A stretch of DNA of 64,000 bases from positions 3,224,001 through 3,288,000 of the forward strand of contig NZ_CP134949.1 in assembly GCF_032116555.1 (NCBI RefSeq), read 5' to 3'. The position numbers were made by a program, and so were the translations under genes. The notes under the pieces are model-generated. The model ran no database searches, had not been told where the DNA came from, and saw only the letters and a list, made by a program, of their open reading frames with translations. The stretch comes from Halobaculum sp. XH14 (GTDB taxonomy: Archaea > Halobacteriota > Halobacteria > Halobacteriales > Haloferacaceae). This document shows positions 1 through 64,000 of the stretch, piece after piece (position 1 is the first letter of the stretch; each line of letters begins with the position of its first letter).

Positions 1-1
1 G

Positions 2-910
2 CTCGTCGCGGCAAACACCGACGTCCAGCACCTCGTGAACATCGAGGCGGACACGAAGATCCTCATCGGCCAGGACAAGACGAAGGGTCGCGGCGCCGGC
101 TCGCTCCCCCAGGTCGGCGAGGAGGCGGCCATCGAGTCCCAGGAGGAGATCCGCGACTCCATCTCCGGCTCGGACATGGTGTTCGTCACGGCCGGCCTCG
201 GCGGCGGCACCGGCACCGGCTCGGCACCCGTCGTCGCCAAGGCGGCCCGCGAGATCGGCGCGCTCACCATCGCCATCGTCACGACGCCGTTCACCGCGGA
301 GGGTGAGGTCCGGCGGACGAACGCCGAGGCGGGGCTCGAACGACTCCGCGACGTCGCGGACACGGTCATCGTCGTCCCGAACGACCGGCTCCTCGACGCG
401 GTCGGGAAGCTCCCCGTCCGGCAGGCGTTCAAGATCTCCGACGAGGTGCTGATGCGCTCGGTGAAGGGCATCACGGAGCTCATCACCAAGCCCGGCCTCG
501 TCAATCTCGACTTCGCCGACGTCCGCACCGTGATGGAGAAGGGCGGCGTCGCCATGATCGGCCTCGGCGAGTCCGACTCGGACACGAAGGCCCAGGAGTC
601 CGTCCAGTCGGCCCTCCGGTCCCCCCTGCTCGACGTCGACATCTCCGGCGCGAACTCCGCGCTCGTCAACGTCACCGGCGGCTCGGACATGAGCATCGAG
701 GAGGCGGAGGGCGTCGTCGAGGAGATCTACGACCGGATCGATCCCGACGCGCGCATCATCTGGGGGACGTCCATCGACGAGGAACTCGACGGCACGATGC
801 GGACGATGATCGTCGTCACGGGCGTCGAGTCGCCCCAGATCTACGGGCGCAACGACGCGGCGCAGGCGAAGGCGGAACGGAAGCTCGAGGACATCGACTA
901 CGTCGAATAG
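2..910 (+). CDS. ftsZ1: Cell division protein FtsZ (FtsZ1 type), 5'-truncated by window edge
   Basis: Tubulin-family GTPase that polymerises at mid-cell to build the archaeal division ring. The reading frame is open from base 2, before the first internal methionine, so the N-terminus lies outside the window. The visible part carries the tubulin/FtsZ signature [10 protein letters not shown] (about bases 200-229), then the PNDRLL and [13 protein letters not shown] segments and the C-terminal domain with [10 protein letters not shown]. It ends in a short tail with no obvious extended linker. The downstream order ftsZ-secE-spt5 matches what I know for the FtsZ1 locus of haloarchaea, which is why FtsZ1 is preferred over FtsZ2; the paralogue assignment is inference. 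Confidence 0.95.
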
Positions 911-984
911 TCGTTCGCGCTTTCTGTCCCATTTTCTTCCGTGCTGGTTCCCCCACAGCGGCGGGTGGACTGCCACTGGTAGAC

Positions 985-1310
985 TTGGATGCCTGTGACG
1001 ACCGCGAAAGCCCCCGCGGCCCCTTTCAGTCCCACCCGTCGGTTGGTCGGCCGAACGTCGCAGGCCTGACTACCGCTCGTGCCGCGGTGGGTAGTCCACC
1101 GGAGCGTTCACCCGGATGGCTGGCGAGTGCGTCGGCAGCAGGGGTGCGGTCGGCGCGTCCTGGCGGTGGGCGCGCGTGACGCGAACCCCCTTGTGGGGTG
1201 AGTCGACGCGCGCGAGGGGTGAGCATCGCAGCGAGCCTGCGAGCGAGAAGCGCAAGCGGTTGGGGAGGGAGAGGCCCTCCTAGGTCAAGCAGTAGTGGTC
1301 TGCTTGTCCA
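985..1310. repeat. Intergenic repeat segment between ftsZ1 and secE
   Basis: The 529-bp gap between ftsZ1 and secE has no convincing gene. It contains a block (about 1002-1035) reading GAAAGCCCCC, GCGGCCCC, then TTTCAGTCCCACCC, which recurs near 10010, 20590, 20850 and, inverted, near 21165. A purine-rich stretch of GCGCGAG-type repeats (1200-1275) resembles 21060-21130. A perfect 7-bp inverted repeat CAAGCAG/CTGCTTG lies at 1286-1306. The short open frames here look like GC-driven artefacts. Confidence 0.6.
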
Positions 1311-1439
1311 CACTGACACTCCGCGTAGCGACTCCCGTGCTCAGTATCAGGACGCAACGAGTTCTAACACCCCCGAACGACCCACGCCGAGGAGGATTGC
1401 AACAGATATAGAAGCCACGGCGCAGTATCCCCGCCAACG

Positions 1440-1613
1440 ATGGACGTCAAGTACGACCTGACCAGCTACGTGCGGGTGCTCAAGCTGGCGAGCACGCCGG
1501 CATGGGGGGAGTTCTCCCAGGTCGCAAAGATCGCCGGCGCGGGCATCTTCCTCGTCGGGTTCCTCGGGTTCGTCATCTTCGCGGTCATGTCCTTCCTCCC
1601 GGGAGGTGTCTGA
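1440..1613 (+). CDS. secE: Preprotein translocase subunit SecE (Sec61 gamma)
   Basis: Small tail-anchored subunit of the SecYEG translocon that clamps SecY in the cytoplasmic membrane. The 57-residue product starts [20 protein letters not shown], an amphipathic cytoplasmic helix typical of archaeal SecE, and ends in one transmembrane segment (about residues 31-53, [20 protein letters not shown]). Length is normal for haloarchaeal SecE. Its stop overlaps the GTG codon of the spt5 gene, and secE-spt5 linkage is conserved in archaea and bacteria (secE-nusG), supporting both calls. Confidence 0.93.
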
Positions 1614-2070
1614 GTTGCCGATCTACTCGGTGAAGACGACGGCGAGCCAGGAGCGCACCGTCGCGGACATGATCGCCAGCAAGGAGATGCCGGAGATCCA
1701 CGCCGTGCTCGCGCCCGATCAGCTCACGAGCTACGTGCTCGTCGAGGCCGACGACGACTCGATCATCCGGCGCGTGCTGGAGGAGGTCCCCCACGCCCGC
1801 GGGCTCGTCGAGGGCCCCGACGGCGAGGCGGGCCGCTCGTCGATGTCCGAGGTCGAGCACTTCCTCTCGCCGACGCCGGACGTCGAGGGCATCGCGGAGG
1901 GCGACATCGTCGAACTCATCGCGGGGCCGTTCAAGGGCGAGAAGGCGCAGGTCCAGCGCATCGACGAGGGCAAGGACCAGGTGACCGTCGAACTGTACGA
2001 GGCGACCGTCCCCATTCCGGTGACGGTGCGTGGCGACCAGATCCGCGTGCTCGACTCGGACGAGCGGTAG
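1606..2070 (+). CDS. spt5: Transcription elongation factor Spt5 (NusG-like)
   Basis: Archaeal Spt5 closes the RNA polymerase clamp with Spt4 and promotes processive elongation. The N-terminal NGN domain spans about residues 5-85 ([18 protein letters not shown]) and a KOW domain about 95-130 ([20 protein letters not shown]). The listed GTG start at 1606 overlaps the secE stop. However GGAGGT at 1602-1607 would sit 6 nt before a TTG at 1614 (L-P-I-Y...), so the true start may be that TTG, giving a product 3 residues shorter (MPIYSV...). Co-transcription with secE is likely. Confidence 0.93.
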
Positions 2071-2105
2071 AGCCTCCGGACGGACCCGACACCGATTTTC
2101 CGGCG

Positions 2106-2402
2106 CTACACCGCCGTGTCGATGCGGTTGACGACCGACTCGATGTCGACCTCGTCCTCGATCTCCTCTTTCACCCGCTCGCGCTTCCGGACCGCGTCCG
2201 AGTCGGCGTCGTACGAGCGGACGAACTCGGCGCGGGTGTGTTCGTCGAACGCGTGTCGGATGGCGAAGTAGCCGTCCGGCACGACCGTTCCACAGACCTT
2301 GCACTCGTGGCGCTCGTGGCGTTCGGTCTGGTGGATGATCGCGTCCTCGACGGCGTCGAACGAGTCCCCACAGCCATCGATCGCGCAGGCCCACCTCGGC
2401 AT
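2106..2402 (-). CDS. Small C2H2-like zinc-binding protein (DUF7565-like)
   Basis: A 98-residue protein starting MPRWACAIDGCGDSF. It has two paired-cysteine sites, C-x4-C near residues 6-11 followed by H-type ligands (IIHQTERHERHE), then CKVCG (about 39-43) and HAFDEH (about 53-58). This gives a double zinc-finger appearance. The C-terminus is charged and helical (RKRERVKEEIEDEVD). No catalytic motif is seen. I recall a haloarchaeal uncharacterised family of this form, but the family name is from memory. It is transcribed divergently from the PHP gene, sharing an 88-bp intergenic region. Confidence 0.75.
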   Translation of the reverse strand: MPRWACAIDGCGDSFDAVEDAIIHQTERHERHECKVCGTVVPDGYFAIRHAFDEHTRAEFVRSYDADSDAVRKRERVKEEIEDEVDIESVVNRIDTAV

Positions 2403-2490
2403 ACGAGCCCCGACGCCCGGGGAGCGCAAAAGCGTTTCCCGGATCGCCGAAAACGGAACCACTAACGGGGGTGACGATGTTTCACCGCGT

Positions 2491-3252
2491 GTGAGCGACG
2501 CAGCGACCAGGGTCGATCTCCACGTGAAAGTGCTCGACGAGCGCGTCGTCGAGCGCGCCCGCGAGGCGGGGGTCGACGTGCTGGTGTACGCGCCACACTT
2601 CACGCGACTTCCCCGGATCCGTGCCCGCGCCGAGCGCTACTCCACCGACGAGGTGACGGTCGTCCCGGCCCGCGAGGTGTTCACCGGCGACTGGCGGAAC
2701 CGTCGCCACCTCCTCGGCATCGGGCTCTCCGACCCGATTCCAGACTTCATCACCTACGAGGCGGCCCTCGCCGAGTTCGAGCGACAGGACGCGGCGATCC
2801 TCGTCCCCCACCCCGAGTTCCTGAACGTGAGCCTCACCCGCGCCGAGGTGAGCGCCTACCGCGACCGGATTCACGCCGTCGAGACGTACAACGCGAAGCT
2901 GTTCGACCCGCAGAACTCCCGCGGCCGGCGGATCTCGGAGCTGTTCGACACCCCCGGGTTCGGCTCCTCGTACGCCCACCTCCGGGGCACCATCGGCGCG
3001 GCGTGGACGGAGTTCGAGCGCGACGTTCGCGGCGAGGACGGACTCGTCGATGCGCTCCGCGACCGCGTCGACCGGACGGTCGTGAAACAGACCGACCCGG
3101 CGACGACCGCGCGCCGCCTGGTGGAGTTCGCCCACCTCGGCTTCGAGAACAGCTACGGGAAACTGGATCGCCTCTTCCTCTCGGGAATGGAGCCGACGAA
3201 CCCCAGACACATCGCCTACAGCGGCCGGTTCGACGACGTGGCGGTGTACTGA
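2491..3252 (+). CDS. PHP-domain metal-dependent hydrolase-like protein
   Basis: A 253-residue protein whose start, V-D-L-H-V-K-V-L, matches the first PHP motif (D-x-H-x-H type, here DLHVKV with the second histidine replaced by lysine). Later metal-ligand-like motifs include VPAREVFTG, LVPHPEFL, AVETYNAK and a GFGSSYAH segment resembling the later PHP motifs. PHP proteins are usually phosphoesterases binding two or three metals. The altered first motif makes activity uncertain. GTG 2491 is chosen because similarity to PHP proteins begins within ten residues; the frame stays open further upstream. Its last two codons and stop are embedded in a 36-bp tandem repeat. Confidence 0.8.
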   Translation: MSDAATRVDLHVKVLDERVVERAREAGVDVLVYAPHFTRLPRIRARAERYSTDEVTVVPAREVFTGDWRNRRHLLGIGLSDPIPDFITYEAALAEFERQDAAILVPHPEFLNVSLTRAEVSAYRDRIHAVETYNAKLFDPQNSRGRRISELFDTPGFGSSYAHLRGTIGAAWTEFERDVRGEDGLVDALRDRVDRTVVKQTDPATTARRLVEFAHLGFENSYGKLDRLFLSGMEPTNPRHIAYSGRFDDVAVY

Positions 3253-3364
3253 CCCGAGACGTCACCCTCCGACGTTGAGGTGTACTGACCCGAGACGTCA
3301 CCCTCCGACGTTGAGGTGTACTGACCCGAGACGTCACCCTCCGACGTTGAGGTGTACTGACCCG
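3244..3364 (+). repeat. Tandem 36-bp repeat, three full copies plus a 13-bp partial copy
   Basis: Three identical 36-bp units (3244-3279, 3280-3315, 3316-3351), each beginning GTGTACTGACCCG, are followed by a 13-bp partial unit (3352-3364). The first unit begins inside the final Val-Tyr-stop of the PHP gene, so each copy repeats the Val-Tyr-TGA end. There are no spacers, so this is not a CRISPR array. The array fills the space between two convergent genes. Confidence 0.95.
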
Positions 3365-3384
3365 GGCGTCGGCGGTTCGTTCGG

Positions 3385-3900
3385 TCAGACCGATTCGACC
3401 GCATCGAGCAGGTCCGCGAGCGCCCGCCGTGCGATCTGCTCCTTGATCGCCGTCCTGCTCCCGTCGAACTCGTAGCGAGAGACGGTCGCGCCGCTCTCGC
3501 CGGTCCCCCAGTCGCCGCGCCGGGCGACGCCGACGAACACCGTCCCGACCGGCTTTGCCGCCGTTCCGCCGTCCGGGCCGGCGATGCCGGTCGTCGAGAG
3601 CCCCCAGTCGGTCCCGGCCGTATCACGGACGCCCCGCGCCATCGCCAGGGCGACGGCCTCGGAGACCGCACCCGCGCCGTCGAGGTGTTCCCGCTGGACC
3701 GCCAGTTCGGTCAGTTTCGCGTCGTAGGAGTAGGTCACGACCGAGCGGTCGAAGTAGTCGCTCGAACCCGGGACGTCGGTCAACAGCGACCCGATCAGCC
3801 CCCCGGTACAGGATTCGGCGGCGGCGACGGTCGCGCCCGCCTCCCGGAGCACGCCGCCGACGCGCTCCTCCACGGGCGGGTCGTCCGCGAACTCGCGCAT
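3385..3900 (-). CDS. CinA-family nicotinamide-nucleotide amidohydrolase (PncC-like)
   Basis: Stand-alone C-terminal domain of CinA, which deamidates nicotinamide mononucleotide to nicotinate mononucleotide in pyridine-nucleotide salvage. The 171-residue product carries the family motifs AAESCTGGLIGS (28-38, with the expected nucleophilic Ser30) and STTGIAGPDGGT (102-113), followed by KPVGTVFVGVA. The length is normal for a PncC-type single-domain protein. It is convergent with the PHP gene and divergent from the aminotransferase. Confidence 0.92.
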   Translation of the reverse strand: MREFADDPPVEERVGGVLREAGATVAAAESCTGGLIGSLLTDVPGSSDYFDRSVVTYSYDAKLTELAVQREHLDGAGAVSEAVALAMARGVRDTAGTDWGLSTTGIAGPDGGTAAKPVGTVFVGVARRGDWGTGESGATVSRYEFDGSRTAIKEQIARRALADLLDAVESV

Positions 3901-4051
3901 GATTGGGCTTCGTCGGGTCGAGCCAAATAGCCGACGGACGGTATGGAAGGGTTCTCGCGCTCGGGGGCTCCGGGCTGGCGGCGGCGCTCTCGCCGATCCC
4001 GTCGCTGCCGCGACCGCGGGAGTAAAGGGGGCAGCGGGCCGAGCGCGGGGT

Positions 4052-5152
4052 GTGAACTACGAGCGGCCGCAGTTCTTCCACCTGATGCAGTACGCCAGGC
4101 GGGCCGAGCGCGACGTGGTGGACATGGTGTCGGGCAACCCCGACTGGGAGCCGCCGGCCGCGTTGCGGGACGGTCTCCGCGAGTACGCAGACGTGGAGCC
4201 CGACGAGTTCCAGTACCCGCCGAGCGAGGGGCTGCTGGAGCTCCGCGAGGAGATCGCCGCGCGGCGGAACGTCTCGCCCGACCGGGTCGTCGTCACGAAC
4301 GGCACGGGCGAGGCGAACTACCTGGCGATGGCGGCGGCGCTGGATCGGGGGGCCGGCTCGGAGGTGCTCCTCACCGACCCCGTCTACCCGTACTACCCCG
4401 GCAAGACGGAACTGCTCGGCGGGGAGATGACGCTGGTGCCGACCGAACGCGACGGCTCCATCGACCCCGAGCGCTTCCGCGAAGCGGCCAGCGGGGAGAC
4501 GGGGCTGATCCTCGTCAACACGCCGAACAACCCGACCGGCGCGGTGTACTCGCGCGCGACGATGCGGGAACTCGCGGCGCTCGCGGAGGAGGTGGACGCG
4601 ACGCTGGTCTCGGACGAGGTGTACGACCACTTCGATTTCACCGGCGAGTTCGAGTCGGCCCTGACGCTCGATTCGGACCGAACCATCGTCACCGCCGGCT
4701 TCTCGAAGTCGCTCGCCATCACCGGCTTCCGCGTCGGCTACGCGGTGCTCCCCGGGGACATGGTCGGCGGGGCGAAGACCCGCCACATGCTCGTCAACGT
4801 CGCCACCTCGCGGCCGCCCCAGGTCGCCGTGTTGCGGGCGCTCCGCGAGACCGACCCGGAGTACTACGAGGACGTCCGCTCGCTGCTCCGCGAGCGGGTG
4901 GACACGTTCACCGAGGCCCTCGACGCCGCGGGCGCGGAGTACACCCGACCCGACGGCGCGTTCTACGTGCTCGCCCGGTTCGACGGCTTCCCCGGAACGA
5001 TGGCGAACGCGGAGCGACTGGTCGAGGAGGCCGGCGTCGCGGGGATGCCGGGCGAGACCTTCGGCTCCGCGCGCGACGAGTGGCTCCGGTTCGCGCTGGT
5101 CACGCCGCGCGTGGAGGAGGCGGCGACGCGACTGGCCGACTACTTCGCGTAG
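4052..5152 (+). CDS. PLP-dependent aminotransferase, class I/II
   Basis: Fold-type I aminotransferase of 366 residues; the substrate cannot be deduced. The PLP lysine is K219 in AGFSKSLAITGFRVGYA, with upstream NTPNNPTGAVYS (PLP phosphate/Asn region) and SDEVYDHF (PLP ring Asp). The C-terminal arginine for the substrate carboxylate is in DEWLRFALV. The frame is open to 3899, but sequence upstream of GTG 4052 is Arg/Gly/Ala-rich and not enzyme-like; VNYERPQFFHLMQYA begins the conserved part. It is monocistronic as far as can be seen. Confidence 0.9.
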   Translation: MNYERPQFFHLMQYARRAERDVVDMVSGNPDWEPPAALRDGLREYADVEPDEFQYPPSEGLLELREEIAARRNVSPDRVVVTNGTGEANYLAMAAALDRGAGSEVLLTDPVYPYYPGKTELLGGEMTLVPTERDGSIDPERFREAASGETGLILVNTPNNPTGAVYSRATMRELAALAEEVDATLVSDEVYDHFDFTGEFESALTLDSDRTIVTAGFSKSLAITGFRVGYAVLPGDMVGGAKTRHMLVNVATSRPPQVAVLRALRETDPEYYEDVRSLLRERVDTFTEALDAAGAEYTRPDGAFYVLARFDGFPGTMANAERLVEEAGVAGMPGETFGSARDEWLRFALVTPRVEEAATRLADYFA

Positions 5153-5389
5153 TCCCGATTCGTCGGTCACGCCCGGCTCGTCGGTCCTTTTTCCGGCTCG
5201 GACCCGCGAGGGCCTACCCGGACTGTCGGTCCCGCCCGCCCCGGGACCAGGAGCGTCCGGCACGGGGTGGTCCCGGTTTCGTACTTCAACGTTCGCGTCG
5301 ACGGCCGCCCGTGTTCCACCCCGCCCCGCGGCCGACGGATCCGCCTAGCGACCAACGGATAGACAAGCACTCCCGCACGAGACCCGGCC

Positions 5390-6577
5390 ATGAACGACAT
5401 CGACGTCGAAGCGGTCGAGGAGATCGACGACGGGGACGAGCCGCCGGATCCGGTCGTGCAGGGGGACACCGACCGAGCGCTCGACGTGGCTCCCGGGGCG
5501 GCGGCAGACGCGCCGGAGTACGTGCTTTACGGCGGGAAGGGCGGCGTCGGGAAGACGACCTGCGCCGCCGCGACCGCGCTGGCCAGCGCCGCCGGTGGGA
5601 CGGCGACGCTCGTCGTCTCGACCGACCCGGCCCACTCGCTGTCGGACACGCTGGGGGTCGACATCCCCGCCCGACCGTCGCGGGTCCGCGAGGACGTGCC
5701 GCTGTACGCCGCCGAGATCGACCCCGACGAGGCGATGGAGGCGGGGCTGTTCGGCGGGGAAGCCGGGACGGCGGCGGGCGCGAACGGGGAGAACGGACCC
5801 GCCGACGGGAGCGCGGGGGGCGCGGGCACGGGGCCGGACGCGGCCGCCGGCGAGAACCCGCTGGGCGGGCTCGGCGGGATGGGCGAGGCGCTGGAGGACG
5901 GGCCGATGGGCGCGATGCTCGGCGGGACGATGCCGGGCGCCGACGAGGCTGCCGCGATGCGCCAGTTGCTCGAACACCTCGACGACCCGCAGTTCGATCG
6001 GGTCGTCGTCGACACCGCGCCGACGGGGCACACGCTCCGCCTGCTCCAGTTGCCCGAACTGCTCGATTCGATGGTCGGCCGACTGATGAAGCTCCGCCAG
6101 CAGTTCGGCGGGATGATGGACGGCCTGAAGGGGATGTTCGGGATGGGCGAGGGCGGTCCCGAGGAGCCCGACCTGGACGAACTGAAGGATCGGATCGAGC
6201 GCCTGCGGTCGGTGTTACGGGACCCGACGAGGACCGACTTCCGGGTCGTGATGGTGCCCGAGGAGATGAGCGTCCTCGAGTCCGAGCGGCTGGTCGAGCG
6301 CCTCGACGAGTTCGAGATCCCGGTGGGGACGCTCGTGGTGAACCGGGTGATGGAGGACCCGAGCGACGTCGCCGGCGACGCCATCGAGGCGGAGTGGGTC
6401 GTGACGCCGAACCTCGACACGTGCGAGTTCTGCCAGCGACGCTGGGACGTCCAGCAGAACGCCCTCGCCGGGGCGACGGACCTGTTCCGCGGACGCGACG
6501 TGAAACGGGTCCCGCTGCTCGCCGACGAAGTTCGGGGGGAGGACGCGCTCCGGGTCGTCGCAGCCTGTCTGGCCTAA
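5390..6577 (+). CDS. ArsA/Get3-family ATPase
   Basis: SIMIBI-class ATPase of the ArsA/Get3 family; members insert tail-anchored membrane proteins or energise arsenite efflux. The 395-residue protein has the deviant P-loop GGKGGVGKTT (about 48-57), the switch I motif STDPAHSLSDTLG, and DTAPTGHTLRLLQLPE (switch II). A CxxC pair at C345 and C348 (CEFC) corresponds to the zinc-mediated dimer interface of Get3. A Gly/Ala/Met-rich insertion (about 120-185) precedes switch II. There are no ars genes nearby, so a Get3-like targeting role is more likely than arsenite pumping (inference). Confidence 0.88.
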   Translation: MNDIDVEAVEEIDDGDEPPDPVVQGDTDRALDVAPGAAADAPEYVLYGGKGGVGKTTCAAATALASAAGGTATLVVSTDPAHSLSDTLGVDIPARPSRVREDVPLYAAEIDPDEAMEAGLFGGEAGTAAGANGENGPADGSAGGAGTGPDAAAGENPLGGLGGMGEALEDGPMGAMLGGTMPGADEAAAMRQLLEHLDDPQFDRVVVDTAPTGHTLRLLQLPELLDSMVGRLMKLRQQFGGMMDGLKGMFGMGEGGPEEPDLDELKDRIERLRSVLRDPTRTDFRVVMVPEEMSVLESERLVERLDEFEIPVGTLVVNRVMEDPSDVAGDAIEAEWVVTPNLDTCEFCQRRWDVQQNALAGATDLFRGRDVKRVPLLADEVRGEDALRVVAACLA

Positions 6578-6843
6578 CCGTCCGCCAGTTCGGCGGCCAG
6601 TTCCCGCGCGGCGGCGACGTGCTCGTCCGCCTCGTCGTTCCCGGTTCCGTCGATTTCGGCCAGCAGGTCCCGGACGTGTCCCGCTCGTTCGCGGACGACG
6701 TCGGGGTCGGCGGGCCGCTCGACGAGGTCGCGGGCGACCGCTTCGGCCTCCCCGAGGTACGCGCTCGCCTCGCGCTCGACCGGGAGTTCCGCGGTCGATT
6801 CGAGACGGTCGTGGAGGTCGCGCAGCCGTTCGTCGTCGGTCAT
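6574..6843 (-). CDS. Small acidic helical protein, unknown function
   Basis: An 89-residue, strongly acidic protein predicted to be all-helical from its heptad-like pattern (LRDLHDRLESTAELP, AAARELAAELADG). It has no cysteines, membrane segments or catalytic motifs. The gene is convergent with the ArsA-like gene, the two stop codons overlapping by four bases. I do not recognise a function; composition and codon use match its neighbours, so I regard it as real. Confidence 0.65.
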   Translation of the reverse strand: MTDDERLRDLHDRLESTAELPVEREASAYLGEAEAVARDLVERPADPDVVRERAGHVRDLLAEIDGTGNDEADEHVAAARELAAELADG

Positions 6844-6906
6844 TCTCGGCGTCCGTCGGTCATCGGGGTTCGTCGGTCATCGGTGTCCTCGTCTCCCGCT
6901 CGGGTG

Positions 6907-7731
6907 TCATCCAAGTCTCCGCGCCAGCGACCAGATCCCGTCGACGAGCCAGGTCGGGAGGTAGCGCCCGATCTCGCCGGCCCTGGCGACCGGGCCGACC
7001 GGGTAGCGCGCGGCCGGCTTCGTCGCGCTGGCGGCGTTGAGCACGTCCTCGGCGACGCGTTCGGGCGGCACCGCGCCGACGCCGCTCCCGCCGACGGCGT
7101 CGTAGTCCTCGTACAGCGAGTAGAGCGACTCGTACGCGCCGGAGCGGTCGAGTCCGTCGAGTTCGTCGGCGACGCGCTCCTCGAACATGCTGTCGACCGG
7201 GCCGGGCTCGACGAGCGCGACGTCGATGCCGTACTCGTCGACCTCGTTCCGGAGCGCGTCGGTCAGCCCCTCGAGGGCGAACTTGGAGCCGGCGTAGACC
7301 CCGGTGCCGGGGACGGCGACCCGGCCGAGCACGCTGGAGACGTTGACGATGGTGCCGTTCTCGCGGCGGCGCATCGCCGGCAACACGGCTTTGATGAGTC
7401 GGTGCGGGCCGAACACGTTCACGTCGAACTGCGCCCGGGCGGCCCCGGTCGTCACGTCCTCGACGACGCCGAGCTGGCCGAAGCCGGCGTTGTTGACGAG
7501 ACAGTCGATTCGCCCCGTCTCGTCGAGCACCCGGTCGACGACGCGCTCGACGTCGCCGTCGTCGGTCACGTCGAGCGTCCCGATCCGGCAGCCCTCACGC
7601 TCGCCCAGCGTCTCGATGTCGGCGGGGTTCCGGGCCGTCGCGTACACCGTCCACTCCTCGTCGAGAAACGCCTCCGCCGACGCCCGCCCGATGCCCGACG
7701 AGCAGCCGGTGATGAGGACCGTCCGTTCCAT
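6907..7731 (-). CDS. Short-chain dehydrogenase/reductase (SDR, classical)
   Basis: NAD(P)-dependent oxidoreductase of 274 residues. It has the Rossmann motif TGCSSGIG (8-15), the NNAG motif (80-83), the catalytic Ser in VNVSSVLG (about 132) and the YxxxK dyad Y146/K150. The LDVTDDGD segment and PGPVDSMF (PG motif) are typical of classical SDRs acting on retinol-, steroid- or oxidoacyl-like substrates. The actual substrate is unknown. It starts at an ATG with no neighbouring pathway genes. Confidence 0.92.
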   Translation of the reverse strand: MERTVLITGCSSGIGRASAEAFLDEEWTVYATARNPADIETLGEREGCRIGTLDVTDDGDVERVVDRVLDETGRIDCLVNNAGFGQLGVVEDVTTGAARAQFDVNVFGPHRLIKAVLPAMRRRENGTIVNVSSVLGRVAVPGTGVYAGSKFALEGLTDALRNEVDEYGIDVALVEPGPVDSMFEERVADELDGLDRSGAYESLYSLYEDYDAVGGSGVGAVPPERVAEDVLNAASATKPAARYPVGPVARAGEIGRYLPTWLVDGIWSLARRLG

Positions 7732-7744
7732 GTGCTCACGTCCG

Positions 7745-8197
7745 TCCGGGGGGTGATAACTTTCGGCGTCTCGCGGGTCGTGGGTATGGTTCGCTGGGTG
7801 TTAATCTGTCTTCGGAGCTATCGTGGCAGTATATTCGGACACTGGTTCTGGCGTGGAGACGCACGCTTCGAAGGGTTCCGTGACAACTCCGTGCATGGTT
7901 GGGTCGGTTGTCGTGACGACCGCCTCGAACGTCCCGCCGGTTGTTGCTTCTGGGTCCGTTCGGCGATCATGCCGACCGCCTCGAAAGCGACGGCCGGGAC
8001 AGTATCGAAGGCAGCACGCCCGGGGCCGAGAGGTGCGAGAGTATTCGGCGACTGCTACTCGACGAACCAACTACCACCAGATCCGAACGCCCCGGAGCAG
8101 TTCGAGAACGACCAGAACTCGCACCATCCTCCCCGAGGAGCCGACGACCTTCGATTCGGAGGCAACTCCTATTACCGGCCCCCGGCAAGGGCGGGTA
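7745..8197. repeat. Gene-free segment with degenerate intergenic repeats
   Basis: No supported gene lies in these roughly 450 bp. Imperfect copies of a motif of the form GACGACCGCCTCGAA occur near 7917-7931, with CCGACCGCCTCGAAAGC at 7973-7989. A related GACGCACGCTTCGAAGG lies at 7858-7874. The same motif recurs near 20581 and, inverted, near 21290. The sequence is slightly less GC-rich than flanking genes and looks like decayed repeat DNA. Confidence 0.5.
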
Positions 8198-9121
8198 ATG
8201 GCGAGATGCGACGCGTGCGGCGAGTACGAGAGCATGCCGTACCAGTGTCGCCGCTGCGGGCAGACGTTCTGTTCGGAACACCGACTCCCCGAGAACCACG
8301 ACTGTCCCGGACTCGGCGACTGGAACGACCCCGGCGGCGTCTTCGACTCGGGGTTCGACGACTCGGTGAACCAGCAGGGCGGCGACTCCGGCGGCGTGAC
8401 CTCGCGGGTGGGCTCCTACGTCGAGCGACAGACCTCGACGGGCGGCGCGCTCGGGTTCTTCCGCGGCAACATGACGTTCGTGTTCCTCGGGCTGATGTGG
8501 GTGACGTTCGCCGCACAGCTGCTCGTCGGCGCGTTCGTCTCGGGGCAGCTTGAACTGGACCTCTTCGTCCTCCAGTTCGCCCACCCCGAGTACGTCTGGG
8601 CGTGGTTCACCTCCATCTTCGCGCACGGCGGCTTCACCCACATCGTGTTCAACAGCATCGTGCTGTACTTCTTCGGCCCCGTCGTGGAGCGACGGCTTGG
8701 CTCGAAGCGCTTCGCGGCGCTGTTCCTCGTCTCCGGCGCGCTCGCCGGGCTGGCACAGGTCGGCGCGACCCTCTACATGACCGGCGGCGCGCTGCCGCGC
8801 TCGCCCGGCGTCGTCGGCGCGTCGGGCGCCATCATGGCGGTCATGGGCCTGCTGACGGTGTTGCGGCCGAACCTGAAGGTGTACCTCTACTTCATCATCC
8901 CCATGCCGCTGTGGGTGCTCACCATCGGCTTTGCCGCCTTCTCCATCTTCGCGGGCCTGGGGACGTTCGGCAACGGCAACGTCGCCAACTGGGCGCACCT
9001 CGCCGGCATGGCCATTGGCCTGGCCTACGGCGCGGTGGTGAAAGGCGAGCGGACCGCTCCCGAGTCCATCCAGTTCGGCGGGCCGGGCGGACCCGGCGGC
9101 CCGGGCCGCGGTCGGTTCTGA
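8198..9121 (+). CDS. Rhomboid intramembrane serine protease with N-terminal AN1-type zinc finger
   Basis: A 307-residue membrane protease. Residues 4-36 form an AN1-type finger (CDAC, CRRC, C25, H28, H34, C36). A linker of about 50 residues leads to six hydrophobic segments from about residue 93. The rhomboid catalytic dyad is Ser209 (GASGAIMAV) and His267 (NWAHLAGMAIGL), with oxyanion-side H148 and N152 in FTHIVFNSIVLYFFG. The tail is Gly/Pro-rich. The earlier open frame lacks similarity, so ATG 8198 is used. The next gene, nfi, starts immediately after its stop, so the two are probably co-transcribed. Confidence 0.93.
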   Translation: MARCDACGEYESMPYQCRRCGQTFCSEHRLPENHDCPGLGDWNDPGGVFDSGFDDSVNQQGGDSGGVTSRVGSYVERQTSTGGALGFFRGNMTFVFLGLMWVTFAAQLLVGAFVSGQLELDLFVLQFAHPEYVWAWFTSIFAHGGFTHIVFNSIVLYFFGPVVERRLGSKRFAALFLVSGALAGLAQVGATLYMTGGALPRSPGVVGASGAIMAVMGLLTVLRPNLKVYLYFIIPMPLWVLTIGFAAFSIFAGLGTFGNGNVANWAHLAGMAIGLAYGAVVKGERTAPESIQFGGPGGPGGPGRGRF

Positions 9122-9964
9122 ATGCCCACCGTCGTCCGGCCGGAGTTCCGCCCCGACCCGGCGCTCTCGCGCGAGGAGATGGAGTCGCTCCAGCGCGAGG
9201 TGGCCGGGGCGGCGACGTTTCGGGACGACCTCCCGTTCGACCCCGCCGCAGTCCGCCTCGGGAACGCGAGCGTCCGGGCGGAAGGACAGCGCTCGCTCGT
9301 CGAGGATCCGGCCACCGAATCGAGCGACGACGCGGACTCGACCAGCGGGTCCGACCCGCCGCTCGTCGCCGGCGTCGACCAGGCGTTCCTCGACGACCGG
9401 GCGATCTCCGCGATCGTCGTCACGCGCGGCGCGGAGGTAGTCGAGCGCACGTACGCCGTCTCGCCGCTCGACATCCCGTACGTCCCGGGCCTGCTCGCGT
9501 TCCGCGAGGGCGGGCCGATTCTCGACGCGCTCGAAACGCTCGACGCGGAGCCTGACCTCTACGTCCTCGACGGCAGCGGTCGCGTCCACTTCCGGGAGGC
9601 CGGCATCGCGACCCACGTCGGCGTGCTGCTCGACGCGCCGGCGGTCGGCGTCGCCAAGAGCCTGCTCTGTGGCGCGCTCGGCGAGGAACCGGACGGGAGG
9701 CCGCAGGGCTGGCGAACGCCCATCACGGCGACCGAGCGCGTCTCCGCGCCGGACGGGACGGTCATCGGCTACGCCTACCAGTCGCGCCAGTACGACTCGA
9801 AGCCGGTGGTGAACCCGCTGTACGTCAGTCCCGGCCACCGCGTGAGCGCCGAGACGACGGTGGAGCTAGTCGGCGCGCTCCGTGACGGGTACAAGCTCCC
9901 GGAGCCGACGCGGCTGGCGGATTCGTACGCCGACGAGGCGAAGCGGGAGGTCCTCGGGGAGTAG
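9122..9964 (+). CDS. nfi: Endonuclease V (deoxyinosine repair)
   Basis: Cleaves DNA one nucleotide 3' of deoxyinosine in deaminated-base repair. The 280-residue protein shows the family's metal-binding acids: D86 in VAGVDQAF, E129 in LLAFREGG and D150 in YVLDGSGRVH. It also has the YVPGLLAF wedge motif and HVGVLLDAPAVGVAKSLLCG. It is longer than typical (about 220-230 residues), mainly through an acidic loop near residues 56-80 and an N-terminal extension. It directly abuts the rhomboid gene, with no obvious functional link. Confidence 0.95.
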   Translation: MPTVVRPEFRPDPALSREEMESLQREVAGAATFRDDLPFDPAAVRLGNASVRAEGQRSLVEDPATESSDDADSTSGSDPPLVAGVDQAFLDDRAISAIVVTRGAEVVERTYAVSPLDIPYVPGLLAFREGGPILDALETLDAEPDLYVLDGSGRVHFREAGIATHVGVLLDAPAVGVAKSLLCGALGEEPDGRPQGWRTPITATERVSAPDGTVIGYAYQSRQYDSKPVVNPLYVSPGHRVSAETTVELVGALRDGYKLPEPTRLADSYADEAKREVLGE

Positions 9965-10004
9965 TTCTCGCGGACGCGGAAGAACCGTCGCCCGGCAGCG
10001 GCCG

Positions 10005-10145
10005 GCCGCGAAAGCCCCCACCGTTCGACTCACACGCCCGTTCGGCTTTCGTGACGAACGCCTCGGGAGCCCCCTCGGCCCCGTTCTGTTCCACCCGACC
10101 GCACCGCACCTCGCCCCAGCGGGGCTCGCCGTCGTGCGCGTCGGC
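10005..10145. repeat. Diverged copy of the intergenic GAAAGCCCCC repeat
   Basis: Downstream of nfi the sequence reads GCGAAAGCCCCC, then a stretch containing GGCTTTCGTGACGAACGCC, then GGCCCCGTTCTGTTCCACCC and ACCGCACCGCACC. This is the same order of blocks as at 985-1035 and 20850-20900 with more substitutions. The two halves GAAAGCC and GGCTTTC can pair. No gene is supported between 9965 and 10229. Confidence 0.5.
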
Positions 10146-10229
10146 CGGTTAACTGACGGTCTACGAACGGTCGTCCGAAAACACGAGCCTACCCGCTCGC
10201 CTCCCGGGAGCCGGGAGTCCGACGGCGAA

Positions 10230-10355
10230 CTACTCGTCCTCGTCGCGCTCGTCGGCCTCGACCTCGTCGTCCCGCTCCGGGGAACGCTCGGGCTCGAAGT
10301 TGGTGGGAACGACGGTCGTGTGGTTCACGCCGAGGGTCGGACGTTTGGCGGCCAT
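10230..10355 (-). CDS. Small acidic-tailed protein, 41 aa, unknown function
   Basis: A 41-residue reading frame starting MAAKRPTLGVNHTTVVPTNF and ending in a highly charged Glu/Asp/Arg tail (about residues 22-41). A TATA-like element on the minus strand (10385-10393) lies 30 bp upstream of the ATG, ideal for a leaderless haloarchaeal transcript. Codon usage has strong third-position GC. There are no cysteines or membrane segments. The function is unknown; a short conserved-looking N-terminus with an acidic tail suggests a binding peptide, but that is speculative. Confidence 0.6.
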   Translation of the reverse strand: MAAKRPTLGVNHTTVVPTNFEPERSPERDDEVEADERDEDE

Positions 10356-10384
10356 TGACGTCTACACACTACGGCCTCACGACC

Positions 10385-10393
10385 AAATAATTA
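10385..10393 (-). promoter_or_regulatory. TATA-like promoter element for the 41-aa gene
   Basis: On the minus strand the sequence reads TAATTATTT in an otherwise GC-rich region, 30 bp upstream of ATG 10355. The distance suits a haloarchaeal leaderless promoter. Confidence 0.55.
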
Positions 10394-10510
10394 CCCATAA
10401 TCATAACACATCCGCCGGCCGCCGGCGATGTTCAGGAATCATCGGCCGTGGCGCCTGCTGCCGGTTTCGCGGATCGACGGAGAATCGTGGTCGGCGGGTC
10501 GCGGCCGGAC

Positions 10511-11044
10511 TCAGCCGAAGTGCTCCTCGTAGAGCTCCTGGGCGTGCTCGATGGCGTCGAAGGCGGCCTCCTTGTCCTCCCAGCCGAGGGTTTCGACCTC
10601 CTTGCCCGCCTCGAGGTTCTTGTACGTCGAGAAGAACTCGTCAATCTCATCGAGCTGCTGTTGGGGGATGTCCTCGAGGTCCTGGATGTGGTCGTACCGG
10701 GGGTCCTCCGAGGGGACGGCGATGACCTTGTCGTCCTGCTCGCCGTCGTCGTCCATCTTCATCAGCGCGACCGGCCGGGCCTCGATGACACAGCCCGGGA
10801 ACGTCCGGTCCTCGACGAGCACGAGCACGTCGAACGGGTCCTCGTCGTCGTAGTACGACTGCGGGATGAACCCGTAGTCGGAGGGGTAGTGGACGTTCGA
10901 GTGGAGCACGCGGTCGAGCACGACGCCCGGGACGTCCTTGTCGTACTCGTACTTGTTGCGTTCGCCCTTCAGACACTCCACGACGGCGTAGATCTCCTCG
11001 GGGGCGTTCGGGCCCGTCTCGAGATCTTCCCAGAGGTTGCTCAT
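10511..11044 (-). CDS. ppa: Inorganic pyrophosphatase, family I
   Basis: Soluble Mg-dependent enzyme hydrolysing pyrophosphate and pulling biosynthetic reactions forward. The 177-residue product has the family I signature DYGFIPQSYYDDEDPFDVLV (about 56-75), including the acidic metal-binding run, plus the N-terminal K-x-E segment KYEYDKD (31-37). The second ATG (MSNLWEDLETGPN) is used because the longer start adds only three residues lacking similarity and lies closer to the promoter. It is transcribed divergently from the padR-like gene. Confidence 0.96.
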   Translation of the reverse strand: MSNLWEDLETGPNAPEEIYAVVECLKGERNKYEYDKDVPGVVLDRVLHSNVHYPSDYGFIPQSYYDDEDPFDVLVLVEDRTFPGCVIEARPVALMKMDDDGEQDDKVIAVPSEDPRYDHIQDLEDIPQQQLDEIDEFFSTYKNLEAGKEVETLGWEDKEAAFDAIEHAQELYEEHFG

Positions 11045-11055
11045 GCACCACACGA

Positions 11056-11090
11056 TTGCCCGAAACCGGGCAAAGACCTTTCGACACGAG
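11056..11090 (-). promoter_or_regulatory. Promoter and perfect inverted repeat upstream of ppa
   Basis: A perfect 7-bp inverted repeat TTGCCCG-AAAC-CGGGCAA occupies 11056-11073, beginning 12 bp upstream of the ppa ATG. On the minus strand an AAAGGTCTTT-like TATA region lies just upstream (about 11073-11082). The repeat would lie at or just after the transcription start, as an operator or a 5' leader hairpin. Confidence 0.45.
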
Positions 11091-11284
11091 TTTCCACGGG
11101 GCTCGCAACTCGGCTGCCGCCGGCCTCGGGCGGGAACACAGCCGAGGCTTTATTCACCTGGCTGTCCCTTTTTGATGCGAGGCGCACGCCCGGTCCGACG
11201 ACTACGGGGGAACGGTCCGTCGGAAACGCCAGATAGCTACGTCTCCAGCCTTCTAACTGCCGATTACGTCATCCCGGTTGCCAA

Positions 11285-11294
11285 GCATTAAATA
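11285..11294 (+). promoter_or_regulatory. TATA box of the PadR-like gene
   Basis: GCATTAAATA stands out in GC-rich sequence 28-37 bp upstream of ATG 11322, the expected spacing for leaderless transcription in haloarchaea. Confidence 0.6.
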
Positions 11295-11321
11295 GACAGG
11301 TGACATCTCTTCCGGTATCGC

Positions 11322-11681
11322 ATGTCAGAGGCACAATCCAGGAGCGGCGGTGCGGACGTTGCCCGCGACCTGACCGCGTTTCAACAGAACATCCTCGTCA
11401 TCCTCGCCGAGGAGCCGATGTACGGGTTGGCGATCAAGCGCGAGCTCGAATCGTACTACGACGCCGAGGTGAACCACGGCCGACTCTACCCGAACCTCGA
11501 CGACCTCGTCGAGATGGGCCTCGTCGAGAAGAGCGAACTCGACAAGCGCACGAACCAGTACGCGCTCACCGAGGAGGGCCGCCTCGCGGTCCTCGACCGC
11601 ATCGACTGGGTGCTCTCGAAGTACGTCACCGACGAGGAGCGAGCCGAGGACGTGCGCGAGCGCATCGACCTCGACGACTGA
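11322..11681 (+). CDS. PadR-family winged-helix transcriptional regulator
   Basis: A 119-residue DNA-binding protein. The winged helix covers about residues 15-95, with FQQNILVILAEEPMYGLAIK, the recognition-helix region NHGRLYPNLDDLVEMGLVEK and the wing TNQYALTEEGRLAVLDR. These are the hallmark motifs of PadR-like regulators (helix-3 GxLYPxLxxL, wing Y-x-LTxxG). The C-terminal helix is probably for dimerisation. The ligand and target genes are unknown. It faces ppa divergently and may act on the shared intergenic region. Confidence 0.88.
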   Translation: MSEAQSRSGGADVARDLTAFQQNILVILAEEPMYGLAIKRELESYYDAEVNHGRLYPNLDDLVEMGLVEKSELDKRTNQYALTEEGRLAVLDRIDWVLSKYVTDEERAEDVRERIDLDD

Positions 11682-11742
11682 ACGGACCGGACGACCTGGT
11701 CGGCCCGGTCGCGCCGACCCGAGGAAACGGGCCGACGACCGA

Positions 11743-12360
11743 CTACTCCGGGGGGGAGTCGTCGGCCGCCTCGATCACGAATCGGACCGACGCCTCCACG
11801 GCGTCCCGCTGTTTTGTCGACGGCCAGGCGTTGCGCGGGAAGTACTCGTCGAGGAACTCCGCCCGCTCGGCGGCCGTCGCGTCCCCGATCCGCTTCGCGT
11901 AGTGGTTGCTCATGAAGTCGGCGAACGCGCGGGCGTTCCGGGCGTGGACGTCGCCGTGTTCCTCCCGGACCCGCTCGACCAGCGCCTCGTTGCGCGCCTC
12001 GACCGCCTCCCAGTCGTCGGGGTCGTCGGCTCCCGAGAGCGAGCGTTCGGCGGCGCGCGAGGTGTCCTCGATCCGCTCGACCCGGGCCACGCCGTCGTCG
12101 AGCCACTCCTCGGGATGCAACACGAGGGTGTCGTCCGCCTCCCGCACCCGCGCCGTGTAGTCGTGTTCCGCCAGCCGTTCCCGCCGGTCCTCGCGGTACG
12201 CGGCCGCCTCGTCCCCGTCGACCGCCTCGCGGGCCAGCCGTGTGAGTCGCTCCGCGGCCTCGACGACCGGTTCCGGCAGTTCGTCAGTGGGGTCACTGCC
12301 CGAAGTCGCCCCCGAACCAGCCTCCCCCGCCCCGTCGCCGCCGTTCTGCTCACCCGTCAT
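11743..12360 (-). CDS. RnhA-operon protein (DUF7108-like)
   Basis: A 205-residue soluble acidic protein with a disordered Gly/Ser/Asp-rich N-terminus (1-28) and a helical body containing EAAERLTRLAREAVDGDE, DYTARVREADDTLVLHPEEW and NHYAKRIGDATAAERAEFLD. It has no catalytic or metal-binding motif. Its start overlaps the end of rnhA by 11 bases, so the two are translationally coupled. Families at this position in haloarchaea are known simply as rnhA-operon proteins; the DUF number is from memory. Confidence 0.75.
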   Translation of the reverse strand: MTGEQNGGDGAGEAGSGATSGSDPTDELPEPVVEAAERLTRLAREAVDGDEAAAYREDRRERLAEHDYTARVREADDTLVLHPEEWLDDGVARVERIEDTSRAAERSLSGADDPDDWEAVEARNEALVERVREEHGDVHARNARAFADFMSNHYAKRIGDATAAERAEFLDEYFPRNAWPSTKQRDAVEASVRFVIEAADDSPPE

Positions 12361-12943
12361 CGAACGCCTCGTTCGCCAGTTCGTCCGCGCGCTCGTTGAT
12401 CTCGCGGGGAACGTGTTCGAGCGACCACCGGTCGAACCCCTCCAGCAGTTCGCGAGCCCGAACCCGCTTCTCGCGCAGCGTCGGCTCGTTCACCTGCCAC
12501 TCGCCCCGGACCTGCTTGACGACGAGTTGGGAATCGCCCCGCAGGTCGAGTTCGGCCAGGCCGTAGTCGCGTGCGGCCTCCACCGCCCGGACGAGCGCGG
12601 CGTACTCGGCCTTGTTGTTCGTCGTGTCGTCGATACGCTCGGAGCCCTCGGCGACGACGCCGTCGCTCGTGACGATCGCCCAGCCGACGGCTGCCGGGCC
12701 GGGGTTCCCGCGCGAGGCGCCGTCGAAGTAGACGTGGCCGCGGCCGCCGCCGTCCTGAAGCAGCGTCGTCAGCCGCGCCGGGTCGCTCCCCTGCACGACG
12801 ACCTTGTCGTCGTAGGCGACCGCGGTCGCGCCGCCGTGTTCGGCGCGCCAGCGCTCGTGGTCCGTGTTGCCTCCCGTGACGGTGACTCCGGCCGCCGCGA
12901 GCCTGTCCCTGGCGGCGCCGGGATCACCCTCGATAACCGGCAT
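12350..12943 (-). CDS. rnhA: Ribonuclease HI, archaeal type
   Basis: Degrades the RNA strand of RNA/DNA hybrids. Residues 70-197 form the RNase H fold with the four catalytic acids D74 (YFDGASRGNPG), E113 (NNKAEYAALV), D137 (RGDSQLVVKQV) and D187 (NERADELANEAF). The N-terminal 65 residues are an archaeal extension (KVVVQGSDPARLTTLLQDG). The frame is open upstream, but MPVIEGDPGAARDRLAAAG is the natural start. The product is 197 residues. It heads a two-gene operon and is divergent from the TFB gene. Confidence 0.94.
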   Translation of the reverse strand: MPVIEGDPGAARDRLAAAGVTVTGGNTDHERWRAEHGGATAVAYDDKVVVQGSDPARLTTLLQDGGGRGHVYFDGASRGNPGPAAVGWAIVTSDGVVAEGSERIDDTTNNKAEYAALVRAVEAARDYGLAELDLRGDSQLVVKQVRGEWQVNEPTLREKRVRARELLEGFDRWSLEHVPREINERADELANEAFDDG

Positions 12944-13067
12944 ACTCCCCGATCCGACCCCGCGCGGCGAAAGCGTTCCGCTCCGGCCGTCTCGGTTCCC
13001 TCGATCGGGCCGCCGCCGGCCCCTTTCGGTCGACCTGCCACGCGAACTTTCAAGTCCCACGCGAGGG

Positions 13068-13080
13068 ATAATATAAAACT
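13068..13080. promoter_or_regulatory. AT-rich TATA-like tract between rnhA and tfb
   Basis: ATAATATAAAACT is the only AT-rich run in the rnhA-tfb intergenic region. It lies 3 bp before the TFB ATG at 13084, too close to be its TATA box for a leaderless start. It would give rnhA a leader of roughly 100 nt, or it drives a shorter TFB starting downstream. A weaker element near 13046-13054 is the alternative for tfb. Confidence 0.4.
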
Positions 13081-13083
13081 GCG

Positions 13084-14064
13084 ATGACACGGCCCACCCG
13101 CCAGCGCGAGGGAAACGAGCGACGAGAGTGGCGAGACAGTGGGGAGTCGGAGACGACCGAGGAGACCGACGACGTCGACCTCGACGAGGTGGACGAGGAG
13201 GATCTGGTTCGGACGGGCGACGGCGAGTTGATGCACGAGCCGACCGGCATCATCCTCGAGGAGGACCGGATCGACCCCGGTCCCGAGTGGCGCGCGTTCA
13301 ACCACTCCGAGCGGCAGGAGAAGTCCCGCGTCGGCGCGCCGACGACGAACACGATGCACGACAAGGGGCTGACGACGACGATCGACTGGAAGGATCAGGA
13401 CGCGTACGGGCGGTCGATCTCCTCGAAGAAGCGCTCCCAGATGCATCGGCTGCGCAAGTGGCAAGAGCGGATCCGCACGAAGGACGCGGGCGAGCGCAAC
13501 CTGCAGTTCGCGCTCTCGGAGATCGACCGGATGGCCTCGGCACTCGGCGTTCCCCGGAGCGTCCGGGAGGTCGCGTCGGTCATCTACCGGCGCGCGCTGA
13601 AGGAGGACCTCATCCGCGGCCGCTCCATCGAGGGCGTCTCCACGTCCACCCTCTATGCGGCGTGCCGAAAGGAGGGCATCCCGCGCTCGCTCGACGAGGT
13701 CGCGGAGGTCTCGCGCGTCGAGCAGAAGGAGATCGGCCGAACCTATCGCTACATTTCCCAGGAGCTCGGCCTGGAGATGAAGCCCGTCGACCCGAAGAAG
13801 TACGTCCCCCGGTTCAGCTCCGAACTCGAACTCAGCGAGGAGGTCCAGAACAAGGCGAACGACATCATCGAGACGACCGCCGAGCAGGGACTGCTCTCGG
13901 GCAAGTCCCCGACCGGCTTCGCCGCGGCGGCCATCTACGCCGCCTCCCTGCTCTGCAACGAGAAGAAGACCCAGCGCGAGGTCGCCGACGTCGCCCAGGT
14001 GACCGAGGTCACCATCCGCAACCGCTACCAGGAGCAGATCGAGGCGATGGGCATTCACAGCTAG
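13084..14064 (+). CDS. tfb: Transcription initiation factor TFB lacking the zinc ribbon cysteines
   Basis: TFB, the TFIIB homologue, bridges TBP-DNA and RNA polymerase. The 326-residue protein has a full B-reader/linker ([37 protein letters not shown]) and two complete cyclin folds with a C-terminal helix-turn-helix ([21 protein letters not shown]). The first 100 residues contain no cysteine at all. Where zinc-ribbon TFBs carry the second CxxC, it reads [14 protein letters not shown], and the first CxxC is absent. The remainder is close to canonical TFB, so it is not a pseudogene. It may recruit polymerase differently or act as a modulator. Confidence 0.93.
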
Positions 14065-14387
14065 ATCCCCGACGTCTCCGCCGACTCCCCCCTCGACTCG
14101 CCGTTTTCCGCCGATCCCGCTGCCGGCGTTTCCTCCCACACCGCGACGCGTAGCTTCAAATACGGTGACGGGGCCACCACCGCCGGACCTGATCGCCGAC
14201 GCGCGGCGTCCAGCGGTCGTCTCCGGGTCGGACGGGAGCCGGCCCGGATACCCGCGACGCACCGCCGCGCGACCCCGCAGCCCGCGTCGCCCGTCAGCCC
14301 CATCTCCCGACGAACCGAACGACCCGCGTTTCAGTTTCACCCGGCCACGGGAACGTTGAAGCCGACTCGGCCGCTAGCCTCGCCCGA
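14065..14387. other. Gene-free spacer between tfb and nreA
   Basis: About 320 bp of GC-rich sequence with no supported gene on either strand. A possible weak promoter-like TAGCTTCAAATACGG lies at about 14151-14165, but it is over 200 bp from the nreA start. No repeat of the intergenic family is seen. Confidence 0.4.
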
Positions 14388-15653
14388 ATGAAGCTGGACG
14401 ACTTCATGGAGTTCGAGGTGAACGAGCGCGCCGAGCGCCGCCGCCTCGCCTCTGAGAAGTCCTACGAACTCCTCGATCAGATGGAGTCGTTCCAGCACCG
14501 GTTCGAGGAGGCCACGAGCGGCGACTCCATGTTCGGCTCCGTCTCGCCGTCCATCTTCGTCGGTCGTTCGAACTACCCGAAAGTCTCGACCGGGATCCTC
14601 TCGCCGGTGGGCCACGAGGCGGACGCCGCCCGGTTCGAGACGAACGCCGGCTGGTACGACGAGGGCGTCTCCATCTCGGACGTGTTCGAGCGGCGCACCT
14701 CGCTGCTCAACTCCAACCGGGCGGCCGACGTGACGAACGTCCACGACGCCTGGGACGGCTTCCTCGGCACCCAGCGCGAGGTCGCCATCGCTGACCGCCC
14801 GGTCGACGTGGAGATCGGCCTCGACGACGGGCCGGACCTGGACTTCGACGTCACCGAGGACGACGTCGCCACGCCGACCGGCCCGCGGGCGCGGGCCGAA
14901 TCCGCGAAACTGACCGAGAACCCGCACGTGCCGCGGCCGGTCGAGAAGACGCTGGAGGACGACGACTGGAACGCCGAGGGCGCGATGACGTACCTCTACC
15001 GCCGCGGGCTGGACGTGTACGACATCAACACGGTGCTCTCGGCGGGCGCGCTCGGCCGGGGCGAGAACCGACGGCTCGTCCCGACCAGATGGTCGATCAC
15101 CGCCGTCGACGACACCGTGAGCAAGTACCTCCGGGGAACCGTCCGAGACGCCCCGAGCGTCGACTCCATCCAGGTGTGGCGCAACGAGTACCTCGGCAAC
15201 GCGTTCTGGGTCGTGCTCGCGCCCGGCGACTGGGAGTACGAACTCGTCGAGATGAAGGCGCCGGGGAGCATCTGGAACCCGGATCCCGTGGCGGGAGTTG
15301 CGATGTCGAGCGCCCACGAGAACCGCGACGGTCGGACCGGCTACGTCGACGAGACGGCGGGGGCCTACTACGCCGCTCGACTCGGCGTGCTCGAACACCT
15401 CTCGGCCGAGGGGCGCCAGGCCAAGGTGCTCGTCCTCCGGCACGTCTCTGACGACTACTGGGGACCGGTCGGCGTCTGGCAGATCCGCGAGGCGGTCCGC
15501 AACGCGTTCGAGGGCGAACACGGCGAGGCCGAGACGTTCGCCACAGCGGTCCGGTCGGTGGCCGACCACCTGCCGGTGTCGCCGGGCCGTCTCCGGTCGA
15601 AGTCCACGATGGTCGCGGGACTACAGTCGAGCCTCGCGGACTTCGGGGCGTAG
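14388..15653 (+). CDS. nreA: DNA repair protein NreA
   Basis: Archaeal Nre protein of 421 residues, a PCNA-associated family implicated in repair of mitomycin C-type damage. Recognisable segments are SVSPSIFVGRSNYPKVSTGILSP split across residues 50-72 and NSNRAADVTNVHD. Later come EKTLEDDDWNAEGAMTYLYR, the core IQVWRNEYLGNAFWVVLAPG and KVLVLRHVSDDYWGPVGVWQ. The last residues, QSSLADFGA, form a PIP-box-like motif (Q413, L416, F419) for PCNA binding. The N-terminus shows no cysteine zinc finger of the kind some Nre proteins carry. Confidence 0.9.
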   Translation: MKLDDFMEFEVNERAERRRLASEKSYELLDQMESFQHRFEEATSGDSMFGSVSPSIFVGRSNYPKVSTGILSPVGHEADAARFETNAGWYDEGVSISDVFERRTSLLNSNRAADVTNVHDAWDGFLGTQREVAIADRPVDVEIGLDDGPDLDFDVTEDDVATPTGPRARAESAKLTENPHVPRPVEKTLEDDDWNAEGAMTYLYRRGLDVYDINTVLSAGALGRGENRRLVPTRWSITAVDDTVSKYLRGTVRDAPSVDSIQVWRNEYLGNAFWVVLAPGDWEYELVEMKAPGSIWNPDPVAGVAMSSAHENRDGRTGYVDETAGAYYAARLGVLEHLSAEGRQAKVLVLRHVSDDYWGPVGVWQIREAVRNAFEGEHGEAETFATAVRSVADHLPVSPGRLRSKSTMVAGLQSSLADFGA

Positions 15654-15685
15654 GACTTACCCCGCCGCTCGCGCTGAGTGGAGCC

Positions 15686-16021
15686 ATGGTCCCACTGTTC
15701 GGCGCCGTCCCCGGCGGGCCGGAACTGCTCATCATCCTCCTCGTGCTCGTGCTGCTGTTCGGGATTCCGCTGGTCCTGCTGCTGGGCGGCGGCGTCCTCG
15801 GCGTGAAACTGTTCGCCGACTCCGGGAACGAGGACGGTCGCGTCGACGAACTGGAGCGGGAACTCTCGGAGACGAAAGCGGAACTCCGCGAACTTCGGGA
15901 CCAGCGGGACGGGGACTCGGGCGCGACTGGCTCCGGAGACGCGGGACCCGACGCGACGGACCGGAGCGACCGAACCGACGGACGCGACCCGGACGATCAG
16001 ACGGAGTCGAGGTCCCCGTAG
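15686..16021 (+). CDS. TatA-like single-pass membrane protein
   Basis: A 111-residue protein. The N-terminus VPGGPELLIILLVLVLLFG resembles the entry segment of TatA, followed by a second hydrophobic stretch (LVLLLGGGVLGVKLFA) and a short coiled coil (about 52-72, VDELERELSETKAELRELRD). The C-terminus is acidic and disordered. A true TatA would have an amphipathic helix after the single membrane segment; here that region is replaced by glycine-rich hydrophobic residues. A pore role is therefore doubtful. Its end overlaps the convergent DUF302 gene by 25 bases. Confidence 0.65.
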   Translation: MVPLFGAVPGGPELLIILLVLVLLFGIPLVLLLGGGVLGVKLFADSGNEDGRVDELERELSETKAELRELRDQRDGDSGATGSGDAGPDATDRSDRTDGRDPDDQTESRSP

Positions 16022-16446
16022 GCCGCGTCGACCATCTCGCCGGTCTCCGAGATAATCTCGTCGATCGCCTCGCGGTCGGCATCCAGCCCGAGCAGCCGCG
16101 CGATCCGCATGATGCTCACGTGGTACACCGTCTGCACGCCGGGTTCCTCCTCCCGGATGACGACGTTGCAGGGGAACAGCGCGCCGAGCCGTCCGTCGGT
16201 CGCGTCGAGCGCGCGGTCGGCCATCGCCGGGTTGCACGCGCCGAGGACGTAGTACGGGTCGCGGTCGGCGTCCACCTTCTCGTTCAGCAACTCCGCGGGC
16301 GAGAACTCGACGGGAACCCCGAACCCGTGGCGCTCGAACGTCTCGCGGACGTGCTCGATCGCCTCCTCGTGGTCGAGTTCCAGCCTCGCGCGTTTCTCGC
16401 CGACGTCGCCCGAGGAGACGGCCTCGGGATCGAACGGGAGCGTCAT
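15997..16446 (-). CDS. DUF302 domain protein
   Basis: A 149-residue cytoplasmic protein with the DUF302 fold: FERHGFGVPVEFSPAELLNEKVD, YYVLGACNPAMADRALDATDG and the heme/metal-proximal LFPCNVVIREEEPGVQTVYHVS. DUF302 proteins have an unclear biochemical role; some are linked to oxidative or metal stress. The cysteine pair (GACNP and FPCNV) is characteristic of the family. No operon partner is evident. Confidence 0.85.
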   Translation of the reverse strand: MTLPFDPEAVSSGDVGEKRARLELDHEEAIEHVRETFERHGFGVPVEFSPAELLNEKVDADRDPYYVLGACNPAMADRALDATDGRLGALFPCNVVIREEEPGVQTVYHVSIMRIARLLGLDADREAIDEIISETGEMVDAAYGDLDSV

Positions 16447-16477
16447 GACCCGCGGTTCGGGACGGGTCCGGAAAAGG

Positions 16478-16768
16478 TTACTCGGCGGTCTCGACGGGGC
16501 CGCGACCGACGGCGTCCTCGACGGCCGAGACGAACGTCTGTCGGCGGTCGAAGTACGTCACGTCCACCGCTTCGAGCACGTCGGCCAGTTCGCAGGGGCC
16601 GTCGGGCGTCCGGACGGTCGCGTCGCCCTCCTTCTCGACGATGCGGGACTTCTCCTGGGGCCAGGTGAGCCGCGAGGCGACCCGGGCGACCGGCGCGCCC
16701 TCGACGGCGGGGCCCTCGCTGAGTTCGACGGCGGGCTCTTCCGGCTCCTCGGATTCGTCGTCAGCCAT
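16478..16768 (-). CDS. DUF5789-like small protein
   Basis: A 96-residue acidic protein. The N-terminal 24 residues are Glu/Pro-rich and disordered. The body reads RLTWPQEKSRIVEKEGDATV, GPCELADVLEAVDVTYFDRR and QTFVSAVEDAVG, the typical pattern of a small haloarchaeal family I know as DUF5789. It probably forms a compact DNA- or protein-binding domain. Function is unknown. It is transcribed divergently from the DUF7139-like gene. Confidence 0.8.
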   Translation of the reverse strand: MADDESEEPEEPAVELSEGPAVEGAPVARVASRLTWPQEKSRIVEKEGDATVRTPDGPCELADVLEAVDVTYFDRRQTFVSAVEDAVGRGPVETAE

Positions 16769-16950
16769 GAACGACGGTTCGAAAGCGGCCCGTGTAATCC
16801 TTTCCGTTCGCGGCGTCTCGGCGGCGTCGGCGACCCCTCACGGTCGGGCACCCGACCCCGTCGGCCGGCCGTGAACGGGTCGACTCCGGCTCCGACGGGC
16901 ATCGCCGCGTCTGACATACTGTTTTGTGTGATGCTCTCATAGACCGGGTC

Positions 16951-17976
16951 ATGACCAGTTTGGGGGAGGTGTACGAGGGCAAGGTGGGGGAGTACGCCAC
17001 CCTCCGGCGACTGTATCTCGGGGTCGGGTTGTTCCTCCTCGGCGCGCTTCTCGTCATCTGTGGCATCGTCGTCGCGTCGACGGACGTCGCCATCGGCGCG
17101 CTCGGCCTCGCCGGTGCCCGGCAGTACGGCGGCGTGCTCGGCGGCCTCGGCGTCCCGGCGGTGTTTCTCGGCATCTTCACGGTCCTCCCCACCGGGCGAC
17201 GAACGCGAGCCGCGGCCGTCATCGGCGCCGGCGTCGCGGTGCTGGGCGTCGCCCTGTTCGCACACGCGTACCCGTGTCAGTGGTCCGGCTCGAACTGCGG
17301 CGCGGGGCTCGTCGACCTCACGCTCCCGACCGCTGCGGTGTACTTCGTCGGCACCATCACGACGTTCTGGTGTCTGTTCGTCGGCGTCGCCAACTTCAAG
17401 TCGCGCAACGACCCCGGCGGCACCGTTCGCCTGCAGGTGACGCGCGAGGGCGAGACCGAGATCATCGAGGTCCCGGCCTCCCAGGTCTCGGAGGTCGACG
17501 GCGCGAAGGGCGCGATGGGTCAGTTCGGCGGCGTCGGCTTCATGGGCTCGACCCCGGACGGCGACGTCGACACCCAGACCAACCGCCGACGGGCGGAGGA
17601 GCGCGGGCGCGAATCCGAACTCGACTCGACCGTCAGCGACGGCGGGGCCTCCGCGAGGAACGTCCAGCACCTCCGCGAGGAGGGCGGATCGGCGTCGGGG
17701 TCGCGTTCCGGCGGCGCCGACCGGTCGGGACCGACCGCGGCGACGACCGCGCCCGACTCCCCATCGTCCGGTCCGAGCGGGCCGACCGCCGGGGGGACGG
17801 CAGGGTCCGCCGGCGGCGACTCGGCGGGCAGATCGCGGAACGCCGGCGACGCGTACTGCGGGTCCTGCGGCCACTTCCAGTACGTCCGGACCGAGAACGG
17901 CATGCAGCCCTACTGCGGCCTCCACGACGACCTCATGGACGACATGGAGGCCTGCGAGGAGTGGAACCCCCGGTAA
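16951..17976 (+). CDS. Membrane protein with C-terminal cysteine motif (DUF7139-like)
   Basis: A 341-residue protein starting MTSLGEVYEGKVGEYATLRR. Four hydrophobic segments lie in residues about 22-150. A cytoplasmic beta-like stretch follows (VRLQVTREGETEIIEVPASQV) and a long Ser/Gly-rich acidic linker (about 205-300). The tail carries YCGSCGHFQYVR and PYCGLHDDLMDDMEACEEW, which looks like a four-cysteine metal or iron-sulfur site. No enzymatic domain is recognised. The family assignment is from memory; the topology and cysteine motif are seen directly. Confidence 0.75.
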   Translation: MTSLGEVYEGKVGEYATLRRLYLGVGLFLLGALLVICGIVVASTDVAIGALGLAGARQYGGVLGGLGVPAVFLGIFTVLPTGRRTRAAAVIGAGVAVLGVALFAHAYPCQWSGSNCGAGLVDLTLPTAAVYFVGTITTFWCLFVGVANFKSRNDPGGTVRLQVTREGETEIIEVPASQVSEVDGAKGAMGQFGGVGFMGSTPDGDVDTQTNRRRAEERGRESELDSTVSDGGASARNVQHLREEGGSASGSRSGGADRSGPTAATTAPDSPSSGPSGPTAGGTAGSAGGDSAGRSRNAGDAYCGSCGHFQYVRTENGMQPYCGLHDDLMDDMEACEEWNPR

Positions 17977-18142
17977 GGCGGGGGCAGCCCCGTCAGAACG
18001 GCTCCTCGATCCGGGTCCGGGCCTCGTCCCGGTCGCCTCCCACCCGGAAGCACTACCCGCCGGCGGGACGGCGCCGGAGTTCCTCGTCCGCGAGACCGTC
18101 AGGCACGTAATCCCGGGTGCGGTCCGAATCGGGGGCGGACCG

Positions 18143-19918
18143 TCAGCCGTCGAGGAACTCGCGCAGGCCCTCCGGATCGAGCGCGTTCACGACGTCCGCC
18201 GGTTCGGCCCAGCCGCGTCTGGCGGTGTGGACGCCGTAGCGGACGTACTCGAACTCCGCGGGCGAGTGGGCGTCCGTGTTGATCGCGACCGGCGCGCCCG
18301 CCTCGACCGCGGCGCGGACGCCGTCGCCGTTGACGTCGAGCCGCGCCGGGTTGGCGTTCACCTCGATGGCGGTGTCGGCTGTCGCCGCCGCCTCGGCGAG
18401 TCGCTCGAAGTCGACGTCCAGCCCGGCGCGCTCGTTGATGAGCCGGCCGGTCGGGTGACCGAGCACGTCCACGTGCGGGTGTTCGACCGCGCGGACCAGC
18501 CGCTCGGTCGCCTCGCCCTGGCCGAGCGCCGCGTGCGGGGAGGCGATCACGAGGTCGAGTTCGGCGAGCAGGTCGTCGCTCGTCGTCACGTCGCCGTCGG
18601 CGTCGACGTTCGCCTCGACGCCGTGGAACACGGCGATGTCGCTCCCTTCGCGGACCTGCTCGACCTCGGCGGCCTGCTCGCGCACGTCCTCGTCCGACAG
18701 CCCCGCGTCGCCGAACACGCCGGGTCCCTCGGCGTGGTCGGTCACGCAGTGGTAGTCGTACCCCCGCTCGGCGGCGGCATCGACCATCTCTTCGATCGTG
18801 TTGGCCCCGTCCGACCACTCGGTATGGGTGTGCAGGTCGCCCCTGACGTCGGCCTCCACGAGCAGGTCGGGCAACTCGCCGTCGAGCGCGGCCTGAACTT
18901 CGCCCGTGTCCCGCCGGATCTCGGGCGGAAAGACGGGCAGGTCGAGCGGTTCGTACACCTCGGCCTCCGTCGCCCCGCCGAGGCGCTCTCCCGCCCGCTG
19001 GTCGGGGTCGTCGGTTCCGCCGGACTCCGTCCGGCTCTCCGAGGCGCTCCGCGCCTCGCTGACGTCGAAGATGCCGTACTCGTTCATCTTCAGCCCCCTG
19101 TCGACCGCGAGGTTGCGGACACGGACGTTGTGCGCCTTCGACCCGGTGAAGTACTGGAGGGCGGCGCCGTACTCGTCGGGAACGACGACCCGGAGGTCGA
19201 CCCGGACGCCGTCCGCGCGGACGCTCGCCTTCTGGTCGCCGGCCTCGATGACGTCGTCCGCGGCCGACCAGTCGGTGAAGGCGTCCACCACGGCGGGGCC
19301 GGCCTCGCTGGCGACGAGCACGTCCACGTCGCCGATGGTGTCCTTCCACCGCCGGATGGAGCCGGCGACCTCGGCCTCCGCCACCGCGTCGGCGCCGCGC
19401 AGGTACGCCAGGGCGTCGTCCGCGAGCGGCCGGGCGACGCCGAGCCGCTGGCGCTCGCCCGCCTGTCTGGCGAACGCGACGTTCTCCAGGATGTTCTCCT
19501 CGGTCTTCGGGCCGAACCCCTTCACCTGCTGAATCTCACCCGCCTCGGCGGCCGCTTCGAGTTCGTCCAGCGTCGTGATCCCAAGTTCCTCGTACAGCGT
19601 GCCGACCGTCTTCGGGCCGACGCCCTCGACCCGCGTCAGGGCGACCATGTCGACCGGGAGGTCGGCGCGGAGTTCCTCGAGTTCCTCGATCTCGCCGGTC
19701 TCGACGTACTCGACGATCTTGCTCGCGATGGCGTCGCCGACCTGGTCGATCTCCGCGACCGCGTCCTCGCCCTCGGCGGCCATGTCCTCGATCGCCCGCG
19801 GGTGGTCGCGGACGTTGTCCGCGGCCCGCCTGTACGCGTTCGGCTTGTAGGCGACGTCCCGAGCCTCCAGCAGGTCCGCGAACTCCTCCAGCAGCGCGGC
19901 GACCTCTGCGTTCCTCAT
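18143..19918 (-). CDS. polX: Family X DNA polymerase with C-terminal PHP domain
   Basis: Gap-filling DNA polymerase for base-excision repair, 591 residues. Helix-hairpin-helix elements are at about 58-75, 95-112 and 132-146 (VEGVGPKTVGTLYEELG, VKGFGPKTEENILENV). The polymerase site has GSIRRWKDTIGDVDVLV with D197 and D199, and the third acid D241 (VDLRVV), then YFTGSKAHNVRVRNLA. A linker of about 40 residues leads to the PHP exonuclease-type domain: DLHTHTEWSDG (H363, H365), VTDHAEG, HGVEANVDADG, HAALGQ, GHPTGR and NTDAHSP. The full PHP ligand set suggests an active 3'-5' exonuclease or AP-lyase. Confidence 0.96.
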   Translation of the reverse strand: MRNAEVAALLEEFADLLEARDVAYKPNAYRRAADNVRDHPRAIEDMAAEGEDAVAEIDQVGDAIASKIVEYVETGEIEELEELRADLPVDMVALTRVEGVGPKTVGTLYEELGITTLDELEAAAEAGEIQQVKGFGPKTEENILENVAFARQAGERQRLGVARPLADDALAYLRGADAVAEAEVAGSIRRWKDTIGDVDVLVASEAGPAVVDAFTDWSAADDVIEAGDQKASVRADGVRVDLRVVVPDEYGAALQYFTGSKAHNVRVRNLAVDRGLKMNEYGIFDVSEARSASESRTESGGTDDPDQRAGERLGGATEAEVYEPLDLPVFPPEIRRDTGEVQAALDGELPDLLVEADVRGDLHTHTEWSDGANTIEEMVDAAAERGYDYHCVTDHAEGPGVFGDAGLSDEDVREQAAEVEQVREGSDIAVFHGVEANVDADGDVTTSDDLLAELDLVIASPHAALGQGEATERLVRAVEHPHVDVLGHPTGRLINERAGLDVDFERLAEAAATADTAIEVNANPARLDVNGDGVRAAVEAGAPVAINTDAHSPAEFEYVRYGVHTARRGWAEPADVVNALDPEGLREFLDG

Positions 19919-19989
19919 CGGTGGTGTCTCCGCGCGGACGGGACTTAGAACGACGGGCCGAGTCGGGGCGGGGGGACGTGCGGCCCGCT

Positions 19990-20439
19990 CTATCGTCCGC
20001 CTCGCCCGCCGCGGCGGCCGCTCGACTCGTCCTGCCCGAGCGCCTTCTTCAGGAAGCGCATCCAGCGCTTCCGGTCCATCGCCTCCTGACGTTCGGCCTC
20101 CGCCTCGACGTCGCCGGACCTGAGCCCTTCGAGCGCTTCCAGCGCACGGTCGATGCCGATGACGCCCGCGACGAGTTCCTCGCCCGTGGCGAAGTCGACC
20201 TCGTTCTCCTCGATGGGTTCGAGCCGCTCGATGCGCTCGCGGCGGAGGTTTCGCTTGGCCCGCTCGACGCGCTCACGTTCCCCGTCGGGGACGGTGTCGC
20301 GGCGCTTGATCTCGAAGACGAACTCCCGCAGGTTGATCTGCTCCCCCTGGATCTCGATCTCGTCAGGGATGTCCGCGCCGATGGTGGCGGTCTCGCGGTT
20401 GACGCGTTCGAGGAGCTGCTTCTGTTCGTAGGGCTGCAC
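19990..20439 (-). CDS. DUF5788-like protein
   Basis: A 149-residue highly charged helical protein, starting MQPYEQKQLLERVNRE. It contains IPDEIEIQGEQINLREFVFE and a long Arg/Glu helix (VPDGERERVERAKRNLRRER), ending in a Gly/Arg tail. No catalytic residues or membrane segments are seen. I recognise the pattern as a haloarchaeal DUF5788-type family. It may be co-transcribed with nothing else: polX lies downstream with a 71-bp gap in the same orientation. Confidence 0.75.
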   Translation of the reverse strand: MQPYEQKQLLERVNRETATIGADIPDEIEIQGEQINLREFVFEIKRRDTVPDGERERVERAKRNLRRERIERLEPIEENEVDFATGEELVAGVIGIDRALEALEGLRSGDVEAEAERQEAMDRKRWMRFLKKALGQDESSGRRGGRGGR

Positions 20440-21458
20440 TTCTGGTACTGGGTTCGCGGTTCAGGGGTTTTTGTGTGTCGTTGCTCGTTCGGTTCTGCCG
20501 GGGACGTTGGGTCACTGGGTTGACGACCGTCTTGAAGGTCCCCACGGCTCTCGGCTTGAGAGTTGGTTCGGTTGGTGTGGCGACCGCCTCGAAAGCCCCC
20601 GCGGCGCTCGACTCGGTGCGGCCGCTGCGCTCCTGTCGTTCGAAAGGCGCTTTGCGCCTTTCGTGATGCCGTCGGATTCCGGTGGAATCCGACTGCTGAC
20701 GGGAAACCACCGGTTTCCCGTACTGACGAAAATCTTCGATTTTCGAACCACGGTGCTTGACGGTCCGCGCCGACGGAAGACTCGCTGCGCTCGACTTCCG
20801 AATTCTCGTTCGTTCCTGCATCGCTCACGAGAACGTCCCCGAGAACCGCGGCCCCTTTCAGTCCCACCCACACCGCACGGCACCGCCCAGCACCTCATCC
20901 TCCCCAGCCTCCTGCGCTCCTCGGCACGCTCACGCCGTTCGCGAGCCTGCGGTGCTCGTCCCTCGCGCGAGTTGGCCGCGCATGAAGCGCGGCCACCGCG
21001 CGCCACGTGGCTTGCCTACCCGAGTGCGGTGGCGCGTGCCGGCGGGCCTCAGTGCCCGCCGGATGCGCGCGAGGGATGAGTGAAGGGAGGCGAGCGGAGC
21101 GAGGCGACCGAGCGAATCGGCTGGGGAGGCGTGTGGCTGTGCCGTGCGGTGCGGTGACGGTGGGTGGGACTGAAAGGGGCCGGCTGGGTACGCGAACCCC
21201 GGACCCGCAAGCACCGGAAGGAGCGAACGTAGTGAGCGGCTGAGGAGCGCAGCGCGGTCCGCGGGAGCGTACCCAGCCGGGGGCTTTCGAGGCAGTCGCC
21301 ACACCAACCGAACCAGCTATCGAACCGGGCGCGGAGGGTAATTCGGCGGCCGGCACCGCGATACTGCCCGACGGAACTCCGTCCAACCGAAATCAGACGA
21401 CTCCCTCACGGGCGAGTAAGCCTCCGAAACCCGAACCCGACGAACCCGAAACACCCGA
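20440..21458. repeat. One-kilobase gene-free segment of nested inverted repeats
   Basis: No credible gene is present. A 40-bp arm at 20562-20601 (ending CGCCTCGAAAGCCCCC) is repeated inverted at about 21282-21322. A second pair, CGGCCCCTTTCAGTCCCACCC at about 20849-20869 and its complement near 21162-21183, lies inside the first. A string of four short hairpins sits at 20641-20745. The open frames covering this region run through the hairpins on both strands, so they are unlikely to be proteins. Confidence 0.7.
20641..20745. repeat. Four consecutive perfect hairpins
   Basis: Hairpins at 20641-20663 (CGAAAGGCGC/GCGCCTTTCG), 20671-20693 (GTCGGATTCC/GGAATCCGAC) and 20699-20721 (ACGGGAAACC/GGTTTCCCGT) each have a 10-bp stem. 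The one at 20727-20745 (CGAAAATC/GATTTTCG) has 8. Every loop is 3 nt and the spacers are 5-7 nt. All stems are perfect and none shares its sequence with another. Confidence 0.9.
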
Positions 21459-21460
21459 AT

Positions 21461-21468
21461 CCTTAATG
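21461..21468 (+). promoter_or_regulatory. TATA-like element of the mutase gene
   Basis: CCTTAATG lies 25-32 bp upstream of ATG 21493, supporting that codon as a leaderless start and arguing against the ATG at 21466, which overlaps the element. Confidence 0.55.
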
Positions 21469-21492
21469 AGCGCACGGCGAATTCACCTACCC

Positions 21493-23196
21493 ATGTACGA
21501 CGAGGAGGACCTCGCCGAGATCCGCGAGGCCCGCGAGGAGTGGGAGGCCGAGACCCGCGACCCGGCGCTCGACGCCCACGGCGAGCGGAAGGAGCGGTTC
21601 GCCACCGTCTCGAACCTCGAGATCGAGGACCTCTACACGCCCGAGGACGTCGCCGACGTCGACTACGACGAGGACATCGGCTTCCCCGGCGAGGAGCCGT
21701 ACACCCGCGGCCCGTACCCGACGATGTACCGCGGGCGGACGTGGACGATGCGCCAGTTCGCGGGCTTTGGCACCGCCGAGGAGACGAACGAACGCTTCCA
21801 CTATCTCATCGAGAACGGCCAGACCGGCCTCTCGACGGCGTTCGACATGCCCTCGCTGATGGGCAAGGACTCGGACGACCCGCTCTCGGACGGCGAGGTC
21901 GGCAAGGAGGGCGTCGCGGTCGACACGCTGCGCGACATGGAGATCCTCTTCGACGGCATCGACGTCGGCGACGTCTCCACCTCGTTCACGATCAACCCGA
22001 GCGCGCCCGTCATCTTCGCCATGTACGTCGCGCTCGCGGACCAGCAGGGCGTCCCCCGCGAGCAACTGCGGGGCACCTTCCAGAACGACATGCTGAAGGA
22101 GTTCATCGCCCAGAAGGAGTGGGTCATCCCGCCCGAGCCGTCGCTCGATCTGGTCACCGACACCGTCGAGTTCGCCATCGACCAGACGCCGGGCATCTAC
22201 CCCATCTCGGTGTCGGGCTACCACATCCGGGAGGCCGGCTCGACCGCGGTCCAGGAGCTCGCCTTCACCCTCGCGGACGGCTTCGCGTACGTGGAGGACG
22301 CCCGGGAGCGCGGGCTCGACGTCGACGAGGTCGCGCCACAGCTCTCCTTCTTCTTCAACTCGCACAACTCCATCTTCGAGGAGGTCGCCAAGTTCCGCGC
22401 CGCACGGCGCGTCTACGCCCGGATCATGGACGAGTGGTACGGCGCGGAGGCCGAGGCGGCAAAGCGGCTAAAGTTCCACACCCAGACGGCCGGCCAGTCG
22501 CTCACGGCCCAGCAGCCGCTCAACAACATCGTCCGCGTCACCATCCAGGCGCTCGCGGGCGTGCTCGGCGGGACGCAGTCGCTGCACACGAACTCCTTCG
22601 ACGAGGCGCTCGCGCTGCCCGGCGAGGAGGCCGTCCGCGTGGCGCTGCGCACCCAGCAGATCATCGCCGAGGAGTCGGGTGCGGCCGACTCGGTCGACCC
22701 GCTCGCCGGCTCGTTCATGGTCGAGTCCCTGACCGACCAGGTCGCAGAGCGGACGATGGACTACCTGGAGGAACTCAGGGGGATGGGCGACGGCTCGGTC
22801 AGGGACGGCGTGCTGGCCGGCATCGAGCAGGGCTTCTTCCACCGCGAGATCCAGGAGGCGTCCTACGAGTACCAGGAGCGCGTCGAGGAGGGCGAGGAGG
22901 TCGTCGTCGGCGTCAACAAGTACGCCGTCGACGAGGACCCGGACACGGACCTGCTCCACGTCGACGAGGAGACACAGGAGCGCCAGCTCGACCGGCTCGC
23001 CGAGGTGAAAGCCGAGCGCGACGACGACGCGGTCGAGGCGGCGCTCGCGGAGCTGGACGAGGCCATCGAGCACGACGAGAACGTCATGCCGGTGCTCGTC
23101 GACGCCGTGAAGACGTACGCGACGATGGGCGAGATCATGGACGTGTTCGAGCGCCACTACGGCGCGTACCGCGAGAAGATCGGACTCGCGTCGTAA
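21493..23196 (+). CDS. mcmA: Methylmalonyl-CoA mutase, large (catalytic) subunit
   Basis: Catalyses B12-dependent interconversion of methylmalonyl-CoA and succinyl-CoA. The 567-residue protein is the substrate-binding TIM-barrel part only: YTRGPYPTMYRGRTWTMRQF, STAFDMPSLMGKDSDDP, TSFTINPSAPVIFAMY, SVSGYHIREAGSTAVQELAF and AQQPLNNIVRVTIQALAG. The C-terminal DxHxxG cobalamin domain is absent, so a separate small subunit must be supplied from elsewhere. The start at MYDEEDLAEI is chosen because a TATA-like element overlaps the earlier ATG. The cobalamin pathway genes at 54682-63519 supply its cofactor. Confidence 0.95.
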   Translation: MYDEEDLAEIREAREEWEAETRDPALDAHGERKERFATVSNLEIEDLYTPEDVADVDYDEDIGFPGEEPYTRGPYPTMYRGRTWTMRQFAGFGTAEETNERFHYLIENGQTGLSTAFDMPSLMGKDSDDPLSDGEVGKEGVAVDTLRDMEILFDGIDVGDVSTSFTINPSAPVIFAMYVALADQQGVPREQLRGTFQNDMLKEFIAQKEWVIPPEPSLDLVTDTVEFAIDQTPGIYPISVSGYHIREAGSTAVQELAFTLADGFAYVEDARERGLDVDEVAPQLSFFFNSHNSIFEEVAKFRAARRVYARIMDEWYGAEAEAAKRLKFHTQTAGQSLTAQQPLNNIVRVTIQALAGVLGGTQSLHTNSFDEALALPGEEAVRVALRTQQIIAEESGAADSVDPLAGSFMVESLTDQVAERTMDYLEELRGMGDGSVRDGVLAGIEQGFFHREIQEASYEYQERVEEGEEVVVGVNKYAVDEDPDTDLLHVDEETQERQLDRLAEVKAERDDDAVEAALAELDEAIEHDENVMPVLVDAVKTYATMGEIMDVFERHYGAYREKIGLAS

Positions 23197-23562
23197 GACC
23201 GGCCGTCGCTGACAGGACCGTTCTTCGAGAAGCGGGTCGGGTTGTCTGCTGGCCCGGGTCCGAGGCGATGGTCCAGCGAGGGTGGACGTGTCAGAGTGCC
23301 GTCCGTCAGGTCCGAGGTTCGTCGCGGGACCACGTCCGGTCGGGCGGGAGTCGAGTCGCCCGCGCCGGACGACCAGCAGCGCCGCACGATGCGGCGACGG
23401 CCGTGGTACGTCGGCCGTCGACCCGCACGTGTGGATCGACCGGTGCGCCTAATCAGGATTGTCCGACCTCTCTCCGAATTCTCCCCAAAATCCGTCGAAA
23501 CTCCCACGAAGAACCGGGTCGTGTCGGTGGACTTACGAGCACGCCGACTGCAGGCACGCTCG
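23197..23562. other. Gene-free spacer downstream of the mutase
   Basis: About 365 bp without a supported gene. Open frames exist on both strands but have no recognisable similarity and irregular codon character. The composition drops in GC near 23450-23510, just before the regulator remnant. Confidence 0.4.
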
Positions 23563-23682
23563 ATGGAGGGCGTGCTGTGGTACGTGCTGACCGGGACACG
23601 CGGGGGCGAGAACCGCGTTCGTATCCTCCGCGCGCGACGGTACTGGGAGACGGTCGAGAAAATCATGGAGCGGGTCTGGTGA
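23563..23682 (+). pseudogene. Remnant of a winged-helix (ArsR-like) regulator with internal deletion
   Basis: The 39-codon frame reads MEGVLWYVLTGTRGGENRVR followed by ILRAR and then directly YWETVEKIMERVW and stop. The first part is the N-terminal helix of a common haloarchaeal winged-helix regulator family (VLTGTRGG-N-R-RI), and the last part resembles its C-terminal helix. The recognition helix and wing between them are missing. An in-frame deletion of most of the DNA-binding domain is the simplest explanation. It is followed by a decayed membrane-protein gene, the usual partner of such regulators. Confidence 0.65.
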
Positions 23683-23731
23683 CGCTGCACACGCCAATTT
23701 CGGAGAGAGTTTGCGGGGGCCACGGATATAG

Positions 23732-24046
23732 ATGGCGAGTGACATGAGTCTCCGGCTGACCGTGACGTGAGCCGCCGCGGTCCTCAACATCGTCCTCCTG
23801 CTGGGCCTGAGCTACGTCTGGGGCCGGAACTACTGGCGGATGCGGTCGAAACACACGCTGGGGCTCGCGGCGTTCGCGGTCGTCCTCCTCGCGGAGAACG
23901 CGCTCGCGCTGTACATCTTCTACTGGGACCCCGTGTTGAGCGACTGGATCGCCTCGTCGGCGCCCGTCGCCCACCGGGCCGTCGGCGCGCTTCGGCTGTT
24001 CGAGTTCGTCGCCATCGCGGCGCTGACCTGGGTCACCTGGGACTGA
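23732..24046 (+). pseudogene. DUF7521-like membrane protein gene with in-frame stop at codon 13
   Basis: From ATG 23732 the frame runs 12 codons to TGA at 23768-23770 and then continues open to 24046. The downstream part (AAAVLNIVLLLGLSYVWGRN, KHTLGLAAFAVVLLAENALA) aligns residue for residue with the intact 101-residue protein at 53135-53440, including the positions immediately after the stop. A later ATG at 23840 would give only 68 residues and lose the first membrane helix. Three membrane helices were encoded originally. Function of the family is unknown. Confidence 0.75.
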
Positions 24047-24098
24047 CTCCCCGACCGCCCGCGGGCTCTTCTGCCGCGTTCGCCGTACGACCGACGAG

Positions 24099-24908
24099 TC
24101 ACCGGAACACGTCGCCCGCGGTCCCGCCGTCGGCGCTCGCGCCGCTGCCGAACCGGAACCCGCCCGAATCCTCCTCGACGGTCATGCCGAGCATGTCCGG
24201 GCGGCGACGGAGCGAGTCGGCGACGGCGCGATAGCCGTTCGCCGCCTCGCTGTCGGGCGCGTACGCCACCGCCGGCTGGCCCGCGTCCTGTGACTCCGGA
24301 ATCGTCTCGTCGTGCGGGATGTGCCCGAGCAGGGGCGCGTCGAGGAAGGTGGCGATGCGTTTGGCCGGCGGCGACCGGCCGGTGCCCGACTTCGTGAGGA
24401 CGACGCCGCCGACGGGTGCGTCCGCCCGCTCGGCGACGGTCATCGTCTTGTCCGCGTCGCGCACCGACGCGACCCTGGGGGTCGAGACGAGCACCGAGGC
24501 GTCCGCGAGCCCCATGGGCACGACCGTCTCGCGGCTGACGCCCGCGCCGGTGTCGACGACGACGACGTCGTAGCGGGCCTTCAGCGCGTCGAGCGCGCCG
24601 GGAAAACGGTCGACGTCGGCGTTCACGAACCCGTCCAGCTCCGTGCCGCTCGGCACCACGTCGAACCCGCCCGGGGCGGGGTAGGTGGCCTCGACCACGC
24701 CGGTCGCGCCCGCGAGCACGTCGTGGAACGTCCGCCCGTCCGCCAGCTCGACGTCGAGAAAGTCGACCGCGTTCGCCATCGCCAGGTCGGCCTCCACCAC
24801 GGCGACGGCCCGGCCGTCCTCCGCGAGCGCGGCCGCGAGATTGAGACTCGTCGTCGTCTTGCCGACGCCGCCCTTCGCGCCGACGACGGCGAGTACCCGT
24901 CCGTCCAT
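24099..24908 (-). CDS. MinD/ParA-family ATPase
   Basis: Deviant Walker A ATPase of 269 residues with AKGGVGKTTTSLNLA (K12 to A25), switch I-like VVEADLAMANAVDFL and the Walker B/switch II VVVDTGAGVSRETV. Archaeal MinD paralogues position archaella, chemosensory arrays or other polar structures. Which it does here cannot be read from sequence. The C-terminal amphipathic helix of bacterial MinD is not evident; the tail is Gly/Ser-rich. The ATG at 24908 is preferred over GTG 24914. A TTTAAG element lies about 25 bp upstream on the minus strand. Confidence 0.9.
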   Translation of the reverse strand: MDGRVLAVVGAKGGVGKTTTSLNLAAALAEDGRAVAVVEADLAMANAVDFLDVELADGRTFHDVLAGATGVVEATYPAPGGFDVVPSGTELDGFVNADVDRFPGALDALKARYDVVVVDTGAGVSRETVVPMGLADASVLVSTPRVASVRDADKTMTVAERADAPVGGVVLTKSGTGRSPPAKRIATFLDAPLLGHIPHDETIPESQDAGQPAVAYAPDSEAANGYRAVADSLRRRPDMLGMTVEEDSGGFRFGSGASADGGTAGDVFR

Positions 24909-25083
24909 GCACACGTTCGGACGACGACGGTGCTTAAATTGTGATGGGCAGAGTATCGGAACTGATACCGATCCGGCGGCGCCGGCGGGCGCGACTCGAA
25001 AAGCACGCCGCGTGCACGGTGTGATTCAGCGGTCCGCCGCGTGCACGGTGCGATTCGACGGTCGGCCGTGATCCCGGTACGGT

Positions 25084-25857
25084 TCAGAGGTACGCCGCGT
25101 CCCACCTGGTCGGCTTGCGTCGGTTGCCGCAGTTGCCACACTCGACGGTCCCCATCGAGTCCACGAGCGCCGACGTGCTCTCGCAGTTCCCGCAGAGGTA
25201 GCCCTCGCGGGTCGTCCGCTCGGCGTCCGTGTACGTCGGGTAGAACGGCCCCTTGGAGGCGCGCTCGGCCTCGTCGTAGGCGACCGAGAGCGTTCGCCCG
25301 TCCGCGGTCTCGTGCTCCCCGGTGACCGTGGTGTCACCGTCGCCGTCGGTGAACTTCACGTATCGGCGCTCGCGGAACGTTTCGCCGCCGATCTCCACGT
25401 CCCGCTCGGCCCCCTCGGTGAACCCCTCGTCAGCGTAGAACGTCGTGCCGGACTCGTTCTCGACGAGGACGCGACCCTCGATGCGCGTGGCACCACGATC
25501 CAGCAGTTCCGTCTCAACGTGCCGGAGGAGGTCGGTGCCGATGCCACGGCCGCGGTGGTCAGGGTCGACGTGGAGCCAGTCGATCTCGCTGACCGGGTCC
25601 TCCCGGTCGATGAAGTAGCTCTGGACGAAACCGACCACCTCGTCGTCTCCCCCGTCCTCACTCCTCTCGACGGCCACGACGAAGACGGCGTCCTCGTCGG
25701 TCAGTTCCGCGGAGAGGTCGTCGCTCTCGTACCAGGTCTCCACGGCGTCCTCGATCGCCTCCCCGGAGAGCGCGTGGCCGTAGGACGCGTCGAGCGACCT
25801 GCGGGCAACGGTCCGGATTGCGTCCACGTCCCCGGCGGTTGCGGCACGTAGCTCCAT
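25084..25857 (-). CDS. GNAT N-acetyltransferase with C-terminal zinc ribbon
   Basis: A 257-residue protein. Residues 1-150 form a GNAT fold with the acetyl-CoA pyrophosphate loop DHRGRGIGTDLL (100-111) and the helix-4 region ENESGTTFYADEGF. The region 165-215 is a beta-rich extension. A C-terminal zinc ribbon has C222, C225, C240 and C243 (CGNC and ECGNC). The substrate is unknown; a ribbon suggests a protein or nucleic-acid-bound target. ATG 25857 starts the conserved MELRAATAGD; a GTG three codons upstream is possible. Confidence 0.88.
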   Translation of the reverse strand: MELRAATAGDVDAIRTVARRSLDASYGHALSGEAIEDAVETWYESDDLSAELTDEDAVFVVAVERSEDGGDDEVVGFVQSYFIDREDPVSEIDWLHVDPDHRGRGIGTDLLRHVETELLDRGATRIEGRVLVENESGTTFYADEGFTEGAERDVEIGGETFRERRYVKFTDGDGDTTVTGEHETADGRTLSVAYDEAERASKGPFYPTYTDAERTTREGYLCGNCESTSALVDSMGTVECGNCGNRRKPTRWDAAYL

Positions 25858-25977
25858 GTGTGCCACGTTAGCATGGGAAGGGCCTAAAGTATGCGGCGCC
25901 TTCCCGGTACGGTGTGAGGTCGGGCGTCGCTGCCGCGAGCCGTGCCACTATGTACCAGGGGCGTGAGGTCACGCCCG

Positions 25978-26652
25978 ATGAGCGAGACGCTCTGTTTCGA
26001 CATGTACGGGACGCTGTGTGACACGAGCAGCGTCCGTGAGGCGCTCGCCGCCGAACTCGCGGTTCCGGAGGCGCTGGTGGCGGAACTCGACGCGACGTGG
26101 CGGTCGGAACAGCTCCAGTACTCGTATCAGACGGCGCTGATGGACGAGTACCGGCCCTTCTGGGACGTCACCGCGGACGCGCTCGCGTACGCGCTCGACC
26201 AGTGGGACGTCGAGGCCGACGAGCCGACCCGCGAGCGCGTGCTGGACGCGTACAACCACCTCGACCCGTTCCCGGCCGCCGTCGAGACGCTGACCCGGCT
26301 CTCGGAGGCGGGCCACACGGTGACGGTGCTCTCGAACGGCAACCCGGAGATGCTGGAGACGCTCGCGGGGAACGCCGGACTCGCGACCCACCTCGACGAG
26401 ATCATCAGCGCCGACGAGGTGTCGACGTTCAAGCCCGCGCCGGCGGTGTACGAGAACGCCGCCGAGCGGACCGGCCGCGACGTCGGCGACTGTCGGCTCG
26501 TCTCGGGGAACGCCTGGGACGTGGCCGGCGCGGGGGCGGCCGGGCTGGAGACGGCGTGGGTGAACCGCGGCAACGACCCGTTCGAACGCGTCGGCGTCGC
26601 CCCGTCACTGACGGTCCGCTCGCTCTCGGGAGTCGCCGACGAACTCGCCTGA
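25978..26652 (+). CDS. HAD-superfamily hydrolase, haloacid dehalogenase type II
   Basis: A 224-residue hydrolase. Motif I is CFDMYGTLCDTS with nucleophile D8, motif II VLSNGNPEMLE, motif III lysine FKPAPAVYENAAE and motif IV SGNAWDVAGAGAAGL. The combination of MYGTL, SNGN and the W-D-x-x-G-A pattern is that of 2-haloacid dehalogenases rather than phosphatases. The natural substrate may be another 2-substituted acid. The gene stands alone. Confidence 0.9.
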   Translation: MSETLCFDMYGTLCDTSSVREALAAELAVPEALVAELDATWRSEQLQYSYQTALMDEYRPFWDVTADALAYALDQWDVEADEPTRERVLDAYNHLDPFPAAVETLTRLSEAGHTVTVLSNGNPEMLETLAGNAGLATHLDEIISADEVSTFKPAPAVYENAAERTGRDVGDCRLVSGNAWDVAGAGAAGLETAWVNRGNDPFERVGVAPSLTVRSLSGVADELA

Positions 26653-26800
26653 CTCTCGTCCCGAGGGCCGCTCGGCCCCGTTCAGCGTCGACGGGGCTTC
26701 GCGGAGTGCTCACGATGGAACGTGTCGCCAGTTTATTACCTAATGGGCAGACTGAAACGACATGGGTGTGATAACCATTATCGTGGGGTTGATGGGGAAC

Positions 26801-26836
26801 GGATATTATCTATATTAACATCAACTAAGGGTATAT
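26801..26836 (+). promoter_or_regulatory. AT-rich promoter region of the ABC importer operon
   Basis: Bases 26720-26840 form one of the most AT-rich stretches in the window. TATATTA at 26811-26817 and GTATATG at 26830-26836 are both candidate TATA boxes for the substrate-binding protein gene. With the start at 26878 the leader would be about 20-35 nt. Confidence 0.5.
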
Positions 26837-26877
26837 GCACGGAACGTTCATTAACAACCTGTCCGCCGGTATGTCTC

Positions 26878-28233
26878 ATGGCACGGGATACCAGACCCAT
26901 GAACAGGCGAGACGTGCTCAAGGCATCCGGCGCCGCGGGGGCCGCCGGGATCGCAGGACTGGCGGGCTGTGCGGGCGTCGGCGGCGGCGGCGGCTCCGAG
27001 TATCCCGCGATCGGGAACTACCCCGTCGAGGGCGACGAGGTCGTCTTCGGCTACAACGTTCCGCAGTCGGGCTCGTACTCCCAGGAGGGGCAGGACGAAC
27101 TGCGCGGCTACCGGCTCGCCGAACAGCACCTGAACAACGGCGGCGGCTGGGTCGACGACTGGTCGGACCTCAGCGGCGACGGCGTCCTCGGCAAGACCGT
27201 CACGTCGGTCGAGGGCGACACGGCGACGAACCCCGACACCGCCCGACAGTCCGCACAGCGGATGATCGACCGGGACAACGCGATCATGATCTCCGGGGGG
27301 TCGTCCTCGGCGGTCGCCATCGCGGTCCAGTCGCTGTGTCAGGAGGAGAAGGTCCAGTTCCAGTGCTGTATCACGCACTCGAACGACACGACCGGACCCG
27401 AGTGTGTCCGCTACTCCTTCCGCGAGATGTTCAACGCGTACATGACCGGCCAGGCGCTCGCGCCGGTGGTCGCCGAGGAGTACGGGGACGACCTGAACTT
27501 CTACCAGCTGTACGCCGACTACTCGTGGGGCCAGACCCAGCAGGCCTCGATGGAGCAGTTCCTCACCGAGGCTGGCTGGTCCCAGATCGAGTCGGTGCCG
27601 ACGCCGCTCGGGACCTCCGACTACTCGTCGTACCTCTCGGACGTGCCCCGCGACGAGGCGGACGCGCTCATCCTCAACCACTACGGGCTGGACGGCGCGA
27701 ACTCGCTCCCGCAGGCGATCGAACAGGGGCTTGACCAGGACATGGAGGTCATCGTCCCGCTGTACAACCGGCTGATGGCCGAGGCGGCCGCAGACTCCAT
27801 CGGCGGCATCTTCGGGACGGCCGACTGGAACTGGAAGCTGGAGAACTCGGCGTCCCAGTCCTTCGTCGAGGCGTACCAGCAGGAACACGATCGCGTGCCC
27901 AGCTACGGGGCCCGCATCGCGTACGCGCAGACGCTCCAGTACGCGGCGGCCGCCGAGCGCGCCGGGACGTTCTACCCGCCGGAGGTCATCCGCGCCATGG
28001 AGGGGTACGAGTACGACAACGCGGGGCTCGGCAGCGAGACGATGCGCGGGTGCGACCACCAGGGACAGCGCGACGTGCTCGTCATGCGCGGGCTCCCGCC
28101 GGAGGAGCAGACCGAGGACAGCCTCCTGGAGCTCGTCAGCACGACCTCGCGTGACAACCTCGGCTACGGGTGTGACAGCGGTCCGGCCGCCGACTGTGAG
28201 CTCGGCGACTACGGCGACGAGGACAGCGGCTGA
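26878..28233 (+). CDS. ABC transporter substrate-binding lipoprotein, Liv/Urt/amide type
   Basis: Extracellular receptor of a HAAT-family importer (branched-chain amino acids, urea or amides). The 451-residue precursor has a Tat signal (NRRDVLKASGAAGAAG) and lipobox LAGCAG. The periplasmic-binding type I fold shows VVFGYNVPQSGSYSQEGQDE, SGGSSSAVAIAVQSLC, THSNDTTGPECVRYSFRE, YADYSWGQTQ and GCDHQGQRDVLVMRGLPP. The last motif is seen more in urea/amide-type than in LivJ-type receptors. It contains at least eight cysteines besides the lipobox, unusual for a haloarchaeal exported protein. ATG 26899 (MNRRDVLK) is an alternative start. Confidence 0.92.
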   Translation: MARDTRPMNRRDVLKASGAAGAAGIAGLAGCAGVGGGGGSEYPAIGNYPVEGDEVVFGYNVPQSGSYSQEGQDELRGYRLAEQHLNNGGGWVDDWSDLSGDGVLGKTVTSVEGDTATNPDTARQSAQRMIDRDNAIMISGGSSSAVAIAVQSLCQEEKVQFQCCITHSNDTTGPECVRYSFREMFNAYMTGQALAPVVAEEYGDDLNFYQLYADYSWGQTQQASMEQFLTEAGWSQIESVPTPLGTSDYSSYLSDVPRDEADALILNHYGLDGANSLPQAIEQGLDQDMEVIVPLYNRLMAEAAADSIGGIFGTADWNWKLENSASQSFVEAYQQEHDRVPSYGARIAYAQTLQYAAAAERAGTFYPPEVIRAMEGYEYDNAGLGSETMRGCDHQGQRDVLVMRGLPPEEQTEDSLLELVSTTSRDNLGYGCDSGPAADCELGDYGDEDSG

Positions 28234-28240
28234 TCGGGCC

Positions 28241-28268
28241 GCCGGTCCGACGGGCCGGCACTTTATTC
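28241..28268 (+). promoter_or_regulatory. Stem-loop and internal TATA-like element upstream of the permease genes
   Basis: An 8-bp stem with one G-U pair, GCCGGTCC-GAC-GGGCCGGC (28241-28259), follows the receptor gene and is followed by CTTTATTC (28261-28268). This can act as a processing or termination point that keeps receptor mRNA in excess. CTTTATT is also a good TATA box, 27-34 bp upstream of a mini-ORF ATG at 28295. Confidence 0.5.
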
Positions 28269-28294
28269 GACCGCAGGGCGAACCACGTCAACGA

Positions 28295-28354
28295 ATGACG
28301 CCACCGACAACCACTCACAAGCGGACCCACACACCGGTCCTACACGAAGAATAA
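28295..28354 (+). CDS. Possible 19-residue leader peptide overlapping the livH start
   Basis: A 19-codon frame rich in Thr, His and Pro (MTPPTTTHKRTHTPVLHEE) ends in TAA, whose final A is the first base of the livH ATG (TAATG). Its own ATG is placed 27-34 bp after a TATA-like sequence, so it could be the leaderless first ORF of an internal transcript coupled to livH. There is no proof that it is translated; it is listed because of the overlap geometry. Confidence 0.35.
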   Translation: MTPPTTTHKRTHTPVLHEE

Positions 28355-29310
28355 TGGTACTCTTACAGGTAGACATCGCATCGATACTCCTCAACGGCCT
28401 CCAGCAGGGCGCGATCTACGCGCTCCTGGGGATCGGCCTCACTATCATCCTCGGGACGATGGAGTTTCTCAACCTCGCTCACGGGGCGCTCTATCTCGTG
28501 GGCGCGTACGTTGGGCTACTGGTGTTCCGCGAGACGACCCTCTCGAGCGGGCTGTTGCACGGCGCGGGCATCACGACCATCGGCTTCGACGGCGGGTTCC
28601 TCGCCGCGATCGTCATCGTCCCCATCGTCGGCTTCGCGGTCGGGCTGCTCATGGAGCGGTTCGTCGCCGAGCCGTTCTACGACCGACCGGAGACCGACCA
28701 GCTCCTCGTGACGTTCGGGCTCGCTCTCATCGTCGAGGAGATCGTGAAACAGGTCATCGGGGGCAACACGTTTCAGCCGGTCAGCCCCTCGACGATCTTC
28801 GGCGTCAACGTCTCCCAGCCGGTGAGCCTGCCGGTCGTGGGGCTGTTCCCGTCCTGGCGGCTGTTCATCATCGGTATCGCGCTCCTGGTCATCGGACTGA
28901 CCTACATCGCGATCGAACGGACCGACTTCGGGCTGGTCGTGCAGGCGGGGACCCACGACTCCGAGATGGTCCGGCTGCTCGGCATCAAGATCACGCGCTC
29001 GTACAGCCTCGTGTTCGCGCTGGGGGCCGCGCTCGCGGCCTTTGCGGGCCTCATCGGCGTGTCGATCCAGACGATCAGCCCACAGATCGGCACCGAGCGC
29101 GCGCTGGTGCCCGCGTTCCTCACCATCGTCGTCGGCGGTGCCGGCTCCGTCCGCGGGGCGATCGCCGGCGGGCTCGTGCTCGGGGTGATCATCTCGGCGA
29201 TGACCCAGACGTACAGCCAGTGGGCACAGATCGTGCTCTACCTGTTCGTCGCGGCGATGCTCATCGTCAAGCCGGAGGGGCTGTTCGGCTCCGTGGAGGT
29301 GGGCGAGTGA
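28354..29310 (+). CDS. livH: ABC transporter permease, LivH/UrtB type
   Basis: Inner-membrane permease of the importer, 318 residues, with about eight hydrophobic segments. Family marks are LNGLQQGAIYALLGIGLTII at the N-terminus and MEFLNLAHGALYLVGAYVG. Near the C-terminus are the EAA-like loop LLGIKITRSYSLVFALGAAL and FLTIVVGGAGSVRGAIAGG. It is followed by livM with a 4-base overlap (GTGA), showing translational coupling. Symbols liv* denote type, not proven substrate. Confidence 0.93.
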   Translation: MVLLQVDIASILLNGLQQGAIYALLGIGLTIILGTMEFLNLAHGALYLVGAYVGLLVFRETTLSSGLLHGAGITTIGFDGGFLAAIVIVPIVGFAVGLLMERFVAEPFYDRPETDQLLVTFGLALIVEEIVKQVIGGNTFQPVSPSTIFGVNVSQPVSLPVVGLFPSWRLFIIGIALLVIGLTYIAIERTDFGLVVQAGTHDSEMVRLLGIKITRSYSLVFALGAALAAFAGLIGVSIQTISPQIGTERALVPAFLTIVVGGAGSVRGAIAGGLVLGVIISAMTQTYSQWAQIVLYLFVAAMLIVKPEGLFGSVEVGE

Positions 29311-30509
29311 CCGACGATCTCGACCGCGCCGAGGAGGCCGACCCCGTCACCGACGGCGGGAGCACCGTCACCGAGACGGAACGGACCTCGGCCGGCGGTT
29401 CGGGGCTGGCGGGCCTGCGCGAGCGCGACGACTTCGTCGTGATCGCCACCGCCGCCGCGCTGGTCGTCTTCCCGTTCCTGCTCGTCGACGTGCTCGGCGT
29501 CGTCGGCGACCTCATCGGGATGTCGATCGGCGGCTACGCGGGCCTCCCGTCGCTCGTGCTCATCTACGGCATCATCGTCATCGGCTTCAACCTCCTGCTG
29601 GGCTACACCGGGCTGCTGTCGTTCGGCCACGCCGCCTTCTTCGGCTCGGCGGCCTACTCCGCGGCGCTGTTCAGCCAGATCGTCCCCAGCCCCATCCTGA
29701 TGGTGATCGTGGGGTCGCTCGTGGCGACGCTGCTCGCGTGGCCGATCGGATTCGTCTCGATCCGCCGCTCGGGCGTCTACTTCGCCGTCCTGACCCTGAC
29801 GTTCGGACAGGCGCTGTACTTCTACGCGCTCGGACCCGGCGCGTGGCTCACCAACGGCGACAACGGCTTCTCGGACGTGGCGGCCCACGGGCTGTTCCTC
29901 GGCGCGCTGCCGCTGGACGCCCCGCTGCTTCCGGTGTTCGACTCGTACACGGTGATGTACGCATTCACCGCCGTGATGATGCTGATCGCCGTCTGGGTCG
30001 GCAACCGCATCATCAACTCGCCGTACGGGCTCATCTTCGAGGCGCTGGGCGAGAACGAACAGCGCGTCGAGTTCGTCGGCCTGAACGTGTTCCGCTACAA
30101 GCTGATGGCGTTCGTCATCTCCGCGGTGTTCGCCGGCGTCGGCGGGGCGATGTTCCTCATCCACGAGCAGTACATCCACCCGACGACGGGGCTCTACTGG
30201 ATCCAGTCGGGCGACTTCGTCATCATGACGGTGCTCGGCGGCACCGGGAGCCTCATCGGGCCGGTGTTCGGCGCGTTCGTCTTCGAGTACGTCGCCAACG
30301 TCATCTCGGGCGTGAACCCGCCCGTCATCGGGCCCATCGGCTCGCTGTGGCGGTTCGTGCTCGGCGCGGTGTTCGTGTTCATCGTCTGGGTGTTCCCGCG
30401 GGGCATCTACGGCGCGCTCTCGGATCTCGGCGCCTGGCTCCTCGGGCGGAGCGGGGGCGGCGACGACGGCAGCGACCCCGCAGCGACCGACGGGGGTGAA
30501 TCGGAGTGA
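29307..30509 (+). CDS. livM: ABC transporter permease, LivM/UrtC type
   Basis: Second permease subunit, 400 residues. It starts at GTG 29307, overlapping the livH stop. The first 38 residues are hydrophilic, then nine or so membrane segments follow, with GYTGLLSFGHAAFFGSAAYS, the conserved RRSGVYFAVLTLTFGQALYF and the cytoplasmic loop LGENEQRVEFVGLNVFRYKL. The C-terminal FVIMTVLGGTGSLIGPVFGA and VFPRGIYGAL are family-typical. It is translationally coupled to livG by another GTGA overlap. Confidence 0.93.
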   Translation: MTDDLDRAEEADPVTDGGSTVTETERTSAGGSGLAGLRERDDFVVIATAAALVVFPFLLVDVLGVVGDLIGMSIGGYAGLPSLVLIYGIIVIGFNLLLGYTGLLSFGHAAFFGSAAYSAALFSQIVPSPILMVIVGSLVATLLAWPIGFVSIRRSGVYFAVLTLTFGQALYFYALGPGAWLTNGDNGFSDVAAHGLFLGALPLDAPLLPVFDSYTVMYAFTAVMMLIAVWVGNRIINSPYGLIFEALGENEQRVEFVGLNVFRYKLMAFVISAVFAGVGGAMFLIHEQYIHPTTGLYWIQSGDFVIMTVLGGTGSLIGPVFGAFVFEYVANVISGVNPPVIGPIGSLWRFVLGAVFVFIVWVFPRGIYGALSDLGAWLLGRSGGGDDGSDPAATDGGESE

Positions 30510-31264
30510 CGCTGCTCCACACCGAGGGCCTGACCAAGCGGTTCGGCGGCCTCGTCGCCGTCGACGACGTGAGTTTCGACGTCGAGTCCGGCGAGACCCG
30601 GGCGGTCATCGGACCGAACGGGGCCGGCAAGTCGACGCTCATCAACTGCATCACGGGCGCGCTGGAGCCGACGGCGGGCTCGGTCGAGTTCGCGGGCGAG
30701 GACATCACCGCGCTCTCGCCCCACGAGACGGTCCAGGCGGGCGTCTCGAAGTCGTTCCAGACGGCGTCGATCTTCCCGGGGATGACCGTCCGCCAGAACG
30801 TCGAGATCGCCGCGCTCGGCTCCGAGCACGGCGCGTTCCAGTTCAACTTCCTGAACCGGCTCTCGGGGTTCGAGGCGGTCCACGACACCGCCGACCGGAT
30901 GCTGGAGTCGGTCGGCCTGCTCGGCGACGCGGACGTGGAGGCGGCGAGCCTCCCGTACGGCGACAAGCGCCGGCTGGAGATCGCCATCGCGCTGGCCTCC
31001 GAGCCCGAACTGCTGTTGATGGACGAACCGACCGCCGGCATGTCGCCGGACGAGACGGCCGACACCGTGGACCTCGTGGAACAGCTCCAGGAGGACCTCG
31101 GGCTCACGATCCTCATCGTGGAACACGATATGGAGATCATCTTCCGCATCGCCGACCGGATCCTGGTGTTGAACCGCGGCGAGGTGATCGCCGACGGGAC
31201 GCCGGACGAGGTACAGGAGAGCGACCAGGTGCAGGAGGCGTACCTCGGGGGTGTGGAGCTTTGA
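30506..31264 (+). CDS. livG: ABC transporter ATP-binding protein, LivG/UrtD type
   Basis: Cytoplasmic ATPase, 252 residues. Walker A is GPNGAGKST (36-44), with Q-loop/helical region SFQTASIFPGMTVRQNVEIA and Walker B LLLMDEPTAGMSPDE followed by IVEHDMEIIF with the H-loop. The signature motif is LPYGDKRRLEIAIAL in place of LSYGxQR, normal for this branch. A short tail ends in YLGGVEL. GTG 30506 overlaps the livM stop. Confidence 0.95.
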   Translation: MTLLHTEGLTKRFGGLVAVDDVSFDVESGETRAVIGPNGAGKSTLINCITGALEPTAGSVEFAGEDITALSPHETVQAGVSKSFQTASIFPGMTVRQNVEIAALGSEHGAFQFNFLNRLSGFEAVHDTADRMLESVGLLGDADVEAASLPYGDKRRLEIAIALASEPELLLMDEPTAGMSPDETADTVDLVEQLQEDLGLTILIVEHDMEIIFRIADRILVLNRGEVIADGTPDEVQESDQVQEAYLGGVEL

Positions 31265-32103
31265 GCTCCGACTCCTCCGGGGCCGACGTCGACGCCGCGC
31301 CCGCCGAGGACGGGACGGCAAGCCACGCCGAGCGCGCCGCGGCGGCCGCAACGGCCGAGGACCACCTGCTCGCCGTCCGCGGGGTCGACGCCTACTACGG
31401 CCAGAGCCACATCCTCCGCGACCTCTCCATGCACATCGAGGAGGGGGAGGTTTGTACGCTGCTGGGTCGCAACGGCGCGGGCAAGACGACGACGCTCCGC
31501 TCCATCGCGGGGGCGCGTCCCCCCGACGTGCGCGATGGCAGCGTCGTGTACAAGGGCGAGGACATCACGGAGCACACGACCGAGGACGTCTCCTCGCTCG
31601 GCATCTCGCTGGTGCCCGAGGAGCGGCGGGTGTTCCCGAACCTGACAGTCGAGGAGAACCTCCACCTCTCGGACGTGGCCCGCAACTGGTCGAACGTCGT
31701 CGGCCGGAAGGTGTCGATGGACCACCCCGGGATGACGACGGGCGAGGTGTACGAGGTGTTCCCGCGCCTGGAGGAGCGCGCCTCACAGAAGGCGGGGACG
31801 CTCTCGGGCGGCGAACAGCAGATGCTCGCCATCGCCCGCGCGCTCAAACAGGACACCGACCTGCTGATGCTGGACGAGCCCTACGAGGGGCTGGCCCCCC
31901 AGATCATCCAGGCGGTCGAGGACGCCATCCGCCGCATCGCGGACGCGGGGACGACCATCCTGCTCGTCGAGCAGAACGCCGTCGCCGCGATGAACATCGC
32001 CGACCGCGCGTACGTCGTCGACCAGGGCAGCATCGTCTTCGCCGGCGGCTCCGAGGAGCTCCGGGGCGACGAAGCGACCCGGGAGCGGTATCTGGGTGTC
32101 TGA
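31261..32103 (+). CDS. livF: ABC transporter ATP-binding protein, LivF/UrtE type
   Basis: Second ATPase, 280 residues. A rare TTG start at 31261 overlaps the livG stop (TTGA), mirroring the GTGA overlaps elsewhere in the operon; no ATG or GTG in frame fits better. A 35-residue Ser/Ala/Asp-rich extension precedes the ABC domain. Walker A is GRNGAGKTT, signature LSGGEQQMLAIARAL, Walker B LLMLDEPYEGLAP and H-loop region LLVEQNAVAAMNIADR. It pairs with LivG to drive import. Confidence 0.93.
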   Translation: MSSDSSGADVDAAPAEDGTASHAERAAAAATAEDHLLAVRGVDAYYGQSHILRDLSMHIEEGEVCTLLGRNGAGKTTTLRSIAGARPPDVRDGSVVYKGEDITEHTTEDVSSLGISLVPEERRVFPNLTVEENLHLSDVARNWSNVVGRKVSMDHPGMTTGEVYEVFPRLEERASQKAGTLSGGEQQMLAIARALKQDTDLLMLDEPYEGLAPQIIQAVEDAIRRIADAGTTILLVEQNAVAAMNIADRAYVVDQGSIVFAGGSEELRGDEATRERYLGV

Positions 32104-32106
32104 CCC

Positions 32107-32796
32107 GTGGCCGCAACCGACCCCGACGTCGACCCCGACGCGCTGCTCGACCGGCTCATCGCCGCCGACGTGGTCGACGAGGCCGACGACGGCGAACTCA
32201 CCGCGACGACGGAGTTCGAGTCCGCCCACGCGGTGTATCGCGACAGCTACCTCGAACTCGGCGACGAGGAGTTCCGGCGGTCGGTCGCGGACGTGTTCGA
32301 CATCGACGGGGCCGAGGCCGCCGACCGGATCGAGGAGCTCGGCGTCACCCGCGCCGAACTGGCCGCCTACCTGACGCTCCAGTCGTTCCTCGAGGAGCCG
32401 CCGGGCGCGGTCGAGCTGGCGACGATGGCCGCGATGGTCGTCGAGGTCGCGCCGCCCTCGCCCGTGCCCGACGGCCAGCGTGAACTCGAGGACGAGGACT
32501 ACGAGGCGTTCCTCGCCGAGCACGAGCGCGCGGTCGTGTTCGTCTGGAAGCGCGACTGCGTCCCGTGCGAGCGGATGAAGGACGATCTCGACGAACTGCT
32601 CGCGGAACTGCCCGAGGACCACGCGGTCGCGGGGGTCGACGGCGGCGCCGTGGGCGCGTTCCGCCGCGAGTTCGAGATCACCGCCGCGCCGACGACGCTC
32701 CGTTTCGCTGACGGCGAGCTGGTTGCCCGGGCGGAGGGCCGGCTGCGGGCCGATGGGTTCGCCGACCTGCTCGAACGCGCGTTCGGGGAGAACTGA
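32107..32796 (+). CDS. Thioredoxin-like protein at the end of the importer operon
   Basis: A 229-residue cytoplasmic protein. Residues 1-120 are an acidic helical domain of unknown fold (DRLIAADVVDEADDGELTAT, AAYLTLQSFLEEPPG). Residues 127-229 are thioredoxin-like with active site C151-V-P-C154 (WKRDCVPCERM) and the cis-proline region ITAAPTTLRFADGE. The gene starts at GTG 32107, three bases after the livF stop, so it belongs to the transport operon. No signal peptide is present. It could keep importer or substrate thiols reduced; this is inference. Confidence 0.85.
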   Translation: MAATDPDVDPDALLDRLIAADVVDEADDGELTATTEFESAHAVYRDSYLELGDEEFRRSVADVFDIDGAEAADRIEELGVTRAELAAYLTLQSFLEEPPGAVELATMAAMVVEVAPPSPVPDGQRELEDEDYEAFLAEHERAVVFVWKRDCVPCERMKDDLDELLAELPEDHAVAGVDGGAVGAFRREFEITAAPTTLRFADGELVARAEGRLRADGFADLLERAFGEN

Positions 32797-32817
32797 CCGC
32801 GGGCCGCCGTTTTTCGT

Positions 32818-33219
32818 CTACGCTTCCGTCGGGACGCCGGTCACCATCACCGGCCGCCCGGCGTTGAGGATCACCGTCTGGGTGACGCTGCCGAACAGCG
32901 CCTTGCCCGCCGGCGAGCGTTTCCGCCCGCCGACGACGACGAGGTCTGCGTCATCCTCCTCGGCGAGTTCGAGGATCGCGTCGGCCGGGTCGCCGCTCGC
33001 CTCGCTGATCGACACGTCGACGCCCGCGGCCTTCAGCACCTCCTCCGCGTCCCGGACGGACGCGACCTGCGTGGCGGACGCGCCGCTCGGGTTGTCCTGG
33101 AAGACGTGGATGAGCGTGACCCGTTTCTCGTCGGACCCGCCGGGAAGGTTCGCGATCTCCCGGGCCGCGGATTCCGCGCGCTGCTCGTCCTCGTCGACGC
33201 CGAGTACGACGTGGTACAT
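32818..33219 (-). CDS. Universal stress protein (UspA family)
   Basis: A 133-residue USP with MYHVVLGVDEDEQRAESAAR at the N-terminus, ADAILELAEEDDADLVVVGG near the middle, and the C-terminal ATP-binding pattern FGSVTQTVILNAGRPVMVTG. The Gly-x2-Gly-x9-Gly-Ser/Thr loop is partly replaced (GGRKRSPAGKALFGSVT), consistent with an ATP-binding subclass. The start at MYHVV removes an unrelated upstream frame. The gene is convergent with the importer operon. Confidence 0.92.
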   Translation of the reverse strand: MYHVVLGVDEDEQRAESAAREIANLPGGSDEKRVTLIHVFQDNPSGASATQVASVRDAEEVLKAAGVDVSISEASGDPADAILELAEEDDADLVVVGGRKRSPAGKALFGSVTQTVILNAGRPVMVTGVPTEA

Positions 33220-33311
33220 GTCCGCAACGAGACCCGGGCGGGGATTAGTCCTTTCGCCCGGAACCCCCCGAGAAACGGCAGGTTCCGCCGGCGAGCGTCG
33301 CCGCCGCCGAC

Positions 33312-33617
33312 TCACCCGTCCTCGATCGCGTGGGGGTCGCCGACGGTCCGGGAGACGACCACCACGAGCGAGAGCGGAACCCCGAGGACGACCGCGACGG
33401 TCACGCCGCCGTAGAGCGCGAAGCCGAGCGGCGAGAGCGGGACGGTGAACAGGCCGAACAGCGCCGGGGCCGAGAGCTCGTCGACGAACACCGGCACGAG
33501 CGCGCCGCCGACGGTGCCCACGCCGACGAGGAGCGCGTAGAGGGTGAGGACGAGCCGTCGACCGCCCCCGCCGGCCGGGGCGTCCTCACCGTCGTCCGAG
33601 TCGGTCGATCCGGTCAT
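33312..33617 (-). CDS. Small two-helix membrane protein (possibly cox-cluster family)
   Basis: A 101-residue protein with an acidic N-terminus (MTGSTDSDDGEDAPAGGGG) and hydrophobic segments at about 21-45 (LVLTLYALLVGVGTVGGALV) and 58-88 (VPLSPLGFALYGGVTVAVVL). No enzyme motif is present. Similar small proteins accompany heme-copper oxidase genes in haloarchaea, and coxA lies 2.5 kb away, but the link is not close. The gene lies upstream of the stress-protein gene in the same orientation. Confidence 0.7.
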   Translation of the reverse strand: MTGSTDSDDGEDAPAGGGGRRLVLTLYALLVGVGTVGGALVPVFVDELSAPALFGLFTVPLSPLGFALYGGVTVAVVLGVPLSLVVVVSRTVGDPHAIEDG

Positions 33618-33771
33618 GCGCGACCTTGGGCCGGTCCGCGAATAGGACTTTCCGTTCGCCGGACGCACTCTCCCCTGGCGTCCCGGCGTCGCCGCCGTCT
33701 CCCCGATAGAACTTAAATTGCCGAATCATATCGGCGAAAGGTCGGTGGTTCCCGCCCGAGCGGGAGTTAGT

Positions 33772-34362
33772 ATGACCCGTCCCCGATCATGGCTGTCGGT
33801 CGCTGGCGTCGCGGGGCCGACCGTACTGCTGGCGGCGTTCGCGCTCGCCGCGGCCGCTTCTCCCGAGTTCGACGGTCCGACTGATCCGTTCTCGGTGGCC
33901 GGGGCCGGCGAGGGCGTCGTCGCGGTCGCGTTCAACGCGGGGCTCGTGCTCGGCGGCCTGCTCGCGCTCGCGTTCGTGCCCTGGCTCCGCGAGGAGTACG
34001 GCCGCGTCGTCGCCCTCGCGTACGGCCTCGTCGCGGCGTCGTTCGCGGCCGCCGGCGTCTTCCCCGTCGGGTCCGGCCTCCACTGGGTCGCGGCGGTCGC
34101 GTTCGTCGGCGCTCCGGTCGTGCTGCTGGCGGCCGCCGTCGTCGACTGGCGGGCTGGCCGGCCCAGAATCGCCGTCCTGGTGGCCGGACTGGGTGCAGTC
34201 TCGCTCGGCGTCTGGCTCCCGTACGACCTCCAGATGGCCTCCCTGCAGATCGGCTACGCCGTCGCCGAGTTCCTCAGCGTCGCCGCCCTGGCCGCCTGGG
34301 GCGGACTGTGTGCCGGGTCACTCCGGGGGGCGGACGGCGAGCCATCGAGCGCCGATCGCTGA
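33772..34362 (+). CDS. DUF998-family integral membrane protein
   Basis: A 196-residue protein with six hydrophobic segments. The pattern (FNAGLVLGGLLALAFVPWL, AAGVFPVGSGLHWVAAVAFV, GVWLPYDLQMASLQIGYAVA) is that of DUF998: an early Asn in the third segment and a conserved F-P-x-G...H-W. DUF998 proteins are of unknown biochemical role. A TTAAATT-like element at 33713-33719 lies about 55 bp upstream of the chosen ATG. Confidence 0.88.
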   Translation: MTRPRSWLSVAGVAGPTVLLAAFALAAAASPEFDGPTDPFSVAGAGEGVVAVAFNAGLVLGGLLALAFVPWLREEYGRVVALAYGLVAASFAAAGVFPVGSGLHWVAAVAFVGAPVVLLAAAVVDWRAGRPRIAVLVAGLGAVSLGVWLPYDLQMASLQIGYAVAEFLSVAALAAWGGLCAGSLRGADGEPSSADR

Positions 34363-34567
34363 CGCGTCGTCCGCGGGGCCCGTGTCGGGGCGACCGCGAC
34401 CTGGTCCGTCTTCGAGCGGAACATGTCGCCGCAGGCCGTCTGACGCCCGTCAGACGGACGTCTTGCCTAGGACTTTGGTCCTCGATACCGCACACCACGA
34501 CGAATGTCAGCAGGTCACGGGAGGGTGCCCGACTAACTGCCGGCCGTCCTCCAGGAGGGGAGCAACC

Positions 34568-35098
34568 ATGCCACGAGCATCCACCGTCGAGAGGGGGGGA
34601 ACCGAATCAGGGACGATGCGGACCGGAACGCGAGCGGGTGAGCCGGGGGGCGGGTCGACATCCACCGACCCGCCACCGTCCCCGGAGAGGACCGACCTCC
34701 CGCGGGACCTCGTGTTCAGGCTGCTGTCGGCCACTCGCCGACGCAGGGTACTCGAAGTTCTGGACGAGAACGGCGGCGCCGCGACGCTGGGGGTCGCAGC
34801 CGAACGTGTCGCCGCCGCGGAGAACGGCGTGCCGGTCGAACGGCTCTCCTCGGACCAGCGAAAGCGCGTCTACGTCGGGCTCTACCAGAACCACCTGCCG
34901 AAACTCGACGACGCGAACGTGATCGACTTCGACCCCGCGAGGGGGAGGATCGAACTCGGGGAACGAGCCGACCTGCTGTTCCCCTACCTCTACTTCGACC
35001 CCGACGCGGCCGAGCGAACGCCGTCGGACGGGGGACCCGGCGGCCTCGACCGACTACACGCGCTCGCTGCCGCGCTCGTGAACCGGGTTCCGCTGTGA
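34568..35098 (+). CDS. DUF7344-like winged-helix protein, probable regulator
   Basis: A 176-residue protein. The first 45 residues are low-complexity (Gly/Ser/Pro/Thr). Then LPRDLVFRLLSATRRRRVLE starts a winged-helix domain. It continues with AATLGVAAERVAAAENG and RKRVYVGLYQNHLPKLDDAN followed by VIDFDPARG. The Q-N-HLPKL-D pattern is typical of a large haloarchaeal family of predicted transcription factors (DUF7344 from memory). No effector domain is visible. Targets are unknown. Confidence 0.8.
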   Translation: MPRASTVERGGTESGTMRTGTRAGEPGGGSTSTDPPPSPERTDLPRDLVFRLLSATRRRRVLEVLDENGGAATLGVAAERVAAAENGVPVERLSSDQRKRVYVGLYQNHLPKLDDANVIDFDPARGRIELGERADLLFPYLYFDPDAAERTPSDGGPGGLDRLHALAAALVNRVPL

Positions 35099-35158
35099 GC
35101 CGACACCGCGTGCTCGCCGGCCGGCCGCTTATTGCCGTCCCGGCCGTAGTCGAACGGG

Positions 35159-35755
35159 ATGGCCGATCCCAACCAGGAGGTGCTCGAGGAGCTACGGCAC
35201 GGCGGCCGGTCCATGTTGATCGAGGAGGTCGTCTCCCTCCTCGAGCGGACTCACAGGGGGGACCGACCGGGGGTGTCGCGCGAGACGGTCACGGCGTACG
35301 CCGACGCCCTCGAGGAGGACCCCGAGCAGCGGTTCGACCGGGAGACGTTTCACGAGGAGCTCGAAGCGAGCCTGACTGACAGCGACACGTGGGAGGACCC
35401 CGACAGCCTCTACCGGATCGGGGACGGGCACCTGAGCTGCTACCCGCCGGTCTGGCACGGCCGACTCGGCGGGACGACCGACGTGCGGGCGTACGTCGAG
35501 TTCCTCCAGGAGGAGGCCCCCGAGTTCGATGACGGCTTCGAGCGCGGCGGGGCGGGGGAGGGGATCCCCCAGCAGCCGCTGCTCGACGTGGTCGCCACCG
35601 TCGGACGGGTCGACCGCGGGGTGGTGAAAGCGGAGCTGAAGGAGCTCCGCCAACGGGGGGAACTGGTGGAGGACGCCGATCAGCACCCCAACGCCGGCGT
35701 CATGCTCCGCGACGATGGCGGGGAGCAGTACCGGGACACGAGCCTCGACACGTAG
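35159..35755 (+). CDS. Conserved-looking protein of unknown function, winged-helix-like C-terminus
   Basis: A 198-residue acidic protein starting MADPNQEVLEELRHGGRSML. The N-terminal part has ERTHRGDRPGVSRETVTAYA, the middle YVEFLQEEAPEFDDGF, and the C-terminal 70 residues (QPLLDVVATVGRVDRGVVKA followed by ELKELRQRGEL) fit helix-turn-helix spacing. No catalytic residues or metal sites are seen. It follows the DUF7344-like gene by 60 bp, in the same direction, so they may form a regulatory pair. Confidence 0.6.
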   Translation: MADPNQEVLEELRHGGRSMLIEEVVSLLERTHRGDRPGVSRETVTAYADALEEDPEQRFDRETFHEELEASLTDSDTWEDPDSLYRIGDGHLSCYPPVWHGRLGGTTDVRAYVEFLQEEAPEFDDGFERGGAGEGIPQQPLLDVVATVGRVDRGVVKAELKELRQRGELVEDADQHPNAGVMLRDDGGEQYRDTSLDT

Positions 35756-35868
35756 AACCGTCCCGCGAGCACGCTCGTGTTCCCGTCCCGCCGTGTCGAC
35801 GACGCCACCGGGAGGCGACGGACGACCCGGAACGACGGGTCTTTGCCCCCGCCGCACCGACTCCCGGT

Positions 35869-35955
35869 ATGAGCGACAAGGACCTCCTCGGCGTGATTCT
35901 CGGCGGCATCGCGTTCCTGATGTTCGCGACCGGTCTCGTCCTCGTGCTGGTCTGA
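35869..35955 (+). CDS. 28-residue single-pass membrane peptide
   Basis: A small frame reading MSDKDLLGVILGGIAFLMFA and then TGLVLVLV. It has a charged N-terminal cap and one hydrophobic helix of about 21 residues, so it could be a genuine membrane micropeptide. It lies downstream of, and convergent with, coxA. Heme-copper oxidases often carry such small subunits. Too short to assign by family; the basis is composition and position. Confidence 0.5.
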   Translation: MSDKDLLGVILGGIAFLMFATGLVLVLV

Positions 35956-36053
35956 GAATCGGCAAGTGGACCGGATGCCCTCGCCCGGAACGTCGAGGGA
36001 ACGGTTCGTCGTCGGCCAGAACGGGTGAAATCGAACCCGGAGCGTGGGCCGCG

Positions 36054-37826
36054 TTACTCCCCGTCGTGCTCCGCGTCCTCGCCGCCGTCGGCCCGGACGT
36101 CCTCCTCACGGCCGCCGTCGACCACCGCGGTCTCGCGCTGCCGTTCGAACCAGTCCCACTCGGCGGTGTTGAGGTTCTTGTCCGCGAGCTTCCAGGGGTC
36201 GCCGCTCTGCACGTGCTGGCCCTCCATCCAGGAGACGAACAGGTTGTACACCCAGATGAGCCCGCCGACGAACAGCAGCGCGGCCCCGAGCGTCGTGATC
36301 TGGTGGAGCGTGGCGAACTGCGGCAGGTACGTCGCGTACCGGCGCGGCATGCCACCGTAGCCCAGCAGCACCATGGCGAAGAACGTGATGTTGGTGCCGA
36401 CCATCCAGAGCCAGAAGTGGGCCTTCGCGAGGCTGCGCTGGTACCAGCGCCCGGTGACGAGCGGGAACCAGTAGTAGATGCCCGCCATGCCGGCGAACGT
36501 GATCGCGCCCATCACGATGTAGTGGAAGTGGCCGACGACGTAGTACGTGTCGTGGAGCACGAGGTCGACCGGCACCGACGCGAGGAACACGCCGGTGACC
36601 CCGCCGATGATGAAGTTGGAGACGAAGCCGATACAGAACAGCATCGGCGTGGTGAGCCGGAGGTCGCCGTTCCACATCGTCGTGATCCAGTTGAACGTCT
36701 TCACCGCCGAGGGGATGGCGATGGCGAGCGAGACCGCCATGAAGCTGGCGCGGAGCCGCGGGTCGATGCCCGTGGCGAACATGTGGTGGGCCCAGACGCC
36801 GAAGGAGAGCACGCCGATGGCGAGCGTCGAGTAGACGACGAACTTGAAGCCGAACAGCTTCCGGCCCGAGAACCGCGGCAGGACGTAGCTGATGATCCCC
36901 ATCGGCGGCAGCACGAGGATGTACACCTCCGGGTGGCCGAAGAACCAGAACAGGTGCTGCCAGAGGATGGGATCGCCCCCGCCGACGGCGAAGAACGTCG
37001 TCCCGAAGTTCCGGTCGAGCAGCAACATGACCAGCGCGCTCCCGAGCAGCGGGAACGCGAACAGGATGAGTCCCGACTGGGTGAGGATCGTCCACGAGAA
37101 GATGTCGAGGTTGGCCCAGGTGACCTCCTCGGCGCGCTCGGTGAAGATGGTCGCGATGAAGTTCACCGCGCCCATCGTCGCCGAGACCCCGGTCAGGTGG
37201 AGCCCCAGCAGCATGAGGTCGACGCCGACGTTCGCCTGGTTGCCGGCACCCACGCCGGCAGAAAGCGGCGTGTACATCGTCCAGGCCGTCTGGGCCGGGA
37301 TGACGTCGGGAATCGGGAAGAAGCCCGCCCAGATGAGCAGCGCGCCGGGCGGCAACAGCCAGAACGCGATGGCGTTGATGCGGGGGAACGCCATGTCGTC
37401 CGCGCCGATGATGAGCGGGATGAGGTAGTTCGCGAACGCCGCGATGATCGGCGTCCCGAACAGGAACAGCATCGTGATGCCGTGGCTCGTCAGGAGCGAG
37501 TTGTAGAACGTCGCGGAGCCGAGCACGTCCTCGGCGGGGGTGGTGAGCTCCGCGCGCATGAGCATCACCATCAGCCCGCCGACGACGAACGCGATGGTCG
37601 CATAGAGGCCGTACAGAAGTCCGATGTCCTTGTGGTCGACGGTGGTGAGCCACCGGATCAGCCCCGCGGGCTTCTCGCGGTGTGCGTAGCCGGACTCACC
37701 GACGCCCCCGCCGGCGCCGAGCGGGGTGTAGGACCGCCAGTCCTCGACCCTGGCGAGGAAGGCGGCCACGCCCACGAGGAACGCCCCCATGAGCACCGTC
37801 AACAGGAGTTGGCCGGTTGCCTGCAT
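36054..37826 (-). CDS. coxA: Cytochrome c/quinol oxidase subunit I (heme-copper oxidase, type A)
   Basis: Catalytic subunit reducing O2 to water and pumping protons; 590 residues, 12 membrane helices plus an extra N-terminal helix. Seen motifs are WLTTVDHKDIGLLYGLYATI, the low-spin heme ligand region LTSHGITMLFLF, and WFFGHPEVYILVLPPMG with the His-Tyr crosslink and CuB ligands. The VWAHHMFATG segment supplies two more CuB histidines. Both heme ligands are in HDTYYVVGHFHYIVMG. The E-residue of type A1 (HPEVY) is present. Subunits II and III are not in the window. Confidence 0.96.
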   Translation of the reverse strand: MQATGQLLLTVLMGAFLVGVAAFLARVEDWRSYTPLGAGGGVGESGYAHREKPAGLIRWLTTVDHKDIGLLYGLYATIAFVVGGLMVMLMRAELTTPAEDVLGSATFYNSLLTSHGITMLFLFGTPIIAAFANYLIPLIIGADDMAFPRINAIAFWLLPPGALLIWAGFFPIPDVIPAQTAWTMYTPLSAGVGAGNQANVGVDLMLLGLHLTGVSATMGAVNFIATIFTERAEEVTWANLDIFSWTILTQSGLILFAFPLLGSALVMLLLDRNFGTTFFAVGGGDPILWQHLFWFFGHPEVYILVLPPMGIISYVLPRFSGRKLFGFKFVVYSTLAIGVLSFGVWAHHMFATGIDPRLRASFMAVSLAIAIPSAVKTFNWITTMWNGDLRLTTPMLFCIGFVSNFIIGGVTGVFLASVPVDLVLHDTYYVVGHFHYIVMGAITFAGMAGIYYWFPLVTGRWYQRSLAKAHFWLWMVGTNITFFAMVLLGYGGMPRRYATYLPQFATLHQITTLGAALLFVGGLIWVYNLFVSWMEGQHVQSGDPWKLADKNLNTAEWDWFERQRETAVVDGGREEDVRADGGEDAEHDGE

Positions 37827-37886
37827 GGGAGCGATTCAGGTTCGGAGGCACAAGAAAGATTCGAGTCGTGCGCGGTAGCCGTGCGC

Positions 37887-38291
37887 CTACCGGCTGCCGG
37901 TTTCGGAGCCGCTCGCGGCCGATTCCTCGGCCGTCTCGCCGTCCTCGACCGTGCTCGGTTCCCCATCGGCCAGGTCCCCCTCGGGGGCCTCGTCGCCGTG
38001 CGCCTCGGCCTCGGCGCGGGTCCGGGCGTCATCCATGGTCGCCTGTCCCTGGAAGTACATCTCGGCGCGCTTCTCGTCGCCGGCGATCGCCTTTCCGGAC
38101 ACGTACGTCAGGAGCGCGAGCGCGACGAACGGAACCACGAGCAGGCCCATGGCGACGAGCTGCCCGAACTGGTCGAGGCTCGCCCACGGGTTGAAGATGA
38201 GGAACCCGACGGCGAAAAACAGGATGATGCCCAGCGGGATGACGTTGACCGTCAGGTCCAGCAGGGTCTCCCTGTCGAAGATGCGTGCCAT
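37887..38291 (-). CDS. DUF6684-like membrane protein of the cox cluster
   Basis: A 134-residue protein with two membrane helices (about 12-33 and 42-65: LTVNVIPLGIILFFAVGFLI, AMGLLVVPFVALALLTYVSG), then K-R-A-E-M-Y-F and a long acidic Ala/Glu/Ser tail. The arrangement matches the small haloarchaeal DUF6684 family that travels with cox genes. It lies directly upstream of coxA (60 bp gap), in the same direction, so co-transcription is likely. A role as an assembly or accessory subunit is inferred. Confidence 0.82.
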   Translation of the reverse strand: MARIFDRETLLDLTVNVIPLGIILFFAVGFLIFNPWASLDQFGQLVAMGLLVVPFVALALLTYVSGKAIAGDEKRAEMYFQGQATMDDARTRAEAEAHGDEAPEGDLADGEPSTVEDGETAEESAASGSETGSR

Positions 38292-38496
38292 GAACGGGCC
38301 TTGGACAGCGCGCCCAAATACCTTGTCGATTCCGTCCCACCCGGTGTCCTCACGCGCCCCGGTGGACTACTCCGTCGGGAGACGCCTCCCTCGTCCGCTA
38401 TCGACTAACCCACGTCGACTACGCCGACCACGCCGAGTCGGCAAAACCGCGTCGACCACGGCGCACGGCCCTCGGTTCCGAACGGGGGTCGCGTCC

Positions 38497-38856
38497 TCAA
38501 AACGAGAGCAGTTCGCCCGCCAGCGCGGCCAGCAGCATGACGACCCCGGCACCGATCGTGGCGTAGCCGCGCGGCGCGAGCGCGGCCCCGGTCAGCGGGT
38601 CCGCCCACACGAACGCGCCGCCGAGCGCGACCGCGAGGAGGGCGATGACGCCGAGCGCCCGCCAGGCCGTCCCGGCGTACCCCGACTCGGCGAGCATTCC
38701 CGCGATGCTTCCGCCAAAGAGGATGACCCCGCCGACGGCCAGCGGGATGAGCCCGAACAGCAGACCCAGTTCGGCGATGGGGAGCCCCAGCGCCACGAAC
38801 AGCGGCCACGGGCTCGCCATCCGGTACTGGTCGCTCAGGCCCGGGTTCTCGTCCAT
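38497..38856 (-). CDS. DUF7541-like four-helix membrane protein
   Basis: A 119-residue protein starting MDENPGLSDQYRMASPWPLF. The remainder is four hydrophobic segments (VALGLPIAELGLLFGLIPLA, GGVILFGGSIAGM, ALGVIALLAVALGGAFV, YATIGAGVVMLLAALAGELL). The upstream open frame is not needed. It belongs to the group of small membrane proteins found around haloarchaeal cox genes, and lies 205 bp upstream of the DUF6684-like gene in the same direction. Function unknown. Confidence 0.75.
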   Translation of the reverse strand: MDENPGLSDQYRMASPWPLFVALGLPIAELGLLFGLIPLAVGGVILFGGSIAGMLAESGYAGTAWRALGVIALLAVALGGAFVWADPLTGAALAPRGYATIGAGVVMLLAALAGELLSF

Positions 38857-38998
38857 GGCCGCAGTAGCGTGCTGTGAGTTGTAAGCGCGTCGGTGTGGAC
38901 GCCAGGCGTCGAGCACGTCGCGGACGAGGGAAACGTGGCCGAAGGAGACGAGGGAAACGTGGCCCGAGAGGACAGAGAGACGAGGAGGACCGGCCCGT

Positions 38999-39202
38999 TC
39001 AGGGCATGTTGACGCCGTGCCGGGAGAGGTAGTTCGAGACGGCCTTGATCTCCACGGGGCTGCCGATGATGCGACACTGGCTGTCGGTCTCGCGGAACAC
39101 GGTCACGGTGAACTCGGCTTCCAGTTCGGCACGGACGGGATCGATCGCGTCACAGGGGAGGACGATCTGTGTGCTGTCGCGGAGACTGGAGGGATCGGGC
39201 AT
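38999..39202 (-). CDS. VNG_1110C-family protein
   Basis: A 67-residue protein (MPDPSSLRDSTQIVLPCDAI, IIGSPVEIKAVSNYLSRHGV). I recognise it as the small VNG_1110C-type family, whose members nearly all share the RDSTQIVLP start and the IIGSPVEIK motif. The fold looks like a small alpha-beta domain. No function is established. The gene is divergent from the DRG GTPase gene. Confidence 0.85.
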   Translation of the reverse strand: MPDPSSLRDSTQIVLPCDAIDPVRAELEAEFTVTVFRETDSQCRIIGSPVEIKAVSNYLSRHGVNMP

Positions 39203-39529
39203 CTCGTATTGTATTCAGGCAATCTGGCGCGGCGTATAACCGTGTCGAAGTGCGAATATGGTGGTTCTGGAGCCTCAAACGCCGGAAAATTGGAAAATCG
39301 TTACCGGGACGTGTGTTGGATACTCTACAAGTATCGGTCGGCGGGTCGGCTTCCCCGTCCCCCGGCGACTTCCTCCAGCGGCGGCCACGACGGGAGAGTC
39401 TACCGGACGGGCGGAGGTGGCCGAAACCGGGGAAGGGCATCGGATCGACGGCCGCGGTCTCGGAGGCGGTCGACGGCCTACCGTATCGAAGGAAAGCGTT
39501 TAGGCGCACGCACGGCCGAGACGGAGGTA
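39203..39529. other. Spacer between VNG_1110C-like gene and drg
   Basis: About 330 bp. The first half (39205-39340) is relatively AT-rich and holds the promoter of the minus-strand gene; a GTATAAC element lies near 39233-39239. The second half is GC-rich and without a supported gene. A CGTTTAGG TATA-like element at about 39497-39504 is placed for drg. An 81-codon frame (39258-39503) is not convincing. Confidence 0.4.
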
Positions 39530-40639
39530 ATGGGACTGGAGGAGGAGATCGAGGACCTCCGCGAGGAGATCGCCGAAACCCCGTACAACAAGTCCACGGA
39601 GGGCCACATCGGGCGGCTGAAGGCGAAGCTCGCGGAGAAGAAGGAGAAGCTGGAGAACCAGTCCTCCTCCGGCGGCGGGCAGGGGTACGCCGTCGAGAAG
39701 ACCGGCGACGCGACGGTCGCGCTCGTCGGCTTCCCCTCGGTCGGCAAGTCCACGCTCATCAACGCCATCACGAACGCCGACAGCGAGGTCGGCTCCTACG
39801 AGTTCACGACCCTGAACGTGAACCCCGGAATGTTGCAGTACCGCGGCGCGAACATCCAGATCCTCGACGTTCCGGGGCTCATCGAGGGCGCGGCGGGCGG
39901 GCGCGGCGGCGGGAAGGAGGTGCTCTCGGTCGTCCGCACGGCCGACCTCGTCGTCTTCCTGCTCTCGGTGTTCGAGATCGACCAGTACGAACGGCTCGGG
40001 ACGGAACTGTACGAGAACAAGATCCGCCTCGACGTCGACCCGCCGAACATCTCCGTCCGGAAGACGCACAAGGACGGCATCCGGGTGACGATGGGCGACG
40101 GCGTCTCGCTGGAGGAGGAGACGGTCAAGAGCGTCCTCCGCGAGCACGGCTTCGTCAACGCCGCGGTGACCATCCCGCACGACCTCACCATCGACGAACT
40201 CATCGACGGCGTGATGGACAACCGGGTGTACCTCCCCTCGATGGTCGCGGTCAACAAGGCCGACCTCATCGACGAGGACTACCTGCCGACCGTGGAGGCG
40301 GAACTCCGCGAGCACGACCTCGACCCCGAGAAGGTGACGTTCATCTCCGCCGAGGAGGGCCGGGGCCTGGACGGCCTGAAGGACCGCATCTGGGAGCGGC
40401 TGGGGCTCATCCGCATCTACATGGACAAGCCGGGCCGCGGCGTCGACTACGAGGAGCCGCTCGTGCTCCGCGCGGGCGACACGGTCGCGGACGCCTGCTC
40501 GAAGCTCGGCGGCGAGTTCGAGGAGCGCTTCCGGTTCGCACGCGTCTCCGGGCCGAGCGCGAAACACGACGAACAGCAGGTCGGGACCGGCCACGAACTC
40601 GCCGACGAGGACGTACTGCGGCTGGTCACCCGGAAGTGA
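39530..40639 (+). CDS. drg: DRG-family GTPase with TGS domain (OBG superfamily)
   Basis: Ribosome-associated developmentally regulated GTP-binding protein homologue, 369 residues. A basic N-terminal helical region (LKAKLAEKKEKLENQ) is followed by the G domain: G1 GFPSVGKST (67-75), G3 DVPGLIEGAAGGRGGGKE and G4 NKAD. The internal S5D2L-like insertion contains VRKTHKDGIRVTMGDGV, and the TGS domain is at about 290-369 (RIYMDKPGRGVDYEEPLVLR). AGGT immediately upstream of the ATG may serve as a ribosome binding site. The stop overlaps the next gene. Confidence 0.96.
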   Translation: MGLEEEIEDLREEIAETPYNKSTEGHIGRLKAKLAEKKEKLENQSSSGGGQGYAVEKTGDATVALVGFPSVGKSTLINAITNADSEVGSYEFTTLNVNPGMLQYRGANIQILDVPGLIEGAAGGRGGGKEVLSVVRTADLVVFLLSVFEIDQYERLGTELYENKIRLDVDPPNISVRKTHKDGIRVTMGDGVSLEEETVKSVLREHGFVNAAVTIPHDLTIDELIDGVMDNRVYLPSMVAVNKADLIDEDYLPTVEAELREHDLDPEKVTFISAEEGRGLDGLKDRIWERLGLIRIYMDKPGRGVDYEEPLVLRAGDTVADACSKLGGEFEERFRFARVSGPSAKHDEQQVGTGHELADEDVLRLVTRK

Positions 40640-41175
40640 CCGGGTCGCGGGGCGGCGGGCGGCGGGGCGAACGCTCGCCGGACGCACGGCCGCTCGCCGC
40701 ACGAGCGTTCGGGACTGCCGGTCGCGCGACGCCCGCCCGGGTCGTCGCCGCGGTCCTGCTGGTCGGTCTCCTCCCCTGGTCGGTCCAGACGTTCGTCGGC
40801 GGGGAGGTGCTGTTTCGGTTCGTCTGGGGCGCGGCGAGTGCCCGAGGCGGCCTCGTTCAGAGTTTCGACCCTCGCTTTGCCGTCTCGGTGCTGACCGACT
40901 ACCCGCTGTTCTCCGGCCCGCCGCTGCTGCTCCGGTGGGTGCTCGCGGCGCTGGTCTGGACGCTCGCCGTCCTGTCGGCAGCGACCGGGTTCGTCGACGC
41001 CGAGGACCCGCGCGTCACCGCGGGACTGCTGGCGCTCGCGGGCGTCTCCAACCTCGCGGTCGCGCTGGAGTTCGGCGTCCAGCCCGGGCGGGCCGCGTAC
41101 CCGGTCGGAACGGTCACGATGTTGGCCGTCGCCGGCTGGCGGTACTTGGCGGCCCGACTCGCGGCGCGGACGTGA
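40636..41175 (+). CDS. TIGR04206-like membrane protein
   Basis: A 179-residue protein starting at GTG 40636, overlapping the drg stop. After a 30-residue Arg/Gly-rich lead there are four to five hydrophobic segments: VVAAVLLVGLLPWSVQTFVG, LVWTLAVLSAATGFVDA, VTAGLLALAGVSNLAVALEF and YPVGTVTMLAVAGWRY. The LPWSVQTF and QPGRAAYPVGT motifs match the TIGR04206 family as I remember it. No function is established. Translational coupling to drg is likely. Confidence 0.8.
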   Translation: MTGSRGGGRRGERSPDARPLAARAFGTAGRATPARVVAAVLLVGLLPWSVQTFVGGEVLFRFVWGAASARGGLVQSFDPRFAVSVLTDYPLFSGPPLLLRWVLAALVWTLAVLSAATGFVDAEDPRVTAGLLALAGVSNLAVALEFGVQPGRAAYPVGTVTMLAVAGWRYLAARLAART

Positions 41176-41225
41176 TGGCGTCACCCGGACGCGTCCGTGT
41201 GGCGTGGTAGCAATCCCTGCTCGGC

Positions 41226-41231
41226 TTTTTT
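41226..41231 (+). terminator. Poly-T run downstream of the drg operon
   Basis: Six consecutive T residues 50 bp downstream of the operon stop codon at 41175 suit an archaeal intrinsic terminator, which needs only a T-rich non-template run. Confidence 0.4.
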
Positions 41232-41556
41232 GTCCCTGCCCCCGTCCGTCAGTTCGAGGTGACGGCGACGTGCACGATGCCCTCCAGTCGACCGCCATCC
41301 TCCCCGGGCGCCCGCCCGCCGAACCGGCGGCCGTCGCTCCCTGGCTCGCACGCCTCGTCGTCCCGATGAACTGGTCCGTCGAACCCGACCGGACCTGATT
41401 CCCCGGCGGCGACGAGTCGGCGGCCGAGCGACCGACTCCGGGTCCCGGACTCCGTCGTCCCGCCGACCGCCGCCGTGTCGGCAGTTCCTCTCGTATCGCA
41501 GGTCGACCTCCCGTCCGCGGCGGGTCGACCCCCCGCTGACCACGCCCTCCAGACGG
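41232..41556. other. Gene-free spacer
   Basis: No gene is supported between the drg operon terminator and the small membrane protein. Frames on both strands (for example minus 41249-41566) have no motif and mixed composition. Confidence 0.35.
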
Positions 41557-41730
41557 ATGTACGCACCCATACCCCCCGCCGACCACGGAACGTATCGACA
41601 CACGCCCGCGCTCGCGTCCGCAGTCGCGCTGGCGGCGCTCCCGTTCGCCGCGCTGTTCGTCGCGGCGTACCCGACCGTCGCGCTCGCGCTGCTGGTCGGC
41701 CTCATCGCCGGCCGCACCGGGAAGCCGTGA
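41557..41730 (+). CDS. 57-residue membrane protein, unknown
   Basis: A short frame starting MYAPIPPADHGTYRHTPALA with a single hydrophobic region (about 20-51, ASAVALAALPFAALFVAAYP and TVALALLVGLIAG) and a basic end (GRTGKP). The hydrophobic part can form one long or two short helices. Good third-position GC supports a coding sequence. Nothing identifies its function. Confidence 0.5.
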   Translation: MYAPIPPADHGTYRHTPALASAVALAALPFAALFVAAYPTVALALLVGLIAGRTGKP

Positions 41731-41788
41731 GCGACCGCATCAGTCCTCCCTTCACCGCCTCCGTGCCGACGGACTCGCTGATTTCTCG

Positions 41789-41998
41789 CTAGCCGACTCC
41801 CGCGGATGCGAGCGGTCGCCGTCGGGGTCGACTGTCGACGACCGCGCCGCACTCGGGACAGGAACGGACCCTGACCGTCGCCGTCGTGGTCTCGACCCAC
41901 CGTTCGTCGATCGGGCTCTCGTACGCGCACGCCGGACAGAACAGGGTGCCCTTCCGGCGAACTGACTCGCTTTCGGGGGGCCGTGCGAACTCGTTCAT
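41789..41998 (-). CDS. Small zinc-ribbon protein (DUF8106-like)
   Basis: A 69-residue protein with two CxxC pairs: CPAC (21-24, in KGTLFCPACAYESPIDERW) and CPEC (47-50, in VRSCPECGAVVDS). This is a minimal zinc ribbon of a type common in haloarchaea. The N-terminus is MNEFARPPESESVRRKGTLF. No other domain is present. It may act through protein or nucleic-acid contacts. It is divergent from the VOC gene. Confidence 0.82.
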   Translation of the reverse strand: MNEFARPPESESVRRKGTLFCPACAYESPIDERWVETTTATVRVRSCPECGAVVDSRPRRRPLASAGVG

Positions 41999-42141
41999 TT
42001 CCGAACGTACGCGCTCGAAGGGGATAGCGCTTGTTCGAGACGAAAGACGGTGAGGAACCCCGCCCCGATACGGCCCGATCGAACCCGGCGCACTCGCCCG
42101 CTGTCGGTATCCTTTTCGACGGCGCGAGCCTCCCTTCTCGC

Positions 42142-42891
42142 ATGGCATTCACGCTCGACCACGTGATGGCGCGCGTCGAGGACCTGGACGAGGCGCTCGA
42201 CTTCTACCAGGGCCACTTCGGCTACGAGGAGAAGGGGCGCTGGGACGCCGAGACGTTCACCAACGTCCACCTCGGCCCGCCGGACGCACACGAGGACGGC
42301 GCGACGCTCGAACTCACGTACAACCACGACGGCCGCTCGTACGAGATGGGCGACGGCTGGGGCCACATCGCGGTCCGCGTCGACGACGTCCACGACGCCT
42401 ACGAGGAGCTGATGGACGCGGGCGTGGAGGACTACCGCGACCCCGAGTCCTGCGGCGGCCGCTACGCGTTCGTCAAGGACCCCGACGGCCACGAGATCGA
42501 GATCGTCCAGCGGGACTACGGCGCGCGCTGGTCGCTCGACCACACGATGATCCGCGTCGAGGACGTCACGGAGGCGCTGGGCTACTGGCTCCGCACGTTC
42601 GAGTACGGACACGCCGGCCGCTGGGAGGCCGACACGTTCGCCAACTACTTCATGAAGCCCGAGGGCGCGGCCGACGAGGAGATGTCGGTCGAACTCACGT
42701 ACAACTACGACGGCCGCACCTACGACCTGGGCGACGCCTGGGGCCACCTCGCGGTCCGCGTGGACGACCTGGAGGAGGACTGGGCGACGGTGCTCGAGCG
42801 CGGCTCGGAGGACTACCGCGATCCGGAGTCGTGTGACAACCGGTACGCGTTCACGAAGGACCAGGACGGCCACGAGATCGAACTGGTCTGA
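42142..42891 (+). CDS. Tandem VOC-family (glyoxalase I-like) protein
   Basis: A 249-residue protein with two repeated VOC domains (about 4-127 and 130-249). Each has LDH-x-M-x-R-VED, a Y/W-Y-DxGRW-AxTF segment, VELTYNxDGR-Y followed by GDxWGHxAVRVDD, and a C-terminal DGHEIE. The metal ligands H (LDHVMARVED), E (LELTYN), H (WGHIAV) and E (GHEIEIV) are present in both halves. It could detoxify methylglyoxal like glyoxalase I, but halophiles lack glutathione, so another thiol or substrate is probable. Confidence 0.88.
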   Translation: MAFTLDHVMARVEDLDEALDFYQGHFGYEEKGRWDAETFTNVHLGPPDAHEDGATLELTYNHDGRSYEMGDGWGHIAVRVDDVHDAYEELMDAGVEDYRDPESCGGRYAFVKDPDGHEIEIVQRDYGARWSLDHTMIRVEDVTEALGYWLRTFEYGHAGRWEADTFANYFMKPEGAADEEMSVELTYNYDGRTYDLGDAWGHLAVRVDDLEEDWATVLERGSEDYRDPESCDNRYAFTKDQDGHEIELV

Positions 42892-43125
42892 TTCTATCGC
42901 CCCGACCGGGGCTGCCGTTTCCGTGAGCCCGTTCAGGGGTTCGGCACCGACCTCCGGGGCCACTGGGGCCGTCGACTCGTGCGTGGGTTCAGTTTTCGTG
43001 AGGGACGGCCCGGACGACGATCAGACGAGTGCTACTGGAGAGTGCCGGAGGAGCGTTCGAGGCGGACCACGCCGACCCGGGACGGTTCGGAGTGTGACGC
43101 GCGAGGACCGAACCAGAATCGAGAC

Positions 43126-44001
43126 TCACTGCTCGTTCATCGCCTCGCTGGCGATGTTCCGGCCGCGCGGCATCAGGTTCACCTCGCGGCGGGTCCGCAC
43201 CTCCTCCAACACGTCGAGTTCGATGAGGCGCTCGAACGTCTCCTCGACGCGGTCGACGTCCATGCCCAGGAAGTTCGGAACCTCGAACGAGGAGACGCCC
43301 GAGTACAGCGCCATCAGCACCTCGCGCTCGGACTCGCTCAACTCGATGGAGCCTTTCGTCTGTTTTTGCCCCTGCTTGAGGTACGACTTGATGACGGCGA
43401 CGTGCCACGGCTCGCCCGAGAGGTACGTCTGGACGCTGGTGCCGTCCTCGTCGGTGTGTTCGGCCTCGATGACGGTCCGCTTCTCGTCGAGCACCGTGCG
43501 CTCTGCCTCCTCCAGCGTGCCGATGTCGTCCAGTTCGAGGCGGACGAACGAGCCGCTCTGCTGGGCGACGCTGATGCCGTCCGGTTCGACCTTCAGGCGG
43601 GCCTGCTCGAACTCGGTGTCCTGGACGACCCCGCCCGCCACCGCGGGGTGGCGCGCGTAGATGACCCGGCGGTCGAGGAATGCTCGGTAGAGGTCCGTCC
43701 GGAACTCGTCGTGGTGCTCGGATGTGAGCAGGAACACCTCCTCGCCAAGCCGGAGGCTCACGTAGTTCGAGACGCGAGCGACCTCCTGGCTCGAATCGAA
43801 GCGCCCGCCGATCCCCTCCACGTCCGAGAGCGGGATGGTTCGCTTCCCCTCGTTGCTGACCATGACGACCCGCTTGTTCGAGAGGATGATGCGCCCGTTC
43901 GTCCAGTCGACGTCGTTCACCTTGCGGCCGCTGCGAACGGCCTGGGCGAAGCGCCCGCGGGTGTCTGCGACCTTGTACTCCTCGTCGTTCTGCTTGTTCA
44001 T
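43126..44001 (-). CDS. cheF: Chemotaxis protein CheF (DUF439)
   Basis: CheF connects the archaeal Che system to the archaellum by binding response regulators and archaellum proteins. The 291-residue product has the DUF439 body: GRFAQAVRSGRKVNDVDWTN, RIILSNKRVVMVSNEGKRTI and VSLRLGEEVFLLTSEHHDEF. A C-terminal winged-helix-like part contains LSESEREVLMALYSGVSSFE and VEETFERLIELDVLEEVRTR. It is the last gene of the che operon and overlaps the HEAT-repeat gene by four bases. CheF function was established in Halobacterium salinarum. Confidence 0.93.
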   Translation of the reverse strand: MNKQNDEEYKVADTRGRFAQAVRSGRKVNDVDWTNGRIILSNKRVVMVSNEGKRTIPLSDVEGIGGRFDSSQEVARVSNYVSLRLGEEVFLLTSEHHDEFRTDLYRAFLDRRVIYARHPAVAGGVVQDTEFEQARLKVEPDGISVAQQSGSFVRLELDDIGTLEEAERTVLDEKRTVIEAEHTDEDGTSVQTYLSGEPWHVAVIKSYLKQGQKQTKGSIELSESEREVLMALYSGVSSFEVPNFLGMDVDRVEETFERLIELDVLEEVRTRREVNLMPRGRNIASEAMNEQ

Positions 44002-45221
44002 TGTCTGATGCCTCCGAGCTTCGAGAGGGCGGCGAAGGCCCGTTTCCGGACCTGCTTGTCCACGTCGCTATCAGTGATTCGGTCCAGCTCCTCGCGGGCC
44101 CGCGACCCGCCGACGTCGCCGAGCGCGAACGCCGCCTTGGCGCGCGCCTCGACCGGCGCCTCGTCGTCCCGCAGGAGGTCGATGAGCGACGACTCGACGC
44201 TGTGGCCATCCAGTTCGGTGATGCTCGTGGCCGCGAACTGCGCGGTCATCTTGTCGTCGTCGGTGAGCGTCTCGACCAGCGCGTCGATGACGAGCTGTGG
44301 CGGCTGGTCGCTCGTGACGCGCCCGAGGAACCAGACGGCGTTGCGGCGCTGGCGGGCCTGGGACGCCTCCTCCAGGATCTCCACCAGCGGCCCGAGCACC
44401 GTTCCGTCGTCGGCCTCCTTCAGTTCGGAGACGACCGTCTCCCGCACCTGGTGGGACTGCTTGGTCGGCGCGTTCGCCAGCAGTTCGATGATCGAGAAGA
44501 CGGCCGCCCGGCGGACGGTGTCGTGCTCGTCGCCCAGCGCCGCGGCGAGCCGCGGCACCGGCTCCGCGCTGCTGGCGTTGCCGAGCGCGCTCGCCGCGAC
44601 GCGGCGGATCGAGGAGTTCTCGTCCTCCAGCAGGTCCACCAGCGCCGCGAGCGCCTTCCCCGTGGCGATGGTGCCCAGCGCGTCCGCCGCGGCCGCCTTC
44701 ACCGCGCCGTGATCGTCTTCGAGCTTCGCCTCGAGTTTCCCGACCGGGCGCGGGTCGCCGATGCGACCCAGCGCGTGACAGACTCGCTCGCGGACGCGGG
44801 GGTCCGGGTCGTCGAGTCGCTTCACGAGCGGGCCGACCGCGTCGCCGTCGCCGATGCGACCCAGCGCGTTGGCGGCGGCCATCCGGAACTCCGGGATGTC
44901 CGCCGAGAGGGCGCGCGCGAACGCCCGGATGGCCGCCCAGTCAGCGCCGTCGGGGTTGACGTCCGCGGTCCGGGCGAGCAGCCGTTCGAGCGCCTCGTCG
45001 CCAAGGTCGTCCAGCGCGTCGACCGCCGCCGCACGGACCTTGTCGTCGTCGTCGTCGGTGACGAGGTGGACGAGCACGTCCATCGTCCGGTCGTCCTCCA
45101 TGTCGCCGACGTCGCCGAGCATCAGCGCCGCGCGGCGCCGGACCGCGGGGCTGTCGCTGTGTTTGGCCCGCTCACAGAGCTCCTCCATGTCGTTGTCCCG
45201 GGCGAGTGTGTAGAGCGACAT
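43998..45221 (-). CDS. HEAT-repeat protein of the chemotaxis operon
   Basis: A 407-residue all-helical scaffold made of about eleven HEAT/PBS-lyase-type repeats with the pattern VRxxAAxALGxIGDxxAVxxL, for example VRRRAALMLGDVGD, FRMAAANALGRIGDGDAVGP and VRERVCHALGRIGDPRPVGK. No enzymatic domain is present. It sits between cheR and cheF with start/stop overlaps at both ends. In H. salinarum a HEAT-repeat protein in the same neighbourhood was reported as a CheF-interacting component between Che and the archaellum, so that role is expected here. Confidence 0.9.
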   Translation of the reverse strand: MSLYTLARDNDMEELCERAKHSDSPAVRRRAALMLGDVGDMEDDRTMDVLVHLVTDDDDDKVRAAAVDALDDLGDEALERLLARTADVNPDGADWAAIRAFARALSADIPEFRMAAANALGRIGDGDAVGPLVKRLDDPDPRVRERVCHALGRIGDPRPVGKLEAKLEDDHGAVKAAAADALGTIATGKALAALVDLLEDENSSIRRVAASALGNASSAEPVPRLAAALGDEHDTVRRAAVFSIIELLANAPTKQSHQVRETVVSELKEADDGTVLGPLVEILEEASQARQRRNAVWFLGRVTSDQPPQLVIDALVETLTDDDKMTAQFAATSITELDGHSVESSLIDLLRDDEAPVEARAKAAFALGDVGGSRAREELDRITDSDVDKQVRKRAFAALSKLGGIRQ

Positions 45222-46030
45222 TATCCCGTGTATCGGTAGATGCGGCTGCGTTTGGCGACCGGGTCGAACGCGTCGCGGGCGCCGGGCGGGACCGTCTCCG
45301 TCTTGCCGACGACGAGGTAGCCGCCGTCCCGCAGCGAGGACTGCAGCGTGTCGAACAGGCTCTCCTTGTACCCGGTGTCGATGTAGATGAGCAGGTTCCG
45401 ACAGAACAGCAGGTCGACGTCCGAGCGGCCCCCGTCGCTGATGAGGTCCCGCGTCTCGAAGGTGACCCGGCGTTTCACCGCCTCGCGGACGCGGAAGACG
45501 TTCCCGTCCTGTTCGACGTACTCCTCGGCGGCCGACAGCGGGCCGAGTTCCTTCCCGATGTCGGTCGTGCGGGTGGTCTCGTACTCGCCCTTCCGGGCGG
45601 CAGCGAGCGCCTCCTCGCTGATGTCCGAGGCGGTCACGTCGACGGACGCCTCGTCGATTTCCGGGTCGTCGGCCGCGAGCATCGCCAGCGAGTACGGCTC
45701 CCGGCCGTCCGCACAGGGGGCGCTCCAGGCGTTCACCCGCCGCTGGTCGGCCGAAAGGTCCCGGAGGACCGGGCGGAGGTCCGCCCACATGTCCGGGTCC
45801 CGGAAGAAGCCGGTCACGTTGATCGTGAGCGCGTCCAGCAGGGCGTCGCGCTCGGCGTCGTCGCGCCGGAGGATGCCCAGGTACTCGGCGTGGTTCTCGG
45901 CGTCACGGCGCTGCATCCGCGCGGCGATGCGCCGGCCGAGGTACGCCTCGTTGTAGTAGCCCGGTTCGAACGGCACCTCGTCCTCGACGTAGCGGATGAC
46001 CTGTCCGAACCCGTCGTCGCTCGCGCTCAT
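45221..46030 (-). CDS. cheR: Chemotaxis methyltransferase CheR
   Basis: SAM-dependent methyltransferase that methylates glutamates of chemoreceptors for adaptation. The 269-residue protein has the N-terminal helical domain with YLGRRIAARMQRR, then LTINVTGFFRDPDMW and the SAM loop WSAPCADGREPYSLAM. The SAM loop differs slightly from the common GCSTGEEPYSLAM. Downstream are VTASDIS, VTFETRDLI and LLFCRNLLIYID. Its stop overlaps the HEAT gene start and its start overlaps cheA. Confidence 0.96.
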   Translation of the reverse strand: MSASDDGFGQVIRYVEDEVPFEPGYYNEAYLGRRIAARMQRRDAENHAEYLGILRRDDAERDALLDALTINVTGFFRDPDMWADLRPVLRDLSADQRRVNAWSAPCADGREPYSLAMLAADDPEIDEASVDVTASDISEEALAAARKGEYETTRTTDIGKELGPLSAAEEYVEQDGNVFRVREAVKRRVTFETRDLISDGGRSDVDLLFCRNLLIYIDTGYKESLFDTLQSSLRDGGYLVVGKTETVPPGARDAFDPVAKRSRIYRYTG

Positions 46031-48324
46031 CGGGCCTCCCCCAGCGTCTCCACGTCGAGGATCGACACCACGTCGCCGTCCCCGAGCACCGCGGTCCCCG
46101 AGAGGCCGGGCGTCCCCGAGAGGATGCCCTCCAGCGGCTTCACCACGACTTCCTCCTGGTGGAGCACCTGGTCACAGTGGAGCGCCACGGGCCGCTTCTC
46201 CCCGCGGATGCGCAACAGCATCCCGTCGTTCCCGGCGGCGTCTTCCCCCCGGGCTTCGGGGGCGTCTTCCCTCCGATTCGCTTTGCCCTCCTGCGGTCGG
46301 TCGCTGCCGCCGTCCGCGACCGCGGGCCCGACGCCGCCGCCGGTCGCGTCCGCGAACAGCTCGCCCAGCCTGACGACCGGGTAGATGTCGCCGTCGTGGC
46401 GCACGATCTCCTCCCCGTTGGCGACGTCGAGACCGCCCGCGCGGGACACCTCGCCGATGTTCTTGATCGGAACGCCGTACTCCACGCCGTTCACCTCGAT
46501 GAACATCACGCGGACGATGGCGACCGTGACGGGCAGCCGGATCTCGAACCGCGTGCCCTCGCCGGGCGTCGAGTCGAGCGTGACGTGGCCGTCGAGCTCC
46601 TTCACGGTCGTCTTCACCACGTCCATGCCGACGCCCCGGCCCGAGACGTCGGTCACCTCGTCGTTGGTCGAGAACCCGGGGTGGAACACGAGCTGGCGGG
46701 CCTCGTCGTCGTCCATCGCCTCGACCTCGGCCGGCGTCTTCACGCCCTCCTCGACGGCCTTCTCGCGGAGCGCGTCCGCCTCGATGCCGCCGCCGTCGTC
46801 CTCGACGACGATGGTGACGTGGTCGCGCTCGCGGGTCGCCCGGAGCTCGACGGTGCCCGCCGAGTCCTTCCCGGCGGCCTCGCGCTCGGCGGGCGACTCG
46901 ATGCCGTGATCCACGGCGTTGCGGAGGATGTGGACGAGCGGGTCCCGGATCTCGGTGAGGATGGTCCGGTCGAGCTCGATGTCCCGGCCGTCGATGTCGA
47001 AGTTCACCTCCTTGTCCTGGTCGCGCGCGAGGTCGCGCACGAGCCGCGGGAACGTGTCCACGACCGCCGACAGCGGGATGAGTCGCATGTCCATCACCGT
47101 GTTCTGGAGGTTCGAGCTGATCTTGTCGAGCTCGTCGAGGTTGTCCGAGTCGATGCCGGCCTCCTCCATCTCCCGGCGGAGCTTGATGCGGCTCGTCACC
47201 AGTTGCTCGACGAGCCCGTACAGGTCGTCGAGCTGGTCCACGTCGACGCGGATCGACGATATCGTATCCGAGGAGCCCCCGCTCCGATTCCCGCCGTCGT
47301 CGTCGGGTTTCTTCGCCTCGTCTCCCTCCTCCGACGCGGGGCCCGGGGTCGCCTCCGCGCCGGTCGACCCGTCCGCTTGCGCGCCGGATTCGGAGTCGGC
47401 TCCCGTCTCGGCGCCCGACTCCGGCTCGGTTCCGACGTCCGATTCCGCGTCAGACCCGTCGTCCGGGGCCGGCTCGACGGTCGCAACCTCGACGGCGGCG
47501 ACCTGGCTGGCCGCGTCGATGCCGGCGGACACCTCGTCGGAACTGCCCGCAGTCAGGTAGCAGTCGAAGCCGTCCGCGCCGGCGCCGTCCTCGACCGCCT
47601 CGCGCTCGGGGTCGGTCGTCAGGTCGCCGAAGGAGCCCTCGACGGCCTGCAGGAGGAACATCGCGTCCACCCCGGCCATGTCGGTCTCCGCGAGCGTCAC
47701 GCTCGCACGGTAGACGCCCTCGTCGTCGGCCGGGTCGAGGCCGTGCTCGAAGTCGGCGGCGTCGACCCGCTCCGGGGACCCGTCGTCCGTCGCGTCCGCC
47801 TCGTCGGCCCCGGTCGACTCGTCGGGTCCGGCTGACTCGCCGGCCGACCCCGTGCCCGAACCCGGAGCGGTGTCGGTAGCGTCGTCAGCCTCCGATTCCC
47901 CATTCTGTCCGTCGGTTTCAGTCCCTTCCCCCTCGGTCGCGGAAGCGCCACCCTCGACTAACGTTCGGAGCGCGTCCTCGGTGTCGCTCGGGTCGACGTT
48001 CGTCTCGCCCGTCTCGTCGATCTCGCCGAGCATCGCGTCGAGGTGGTCGACCCCCTCGAACAGCAGGTCCATCAGTTCGCCCGAGACGTCGATGTCGCCG
48101 TCGCGGACCTCGTCGAGCAGGTCCTCCATCGCGTGGGCCAGCCCCGAAAAGGAGGTGAAGCCCATCGCCGCCGCGTTCCCCTTCAGCGTGTGTGCGGTGC
48201 GGAAGATGGCGTCCATCGCCTCCGCGTCGTCGGGATCCGACTCCAGCGCGAGCAGCGAGTTGTTGAGTTCGGTGATGCCCTCCTCGCTCTCGCGGACGAA
48301 CGCGCGAACGTGCGCGTCCGACAT
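46027..48324 (-). CDS. cheA: Chemotaxis histidine kinase CheA
   Basis: Sensor kinase coupling receptors to CheY and CheB; 765 residues. The P1 Hpt domain carries the phospho-acceptor His45 (FRTAHTLKGNAAAMGF). An acidic low-complexity region and P2-like domains occupy about 110-330. P3 dimerisation (VDQLDDLYGLVEQLVTSRIK) is followed by the kinase domain with N-box HILRNAVDHGIESP, G1 DDGGGIEADAL and G2 VSGRGVGMDVV. The P5 CheW-like domain ends the protein, with an acidic/basic insertion near EGKANRREDAPEARGED. It directly follows cheB (TAGATG). Confidence 0.97.
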   Translation of the reverse strand: MSDAHVRAFVRESEEGITELNNSLLALESDPDDAEAMDAIFRTAHTLKGNAAAMGFTSFSGLAHAMEDLLDEVRDGDIDVSGELMDLLFEGVDHLDAMLGEIDETGETNVDPSDTEDALRTLVEGGASATEGEGTETDGQNGESEADDATDTAPGSGTGSAGESAGPDESTGADEADATDDGSPERVDAADFEHGLDPADDEGVYRASVTLAETDMAGVDAMFLLQAVEGSFGDLTTDPEREAVEDGAGADGFDCYLTAGSSDEVSAGIDAASQVAAVEVATVEPAPDDGSDAESDVGTEPESGAETGADSESGAQADGSTGAEATPGPASEEGDEAKKPDDDGGNRSGGSSDTISSIRVDVDQLDDLYGLVEQLVTSRIKLRREMEEAGIDSDNLDELDKISSNLQNTVMDMRLIPLSAVVDTFPRLVRDLARDQDKEVNFDIDGRDIELDRTILTEIRDPLVHILRNAVDHGIESPAEREAAGKDSAGTVELRATRERDHVTIVVEDDGGGIEADALREKAVEEGVKTPAEVEAMDDDEARQLVFHPGFSTNDEVTDVSGRGVGMDVVKTTVKELDGHVTLDSTPGEGTRFEIRLPVTVAIVRVMFIEVNGVEYGVPIKNIGEVSRAGGLDVANGEEIVRHDGDIYPVVRLGELFADATGGGVGPAVADGGSDRPQEGKANRREDAPEARGEDAAGNDGMLLRIRGEKRPVALHCDQVLHQEEVVVKPLEGILSGTPGLSGTAVLGDGDVVSILDVETLGEAR

Positions 48325-49377
48325 CTACGGGGCACCCCCGACGATGCCGCCGGCGACGTCGTCCAGCGGGAGCACGCTTCCGACCCGGCCCGTCGCCGCC
48401 GCGCGCTTGGGCATGCCGTAGACGACCGAGGTCTCCTCGTCCTGTGCGATGATCCGGCCGCCGGCGTCGTCGATGGCGGTGACGCCGGTCGCGCCGTCGT
48501 CGCCCATCCCGGTCAGGATGACGCCGACGATCGGGTCGTCCACGGTTTCGGCCACGGACTCCATCGTCACGTTGACCGAGGGGCGGACGTTCTGGCCGCG
48601 ATCCTCGTCGACGAGTTCGACCCGGAGCCGTCCCCCGCTGTACCGGGTGACCGCGAGGTGCTTCCCGCCGCGAGCCACGAGCACCTCGCCGCGGCCGACC
48701 CGTGCGCCGTCCGTGGCTTCCGAGACGGCCAGCGAGCAGGCCGAGTCGAGCCGGTCGGCGAACCGGCCGGTGAACGCCTCGGGCATGTGCTGGACCACGA
48801 GCACGCGCACGTCCGCTCCACCCGGGATCCCGGCGAGCACGCGCTCGACGGCGTCCGGTCCCCCGGTCGAGGAGCCGATGACGACCGTCGTGTTCGGCTC
48901 GACGCCGTCGGTCGTCGTCGTGGTCGTCGCCGACCCGCCGTGGGTCGCGGCCGCGACGGCCGCGCCGCCGCTGAGGTCCGCCTCCGCGACCGAGCGGACC
49001 GTCTCCACCAGCTGTTCCTCCAGCCGCGAGACGCCCATCGACACCTCGCCGCCCGGCTTCGCGAAGAAGTCGACCGCGCCCGCGTCCAGCGCCGCGAACG
49101 TCTCCTCGGCGCCGTCTTCGGTGTACGCCGAGAGCATGAGCGTCGGCGTCGGCTGCTCGCGCATGATGCGCTCGACGGCCTCGATGCCGTCCATCCGCGG
49201 CATCTCGACGTCCATCGTCACGACGTCGGGCTCCACCTCGGCCACGACCGTCAGCGCCTCGGCCCCGTCGGCCGCCTCGCCGACGACGTCGATGCCGCCG
49301 GATTCGAGGATGTCGGTGATGAGTCCCCGCATGAACCGCGAGTCGTCCACGACGACCGTCCGGGGTGCGTCGGTCAC
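48325..49377 (-). CDS. cheB: Chemotaxis methylesterase/deamidase CheB
   Basis: Response-regulator methylesterase, 350 residues. The receiver domain has D11-D12 and the phosphoacceptor D56 (VVTMDVEMPRMDG), with T/S and lysine positions in MLSAYTEDG and FFAKPGG. A Thr/Gly-rich linker leads to the esterase domain: S in IGSSTGGPDAVE, H in VVQHMPEAFT and D in TGMGDDGATG form the catalytic triad. GTG 49377 is chosen since VTDAPRTVVVDDSRFM is the natural receiver start. It is the first gene of the minus-strand che operon. Confidence 0.95.
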   Translation of the reverse strand: MTDAPRTVVVDDSRFMRGLITDILESGGIDVVGEAADGAEALTVVAEVEPDVVTMDVEMPRMDGIEAVERIMREQPTPTLMLSAYTEDGAEETFAALDAGAVDFFAKPGGEVSMGVSRLEEQLVETVRSVAEADLSGGAAVAAATHGGSATTTTTTDGVEPNTTVVIGSSTGGPDAVERVLAGIPGGADVRVLVVQHMPEAFTGRFADRLDSACSLAVSEATDGARVGRGEVLVARGGKHLAVTRYSGGRLRVELVDEDRGQNVRPSVNVTMESVAETVDDPIVGVILTGMGDDGATGVTAIDDAGGRIIAQDEETSVVYGMPKRAAATGRVGSVLPLDDVAGGIVGGAP

Positions 49378-49490
49378 GGCCGCACACCTCCCGCCGATCG
49401 CTGCCCCTCTCCTGTCATGCACGGTCGTATCCCCAGCCGTTCCTTCAAGGCTCCGTCCCGAATTTCAGCGGTGATAGTTCGGGGAACACC

Positions 49491-49496
49491 GTTAAG
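49491..49496 (+). promoter_or_regulatory. TATA-like element of cheW
   Basis: GTTAAG lies 25-30 bp upstream of ATG 49521 in the 143-bp che divergent region, consistent with a leaderless cheW mRNA. Confidence 0.5.
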
Positions 49497-49520
49497 ACCG
49501 ACGAACGGGCGGGATTGGAC

Positions 49521-49970
49521 ATGGCGAGCAGTCAGCACCCGACCGACGACGCCGCCGACCGGGGAGAGACGACGCAGGTACTCGAGTTCGGTCTCGGCGA
49601 TGAGACGTACTGTCTGGACATCGGCTACATCGACGAGATAGTCGACGCGGGCGATCTCACGGCCATCCCGAACTCGCCGACCCACGTCGAGGGCGTGATG
49701 GACCTGCGCGGGAAGACGACGACCATCATCGACCCGAAGACGCTGCTCGGGGTCGCCGGGGACGGCGCGCGCGAGCGGATCATCGTCTTCGACCCCGACG
49801 AGACGTCCGAGGGTGGGACGGTCGGCTGGGTCGTCGACGAGGTGTTCCAGGTCCGCGACGTGGCCGCAGACGAGGTGGACGAGGGCACGACCGCCGGCGA
49901 CGACGACGTCCGGGGGATCGTCAAGGGCGAGGACCGGTTCGTCGTCTGGGTCGAACCGCAGACCGAGTAG
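49521..49970 (+). CDS. cheW: Chemotaxis coupling protein CheW
   Basis: Adaptor linking receptors to CheA, 149 residues. It has the SH3-like double barrel: TTQVLEFGLGDETYCLDIGY, the interface motif IPNSPTHVEGVMDLRGKTTT and RIIVFDPDE, then GWVVDEVFQVRDV. An acidic N-terminus (residues 2-17) precedes the domain. It is transcribed divergently from cheB across a 143-bp region. ATG 49521 is used because the preceding frame lacks similarity and a TATA-like sequence lies between. Confidence 0.95.
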   Translation: MASSQHPTDDAADRGETTQVLEFGLGDETYCLDIGYIDEIVDAGDLTAIPNSPTHVEGVMDLRGKTTTIIDPKTLLGVAGDGARERIIVFDPDETSEGGTVGWVVDEVFQVRDVAADEVDEGTTAGDDDVRGIVKGEDRFVVWVEPQTE

Positions 49971-50237
49971 TCGGCGGTACGCTCGGGCTGCCGTCCGTTT
50001 TGTGACGTTCGGCGTGCACGAGCCGCGGGCATCCGATTTTCGCCGACTGCGACGTTGTTTCGGGGAACGTGTGCCGTCCGAAGCGGCGCGGGAAGCGGGT
50101 CCTGCGCGTGGCCAATAAATCGTATTTCGCGATATAGAATTTTCATCGACGGGCCGAACGTGACCGGAGCCGACACGGCTCACGCTCGTCGGTCGGGAGC
50201 CGGCGGTCGGCGGTCGAACGCGTCGACGCTGCCCGAA

Positions 50238-50918
50238 TCAGCCGTCCGCGACGGCCGCGAGGAGCCGCGCCGTGGCCGACACCGCCTCGCGGCGGTCGAC
50301 GACGCGGCAACCGTCTCGACGGCCGCGAGGAACCCGTCGACGACGAGAGCGACGCGGGATCGACGCCGGCGGCGTCGAGGACGTCGACGCTGTAGTACAC
50401 GGTGTCGACCCGGAAGGCCGCGACCGGGACGGCCCGGTAGCCGCCGTCTCGACGGCACGTCTCGTGGGCGACCGGCGGATGTGCGTCCGCCAGATCGCCG
50501 GTCCACGCGTCGTCGACGGCCGCCAGCGAGCCGTCGAACGGTGCCAGGTTTCCCCCCGGGACGGTTCCGACGGCTCCGGGCGGGTCGCCGCCCGCGATGC
50601 GCCGCCCGAGGCGGTCGTCGACGCCCACGTCCGCGACGGGTCGCACGTCCGTCGGGACGTCCGGGTGGGCGTCGCGAAACGACGCGGTGAACGACTCGCT
50701 CGCGAGCTGACCGGGGCCGGACATCCAGTTGTGCAGCACCTCGACCGGCGGGCGGTCGGATGGGGGGAATCGATTTCGGCCGCCGTCGCGAGCCCGGTCG
50801 GACCCGTCGAGCCGCCGTTCGAGGCACAGCCGACGAGGCTCGTGAGGCCACCCGTGGCGATGGTGGCCAGGAGTCCTCGTCGACGGGAGAGCCGCCGTGG
50901 CGTCGGGGAACCAGTCAT
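50238..50918 (-). pseudogene. Frameshifted ABC sugar-type substrate-binding lipoprotein remnant
   Basis: From ATG 50918 the frame encodes a Tat signal (LSRRRGLLATIATGG) and lipobox LVGCAS, typical of an exported receptor. The similarity then passes into another frame near 50740-50770, next to a run of six G/C (50762-50767): EVLHNWMSGPGQLASESFTA, DAHPDVPTDVRPVADVG and VFRVD-TVYYSVDVLDAAGVDP-like segments. A third frame takes over near 50370 (VVDGFLAAVETVAA) and stops at 50238. A family-1 solute-binding protein is normally about 400 residues; only about 220 remain. At least two frameshifts and a truncation make this a pseudogene. Confidence 0.7.
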
Positions 50919-51234
50919 CTGTCCGTCAGGTTCGACGGGAGAGTACAAGCGTCCTGTGCCGGTGGCGACGAGGGAGGGAAACGAAACCGAGGAGCCGGGT
51001 ACGGGTGCCGACTCTCCCAGTGAAGGACTTCCGGACGGCGGGGGCGACGTCCTGAACTGCGGGGGACATCGTCCTGAAGTGCGGCGGAGGCGTCGTCTGT
51101 CCCGCGTTTCCGGTGGGAGTTCCGACCTCGAACCGCTCACAGCGGGTCGGGGTCGATTCCGGCCCGATCACACGGTTATTCTTCGTGATATTCGGGGGCG
51201 AACCCTTATTGAGCGCATCGGGGCTCATCGGTGT
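50919..51234. other. Spacer upstream of the RecA-like ATPase gene
   Basis: About 315 bp with no gene supported. It includes two adjacent near-copies of CGTCCTGAACTGCGG (about 51048-51083). The TATA-like CCCTTATT (51203-51210) lies 25-32 bp upstream of ATG 51235. Confidence 0.4.
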
Positions 51235-51930
51235 ATGCGCGTATCGAGCGGCGTCAGCGGGTTCGACGAGGTCGTCGACGGCGGGCTTCCCGCCGGGCGG
51301 CTCTACGTCGTCTGTGGTCCCCCCGGCAGCGGCAAAACGACGTTCTCCTCCCAGTTCCTGGCCGAGGGCGTCTCGCAGGGCGACCGCTGTCTGTTCGTCA
51401 GCATGCACGAGAGCGAGGCCGACCTGGAGGCCGACATGAGCGGCTACGACTTCGGCTTCTCCGAGGCGCTCGACTCCGGGCAGGTAACGTTCCTCGACGC
51501 CTTCTCGCAGGACGGCAAGCGCTTCTTCGGGATGCCGGGCGAGCGCAGGGACTCGAACACCATCAGCAACCGCATCACGTCGTTCGTCGAGTCGCGGGAC
51601 ATCGACCGGGTCGTTGTCGACTCGACGATGCTGCTCCGCTACTTCATCGACGACACGGACGACACGATGATCCAGTTCCTCTCCTCGCTCAAGCGGGCGA
51701 ACGCGACGACGTACCTCATCTCCGAGATGACCGATCCGTCCGCGTACGCCGACGAGCACTACCTCGCACACGGCGTCGTCTTCTTCCACAACTACATGGA
51801 GGACGACGGCATGACACGCGGCGTCCAGGTCGTGAAGATGCGGGGGGCCGACGTCGACACCGACATCCACGACCTCCGGTTCACTGATCGGGGACTGGTC
51901 GTCGCAACCGACCGGTCGGACGCCCGCTGA
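51235..51930 (+). CDS. RecA/RadA/KaiC-superfamily ATPase (RAD55-like)
   Basis: A 231-residue single-domain ATPase. Walker A is GPPGSGKTT (28-36), followed by SSQFLAEGVSQGDRCLFVSM; Walker B is VVVDSTMLLRYF. Further KaiC-like features are the ITSFVESRDIDRV helix and the AHGVVFFHNYMEDDGMTRGV beta-sheet with a basic end. The upstream open frame of 300 codons is not similar to anything and is ignored. It is the first gene of a three-gene set, overlapping the next by one base. Haloarchaeal proteins of this kind are often linked to signalling clusters. Confidence 0.85.
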   Translation: MRVSSGVSGFDEVVDGGLPAGRLYVVCGPPGSGKTTFSSQFLAEGVSQGDRCLFVSMHESEADLEADMSGYDFGFSEALDSGQVTFLDAFSQDGKRFFGMPGERRDSNTISNRITSFVESRDIDRVVVDSTMLLRYFIDDTDDTMIQFLSSLKRANATTYLISEMTDPSAYADEHYLAHGVVFFHNYMEDDGMTRGVQVVKMRGADVDTDIHDLRFTDRGLVVATDRSDAR

Positions 51931-52388
51931 TGTACGAGGAGCGACTGGGAACCGACTGGGAGACGCTCTCGGAGGCGGAAGCCATCGACCGGGCGTTCGC
52001 GCTCGGCGTCGCCTCGGCGTTCGGCTACGAGAACGACGGGGAGTTCGAGCGGCTCCGGGACGTCCTCGACAGCTCCTACGATCGCAGTCTCATCGAACTC
52101 GCCTACAGAGAGGGTACACAGAAGGCGCTAGCATTACAAGGCAAAGTTCCGGCGAAGGACGACGTCTGGCGGCGGCTCGTGACCGAGGGGGAGGGGGCGG
52201 TCGCGCGCCTCTCGGCGGACGAGAGCGGCGTCCCCCACCCGGCGACCGAGCGCGGTCCGGCCGGGGAGCTTCCGTCGAACCTCGCCCGGGCCGACCTCCT
52301 CGAGGGGGGCGAGGACCTCGAAGCGCTCCAGTATCCCCGGTTCCTCGGACGGCGGTCGGACGGCGACGACGGGGACCGGGGGGAGTGA
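51930..52388 (+). CDS. Unknown helical protein between two RecA-like ATPases
   Basis: A 152-residue acidic protein starting MYEERLGTDWETLSEAEAID. Residues 1-90 are helical (RAFALGVASAFGYENDGEFE, DRSLIELAYREGTQKALALQ). The C-terminal 55 residues are Gly/Asp/Arg-rich and probably disordered. No catalytic residues are seen. It overlaps the preceding ATPase gene by one base and ends 74 bp before the proposed start of the next. Coupled translation suggests it partners the ATPase. Confidence 0.7.
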   Translation: MYEERLGTDWETLSEAEAIDRAFALGVASAFGYENDGEFERLRDVLDSSYDRSLIELAYREGTQKALALQGKVPAKDDVWRRLVTEGEGAVARLSADESGVPHPATERGPAGELPSNLARADLLEGGEDLEALQYPRFLGRRSDGDDGDRGE

Positions 52389-52462
52389 CCCGCGATGTAC
52401 CCGAGAGGTCGATGAACGGGGTGTGGACAAAGGTTTTGAGCGTCCGCCGCCACCTCCGGGAC

Positions 52463-53089
52463 ATGGTGGAGGATTCCCCGCTTTCCGTCGATTCCCCCGG
52501 CCAGGGGGAGAGCCTCCTCATCGCCGGCCCTCCGATGACGGGGAAGTACGACCTGCTGTTCCGACTGCTCGGGTCGTCGATCGATCAAGGGATCGTCATC
52601 TCGACGGGCGACACCGCCGAGGACGTCCGCGCGGACTTCGCCGAGATCGGCGACCTCGACCCGGCAGCCGTCGGCGTCGTGGACTGCGTCTCCAAGCAGC
52701 GCGGCGTGAACACGCAGCCGGCCGACCGCACGCGGTACGTCTCCTCGCCCAAGAACGTCACCGAGATCGGGATGAAGTTCACCGACCTCTTCGAGGAGTA
52801 CCGGGAGTACGAGCCGCCGGTCGGCGTCGGCATCCACTCGCTCTCGGAGCTGCTGATGTATCTCGACCCCGAGGACGTCTACCAGTTCGTCCGCGTGCTC
52901 ACCAAACAGGCCGAGAGCGAGGGATGGTCGACCGTCGCGGTCCTCGGCTCGACGATGCACGACGAACAGACGCTCCACACGATGTACGAGCCGTTCGACA
53001 CGGTCGTCAACACGCGCGAGAACGACGGCTCCCGCGAGCTTCGCGTCCGGGACCGCTCGCGGGCCGCGACCGCCTGGACGACGTTCTGA
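52463..53089 (+). CDS. Second RecA-superfamily ATPase-like protein (DUF7504/HTR-like)
   Basis: A 208-residue protein starting MVEDSPLSVDSPGQGESLLI. Its P-loop is AGPPMTGKYDLL (G22 to L32) with tyrosine in place of the usual Ser/Thr after the lysine, so nucleotide hydrolysis may be weak or absent. Other segments are IVISTGDTAEDVRADF, VGVVDCVSKQRG and the C-terminal STVAVLGSTMHDEQTLHTMY. A TATA-like AAGGTTTT (52430-52437) lies 26-33 bp upstream, favouring this ATG; GTG 52385 overlapping the previous stop is the alternative. I recall this as an HTR-like family in haloarchaea. Confidence 0.75.
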   Translation: MVEDSPLSVDSPGQGESLLIAGPPMTGKYDLLFRLLGSSIDQGIVISTGDTAEDVRADFAEIGDLDPAAVGVVDCVSKQRGVNTQPADRTRYVSSPKNVTEIGMKFTDLFEEYREYEPPVGVGIHSLSELLMYLDPEDVYQFVRVLTKQAESEGWSTVAVLGSTMHDEQTLHTMYEPFDTVVNTRENDGSRELRVRDRSRAATAWTTF

Positions 53090-53134
53090 CCGCCGCGTCG
53101 CCCGGCGGTTTTCACGATTCGAGCGGCGGGGCGA

Positions 53135-53440
53135 TCAGTCCGCCGTGATCCAGACGAGAAAGCCGACCGCCAGCGTCTCGACCACGTGGACCGCCATCGT
53201 GGCCCGCCACACGACCGGCGGCACGGCAGTCGCGTACCAGGCCGACAGCGTCGGGTCGACCGCATAGTAGTACAGCGAGGTGGCATTCTCCGCGAGCAGT
53301 AACAGCCCGAACAGCACCAGTCCGAGCGGGTGTTTCGTTCGGAAGCGGACGTAGTTCCGCCCCCACACGACACAGAGCCCGGCGAGCAGCACCACGTTCA
53401 GCCCGGCGGCCGCGAGGGCGACGGTCGACCAGCCGCTCAT
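53135..53440 (-). CDS. DUF7521-like membrane protein (intact copy)
   Basis: A 101-residue protein with three membrane helices (GWSTVALAAAGLNVVLLAGL, LGLVLFGLLLLAENATSLYY, VETLAVGFLVWITAD) and the conserved WGRNYVRFRTKHPLG loop. It is the intact paralogue of the stop-interrupted gene at 23732. Members are usually encoded just after a winged-helix regulator; no such gene is found upstream here, where a repeat tract occupies 53441-53777. Confidence 0.75.
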   Translation of the reverse strand: MSGWSTVALAAAGLNVVLLAGLCVVWGRNYVRFRTKHPLGLVLFGLLLLAENATSLYYYAVDPTLSAWYATAVPPVVWRATMAVHVVETLAVGFLVWITAD

Positions 53441-53777
53441 CGGGCCGCTCCCCCCCGCTGTCGCGTCGGCGATCCGGTTCGATCAGGTGTCATGGCTGTG
53501 GTGCTGCCGTCGGCCGGGGTCGTCGGTGGTGTCAGTACGGTCGTCGGATCGGTGCGGTCGGCACGGTCTGCCCGGCCGGGGGGGTCGGCACGGTCTGCAT
53601 GGTCGGCCGATCGGCACGGTCTGACCGGTCCGTGCGGCCGGGACGGTGGAGTTCGCTGGCACGGTTCGATCGACGCCGGAACCCGACGGGTGCGCGGGGA
53701 GTGGCGCGGTGTGAGCCGGCGAGCGTGTCCCGGCGAGGGCCAAAGCGGGAGGCGGGGAACGGTCGCCGACGGGCCCG
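53441..53777. repeat. Low-complexity tract with a repeated TCGGCACGGTCTG motif
   Basis: Between the DUF7521-like and ferritin-like genes there is no supported gene. The 13-mer TCGGCACGGTCTG occurs at 53558, 53585 and 53611 (spacing 27 and 26), with related GGTGCGGTC and GGCACGGTTCG nearby. The tract is Arg/Pro-rich in all frames and probably noncoding. Confidence 0.6.
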
Positions 53778-54511
53778 TTACCCCTCGACGATGAACTGGC
53801 CGGCGACCTCGGTGACCTCGTCCATCATCATCGGCTCGTCCACGCCGTCGGGGAACGGCGAGCTGACGTTCAGCTCGTTCAGGAACGCCGCGTGGCGCGC
53901 CTCGACGCTGTGGATCCCGATGGCGGCCGAGAAGATGGCGTCGTTCGAGACGGTCCCGGCGGCCCCGGCGTAGGCCGCGACGCCGGTGTTCTCCAGCGCC
54001 TTGGCGACCGCGAGGAACTCCGAGGGCGTCTCGTAGCCGAAGTCGTACTCGGCCTCGCCGACGGGCTCGCCGCCCAGGTCCTCGACGGTCGCGGCGATCG
54101 CCTCGACGTGGGCCGCATCGTGTGCGCCCACCGTCTTCAGGTGCTCGGGGACGTCCATGCGGACGGCCTCGCCGAAGTTCGAGAGCACGTCCGCCCCCAT
54201 CAGTTCGTCGTCGGCGAACGTGTCGAGGCCCTCGCGGTAGAACGCGTTCTCCAGGTGTTCGAGCGCGAGCGCGTAGTTGAGGTCGGGACGTCGGGGTTCG
54301 TGGGCACGGGCGTGTCGGTCGGCTCCTCGGTGGGCGCGTCCGTCGGGGTGTCCACCGGCTCGTCGGTCGGGGACGGCGTGTCGGCCTCGCCGCCCGCACA
54401 GCCGGCCAGTCCGACCGCCGCGAGCGTGGCACCCGCGCCGACGACGCGTCGGCGCGTGAGGTCGGTCCGTCCGGTCGTCGTCGCGTCGGGAGTGGTGTCG
54501 TCCGGGGTCAT
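53778..54511 (-). pseudogene. Tat lipoprotein with ferritin-like domain, interrupted by a frameshift
   Basis: The first part, from ATG 54511, encodes a Tat signal (DLTRRRVVGAGATLAAVG) and lipobox LAGCAG with a Pro/Thr/Asp-rich spacer. The rest of the protein is in another frame from about 54285: LNYALALEHLENAFYREGLD, AVRMDVPEHLKTVGAHDAAH and GIHSVEARHAAFLNELN. These carry the paired E and E-x2-H ligands of a ferritin-like di-iron bundle. One missing base in the GGG run at 54285-54287 would join the halves. It may be a recent mutation or a sequencing error; the intact form would be about 240 residues. Confidence 0.8.
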
Positions 54512-54681
54512 GTTCCACTCACGTCGTCGGCGAAGCCACACAAGAGGAATTTCCGAGTTCCGACGGCACTGCGACCGGACTCCGTTCGGGTTGTCACCGA
54601 ACGCCCTCCGAACTCTCTCCAAAATTCGTCCCCACGAGCGTCGCCGACGAACTCGCGCGCACCGACGAGCGCGCCGGCCGG

Positions 54682-55383
54682 TCAGAACTCGGTTCCCTTC
54701 CGGGCCCGCTGGCCCGCGTCGATGGGGTGCTTCTCCTTGCGCACGTTGGTGACGAGGTCGGCGTGATCAAGGAGGTACTCGGGCCGGTTGTGGCTCCCGG
54801 TCATGACGAGTTCGAGGTGGTCGGGCTTCTCCTCGACCAGCGTCACGACCTCCGCCTCGTCGACGAGGCCGTGGTCGGCGGCGTACAGGATCTCGTCGAG
54901 GACGAGCAGATGCACCCCGGCCTCCGGCTCTCCATCCGGGGGAAGCGGCTCGGTCAGGTCGGCGTCGCCGGCCGCCCGCAGGAGCTCCCGGGCGCGCTCG
55001 TAGCCGGCCCGGGCCTCGGTCCGGTGGGAGTCCTCCTCGGAGCCGTCCCGCATCCCGTGCCAGCCGTAGTGGCCGAGGTTCTCGTAGGAGAAGCCGGGCA
55101 TCGCCTCGATGGCGTTGTACTCGCCGCGGACGGCCTCGACGCTGTCGGCGCCGCCCTTCATGAACTGGAGCATGTGGACCCGGTAGCCGTGACCGGCCGC
55201 GCGAAAGCCCATCCCCATGGCGGCGGTCGTCTTGCCTTTGCCGTCGCCCCACCAGGCCTGCGTCAGCCCGAACTCGGGCGGGGCGCCCGGCTCGATGGGA
55301 TGAGCGCCTGGTTTCACGCCGCCGCCTGGTGTGCGTTTGCGAACCTGGTCCGGATCGGTCGGAGCGTCGTTCGTGTCGGTCAT
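54682..55383 (-). CDS. cobA: Cob(I)yrinic acid a,c-diamide adenosyltransferase (CobA/CobO type)
   Basis: Transfers the adenosyl group from ATP to cobalt, completing coenzyme B12 chemistry. The 233-residue protein has a basic N-terminal extension, the P-loop AWWGDGKGKTTAAMG (44-57), QFMKGGADSVEAV, and the substrate-loop region VHLLVLDEILYAADHGLV and ELVMTGSHNRPEYLLDHADL. These are diagnostic of CobO-type adenosyltransferases. Its start overlaps the cbiA stop by four bases, so the three genes cbiE-cbiA-cobA are one operon. Confidence 0.95.
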   Translation of the reverse strand: MTDTNDAPTDPDQVRKRTPGGGVKPGAHPIEPGAPPEFGLTQAWWGDGKGKTTAAMGMGFRAAGHGYRVHMLQFMKGGADSVEAVRGEYNAIEAMPGFSYENLGHYGWHGMRDGSEEDSHRTEARAGYERARELLRAAGDADLTEPLPPDGEPEAGVHLLVLDEILYAADHGLVDEAEVVTLVEEKPDHLELVMTGSHNRPEYLLDHADLVTNVRKEKHPIDAGQRARKGTEF

Positions 55384-56690
55384 GGTTGGTTGTCGAGTGA
55401 GTCGAGGAAGTCGTCGAACGCGCCGCTCTCGGCGTGGACGTGGCTGTACGTTCCGAGGGTCGCGTACTCGGTCACCCCGTCGTGCTCGCCGTCGATGCCG
55501 GTTCCGCGGCGGACGTCGAACGCGAACGAGGCGTCCCGCGCGACGTCGGCGCTGGAGTAGTGGAACTCGTGGCCCCGGATCCGGTCGCCGCGCGCCGCGG
55601 TGAGCGTGTCGGTCGTCGCCTCCAGCGTGACGTGGTCGAGCGCCCGGTACCGGTCGTGCATCGTGACCTCGACCGGGAGCACCCCGGCCATCCCGTGGGT
55701 GTCGCCCCCGGCCGTCGTCAGCGACTCGGCGAGCGCCATCAGGCCGCCGCACTCGCCGTACACCGGCAGGCCCTCGGCCGCCCGGTCGTGCAGCGAGCGG
55801 AGCGCCGGGCTCGCGGCGAGCGCGTCGGCGTGGAGTTCCGGGTAGCCGCCCGGCAGGTAGACGCCGTCGCAGTCGGGAAGCTCCGCGTCGGCCGTCGGGG
55901 CGAACGTCACGACCTCGGCGCGGTCGCGGAGCCGCTCGACCGTCGCTGGGTAGCTGAACCGGAACGCGTCGTCCCGGGCGACCGCGACCCGGCGGCCGGT
56001 CCGGGACGGCGGTTCGCGGGGATCGGGCCGCGGCGGCTCCCGCGCGAGCGCGGCGAGCGCGCCGACGTCGAGGTGGGCGGCGGCGTCCGCCAGCGCGTCC
56101 TCGTCGACCGGATGTTCCGCGCCCATGTGGAGCCCGAGGTGGCGGTCCGGAATCTCCAGCCCCTCGGCCGGGGGGATCCGACCGAAGTACGCCAGCCCGT
56201 CGGGGAGCGCCTCGCGGATCCCCCGCTCGTGTCGCCCGCCGTGGGCCCGCGCCGCGATGATCCCCGCGACGTCGACGTCTCGACCGGTCCGCTCGGCGTA
56301 GGATCGAAAGCCGAGCGCCGTCGCGGCGACGCTCTCCATCCCGGCGCTCGCGTCGACCACGAGCACGACCGGCAGGTCGAGCGCCTCGGCCACCGTCGCC
56401 GTGCTCGACGCGTCGCCGTCGTACAGTCCCATGACGCCCTCGACGAGACACACCTCGCCGTCGCCCCGATAGTAGTTCCGGCGGGTGCCCGCGACGCCCT
56501 CCAGCCAGACGTCCAGCGTCCGGGACGGCCGCCCCGCGATGGCGGCGTGGTGGCTTGGGTCGATGAAGTCCGGCCCGGCCTTGGCGGGCTGGACCGAGTG
56601 GCCCGCGTCCTCGAACGCCCTGATGGCCGCGAGGGTCGCCACGGTCTTGCCGACGCCCGACGCGGTGCCCGCGACGACGAGCCCGTTCAT
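55380..56690 (-). CDS. cbiA: Cobyrinate a,c-diamide synthase (CbiA/CobB)
   Basis: ATP- and glutamine-dependent amidation of the a and c side chains of cobyrinic acid; 436 residues. The N-terminal dethiobiotin-synthetase-like domain has GTASGVGKT (8-16), AKAGPDFIDPSHHA and EGVMGLYDGDASST. The C-terminal glutamine amidotransferase domain has the nucleophile region VYGECGGLMALAES and a catalytic histidine near EYATLGTYSHVHAE. It overlaps cbiE and cobA by four bases each, consistent with translational coupling. Confidence 0.95.
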   Translation of the reverse strand: MNGLVVAGTASGVGKTVATLAAIRAFEDAGHSVQPAKAGPDFIDPSHHAAIAGRPSRTLDVWLEGVAGTRRNYYRGDGEVCLVEGVMGLYDGDASSTATVAEALDLPVVLVVDASAGMESVAATALGFRSYAERTGRDVDVAGIIAARAHGGRHERGIREALPDGLAYFGRIPPAEGLEIPDRHLGLHMGAEHPVDEDALADAAAHLDVGALAALAREPPRPDPREPPSRTGRRVAVARDDAFRFSYPATVERLRDRAEVVTFAPTADAELPDCDGVYLPGGYPELHADALAASPALRSLHDRAAEGLPVYGECGGLMALAESLTTAGGDTHGMAGVLPVEVTMHDRYRALDHVTLEATTDTLTAARGDRIRGHEFHYSSADVARDASFAFDVRRGTGIDGEHDGVTEYATLGTYSHVHAESGAFDDFLDSLDNQP

Positions 56691-57433
56691 CGCCGCCCCC
56701 GCACGACCACGACCGACAGGTCACAGAACGCCGAGTCGCCGTCACCGTCGGCGGTGGAGTCGGTCGCGGCCAGTTCCGCGAGCGTCGTCCGCGTACACGC
56801 CTCGTCCTCGAACGTCAGGCGCTCGTGGACGTGGACCGGGAGCGAGCCGTCGACGCCCCGGCCGACGAGCACGGACGCGATCCGCTCTGGCATGTAATCG
56901 AACGGGCGCGGGAGGAGCAGCAGGTTTCGGTCGCCCGCCTCCCGGACGAGACGGTCGAACGCCCCGTCGAGGTCGCCCCGCGCGTGCAGGGTCACGACGG
57001 TCGAGGACTCGAACGGCGTCCGCGACCTGCTCGCGGCCACCTGGACCGACGAGACGCCGGGTGTCACCCGAACCGGTCGGTCGACCGCCCGTTCGACCTT
57101 CCCGAGGAACGCGTAGCCCGAAACGTTCGGGTCGCCCATGAGCGCGGCCGCGCCGGCCTCCCCGTCCTCGACGCGGTCGGCGAAGGCGGCAAGCCGGTCC
57201 GCCTCGGTGTCGTACGTACACGAGAGGACGTCGGCGTCGGTCAGGTGCCGGACGCGGTCGAGCACGGTCTCGAAGCCGACGAGGACGTCGGCGCTCTCGA
57301 GGATCGATCTCGCCCGGGGATGCAGGTAGGACGGGTTTCCTGGACCGATCCCGAACGCCGAAACCGGGCGCTCGGGCGACTCCTCTTCCGGTTCGGTGGC
57401 GAACTGACGGGGAGCGGGCTCCGGCGCCGTCAT
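56687..57433 (-). CDS. cbiE: Cobalt-precorrin-7 (C5)-methyltransferase (CbiE)
   Basis: SAM-dependent methylation at C5 of the corrin ring precursor. The 248-residue protein has the tetrapyrrole methylase start AFGIGPGNPSYLHPRARSIL, the LMGDPNVSGYAFLGKVERAV segment, VTPGVSSVQVAASRS and the CbiE-type LLLLPRPFDYMPERIASVLV with ERLTFEDEACTRTTLAELA. A 25-residue acidic N-terminal extension precedes it. ATG 57433 (MTAPEPAP) is chosen over GTG 57445. It is the first gene of the operon cbiE-cbiA-cobA. Confidence 0.92.
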   Translation of the reverse strand: MTAPEPAPRQFATEPEEESPERPVSAFGIGPGNPSYLHPRARSILESADVLVGFETVLDRVRHLTDADVLSCTYDTEADRLAAFADRVEDGEAGAAALMGDPNVSGYAFLGKVERAVDRPVRVTPGVSSVQVAASRSRTPFESSTVVTLHARGDLDGAFDRLVREAGDRNLLLLPRPFDYMPERIASVLVGRGVDGSLPVHVHERLTFEDEACTRTTLAELAATDSTADGDGDSAFCDLSVVVVRGRR

Positions 57434-57479
57434 CCGAGCCACCACCCGGCCGTTCGCGGGACCCGCGCCATACGGTTCA

Positions 57480-57503
57480 AATGCGCTTGCATTAGTAAAA
57501 TAA
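57480..57503 (-). promoter_or_regulatory. cbiE promoter with TGCAAGCG box
   Basis: On the minus strand, CTTATTTTACT (TATA-like, 57495-57503) is followed by AATGCAAGCGCATT (57480-57493), an imperfect palindrome containing TGCAAGCG (57484-57491). The cbiE ATG lies 51 bp downstream of the octamer. The same octamer, in the same orientation relative to transcription, sits just after the TATA box of cbtB. Confidence 0.5.
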
Positions 57504-57592
57504 GTATTGCGTTGGTGGACGCGACCGCCGGGCGACTAGCAGCAAGCGAGGCTCTCGGATGCGAGTGTCGCCACCGAGTCGCCGGGGACCGT

Positions 57593-59740
57593 CTATCCCG
57601 CGGGCCGGTTCGGGCGGTCGAACACGTCCCGCACGGTCTCGGAGATTCCGGCCGACTCGAGGTCGTCGAGCCGGTGGTAGCTCGCCCCCATCCGGTCGGC
57701 GATCTCCCCGACGAGCCCCATCCGGACCGGGCCGGTTTCGGTGTCGAAACAGATCGCCGGCACCCGGTCGTCGCCGATCCGCGTCGCCCGCGCCATGGCG
57801 TCCTCGACCGGCGACGCCGACCCCCCGGGGCCGGTCGGTCGGCCGTCGGTGACGAGAACGAGTAGCGGGGCCAGCGCGTCGTTCGTCCGCCGCTCGCGCT
57901 CGACCAGCCGGTGGCCGCGTTCGAGCCCCGCCGCCAGCGGGGTCCGGCCGCCCGTCGGCATGTCGGCCAGTTCGCGCGCCGCACGGCTCACGCTCGCGGT
58001 CGGCGAGAGCAGGGTCTCGGCCCCGTCCTCCCGAAACCCGACCAGGCTCACGGCGTCCCGGTTCTGGTAGGCGTCCTCCAGCAGCGACAGGACCGCCCCC
58101 TTGACCGCCGACATCCGCCGGTAGGCCCCCATCGATCCGCTGGCGTCGACCACGAACACGACGAGGTTCCGGACGCGCCCCAGTCGCTCCTTCTCGCGCA
58201 GGTCTGACGCCCGGAGGGACACGGCCGTCCCCCCGTCGTCGGACGACTGCCGCGCGGCCTGGTGGGGCGCGGCCGCCCGGAGGGTCGCGTCGAGCGCGAC
58301 GTCGCCCGCCTTCCCTCTGGGCCGGCGAGCGCGGTGGTACGCGCCCCGCCCGTCGTCCGCGACCGTCCGCGTCCGGCCGCCCTGTCCGGCGGGGTCGGGG
58401 AGGTCGACCCGCGCGTCCGGCTCCGGGTCCGGGGGCTCGATCCCCCCGGAGATCGGGAACACCTCGTCGCCCGAGGACCCGTCCCCTTCGCCGTCCTCGT
58501 CCGTGCTGCTGCCGCCGGCCGCGTCGGTGTCGTCACCAGCAGCATCCCCGCCAGTGTCGGCGGTCGCCTCGTCATCGTCGGTGCCGTCTCCACCGCCGTC
58601 GTCGGGCCCGGCGGCGTCGTCGCCGCCGTCCGCCCCCCCGTCCGACGCGGAACTCGGGGGGTCGACGTCCGGGAGGTCGTCGGGAGACGGCTTGTCGGGG
58701 GAGTCCGGGGACCGTTCGTCGTCCGACTCGCCGTCGTCGGACGGGTCGGGGCCGCCGGGGGTCCGCGAGGACCGCGACCCCGCGCGGTGCCCGAGCGCGA
58801 GTTCGGCCGCGCGCTCGACGTGCTCGTCCCTGACCGTCCGCGCCCCGTCGAGCGCCGCCAGCGCGGTGGCCGTCCGGTGGGTGACGATGTCGGCCCGCAG
58901 CCCGTCGACGTCGTGGTCGAGACACAGCCCGACGATGCGGTCGAGCTGTTCGTCGCCGAGGGTCACGTCGTCGACGAGCCCCCGCGCCGTCTCGATGCGC
59001 TCGGCGTGGTCAGCCTCCCGCTCCCGCCAGTCCGCGAGCATCCGGTCCGGCTCGGCGTCGTACCGGGTCCGGCGACGGACCACGGCCTTGCGGTCCTCGG
59101 CGTCCATCCCGCGGTCCATGTCCACGGACAGCCCGAACCGGTCGAGCAGTTGCGGGCGCAGTTCGCCCTCCTCCGGGTTCATCGTCCCGACGAGGAGCAC
59201 GTTCGCCGGGTGCTCGACCGAGACCCCTTCCCGCTCGACGCGGTTGGTCCCCGACGCGACGGCGTCGAGGAGCACGTCGATCAGGTGGTCCCCGAGCAGG
59301 TTCACCTCGTCGACGTAGAGGATGCCGCGGTTCGCGCGGGCGAGCAGCCCCGGCTCGAACGAGCGCTCCCCCTCCTTGATCGCGGTCTCGATGTCGATCG
59401 TCCCGAGCACGCGGTCCTCAGTGGCCCCGATCGGCAGGTCGACGAACGGCGTCCGGATCTCCTCGACGAGGTCGGGGCGGTCAGCGAAGTCCCGCCCCGC
59501 GCAGCGCTCGCACTGTAACTCGGGGTCGTCGGGCGAGCAGTTGTACGGGCAGTCGGCCACCGACCGGATCCGGGGGAGCAGGTGCGCCAGGCTGCGCACG
59601 GCCGTCGACTTCGCCGTCCCGCGGGTGCCCGAGATCAACACCCCGCCGACGTCCGGCTGGACGGCGTTACACAGCAGCGCGTCCTTCATGTCCGCCTGCC
59701 CGACGACCGCCGAGAACGGGAAGTACGTCGAGTCGGTCAT
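57593..59740 (-). CDS. Cobaltochelatase-associated ChlI/ChlD-like ATPase (fused AAA+ and VWA)
   Basis: A 715-residue protein combining the two small subunits of chelatases that insert cobalt (with CobN). The AAA+ domain has P-loop GTRGTAKST (38-46), Walker B GILYVDEVNLLGDHL and a sensor GTMNPEEGELRPQ. A Ser/Asp/Gly-rich acidic linker occupies about 335-480. The VWA domain has the MIDAS motif VVDASGSMG and a second acidic site GGRTPLAAGLERG. A cysteine set C64, C68, C77, C80 (CPYNC, CERC) follows the P-loop. Its start overlaps the cobN stop by four bases. Confidence 0.93.
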   Translation of the reverse strand: MTDSTYFPFSAVVGQADMKDALLCNAVQPDVGGVLISGTRGTAKSTAVRSLAHLLPRIRSVADCPYNCSPDDPELQCERCAGRDFADRPDLVEEIRTPFVDLPIGATEDRVLGTIDIETAIKEGERSFEPGLLARANRGILYVDEVNLLGDHLIDVLLDAVASGTNRVEREGVSVEHPANVLLVGTMNPEEGELRPQLLDRFGLSVDMDRGMDAEDRKAVVRRRTRYDAEPDRMLADWREREADHAERIETARGLVDDVTLGDEQLDRIVGLCLDHDVDGLRADIVTHRTATALAALDGARTVRDEHVERAAELALGHRAGSRSSRTPGGPDPSDDGESDDERSPDSPDKPSPDDLPDVDPPSSASDGGADGGDDAAGPDDGGGDGTDDDEATADTGGDAAGDDTDAAGGSSTDEDGEGDGSSGDEVFPISGGIEPPDPEPDARVDLPDPAGQGGRTRTVADDGRGAYHRARRPRGKAGDVALDATLRAAAPHQAARQSSDDGGTAVSLRASDLREKERLGRVRNLVVFVVDASGSMGAYRRMSAVKGAVLSLLEDAYQNRDAVSLVGFREDGAETLLSPTASVSRAARELADMPTGGRTPLAAGLERGHRLVERERRTNDALAPLLVLVTDGRPTGPGGSASPVEDAMARATRIGDDRVPAICFDTETGPVRMGLVGEIADRMGASYHRLDDLESAGISETVRDVFDRPNRPAG

Positions 59741-62700
59741 TCGCCTCTTCCCTCCAGCATTCCCTCGTTTTCGAGGTACAGTCGCTCCAGTTTCGCCCGC
59801 AACTCCTCGTCCGGCTCCGCCCACATGTCGCGGTCCATCGCCTCCAGCAGGCGCTCGCTCATCGACCTGATCGCCCACGGGTTGTGCTCCTCGAGGAACT
59901 CGCGGTTCTCCTCGTCCAGGAGGTACGTCTCGGAGACGTCGGCGTACATCCAGTCGTCGACGACCTCCGCCGTCGCGTCGTAGCCGAACAGGAAGTCGAC
60001 GGTCGCGGCCATCTCCAGTGCGCCCTTGTAGCCGTGCTCGTGCATCGACTCCACCCACTTGGGATTGACCACGCGGGAGCGGAACACGCGCCGGGCCTCG
60101 TCGTCGAGGTGCCGGACCTCGACGTCCTCGGGCTCGGAGCTGTCGCCGAACATCGCCGACGGGTTCTCCCCGGTGAGCGCCCGGACGGTGGCGACCATGC
60201 CGCCATGGAACTGGAGGTAGTCGTCGGAATCGAAGACGTCGTGCTCGCGGTTGTCCTGGTTCTGGACCGCGACCTGGACGTTCGAGAGCCGCTCTTTGAA
60301 CACGTCGATGGCCTCGGAGCCGTACTCGTCGTCTGTGTAGGCGTAGCCGCCCCAGTTCAGGTAGACGCCCGCGAGGTCCTCGTCCGTCTCCCAGTTGCGC
60401 TGGTTGATCGCCGGCAGGATGCCCGCGCCGTAGGTCCCCGGCTTGCTGCCGAACACGCGGTAGCGCGACCGCCGCTCGGCCTCCTCGGGGTCCATCCCCT
60501 CCGCCTCGTAGTTCGTCCGGTCGCGTTCCGCGTGTTTCCGGACGTAGTTCCGCTCGGGCGGCTCGTCCAGGTCGGCGACCGTGTTCACTGCCTCGTCGAG
60601 CAGGTCGACGACGTGCGGGAACGCGTCCCGGAAGAAGCCGCTGATGCGGACGGTGACGTCGATGCGCGGCCGCCCGAGCTCCTCGAGTGGAATCACGTTC
60701 AGCCCCTCGACGCGGCGATTCTCGTCGTTCCACACCGGTTCGACCCCGAGCAGCGAGAGGATCTCCGCGACGTCGTCGCCCTTCGTGCGCATGTTCGAGG
60801 TGCCCCAGACGACGATGCCGATGGACTCGGGGTACTCGCCCTCGTCCTCCCGGTGGGTCGCCAGCAGCGAGTCGGCGAGGTCCGTGCCGACCTCCCAGGC
60901 GTACGGCGACGGGACGGCCCGGATGTCGACCGAGTAGAAGTTCCGCCCCGTCGGCAGCAGTTCCGGCATCCCCCGCGTGGGCGCGCCGCTCGGGCCCGGC
61001 GGGACGAAGTCGCCGTCGAGCCCCCGGAGGAGGTTGTCGGTCTCGTCGGTCGTGCGCCTGATCGCCGGGAGCAGGTCGTCCTCGACGTAGGTGAGGACGT
61101 CCTGGATCGGGGAGTCCGCGTCGATGCCGAACGTCTCGCGGGCGTCCGCCGCCGAGCGGCCCTCCACGAGCGGCGAGACGAGCGCCCGGGCGAACGACTC
61201 GATGGCCTCCTCGACGTCGCCCCTCGTCCGAACCCCGTCGGCGTCGACGTGCGCGAGGAACGCCGGCCTCGACCCGTCGTACGGTTTTCCTGGATCCGCC
61301 GTCACCGCGTCGTAGTCGATGCCGTACTCGTCGGCGATCGCCCGCCGGATGCCCTGGACGTGCTCGGTGTCGAGCCGGAGCAGCGAGGTGAGAAAGTGGA
61401 CGAGCTTCTCGTCGGTCGGCGGCTCGCCGAGGACGTGGAGGCCGCCGCGGATCTGCAGGGCGCCGATCTCACAGAGGTAGCCGTCGATCTCCTCGGTGAA
61501 CGCCCCGAAATCGTCCGGCTGCTCGTTGACCTGGAGGTCCTCGTCGAGGTCGTTCTCGAGGACGAGTTCCCAGATCTCGTTGCGGATCTGCGGGAGCTTC
61601 TTCGGGTCCATCTCCTCGGCCTGCTGGTACTCGTCGAGCAGCGTCTGCAGGTGGTCGAGGTCGCCGTACGTGTCCGCGGTCGTCATCGGCGGCACGAGGT
61701 GGTCGATGACGGTCGAGTGGAGCCGCCGCTTGGCCTGTGAGCCCTCGCCCGGGTCGTTCATGATGAACGGGTAGAAGACGGGCAGGTCGGGGTTGGCGAC
61801 CTCCGGGTAACACGACTCCGAGAGGGCGACGGCCTTGCCGGGGAGCCACTCGAGGGTCCCGTGTTTCCCCGCGTGGACGATGGCGTCGGCGCCGAACCCG
61901 TTCGAGAGCCAGCGGTAGAAGCCGGCGTAGTGGTGGGTCGGGACGAGGTCGGGGCTGTGATACACCGCGATGGGGTTCTCGCCGAACCCCCGGGGCGGCT
62001 GGATCCCAACGAACACGTTCTCGAACCGGACGCCGGCGAGGTAGACGTGCTCGTCGTCCCGGTAGACGTCGCCCGGCGGGTCGTCCCACTCGTCCCGCAT
62101 CTCCGCCCGAACCTCGTCGGGGAACGTCTCGAACCACTCCCCGTACTCGTCCTCGTGGATCCGGCCCGGGGCCTCCCGCATCTGCTCGCGCGTGAGGAAC
62201 TGCTCGTCGTACCCGCCCCGGTCGATCAGCGTCTCCATCAGGGCGTCGCCGTCCTCCGGGATCTCGCCGGTCCGGTAGCCGGCATCCCGCAACCGTTCGA
62301 GCACGTTGATGACCGACGCGGGCGTGTCCAGCCCGACGGCGTTGCCGACCCGCGCGTTGCTCGTCGGGAAGTTGGTGAGCAGGACGGCGACCTTCTTCTC
62401 CTCGTTGTCCAGCCGCCCCAGCCGCGCGTACCGGTCGGCGACGTCGACGGTCGACCCAGTCCGGTCGGGAACGGGATGCTGTCGATAGACCGGGCCCGTG
62501 ACGGCGTCGTCGAGTTCGACGGGTTCACGGAACGACGAGGCGTTGCCGGTTATTCGGCCGTCGAACTCCGGCATCGCGACCTTGTTCGCCGTGTCACGCG
62601 GCGGCAGTCCCTCCTCGTTCGCCTCCCACTCCTCGACGGTCTCGGAGGAGTTCATCCCCTGGACGACGGGGACGTCCAGGTCGGCGAGAAAGTCGTTCGA

Positions 62701-63519
62701 GCCGGCGTCTTTCGTGGTGCCCCGCTCGTTGCGCCGTAACGAGCCCATGTGATAGCTGAGGGTGGTGAGTATCACGTCCGGCACGGTGCCCTCGTCGTCG
62801 GTCAGGTACTCGTCGACCACCGCGGGAGCCGACGCCGAGGCGGAGTCGTCCCGGTTCCGCATCGAGTAACAGAAGATCGGGAGCGGGTCGTAGCCCTCGG
62901 CCCGCGCCCGCTCGATCAGGGCGTCGACCGCGTCCAGGTTCCCGCTGATCCAGTTGGCGCGATAGAAGAGGATGGCCATCACGGGGCGGTCCGAGCCGAA
63001 CGTCCGGTTCCGGAACGCGTCCAGGTCCCGCGTCGCGTCGTCGAGATCCGGGTGATAGAGCCCGTGCCAGGGCAGCTCCTCCGGGTCGTCGTACTCGTAG
63101 TCGGCGACGAGATAGCGCGCGGCGAGATACCGGAACAGGTTCTCGAAGTTGGGGACGCCGCCGTGGCTGAAGTACTCGAAGACGGTCCCCGTCTCGGCCG
63201 GGGTGGCGGTGCTCAGCGCCGTCAGTTCGGGATCCATCTCCCGGGTTCCCGGGAGCACGAGCAGCGGGACGTTCCGGTCCCGGGCCAGCTCCGAGAGGAC
63301 GTCCAGCCCGGTCTCGAAGTACTGTTTCCCGCCCAGAACCCGGACGACGATGGCCCCGGGCTCCGTCCCGAGGTCGTCCAGGAACGCCTCGAGTTCCGCC
63401 CGCGACTGGAGGTGGTCCGTCCCCGCCATCCGGACCGGCGGGAAATCGCTCGGTAGCCGTTCCAGGGCCTGCTGTGCCGTGAGAAGCTCCGTGTCCACGG
63501 ACGTGATGAAGAGTATCAT
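59737..63519 (-). CDS. cobN: Cobaltochelatase subunit CobN
   Basis: Large corrin-binding subunit, 1260 residues, inserting Co2+ into the ring at the expense of ATP hydrolysed by the ChlID partner. Motifs include YRANWISGNLDAVDAL, VQGMNSSETVEEWEANEEGL and IVWGTSNMRTKGDDVAEILS. Further conserved are KHGTLEWLPGKAVALSE, PVFYPFIMNDPGEGSQAKRR, GLHVLGEPPTDEK and MGASYGAG-type helices near FGSKPGTYGAGILPAINQRN. The product length matches CobN of other prokaryotes. A 62-bp divergent region with cbtB lies upstream. Confidence 0.96.
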   Translation of the reverse strand: MILFITSVDTELLTAQQALERLPSDFPPVRMAGTDHLQSRAELEAFLDDLGTEPGAIVVRVLGGKQYFETGLDVLSELARDRNVPLLVLPGTREMDPELTALSTATPAETGTVFEYFSHGGVPNFENLFRYLAARYLVADYEYDDPEELPWHGLYHPDLDDATRDLDAFRNRTFGSDRPVMAILFYRANWISGNLDAVDALIERARAEGYDPLPIFCYSMRNRDDSASASAPAVVDEYLTDDEGTVPDVILTTLSYHMGSLRRNERGTTKDAGSNDFLADLDVPVVQGMNSSETVEEWEANEEGLPPRDTANKVAMPEFDGRITGNASSFREPVELDDAVTGPVYRQHPVPDRTGSTVDVADRYARLGRLDNEEKKVAVLLTNFPTSNARVGNAVGLDTPASVINVLERLRDAGYRTGEIPEDGDALMETLIDRGGYDEQFLTREQMREAPGRIHEDEYGEWFETFPDEVRAEMRDEWDDPPGDVYRDDEHVYLAGVRFENVFVGIQPPRGFGENPIAVYHSPDLVPTHHYAGFYRWLSNGFGADAIVHAGKHGTLEWLPGKAVALSESCYPEVANPDLPVFYPFIMNDPGEGSQAKRRLHSTVIDHLVPPMTTADTYGDLDHLQTLLDEYQQAEEMDPKKLPQIRNEIWELVLENDLDEDLQVNEQPDDFGAFTEEIDGYLCEIGALQIRGGLHVLGEPPTDEKLVHFLTSLLRLDTEHVQGIRRAIADEYGIDYDAVTADPGKPYDGSRPAFLAHVDADGVRTRGDVEEAIESFARALVSPLVEGRSAADARETFGIDADSPIQDVLTYVEDDLLPAIRRTTDETDNLLRGLDGDFVPPGPSGAPTRGMPELLPTGRNFYSVDIRAVPSPYAWEVGTDLADSLLATHREDEGEYPESIGIVVWGTSNMRTKGDDVAEILSLLGVEPVWNDENRRVEGLNVIPLEELGRPRIDVTVRISGFFRDAFPHVVDLLDEAVNTVADLDEPPERNYVRKHAERDRTNYEAEGMDPEEAERRSRYRVFGSKPGTYGAGILPAINQRNWETDEDLAGVYLNWGGYAYTDDEYGSEAIDVFKERLSNVQVAVQNQDNREHDVFDSDDYLQFHGGMVATVRALTGENPSAMFGDSSEPEDVEVRHLDDEARRVFRSRVVNPKWVESMHEHGYKGALEMAATVDFLFGYDATAEVVDDWMYADVSETYLLDEENREFLEEHNPWAIRSMSERLLEAMDRDMWAEPDEELRAKLERLYLENEGMLEGRGE

Positions 63520-63543
63520 TGGGCCGAAGCGTACTCACCGAAA

Positions 63544-63575
63544 GTTATACAACTATATTAGTTCTTTTGCAAGCG
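63544..63575. promoter_or_regulatory. Divergent cobN/cbtB promoters with TGCAAGCG box
   Basis: GTTATAC (63544-63550) is placed about 25-31 bp before the cobN ATG on the minus strand, and ACTATATTA (63552-63560) 22-30 bp before the cbtB ATG. TGCAAGCG (63568-63575) follows the cbtB TATA box by seven bases. The two promoters share the 62-bp intergenic region. Confidence 0.5.
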
Positions 63576-63581
63576 TAGCTT

Positions 63582-63770
63582 ATGTCCGTCGCAAACGACA
63601 CGGTCCACGACAGGATCGAACGAGCCCGGATCGAACTCTCGCCCGTCCAGCTCACGGCCGTGCTGGGCTTCGTCGCCGCGGTCGGGTTCCTCCTGCTGTT
63701 CGTCCAGGAGCCGCTCGTTCACGACTCGATGCACAACCTCAGGCACGCCGCCGGGATCACCTGTCACTGA
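63582..63770 (+). CDS. cbtB: Cobalt transporter subunit CbtB
   Basis: A 62-residue subunit of the CbtAB cobalt transporter. It has a short charged N-terminus, one membrane helix (about 22-42, VQLTAVLGFVAAVGFLLLFV) and a C-terminal histidine-rich metal-binding part with H47, H51, H55 and C61-H62 (EPLVHDSMHNLRHAAG). The length and pattern are as in other archaeal CbtB. The cbtA gene starts one base after its stop codon. It is divergent from cobN, matching a role in supplying cobalt for corrin synthesis. Confidence 0.92.
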   Translation: MSVANDTVHDRIERARIELSPVQLTAVLGFVAAVGFLLLFVQEPLVHDSMHNLRHAAGITCH

Positions 63771-63771
63771 G

Positions 63772-64000
63772 ATGTTCACGGACTACCTGACCCGCGGTGT
63801 GAAGGCGGGGCTGGTCGCCGGGATCGTCTTCGGCCTGTTCATGGCGCTGGCCGCGAACCCGCTCGTCGTCTACGCCGACGAGATGAACCACGCCGCCGGG
63901 GAGGGGGACCACGCACACGGCGAGGGCGGAACGCCCTGGGAGTGGGCCGGCTCGTACCACCTCGAACCGGGCACCTACACGTACACGTTCCAGGAGGGGC
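63772..64000 (+). CDS. cbtA: Cobalt transporter subunit CbtA, 3'-truncated by window edge
   Basis: The first 76 codons are visible: MFTDYLTRGVKAGLVAGIVF begins the first membrane helix of CbtA, then a His-rich loop (DEMNHAAGEGDHAHGEGGTP) likely binds metal. The rest lies outside the window. It follows cbtB by one base, so the two are one operon. Confidence 0.85.
   Translation, partial: MFTDYLTRGVKAGLVAGIVFGLFMALAANPLVVYADEMNHAAGEGDHAHGEGGTPWEWAGSYHLEPGTYTYTFQEG

Follow-up and report, generated by a model that had tools for sequence, protein, structure and literature searches.

The tfb gene at 13084-14064 of the window (the whole stretch of 64,000 nucleotides of Halobaculum sp. XH14 DNA that was analysed) encodes a member of the TFB/TFIIB family in which all four cysteine ligands of the zinc ribbon have been replaced, and this cysteine-free ribbon is conserved across nearly all sampled genomes of the window's family. 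Judging from sequence conservation and structure prediction, we consider it probable that the protein is a working TFB, the ribbon of which folds without structural zinc and still docks on the polymerase. The gene and the parts of its product are as follows.

13084-14064, plus strand: tfb gene, encoding the TFB of 326 residues with a cysteine-free ribbon (open reading frame; NCBIfam PRK00423; Pfam TFIIB repeats).
13084-13176, plus strand: residues 1-31, the conserved start MTRPTRQR followed by a variable acidic tail (18% identity; pLDDT below 50).
13177-13260, plus strand: residues 32-59, the cysteine-free ribbon (conservation in 72 distinct orthologue ribbons; predicted strands).
13180-13191, plus strand: residues 33-36, LDEV at the site of the first CPEC, with a hydrophobic pair in place of the cysteines (column counts in both orthologue types; alignment of 21 cysteine-free ribbons).
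13234-13245, plus strand: residues 51-54, HEPT at the site of the second CxDC, with His51 and Thr54 in place of the cysteines (conservation in 49 cysteine-free TFBs; alignment of 21 cysteine-free ribbons).
13273-13473, plus strand: residues 64-130, the intact B-reader/linker, from DPGPEWRAF on (95% mean identity among orthologues; GPEWRAF invariant).
13486-14043, plus strand: residues 135-320, two cyclin-fold (TFIIB) repeats (Pfam PF00382; PDB 1d3u_B).

By homology, the product belongs with TFB/TFIIB, as it combines two cyclin repeats and a B-reader/linker with a match to the full-length TFB profile (NCBIfam PRK00423, 427.7 bits, cut-off 384), and the TFIIB core repeats of Pfam PF00382 were recognized in two stretches (172.9 bits). 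Among solved structures, its closest counterparts are archaeal and human TFIIB; PDB 1d3u_B was matched both by sequence and by fold, and Foldseek aligned 296 columns with the TFIIB chain 7nvu_M. The first-pass annotation had described the B-reader/linker and both cyclin folds as intact, and these profile matches, together with the 95% identity of the reader and linker, bear this out. The protein does not, on the other hand, carry the four Cys/His ligands of a zinc-ribbon TFB/TFIIB, the ligand positions being occupied by L33, V36, H51, and T54. In fact, Pfam Zn_Ribbon_TF scored 16.9 bits on this protein, under its cut-off of 29, and 62 and 66 bits on two four-cysteine relatives, the genome's own paralogue (L002) and an orthologue (L183), respectively. 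An absence of cysteine had previously been noticed for the first 100 residues; we find that it extends over residues 1-193, with the first cysteine being Cys194 in the first cyclin repeat.

Cysteines hidden upstream under another start, which would have offered a trivial explanation, are ruled out by an in-frame stop codon in the region preceding the gene.

13048-13083, plus strand: upstream region with the TATA-like TTTCAAGT (13048-13055), an in-frame TAA (13069-13071), and an A/T-rich element by the ATG (sequence; similar elements before orthologues).

Here, only four sense codons remain between the TAA and the ATG. We infer a TATA role for TTTCAAGT, a box found at a comparable place upstream of the tfb orthologues, and its position would fit a start near the ATG at 13084. 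Immediately 5' of this ATG there is also an A/T-rich element near TATAnAAAnGCG (13066-13083), which is conserved in both the cysteine-free and the four-cysteine orthologues and is distinct from the TATA-like box, which sits about 30 nucleotides upstream; this element is perhaps a regulatory or initiation site.

A comparison of the two orthologue types shows how the ribbon has changed. The canonical orthologue ribbon reads CPEC, five residues, LVK, and then GELVCxDCGL, whereas the cysteine-free ribbon reads (L/P)(D/E)(D/E/N)(V/L/F/I/M), four residues, LVRT, and then DGELIHE(E/P)TGL, its loop being shorter by one residue. Thus, the first cysteine is replaced by Pro, Leu, or another apolar residue, the second by an aliphatic residue, Phe, or Met, the third by His, and the fourth by Thr, so that a hydrophobic pair takes the place of the cysteines of CPEC (e.g., LDEV or PEDL) and CxDC becomes HE(E/P)T. 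The earlier reading of the second-CxxC region agrees with what we see at residues 47-60, but the first-CxxC segment, which had been regarded as missing, has been substituted without loss of register (LDEV for CPEC), with the deletion being limited to one residue of the loop. Across 49 cysteine-free TFBs, divergent subfamilies included, His51, Thr44, and Gly55 are invariant and Thr54 is at least 90% conserved, while in an alignment of 21 cysteine-free ribbons His51, Thr54, Glu52, and Asp37 are all invariant. Asp32 is almost invariant in the cysteine-free orthologues.

The first-pass annotation had proposed asking whether the cysteine-free ribbon is conserved at the rnhA-tfb locus of related genomes, and this proves to be so, since a looser pattern detected it in 134 of 148 genomes sampled from the window's family, and in 120 of 129 if those of high quality are counted alone. 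The closest relatives, in Halorubrum, Haloferax, Halobellus, Halogeometricum, Haloquadratum, Halobaculum, Halonotius, Halohasta, and others, are likewise cysteine-free and bear the signature RTADGELIHE(E/P)TGL, and 73 orthologues with distinct N-termini share the same ribbon. When 394 genomes from the order were scanned with a pattern, the signature proved to be nearly confined to this family, with TFB exceptions in G160 (family f4) and G303 (family f7); pattern matches in G122, G231, and G286 fell in another protein and represent no TFB. Among the 295 genomes scanned in the phylum (sampled at one genome per species), the signature was absent outside the family. Family-wide conservation and codon statistics together rule out sequencing error or decay as the cause of the cysteine loss. 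Accordingly, the earlier proviso that orthologues might keep four cysteines and this sequence carry a local error fails within the family, where the loss is conserved, but is correct in that orthologues in other families do keep all four.

Mean pairwise identity in the ribbon core is 77.4% among 73 cysteine-free orthologues versus 76.4% among 39 four-cysteine orthologues; that of the acidic N-terminal stretch is 18%, and orthologues share 92-95% identity in the cyclin folds. With a ribbon core no less conserved than its four-cysteine counterpart, these alignments show a domain under purifying selection of equal strength and not one in decay, which would fit a zinc-free contact with the polymerase. 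When cysteine-free sequences alone were used, AlphaFold2 placed strands at 41-43, 49-51, and 56-58 (pLDDT of about 60-70, with flanks below 50), and for the four-cysteine sister/paralogue, taken as a control, at 33-35 and 42-44 with a bridge at 50, at comparable confidence. The strands predicted in the cysteine-free ribbon thus occupy positions equivalent to those of the four-cysteine paralogue, and the three-stranded ribbon fold is predicted to be kept, albeit with moderate confidence from runs that used alignments of close relatives alone and the protein without zinc.

Two neighboring genes served as synteny markers for the locus.

12350-12943, minus strand: rnhA (type I RNase H), the divergent neighbor (open reading frame; divergent upstream in orthologue loci), named for its motif and by the H. 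volcanii gene order.
14388-15653, plus strand: nreA-like DNA repair gene, the downstream neighbor (open reading frame; downstream of the orthologues on the same strand), presumably encoding NreA, in agreement with the H. volcanii order HVO_0732/HVO_0734.

A divergent rnhA lies upstream of tfb at all 33 four-cysteine loci and at 60 of the 69 cysteine-free loci, and nreA follows tfb in the same orientation in both types, at loci whose flank reaches that far. As this synteny is common to both types, the family's cysteine-free gene and a canonical four-cysteine TFB are positional orthologues. Indeed, four cysteines are kept by the rnhA-tfb-nreA orthologues outside the family (Natrialbaceae, Halobacterium, and Haladaptatus) and also by one member of the family itself (G272). 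In H. volcanii, RNaseH-E is HVO_0732 and NreA is HVO_0734 (PMC7776575), and therefore the Haloferax volcanii orthologue is presumably, by synteny, HVO_0733. The same gene order is found in five other Haloferax species. The literature that we searched, a coverage outside of which many subscription papers fall, yielded no description of HVO_0733.

Regarding origin, the shared HExTG motif favours the ribbon itself having arisen once, as far as the sequences allow. Core trees did not reject a single clade of cysteine-free orthologues (p-AU 0.063), with the core-protein and DNA trees having low signal, odd base composition, and suspected gene conversion between paralogues, such that they do not separate one loss from several. 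Divergent cysteine-free TFBs, some of them from other families within the order, were also found (L041, L153, L154, L209, and L210; L142; L148/L194; L174/L205; L202), and Halobaculum-like genomes have a divergent subfamily with the same signature (L041, L154, L209, and L210), which L142, L148, L174, and L202 carry as well. By its core, L148 clusters with a TFB from the same genome that has four cysteines; this suggests a ribbon exchange or a second origin. Moreover, the cysteine-free L020 and the four-cysteine sister L132, both from G007, form one group in the core DNA tree, and here gene conversion or shared base composition is suggested.

The window genome (3.68 Mb, 99.9% complete) contains nine further intact-looking TFB genes, every one with ribbon cysteines, in keeping with the supposition that this cell has several TFBs. 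It also contains a TFB-like pseudogene with three in-frame TGA codons (locus L010, G000:C1:2744927-2745769). Within the family, the signature of the four-cysteine sister was found in 141 of 148 genomes, and a few genomes retain just one of the pair. In the Halonotius-like G174, G372, and G657, the cysteine-free gene is present, and the four-cysteine sister signature was sought there but not found. In three genomes of genus g3 (G004, G189, and G220; loci L255, L256, and L257), rnhA adjoins nreA and the TFB gene has been lost, so that this type of gene is, on such gene content, dispensable. No high-quality genome in the sample is without both the sister and the cysteine-free or rnhA-linked gene, an absence that is not significant at these counts. 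The retention of one or the other gene would be compatible with overlapping functions, the numbers being small.

What we envisage is a zinc ribbon rebuilt as a metal-independent one, with all four cysteine ligands gone, in which a small hydrophobic cluster together with His51 and Thr54 would stand in for the zinc site, perhaps aided by the high internal salt. With TBP and the BRE bound by the cyclin folds, such a ribbon would dock on RNA polymerase, and the polymerase would be recruited as by any TFB, with no need for zinc or reduced thiols. Since reader, linker, and cyclin folds are all conserved, ordinary roles in TBP/BRE binding and open-complex formation would be expected from family membership. 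The cysteine-free TFB would serve alongside its four-cysteine sister and could be lost where the sister remains. Docking could, alternatively, be altered rather than kept. As a tentative suggestion, to which we give limited credence, the protein may be an initiation factor independent of zinc and thiols, retained to sustain transcription when zinc starvation or oxidant stress disables the four-cysteine TFBs, or it may present a retargeted docking surface that gives polymerase complexes a distinct promoter choice.

The invariance of His51 and Asp37 in the 21-sequence alignment, and the near-invariance of Asp32 in orthologues, might instead mean that zinc or another divalent ion is bound weakly through His51 and the acids Asp32, Asp37, and Glu52, much as the H. 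volcanii TFE-alpha with its one cysteine keeps a weak, stabilizing zinc binding (PMC5861453). We deem this rather unlikely, since hydrophobic residues or proline mostly stand at the two equivalents of the first CxxC and a good zinc ligand is kept at one canonical position at most. Threonine, as at position 54, is moreover a poor zinc ligand. The first-pass annotation had offered as an option that the protein is a competitive modulator, its cyclin folds binding TBP-promoter complexes while polymerase is poorly recruited, so that other TFBs would initiate less at the promoters they share with it. The highly conserved cyclin folds, the presence of the four-cysteine sister in most genomes, and the fact that the gene can be lost would all agree with this. 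Nonetheless, a pure competitor needs no ribbon conserved as in canonical TFBs, nor the about 95% conservation of a reader and linker that are needed once polymerase is recruited, and the Halonotius-like genomes retain the gene with no sister detected; this option is thus unsupported, and we judge it distinctly improbable.

Another reading is a general reduction of cysteine in haloarchaeal proteins, with function unchanged and no special regulatory role. Such a trend has been suggested for haloarchaeal TFE-alpha (PMC5861453), where the fourth ligand is likewise changed from Cys to Thr. We find this very improbable, because the nine other intact-looking TFBs of the window genome keep their ribbon cysteines, and the loss in TFE-alpha is narrower: the degenerate ribbon (CPETG, first CxxC gone; loci L231 and L237 versus L242 and others) occurs only in G007 and G009 among the 30 genomes sampled. 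Since, in addition, the TFE-alpha of the window genome keeps three cysteines (CEVD, CPEC), the change in TFB is a separate and wider one, and a co-loss of the TFB and TFE-alpha ribbons, which we considered, was not seen in these 30 genomes.

In archaeal and Pol II initiation, the zinc ribbon of TFIIB/TFB counts as the universal element for docking the polymerase. The conserved cysteine-free ribbon suggests that this docking domain can work without zinc. Being natural, and present in a family to which the genetic model Haloferax belongs, it offers a direct test of whether zinc is required for docking or for folding only, and also of whether a metal-free TFB is maintained to cope with limiting zinc or with oxidants. 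We came across no description of a cysteine-free TFB in the literature searched, many subscription papers being outside its coverage.

Compared with known systems, the window TFB has the same two cyclin repeats, B-reader/linker, and predicted ribbon strands as canonical TFB/TFIIB, including the rnhA-linked orthologues and its own paralogue L002 (81% identical), and it shares with canonical TFB the non-cysteine ribbon residues GEL, G-L-I/V, and EE, and with the four-cysteine rnhA-linked orthologues the start motif and locus. It differs in the four replaced ligands, the deleted loop residue, and a longer acidic N-terminal stretch. A parallel in the same lineage is the basal initiation factor TFE-alpha/beta of H. 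volcanii, which has also lost most or all of its metal-binding cysteines: TFE-beta is without its Fe-S cluster and yet binds TFE-alpha, the latter has a degenerate ribbon with one cysteine and holds zinc weakly, and these changes have been ascribed to lineage-specific adaptation, perhaps cysteine reduction (PMC5861453). TFE-alpha is, however, a different factor that still has one cysteine and binds zinc weakly, and its cysteine loss is narrower in spread among the sampled genomes. Arabidopsis AtBRF5, a TFIIB-like factor with no N-terminal zinc domain and one cyclin repeat (PMC7865254), is likewise a paralogue within the TFIIB family that has no zinc ribbon; unlike AtBRF5, the window TFB has both cyclin repeats and a ribbon that is retained, rebuilt, and conserved.

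Follow-up and report, generated by a model that had tools for sequence, protein, structure and literature searches.

Nested double-hairpin arrays dispersed across the Halobacteria: a probable miniature mobile DNA element defined by its fold

We identified a family of short, nested hairpin arrays that is found throughout the archaeal class Halobacteria, and that probably represents a miniature, non-autonomous mobile DNA element, for which we propose mobilization in trans. The copies are dispersed and modular, their hairpins stay paired while the stem sequences vary freely, and the two outer hairpins of a unit do not carry identical stems. Sister species differ cleanly in the presence or absence of the array at the same locus, a pattern that suggests transposition.

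A four-hairpin array within a palindromic intergenic repeat

The array is located at 20641-20745 of the window (the whole 64,000 nt stretch of the Halobaculum sp. XH14 genome that was analysed), and consists of four perfect triloop hairpins separated by spacers of 7, 5 and 5 nt. All coordinates refer to the + strand unless otherwise indicated. Hairpins A (20641-20663, CGAAAGGCGC-TTT-GCGCCTTTCG), B (20671-20693, GTCGGATTCC-GGT-GGAATCCGAC) and C (20699-20721, ACGGGAAACC-ACC-GGTTTCCCGT) have stems of 10 bp, and hairpin D (20727-20745, CGAAAATC-TTC-GATTTTCG) has a stem of 8 bp, exactly the positions, stem lengths and loop size of the original prediction. The accompanying claim that the arm sequences were unrelated holds only in part: A and D share a single stem class (CGARAR...), and B and C represent two further classes. 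All of these stem classes recur across the genome and across the Halobacteria.

Under a dinucleotide-Markov null, hairpins of this quality are expected 4.35 times per 64 kb, no adjacent pair arose in 60 replicates, and the chance of four consecutive hairpins is about 1e-9. An origin by chance or by local tandem duplication can be dismissed, given this figure, the differences between the four stems and the dozens of copies elsewhere. The fold z-score was -7.4 for RNA (20600-20790) and -10.0 for DNA (20635-20751), and the same hairpins were obtained in both.

The array can be divided into an outer and an inner unit. The outer unit begins with GTCGTT (20635-20640), the GTT of which is able to pair with the AAC of the right end, AACCAC (20746-20751). 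The linker of the outer unit is split: its first half, TGATG (20664-20668), follows hairpin A, and its other side is contained in the ACTGA linker (20722-20726) that precedes hairpin D; unsplit, it corresponds to the TGATGA of the two-hairpin form described below. Nested between the two is an inner unit of ~54 nt (20669-20722, with approximate rather than base-exact ends), composed of hairpins B and C and the linker TGCTG (20694-20698), which is also found standalone elsewhere.

The array sits in a 1 kb intergenic region, between a gene encoding a methylmalonyl-CoA mutase and one encoding a DUF5788 protein, the latter adjoining a gene for a PolX-type DNA polymerase. Its host is a composite repeat bounded by a 36 nt inverted repeat (35/36 identical), with the left arm at 20565-20600 and the right arm at 21279-21314 on the - strand. 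Left of the insertion, the composite repeat occupies 20601-20634 (CGCGGCGCTCGACTCGGTGCGGCCGCTGCGCTCCT..), with an array-free version in both sister species; to the right it extends over 20752-21278 (GGTGCTTGACGGTCCGCGCC.., with CCCTTTCAGTCCCACCC at 20853 and its inverted copy at 21162). The whole structure enclosed by the inverted repeat is palindromic and roughly 750 nt in length. The GGTGCTTGACGGTCCGCGCC and CCCTTTCAGTCCCACCC parts recur across the genus, and a variant form is present in Halorubrum.

Architecture and distribution of the family

Aligned copies define a two-hairpin form of about 60 nt, GTCGTT-A-TGATGA-D-AACCAC, and a four-hairpin form in which the inner pair, B-(C/T)GCTG-C, is placed within the TGATGA linker. 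The XH14 genome yielded 59 BLAST matches to the array region. It contains 31 halves of each kind, left and right, and almost all of these were adjacent or separated by B-C only. To describe the class as a whole we used a pattern in which the linkers were fixed and each hairpin was represented by 8-30 free bases. In the GTDB genome collection this pattern matched at least 120 stretches, every one of them from the Halobacteria, and it was found in 158 of 294 Halobacteria genomes, representing 59 of 78 genera; the reversed pattern gave no match in the same 294 genomes. Because the search itself imposed the linkers, their constancy in this sample is not evidence; the copies are related by descent, so that the counts are not of independent events. 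Stem pairing, the outer GTC and CAC, and loop symmetry were left free, and the outer GTC was nonetheless 95-100% conserved. The suggestion that the hairpins belonged to a repeat element was thus borne out, both by this dispersal and by the presence/absence differences between sister species, and homologues with compensatory stem changes, on which the original prediction turned, occur in other haloarchaeal genomes across the class.

Four-hairpin copies with quite different stems and variant linkers were found in other genera (L050, L164 and L192), and the B-C pair stands alone at L026, L027, L029, L051 and other loci. A restriction of the four-hairpin form to XH14 was considered and dropped: the strict four-hairpin pattern, which had two further matches, neither of them a hairpin array, was too exact in its linkers, and the sample lacked genome G002. 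The majority of copies (106/122) are intergenic, with no clear orientation preference toward neighbouring genes and no conserved position relative to them. Plasmids carry copies, and no matching copy was found in viral contigs.

A number of related arrangements were also observed. A second two-hairpin family, GTTCACGAGAGC-NNN-GCTCTCGTGAgcTCACGAGACGC-NNN-GCGTCTCGTGAAC, has non-identical stems (L009 at 309-360, L017, L030, L033, L039 and L246), and pairs related to it combine a TCACGAGAGC hairpin with ATCAGAACGC. Three-hairpin arrays, in which a GCCAGAAACC hairpin is added to the B-C pair, are found at L049, L065, L071, L072, L075 and L077 in a different flanking frame (..TGCG[hairpin]AGCATT[C]..). 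Arrays lie within long called open reading frames at L081 (6249-6310), L136 (794-855) and L092 (1507-1568); those of L081 and L136 have a common context, so that the element may be translated in frame. In Halorubrum coriense (L098 at 7003-7140, and L166), two tandem two-hairpin arrays with identical flanks are 84 nt apart with one N between them, and this arrangement may be genuine or a product of the assembly.

Filled and empty sites

At the window locus, the XH14 sequence reads CTG[TCGTT..AACCA]CGGTGC, with the array in brackets, and both same-genus genomes read CTG^CGGTGC at the orthologous position. Each of the two carries CTGCGGTGC at the insertion point and has kept the host composite repeat whole or in part. 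An orthologous intergenic region in Halorubrum showed the same polymorphism, with two filled sites that contain different stems (L181 and L225) and five empty sites (L224, L228, L233, L246 and L247) that have the same G^C junction. The ends of the element are imperfect inverted repeats (TCGTTCGA..TCGAACCA), and no target-site duplication was found at the window locus or in the Halorubrum region. Because two sister genomes are empty, gain is the simpler reading of the window locus, although the same pattern could arise if several lineages had lost the array precisely.

Pairing is kept while stem sequences change

We assembled 232 distinct two-hairpin units, in which 385 of the 464 unconstrained segments were perfect hairpins. 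The A and D hairpins mostly have 3-base loops and stems of 8-11 bp, and draw on a common pool in which the top eight stems account for 67%. When 29 distinct sequences of the inner pair were aligned without gaps, 97.9% of cells were paired, 13 of 20 base pairs were altered on both sides, and there were 57 double-change cells; each of these three values was matched by 0 of 500 shuffles. The covariation score was 0.354, compared with a maximum of 0.075 after sliding the partners. The compensatory changes seen between copies and between genera therefore strongly support the view that structure is maintained over sequence, as had been proposed from the perfect but dissimilar stems of the window array. 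Pairing does not appear to extend outwards, as flank complementarity past GTT/AAC was no higher than in shuffled flanks; by eye, a few copies show an outer helix.

The freedom of the stems has one limit. Identical A and D stems occurred in none of the 232 units, and only 7 units shared at least 7 outer bp, compared with 45 expected. An identical pair would refold as a single 25 bp hairpin, more stable than two separate hairpins. In one four-hairpin copy (L011), A and D belong to the same stem class. Collapse of arrays with A identical to D into one hairpin was considered as the cause of the rule and rejected, as it predicted single-hairpin relics and the exact pattern matched none; one degenerate single-hairpin candidate was seen at L025. 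Deletion of such arrays is a possible cause despite the absence of single-hairpin products. By analogy with heterodimeric REPs, for which removal of long palindromes via SbcCD has been argued (PMC3733652), we infer that long palindromes are removed, or that function requires two separate hairpins.

Alternative explanations

A function in RNA made from one strand should bias both the loops and the mismatches of the hairpins. The triloops of A and D are as frequent as their reverse complements (GAA 76/TTC 76, GGA 39/TCC 38, AAA 21/TTT 21), and single stem mismatches on the array strand were evenly divided (G.T 16 vs A.C 13). Between the orthologues L175 and L196, both loops are inverted. The mismatch cells of B and C on the + strand, which come from related copies, were G.T in 12 cases and A.C in 2, and the idea of a + strand G.U excess in all stems was rejected since only this inner pair shows it. 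These observations argue that the outer pair acts at the DNA rather than the RNA level, and B/C is less clear; the original suggestion of a structured RNA accordingly finds no footing in A and D, and some lean towards it is seen only in B and C, where the mismatches would suit an RNA or ssDNA of a single strand. No Rfam family matched the window at the gathering level (the sub-threshold scores of RF02919, 18.9 vs 95.9 bits, and RF01336, 23.5 vs 45, were rejected as chance), and one two-hairpin copy gave no match. We therefore consider it very improbable that the family is a functional structured RNA, whether an ncRNA or a UTR element, produced from the GTCGTT..AACCAC strand. The strong compensatory covariation, the RNA fold score and the G.U excess of B/C are what such an RNA would show, and the TGATG and CTGA linkers resemble boxes C and D, perhaps of an L7Ae-type RNA, with hairpins in the places that a box C/D sRNA would give to its guide segments. 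However, the A/D pair has no strand bias, the array is present or absent between sister species, its copies keep neither a constant placement nor a constant direction with respect to genes, and the same hairpins form in DNA. A different account of the covariation is purely mutational, in which hairpin-templated strand switching copies the arms and flips the loops without selection on structure. This process fits with loops that are as common as their reverse complements, with the small stem pool common to A and D and with the loop inversion between L175 and L196. As a sole explanation it is unlikely, as it leaves unexplained the sharp 8-11 bp stem lengths, the absence of single-hairpin forms, the fixed linkers and the rule that A and D never carry the same stem.

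The remaining alternative is that the arrays are terminal-only PATE-like remnants, or a REPIN-like derivative of IS200/IS605, moved by a Y1 HUH transposase (TnpA or RAYT). Y1 elements typically show two hairpins with inverted T(C/G)GTT ends and insert without duplicating the target (PMC3119063, PMC8266576), and several two-hairpin copies lie at the 3' ends of tnpB genes. Yet the Y1_Tnp domain (PF01797) had no match in the 3.68 Mb XH14 genome or in genome G065, both of which are rich in copies, whereas genome G007 had 10 matches and no strict array copy. The domain was detected in 5 of 14 control genomes, Haloferax volcanii among them, and the majority of the relatives examined had between one and ten matches. 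No autonomous element with array ends was seen in XH14 or in 1.07 Mb of loci. In XH14 a transposase gene practically never lay between the halves of the array, nearly all of which were adjacent or split by B-C only, and the same was true of the 1.07 Mb of loci, apart from two wider gaps. The strand symmetry of the loops and the lack of either tag described in PMC3733652 (GTAG or CGTC) also stand against a Y1 element, and only about 4-6 of 122 copies lie near tnpB. Overall, we regard this alternative as decidedly unlikely. The narrower hypothesis of an IS605 terminus, prompted by plasmid matches at tnpB 3' ends, was weakened by the same tnpB count and by the absence of PF01797, and was rejected. 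A few copies at tnpB 3' ends are expected if the element targets the palindromes of other mobile DNA. Some IS605-type tnpB genes carry two-hairpin arrays at their 3' ends (L212 at ~2501-2538, L213 at ~2501-2538 and L217 at ~4001-4062), within the likely guide-RNA region and in either orientation; at L212, the tnpB stop codon falls within a TGATCA linker.

Proposed mechanism and implications

Returning to the miniature mobile DNA element, we propose that it would move as DNA in which each short hairpin folds independently, either single-stranded or as a cruciform, and that a host or mobile-element enzyme would mobilize it in trans. The perfection of the stems might be kept both by this need to fold and by hairpin-mediated arm copying, a process that would also flip the loops. 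Stems of 8-11 bp, combined with the rule that A and D must differ, would prevent the formation of one long palindrome that repair nucleases could remove. More tentatively, the family may exemplify a fold-defined class of archaeal mobile DNA, in which two-hairpin units with fixed linkers and neighbouring stems barred from matching would insert without duplication into each other's linkers and into larger palindromes, and be spread class-wide by a non-Y1 enzyme or by replication; we hold this broader proposal to be possible rather than probable.

The family accounts for some of the palindromic 'junk' of haloarchaeal intergenic DNA, which can be seen as a nested and still-changing group of elements with testable rules. 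Its hundreds of natural paired stems could be used to tell apart structural selection, mutation by arm copying and the limit that nucleases set on palindrome length, and its distribution raises the question of which enzyme moves hairpins in genomes without IS200/RAYT transposases. The element should be masked during genome annotation and in searches for RNAs, because its covariation would otherwise resemble that of a conserved RNA.

Comparison with known systems

No description of the family was found in the open-access papers searched, and searching them for the sequence strings found nothing relevant. The array resembles REPINs, Haloquadratum SMRs and mitochondrial double-hairpin elements, and does not appear to match any of them; it is set apart from REPINs by tag and transposase, and from SMRs by copy identity. 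REPINs, or REP dimers, are likewise dispersed intergenic pairs of palindromes in inverted arrangement, with stems of about 8-10 bp similar to those of the haloarchaeal array (PMC3116915, PMC3733652, PMC8266576), and they have been observed to favour heterodimers, which was linked to SbcCD-type clearance (PMC3733652). In place of the GTAG/CGTC tag, the haloarchaeal array has the ends GTCGTT and AACCAC beside stems that start with CGA. No RAYT was found in the XH14 genome, the stem sequence is not family-specific, the heterodimer rule is absolute in 232 copies, and the triloops are strand-symmetric.

The lack of target-site duplication is shared with IS200/IS605 and PATE elements. The SMR, MITE and PATE elements of Haloquadratum walsbyi are also haloarchaeal, small, transposase-free and inserted without target duplication, and SMRs often lie within the palindromes of other mobile elements, as does the array (PMC3119063). 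Both SMRs and the array have terminal inverted repeats, imperfect in the array, and the mobilization of SMRs has been termed enigmatic (PMC3119063). SMR-A is about 110 bp in length, with prominent terminal repeats and copies that are commonly over 95% identical (PMC3119063). The array family is instead recognized by its structure, and its stems change freely, a distinction drawn from the published description of SMRs rather than from the HqIRS40-43 or HqIRS55 sequences.

The mitochondrial double-hairpin elements, or repetitive hairpin-forming elements, of fungi (Allomyces) and sponges also have two short hairpins per unit, and are intergenic, dispersed, free of flanking duplications and sometimes tandem or multiple (PMC2800124). 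In the haloarchaeal family, mobility is suggested by presence and absence. The mitochondrial elements differ in being organellar, often AT-rich and usually limited to groups of related species (PMC2800124), whereas the haloarchaeal family spans a whole archaeal class and has fixed linkers, stem exclusion and a unit nested at one defined site.
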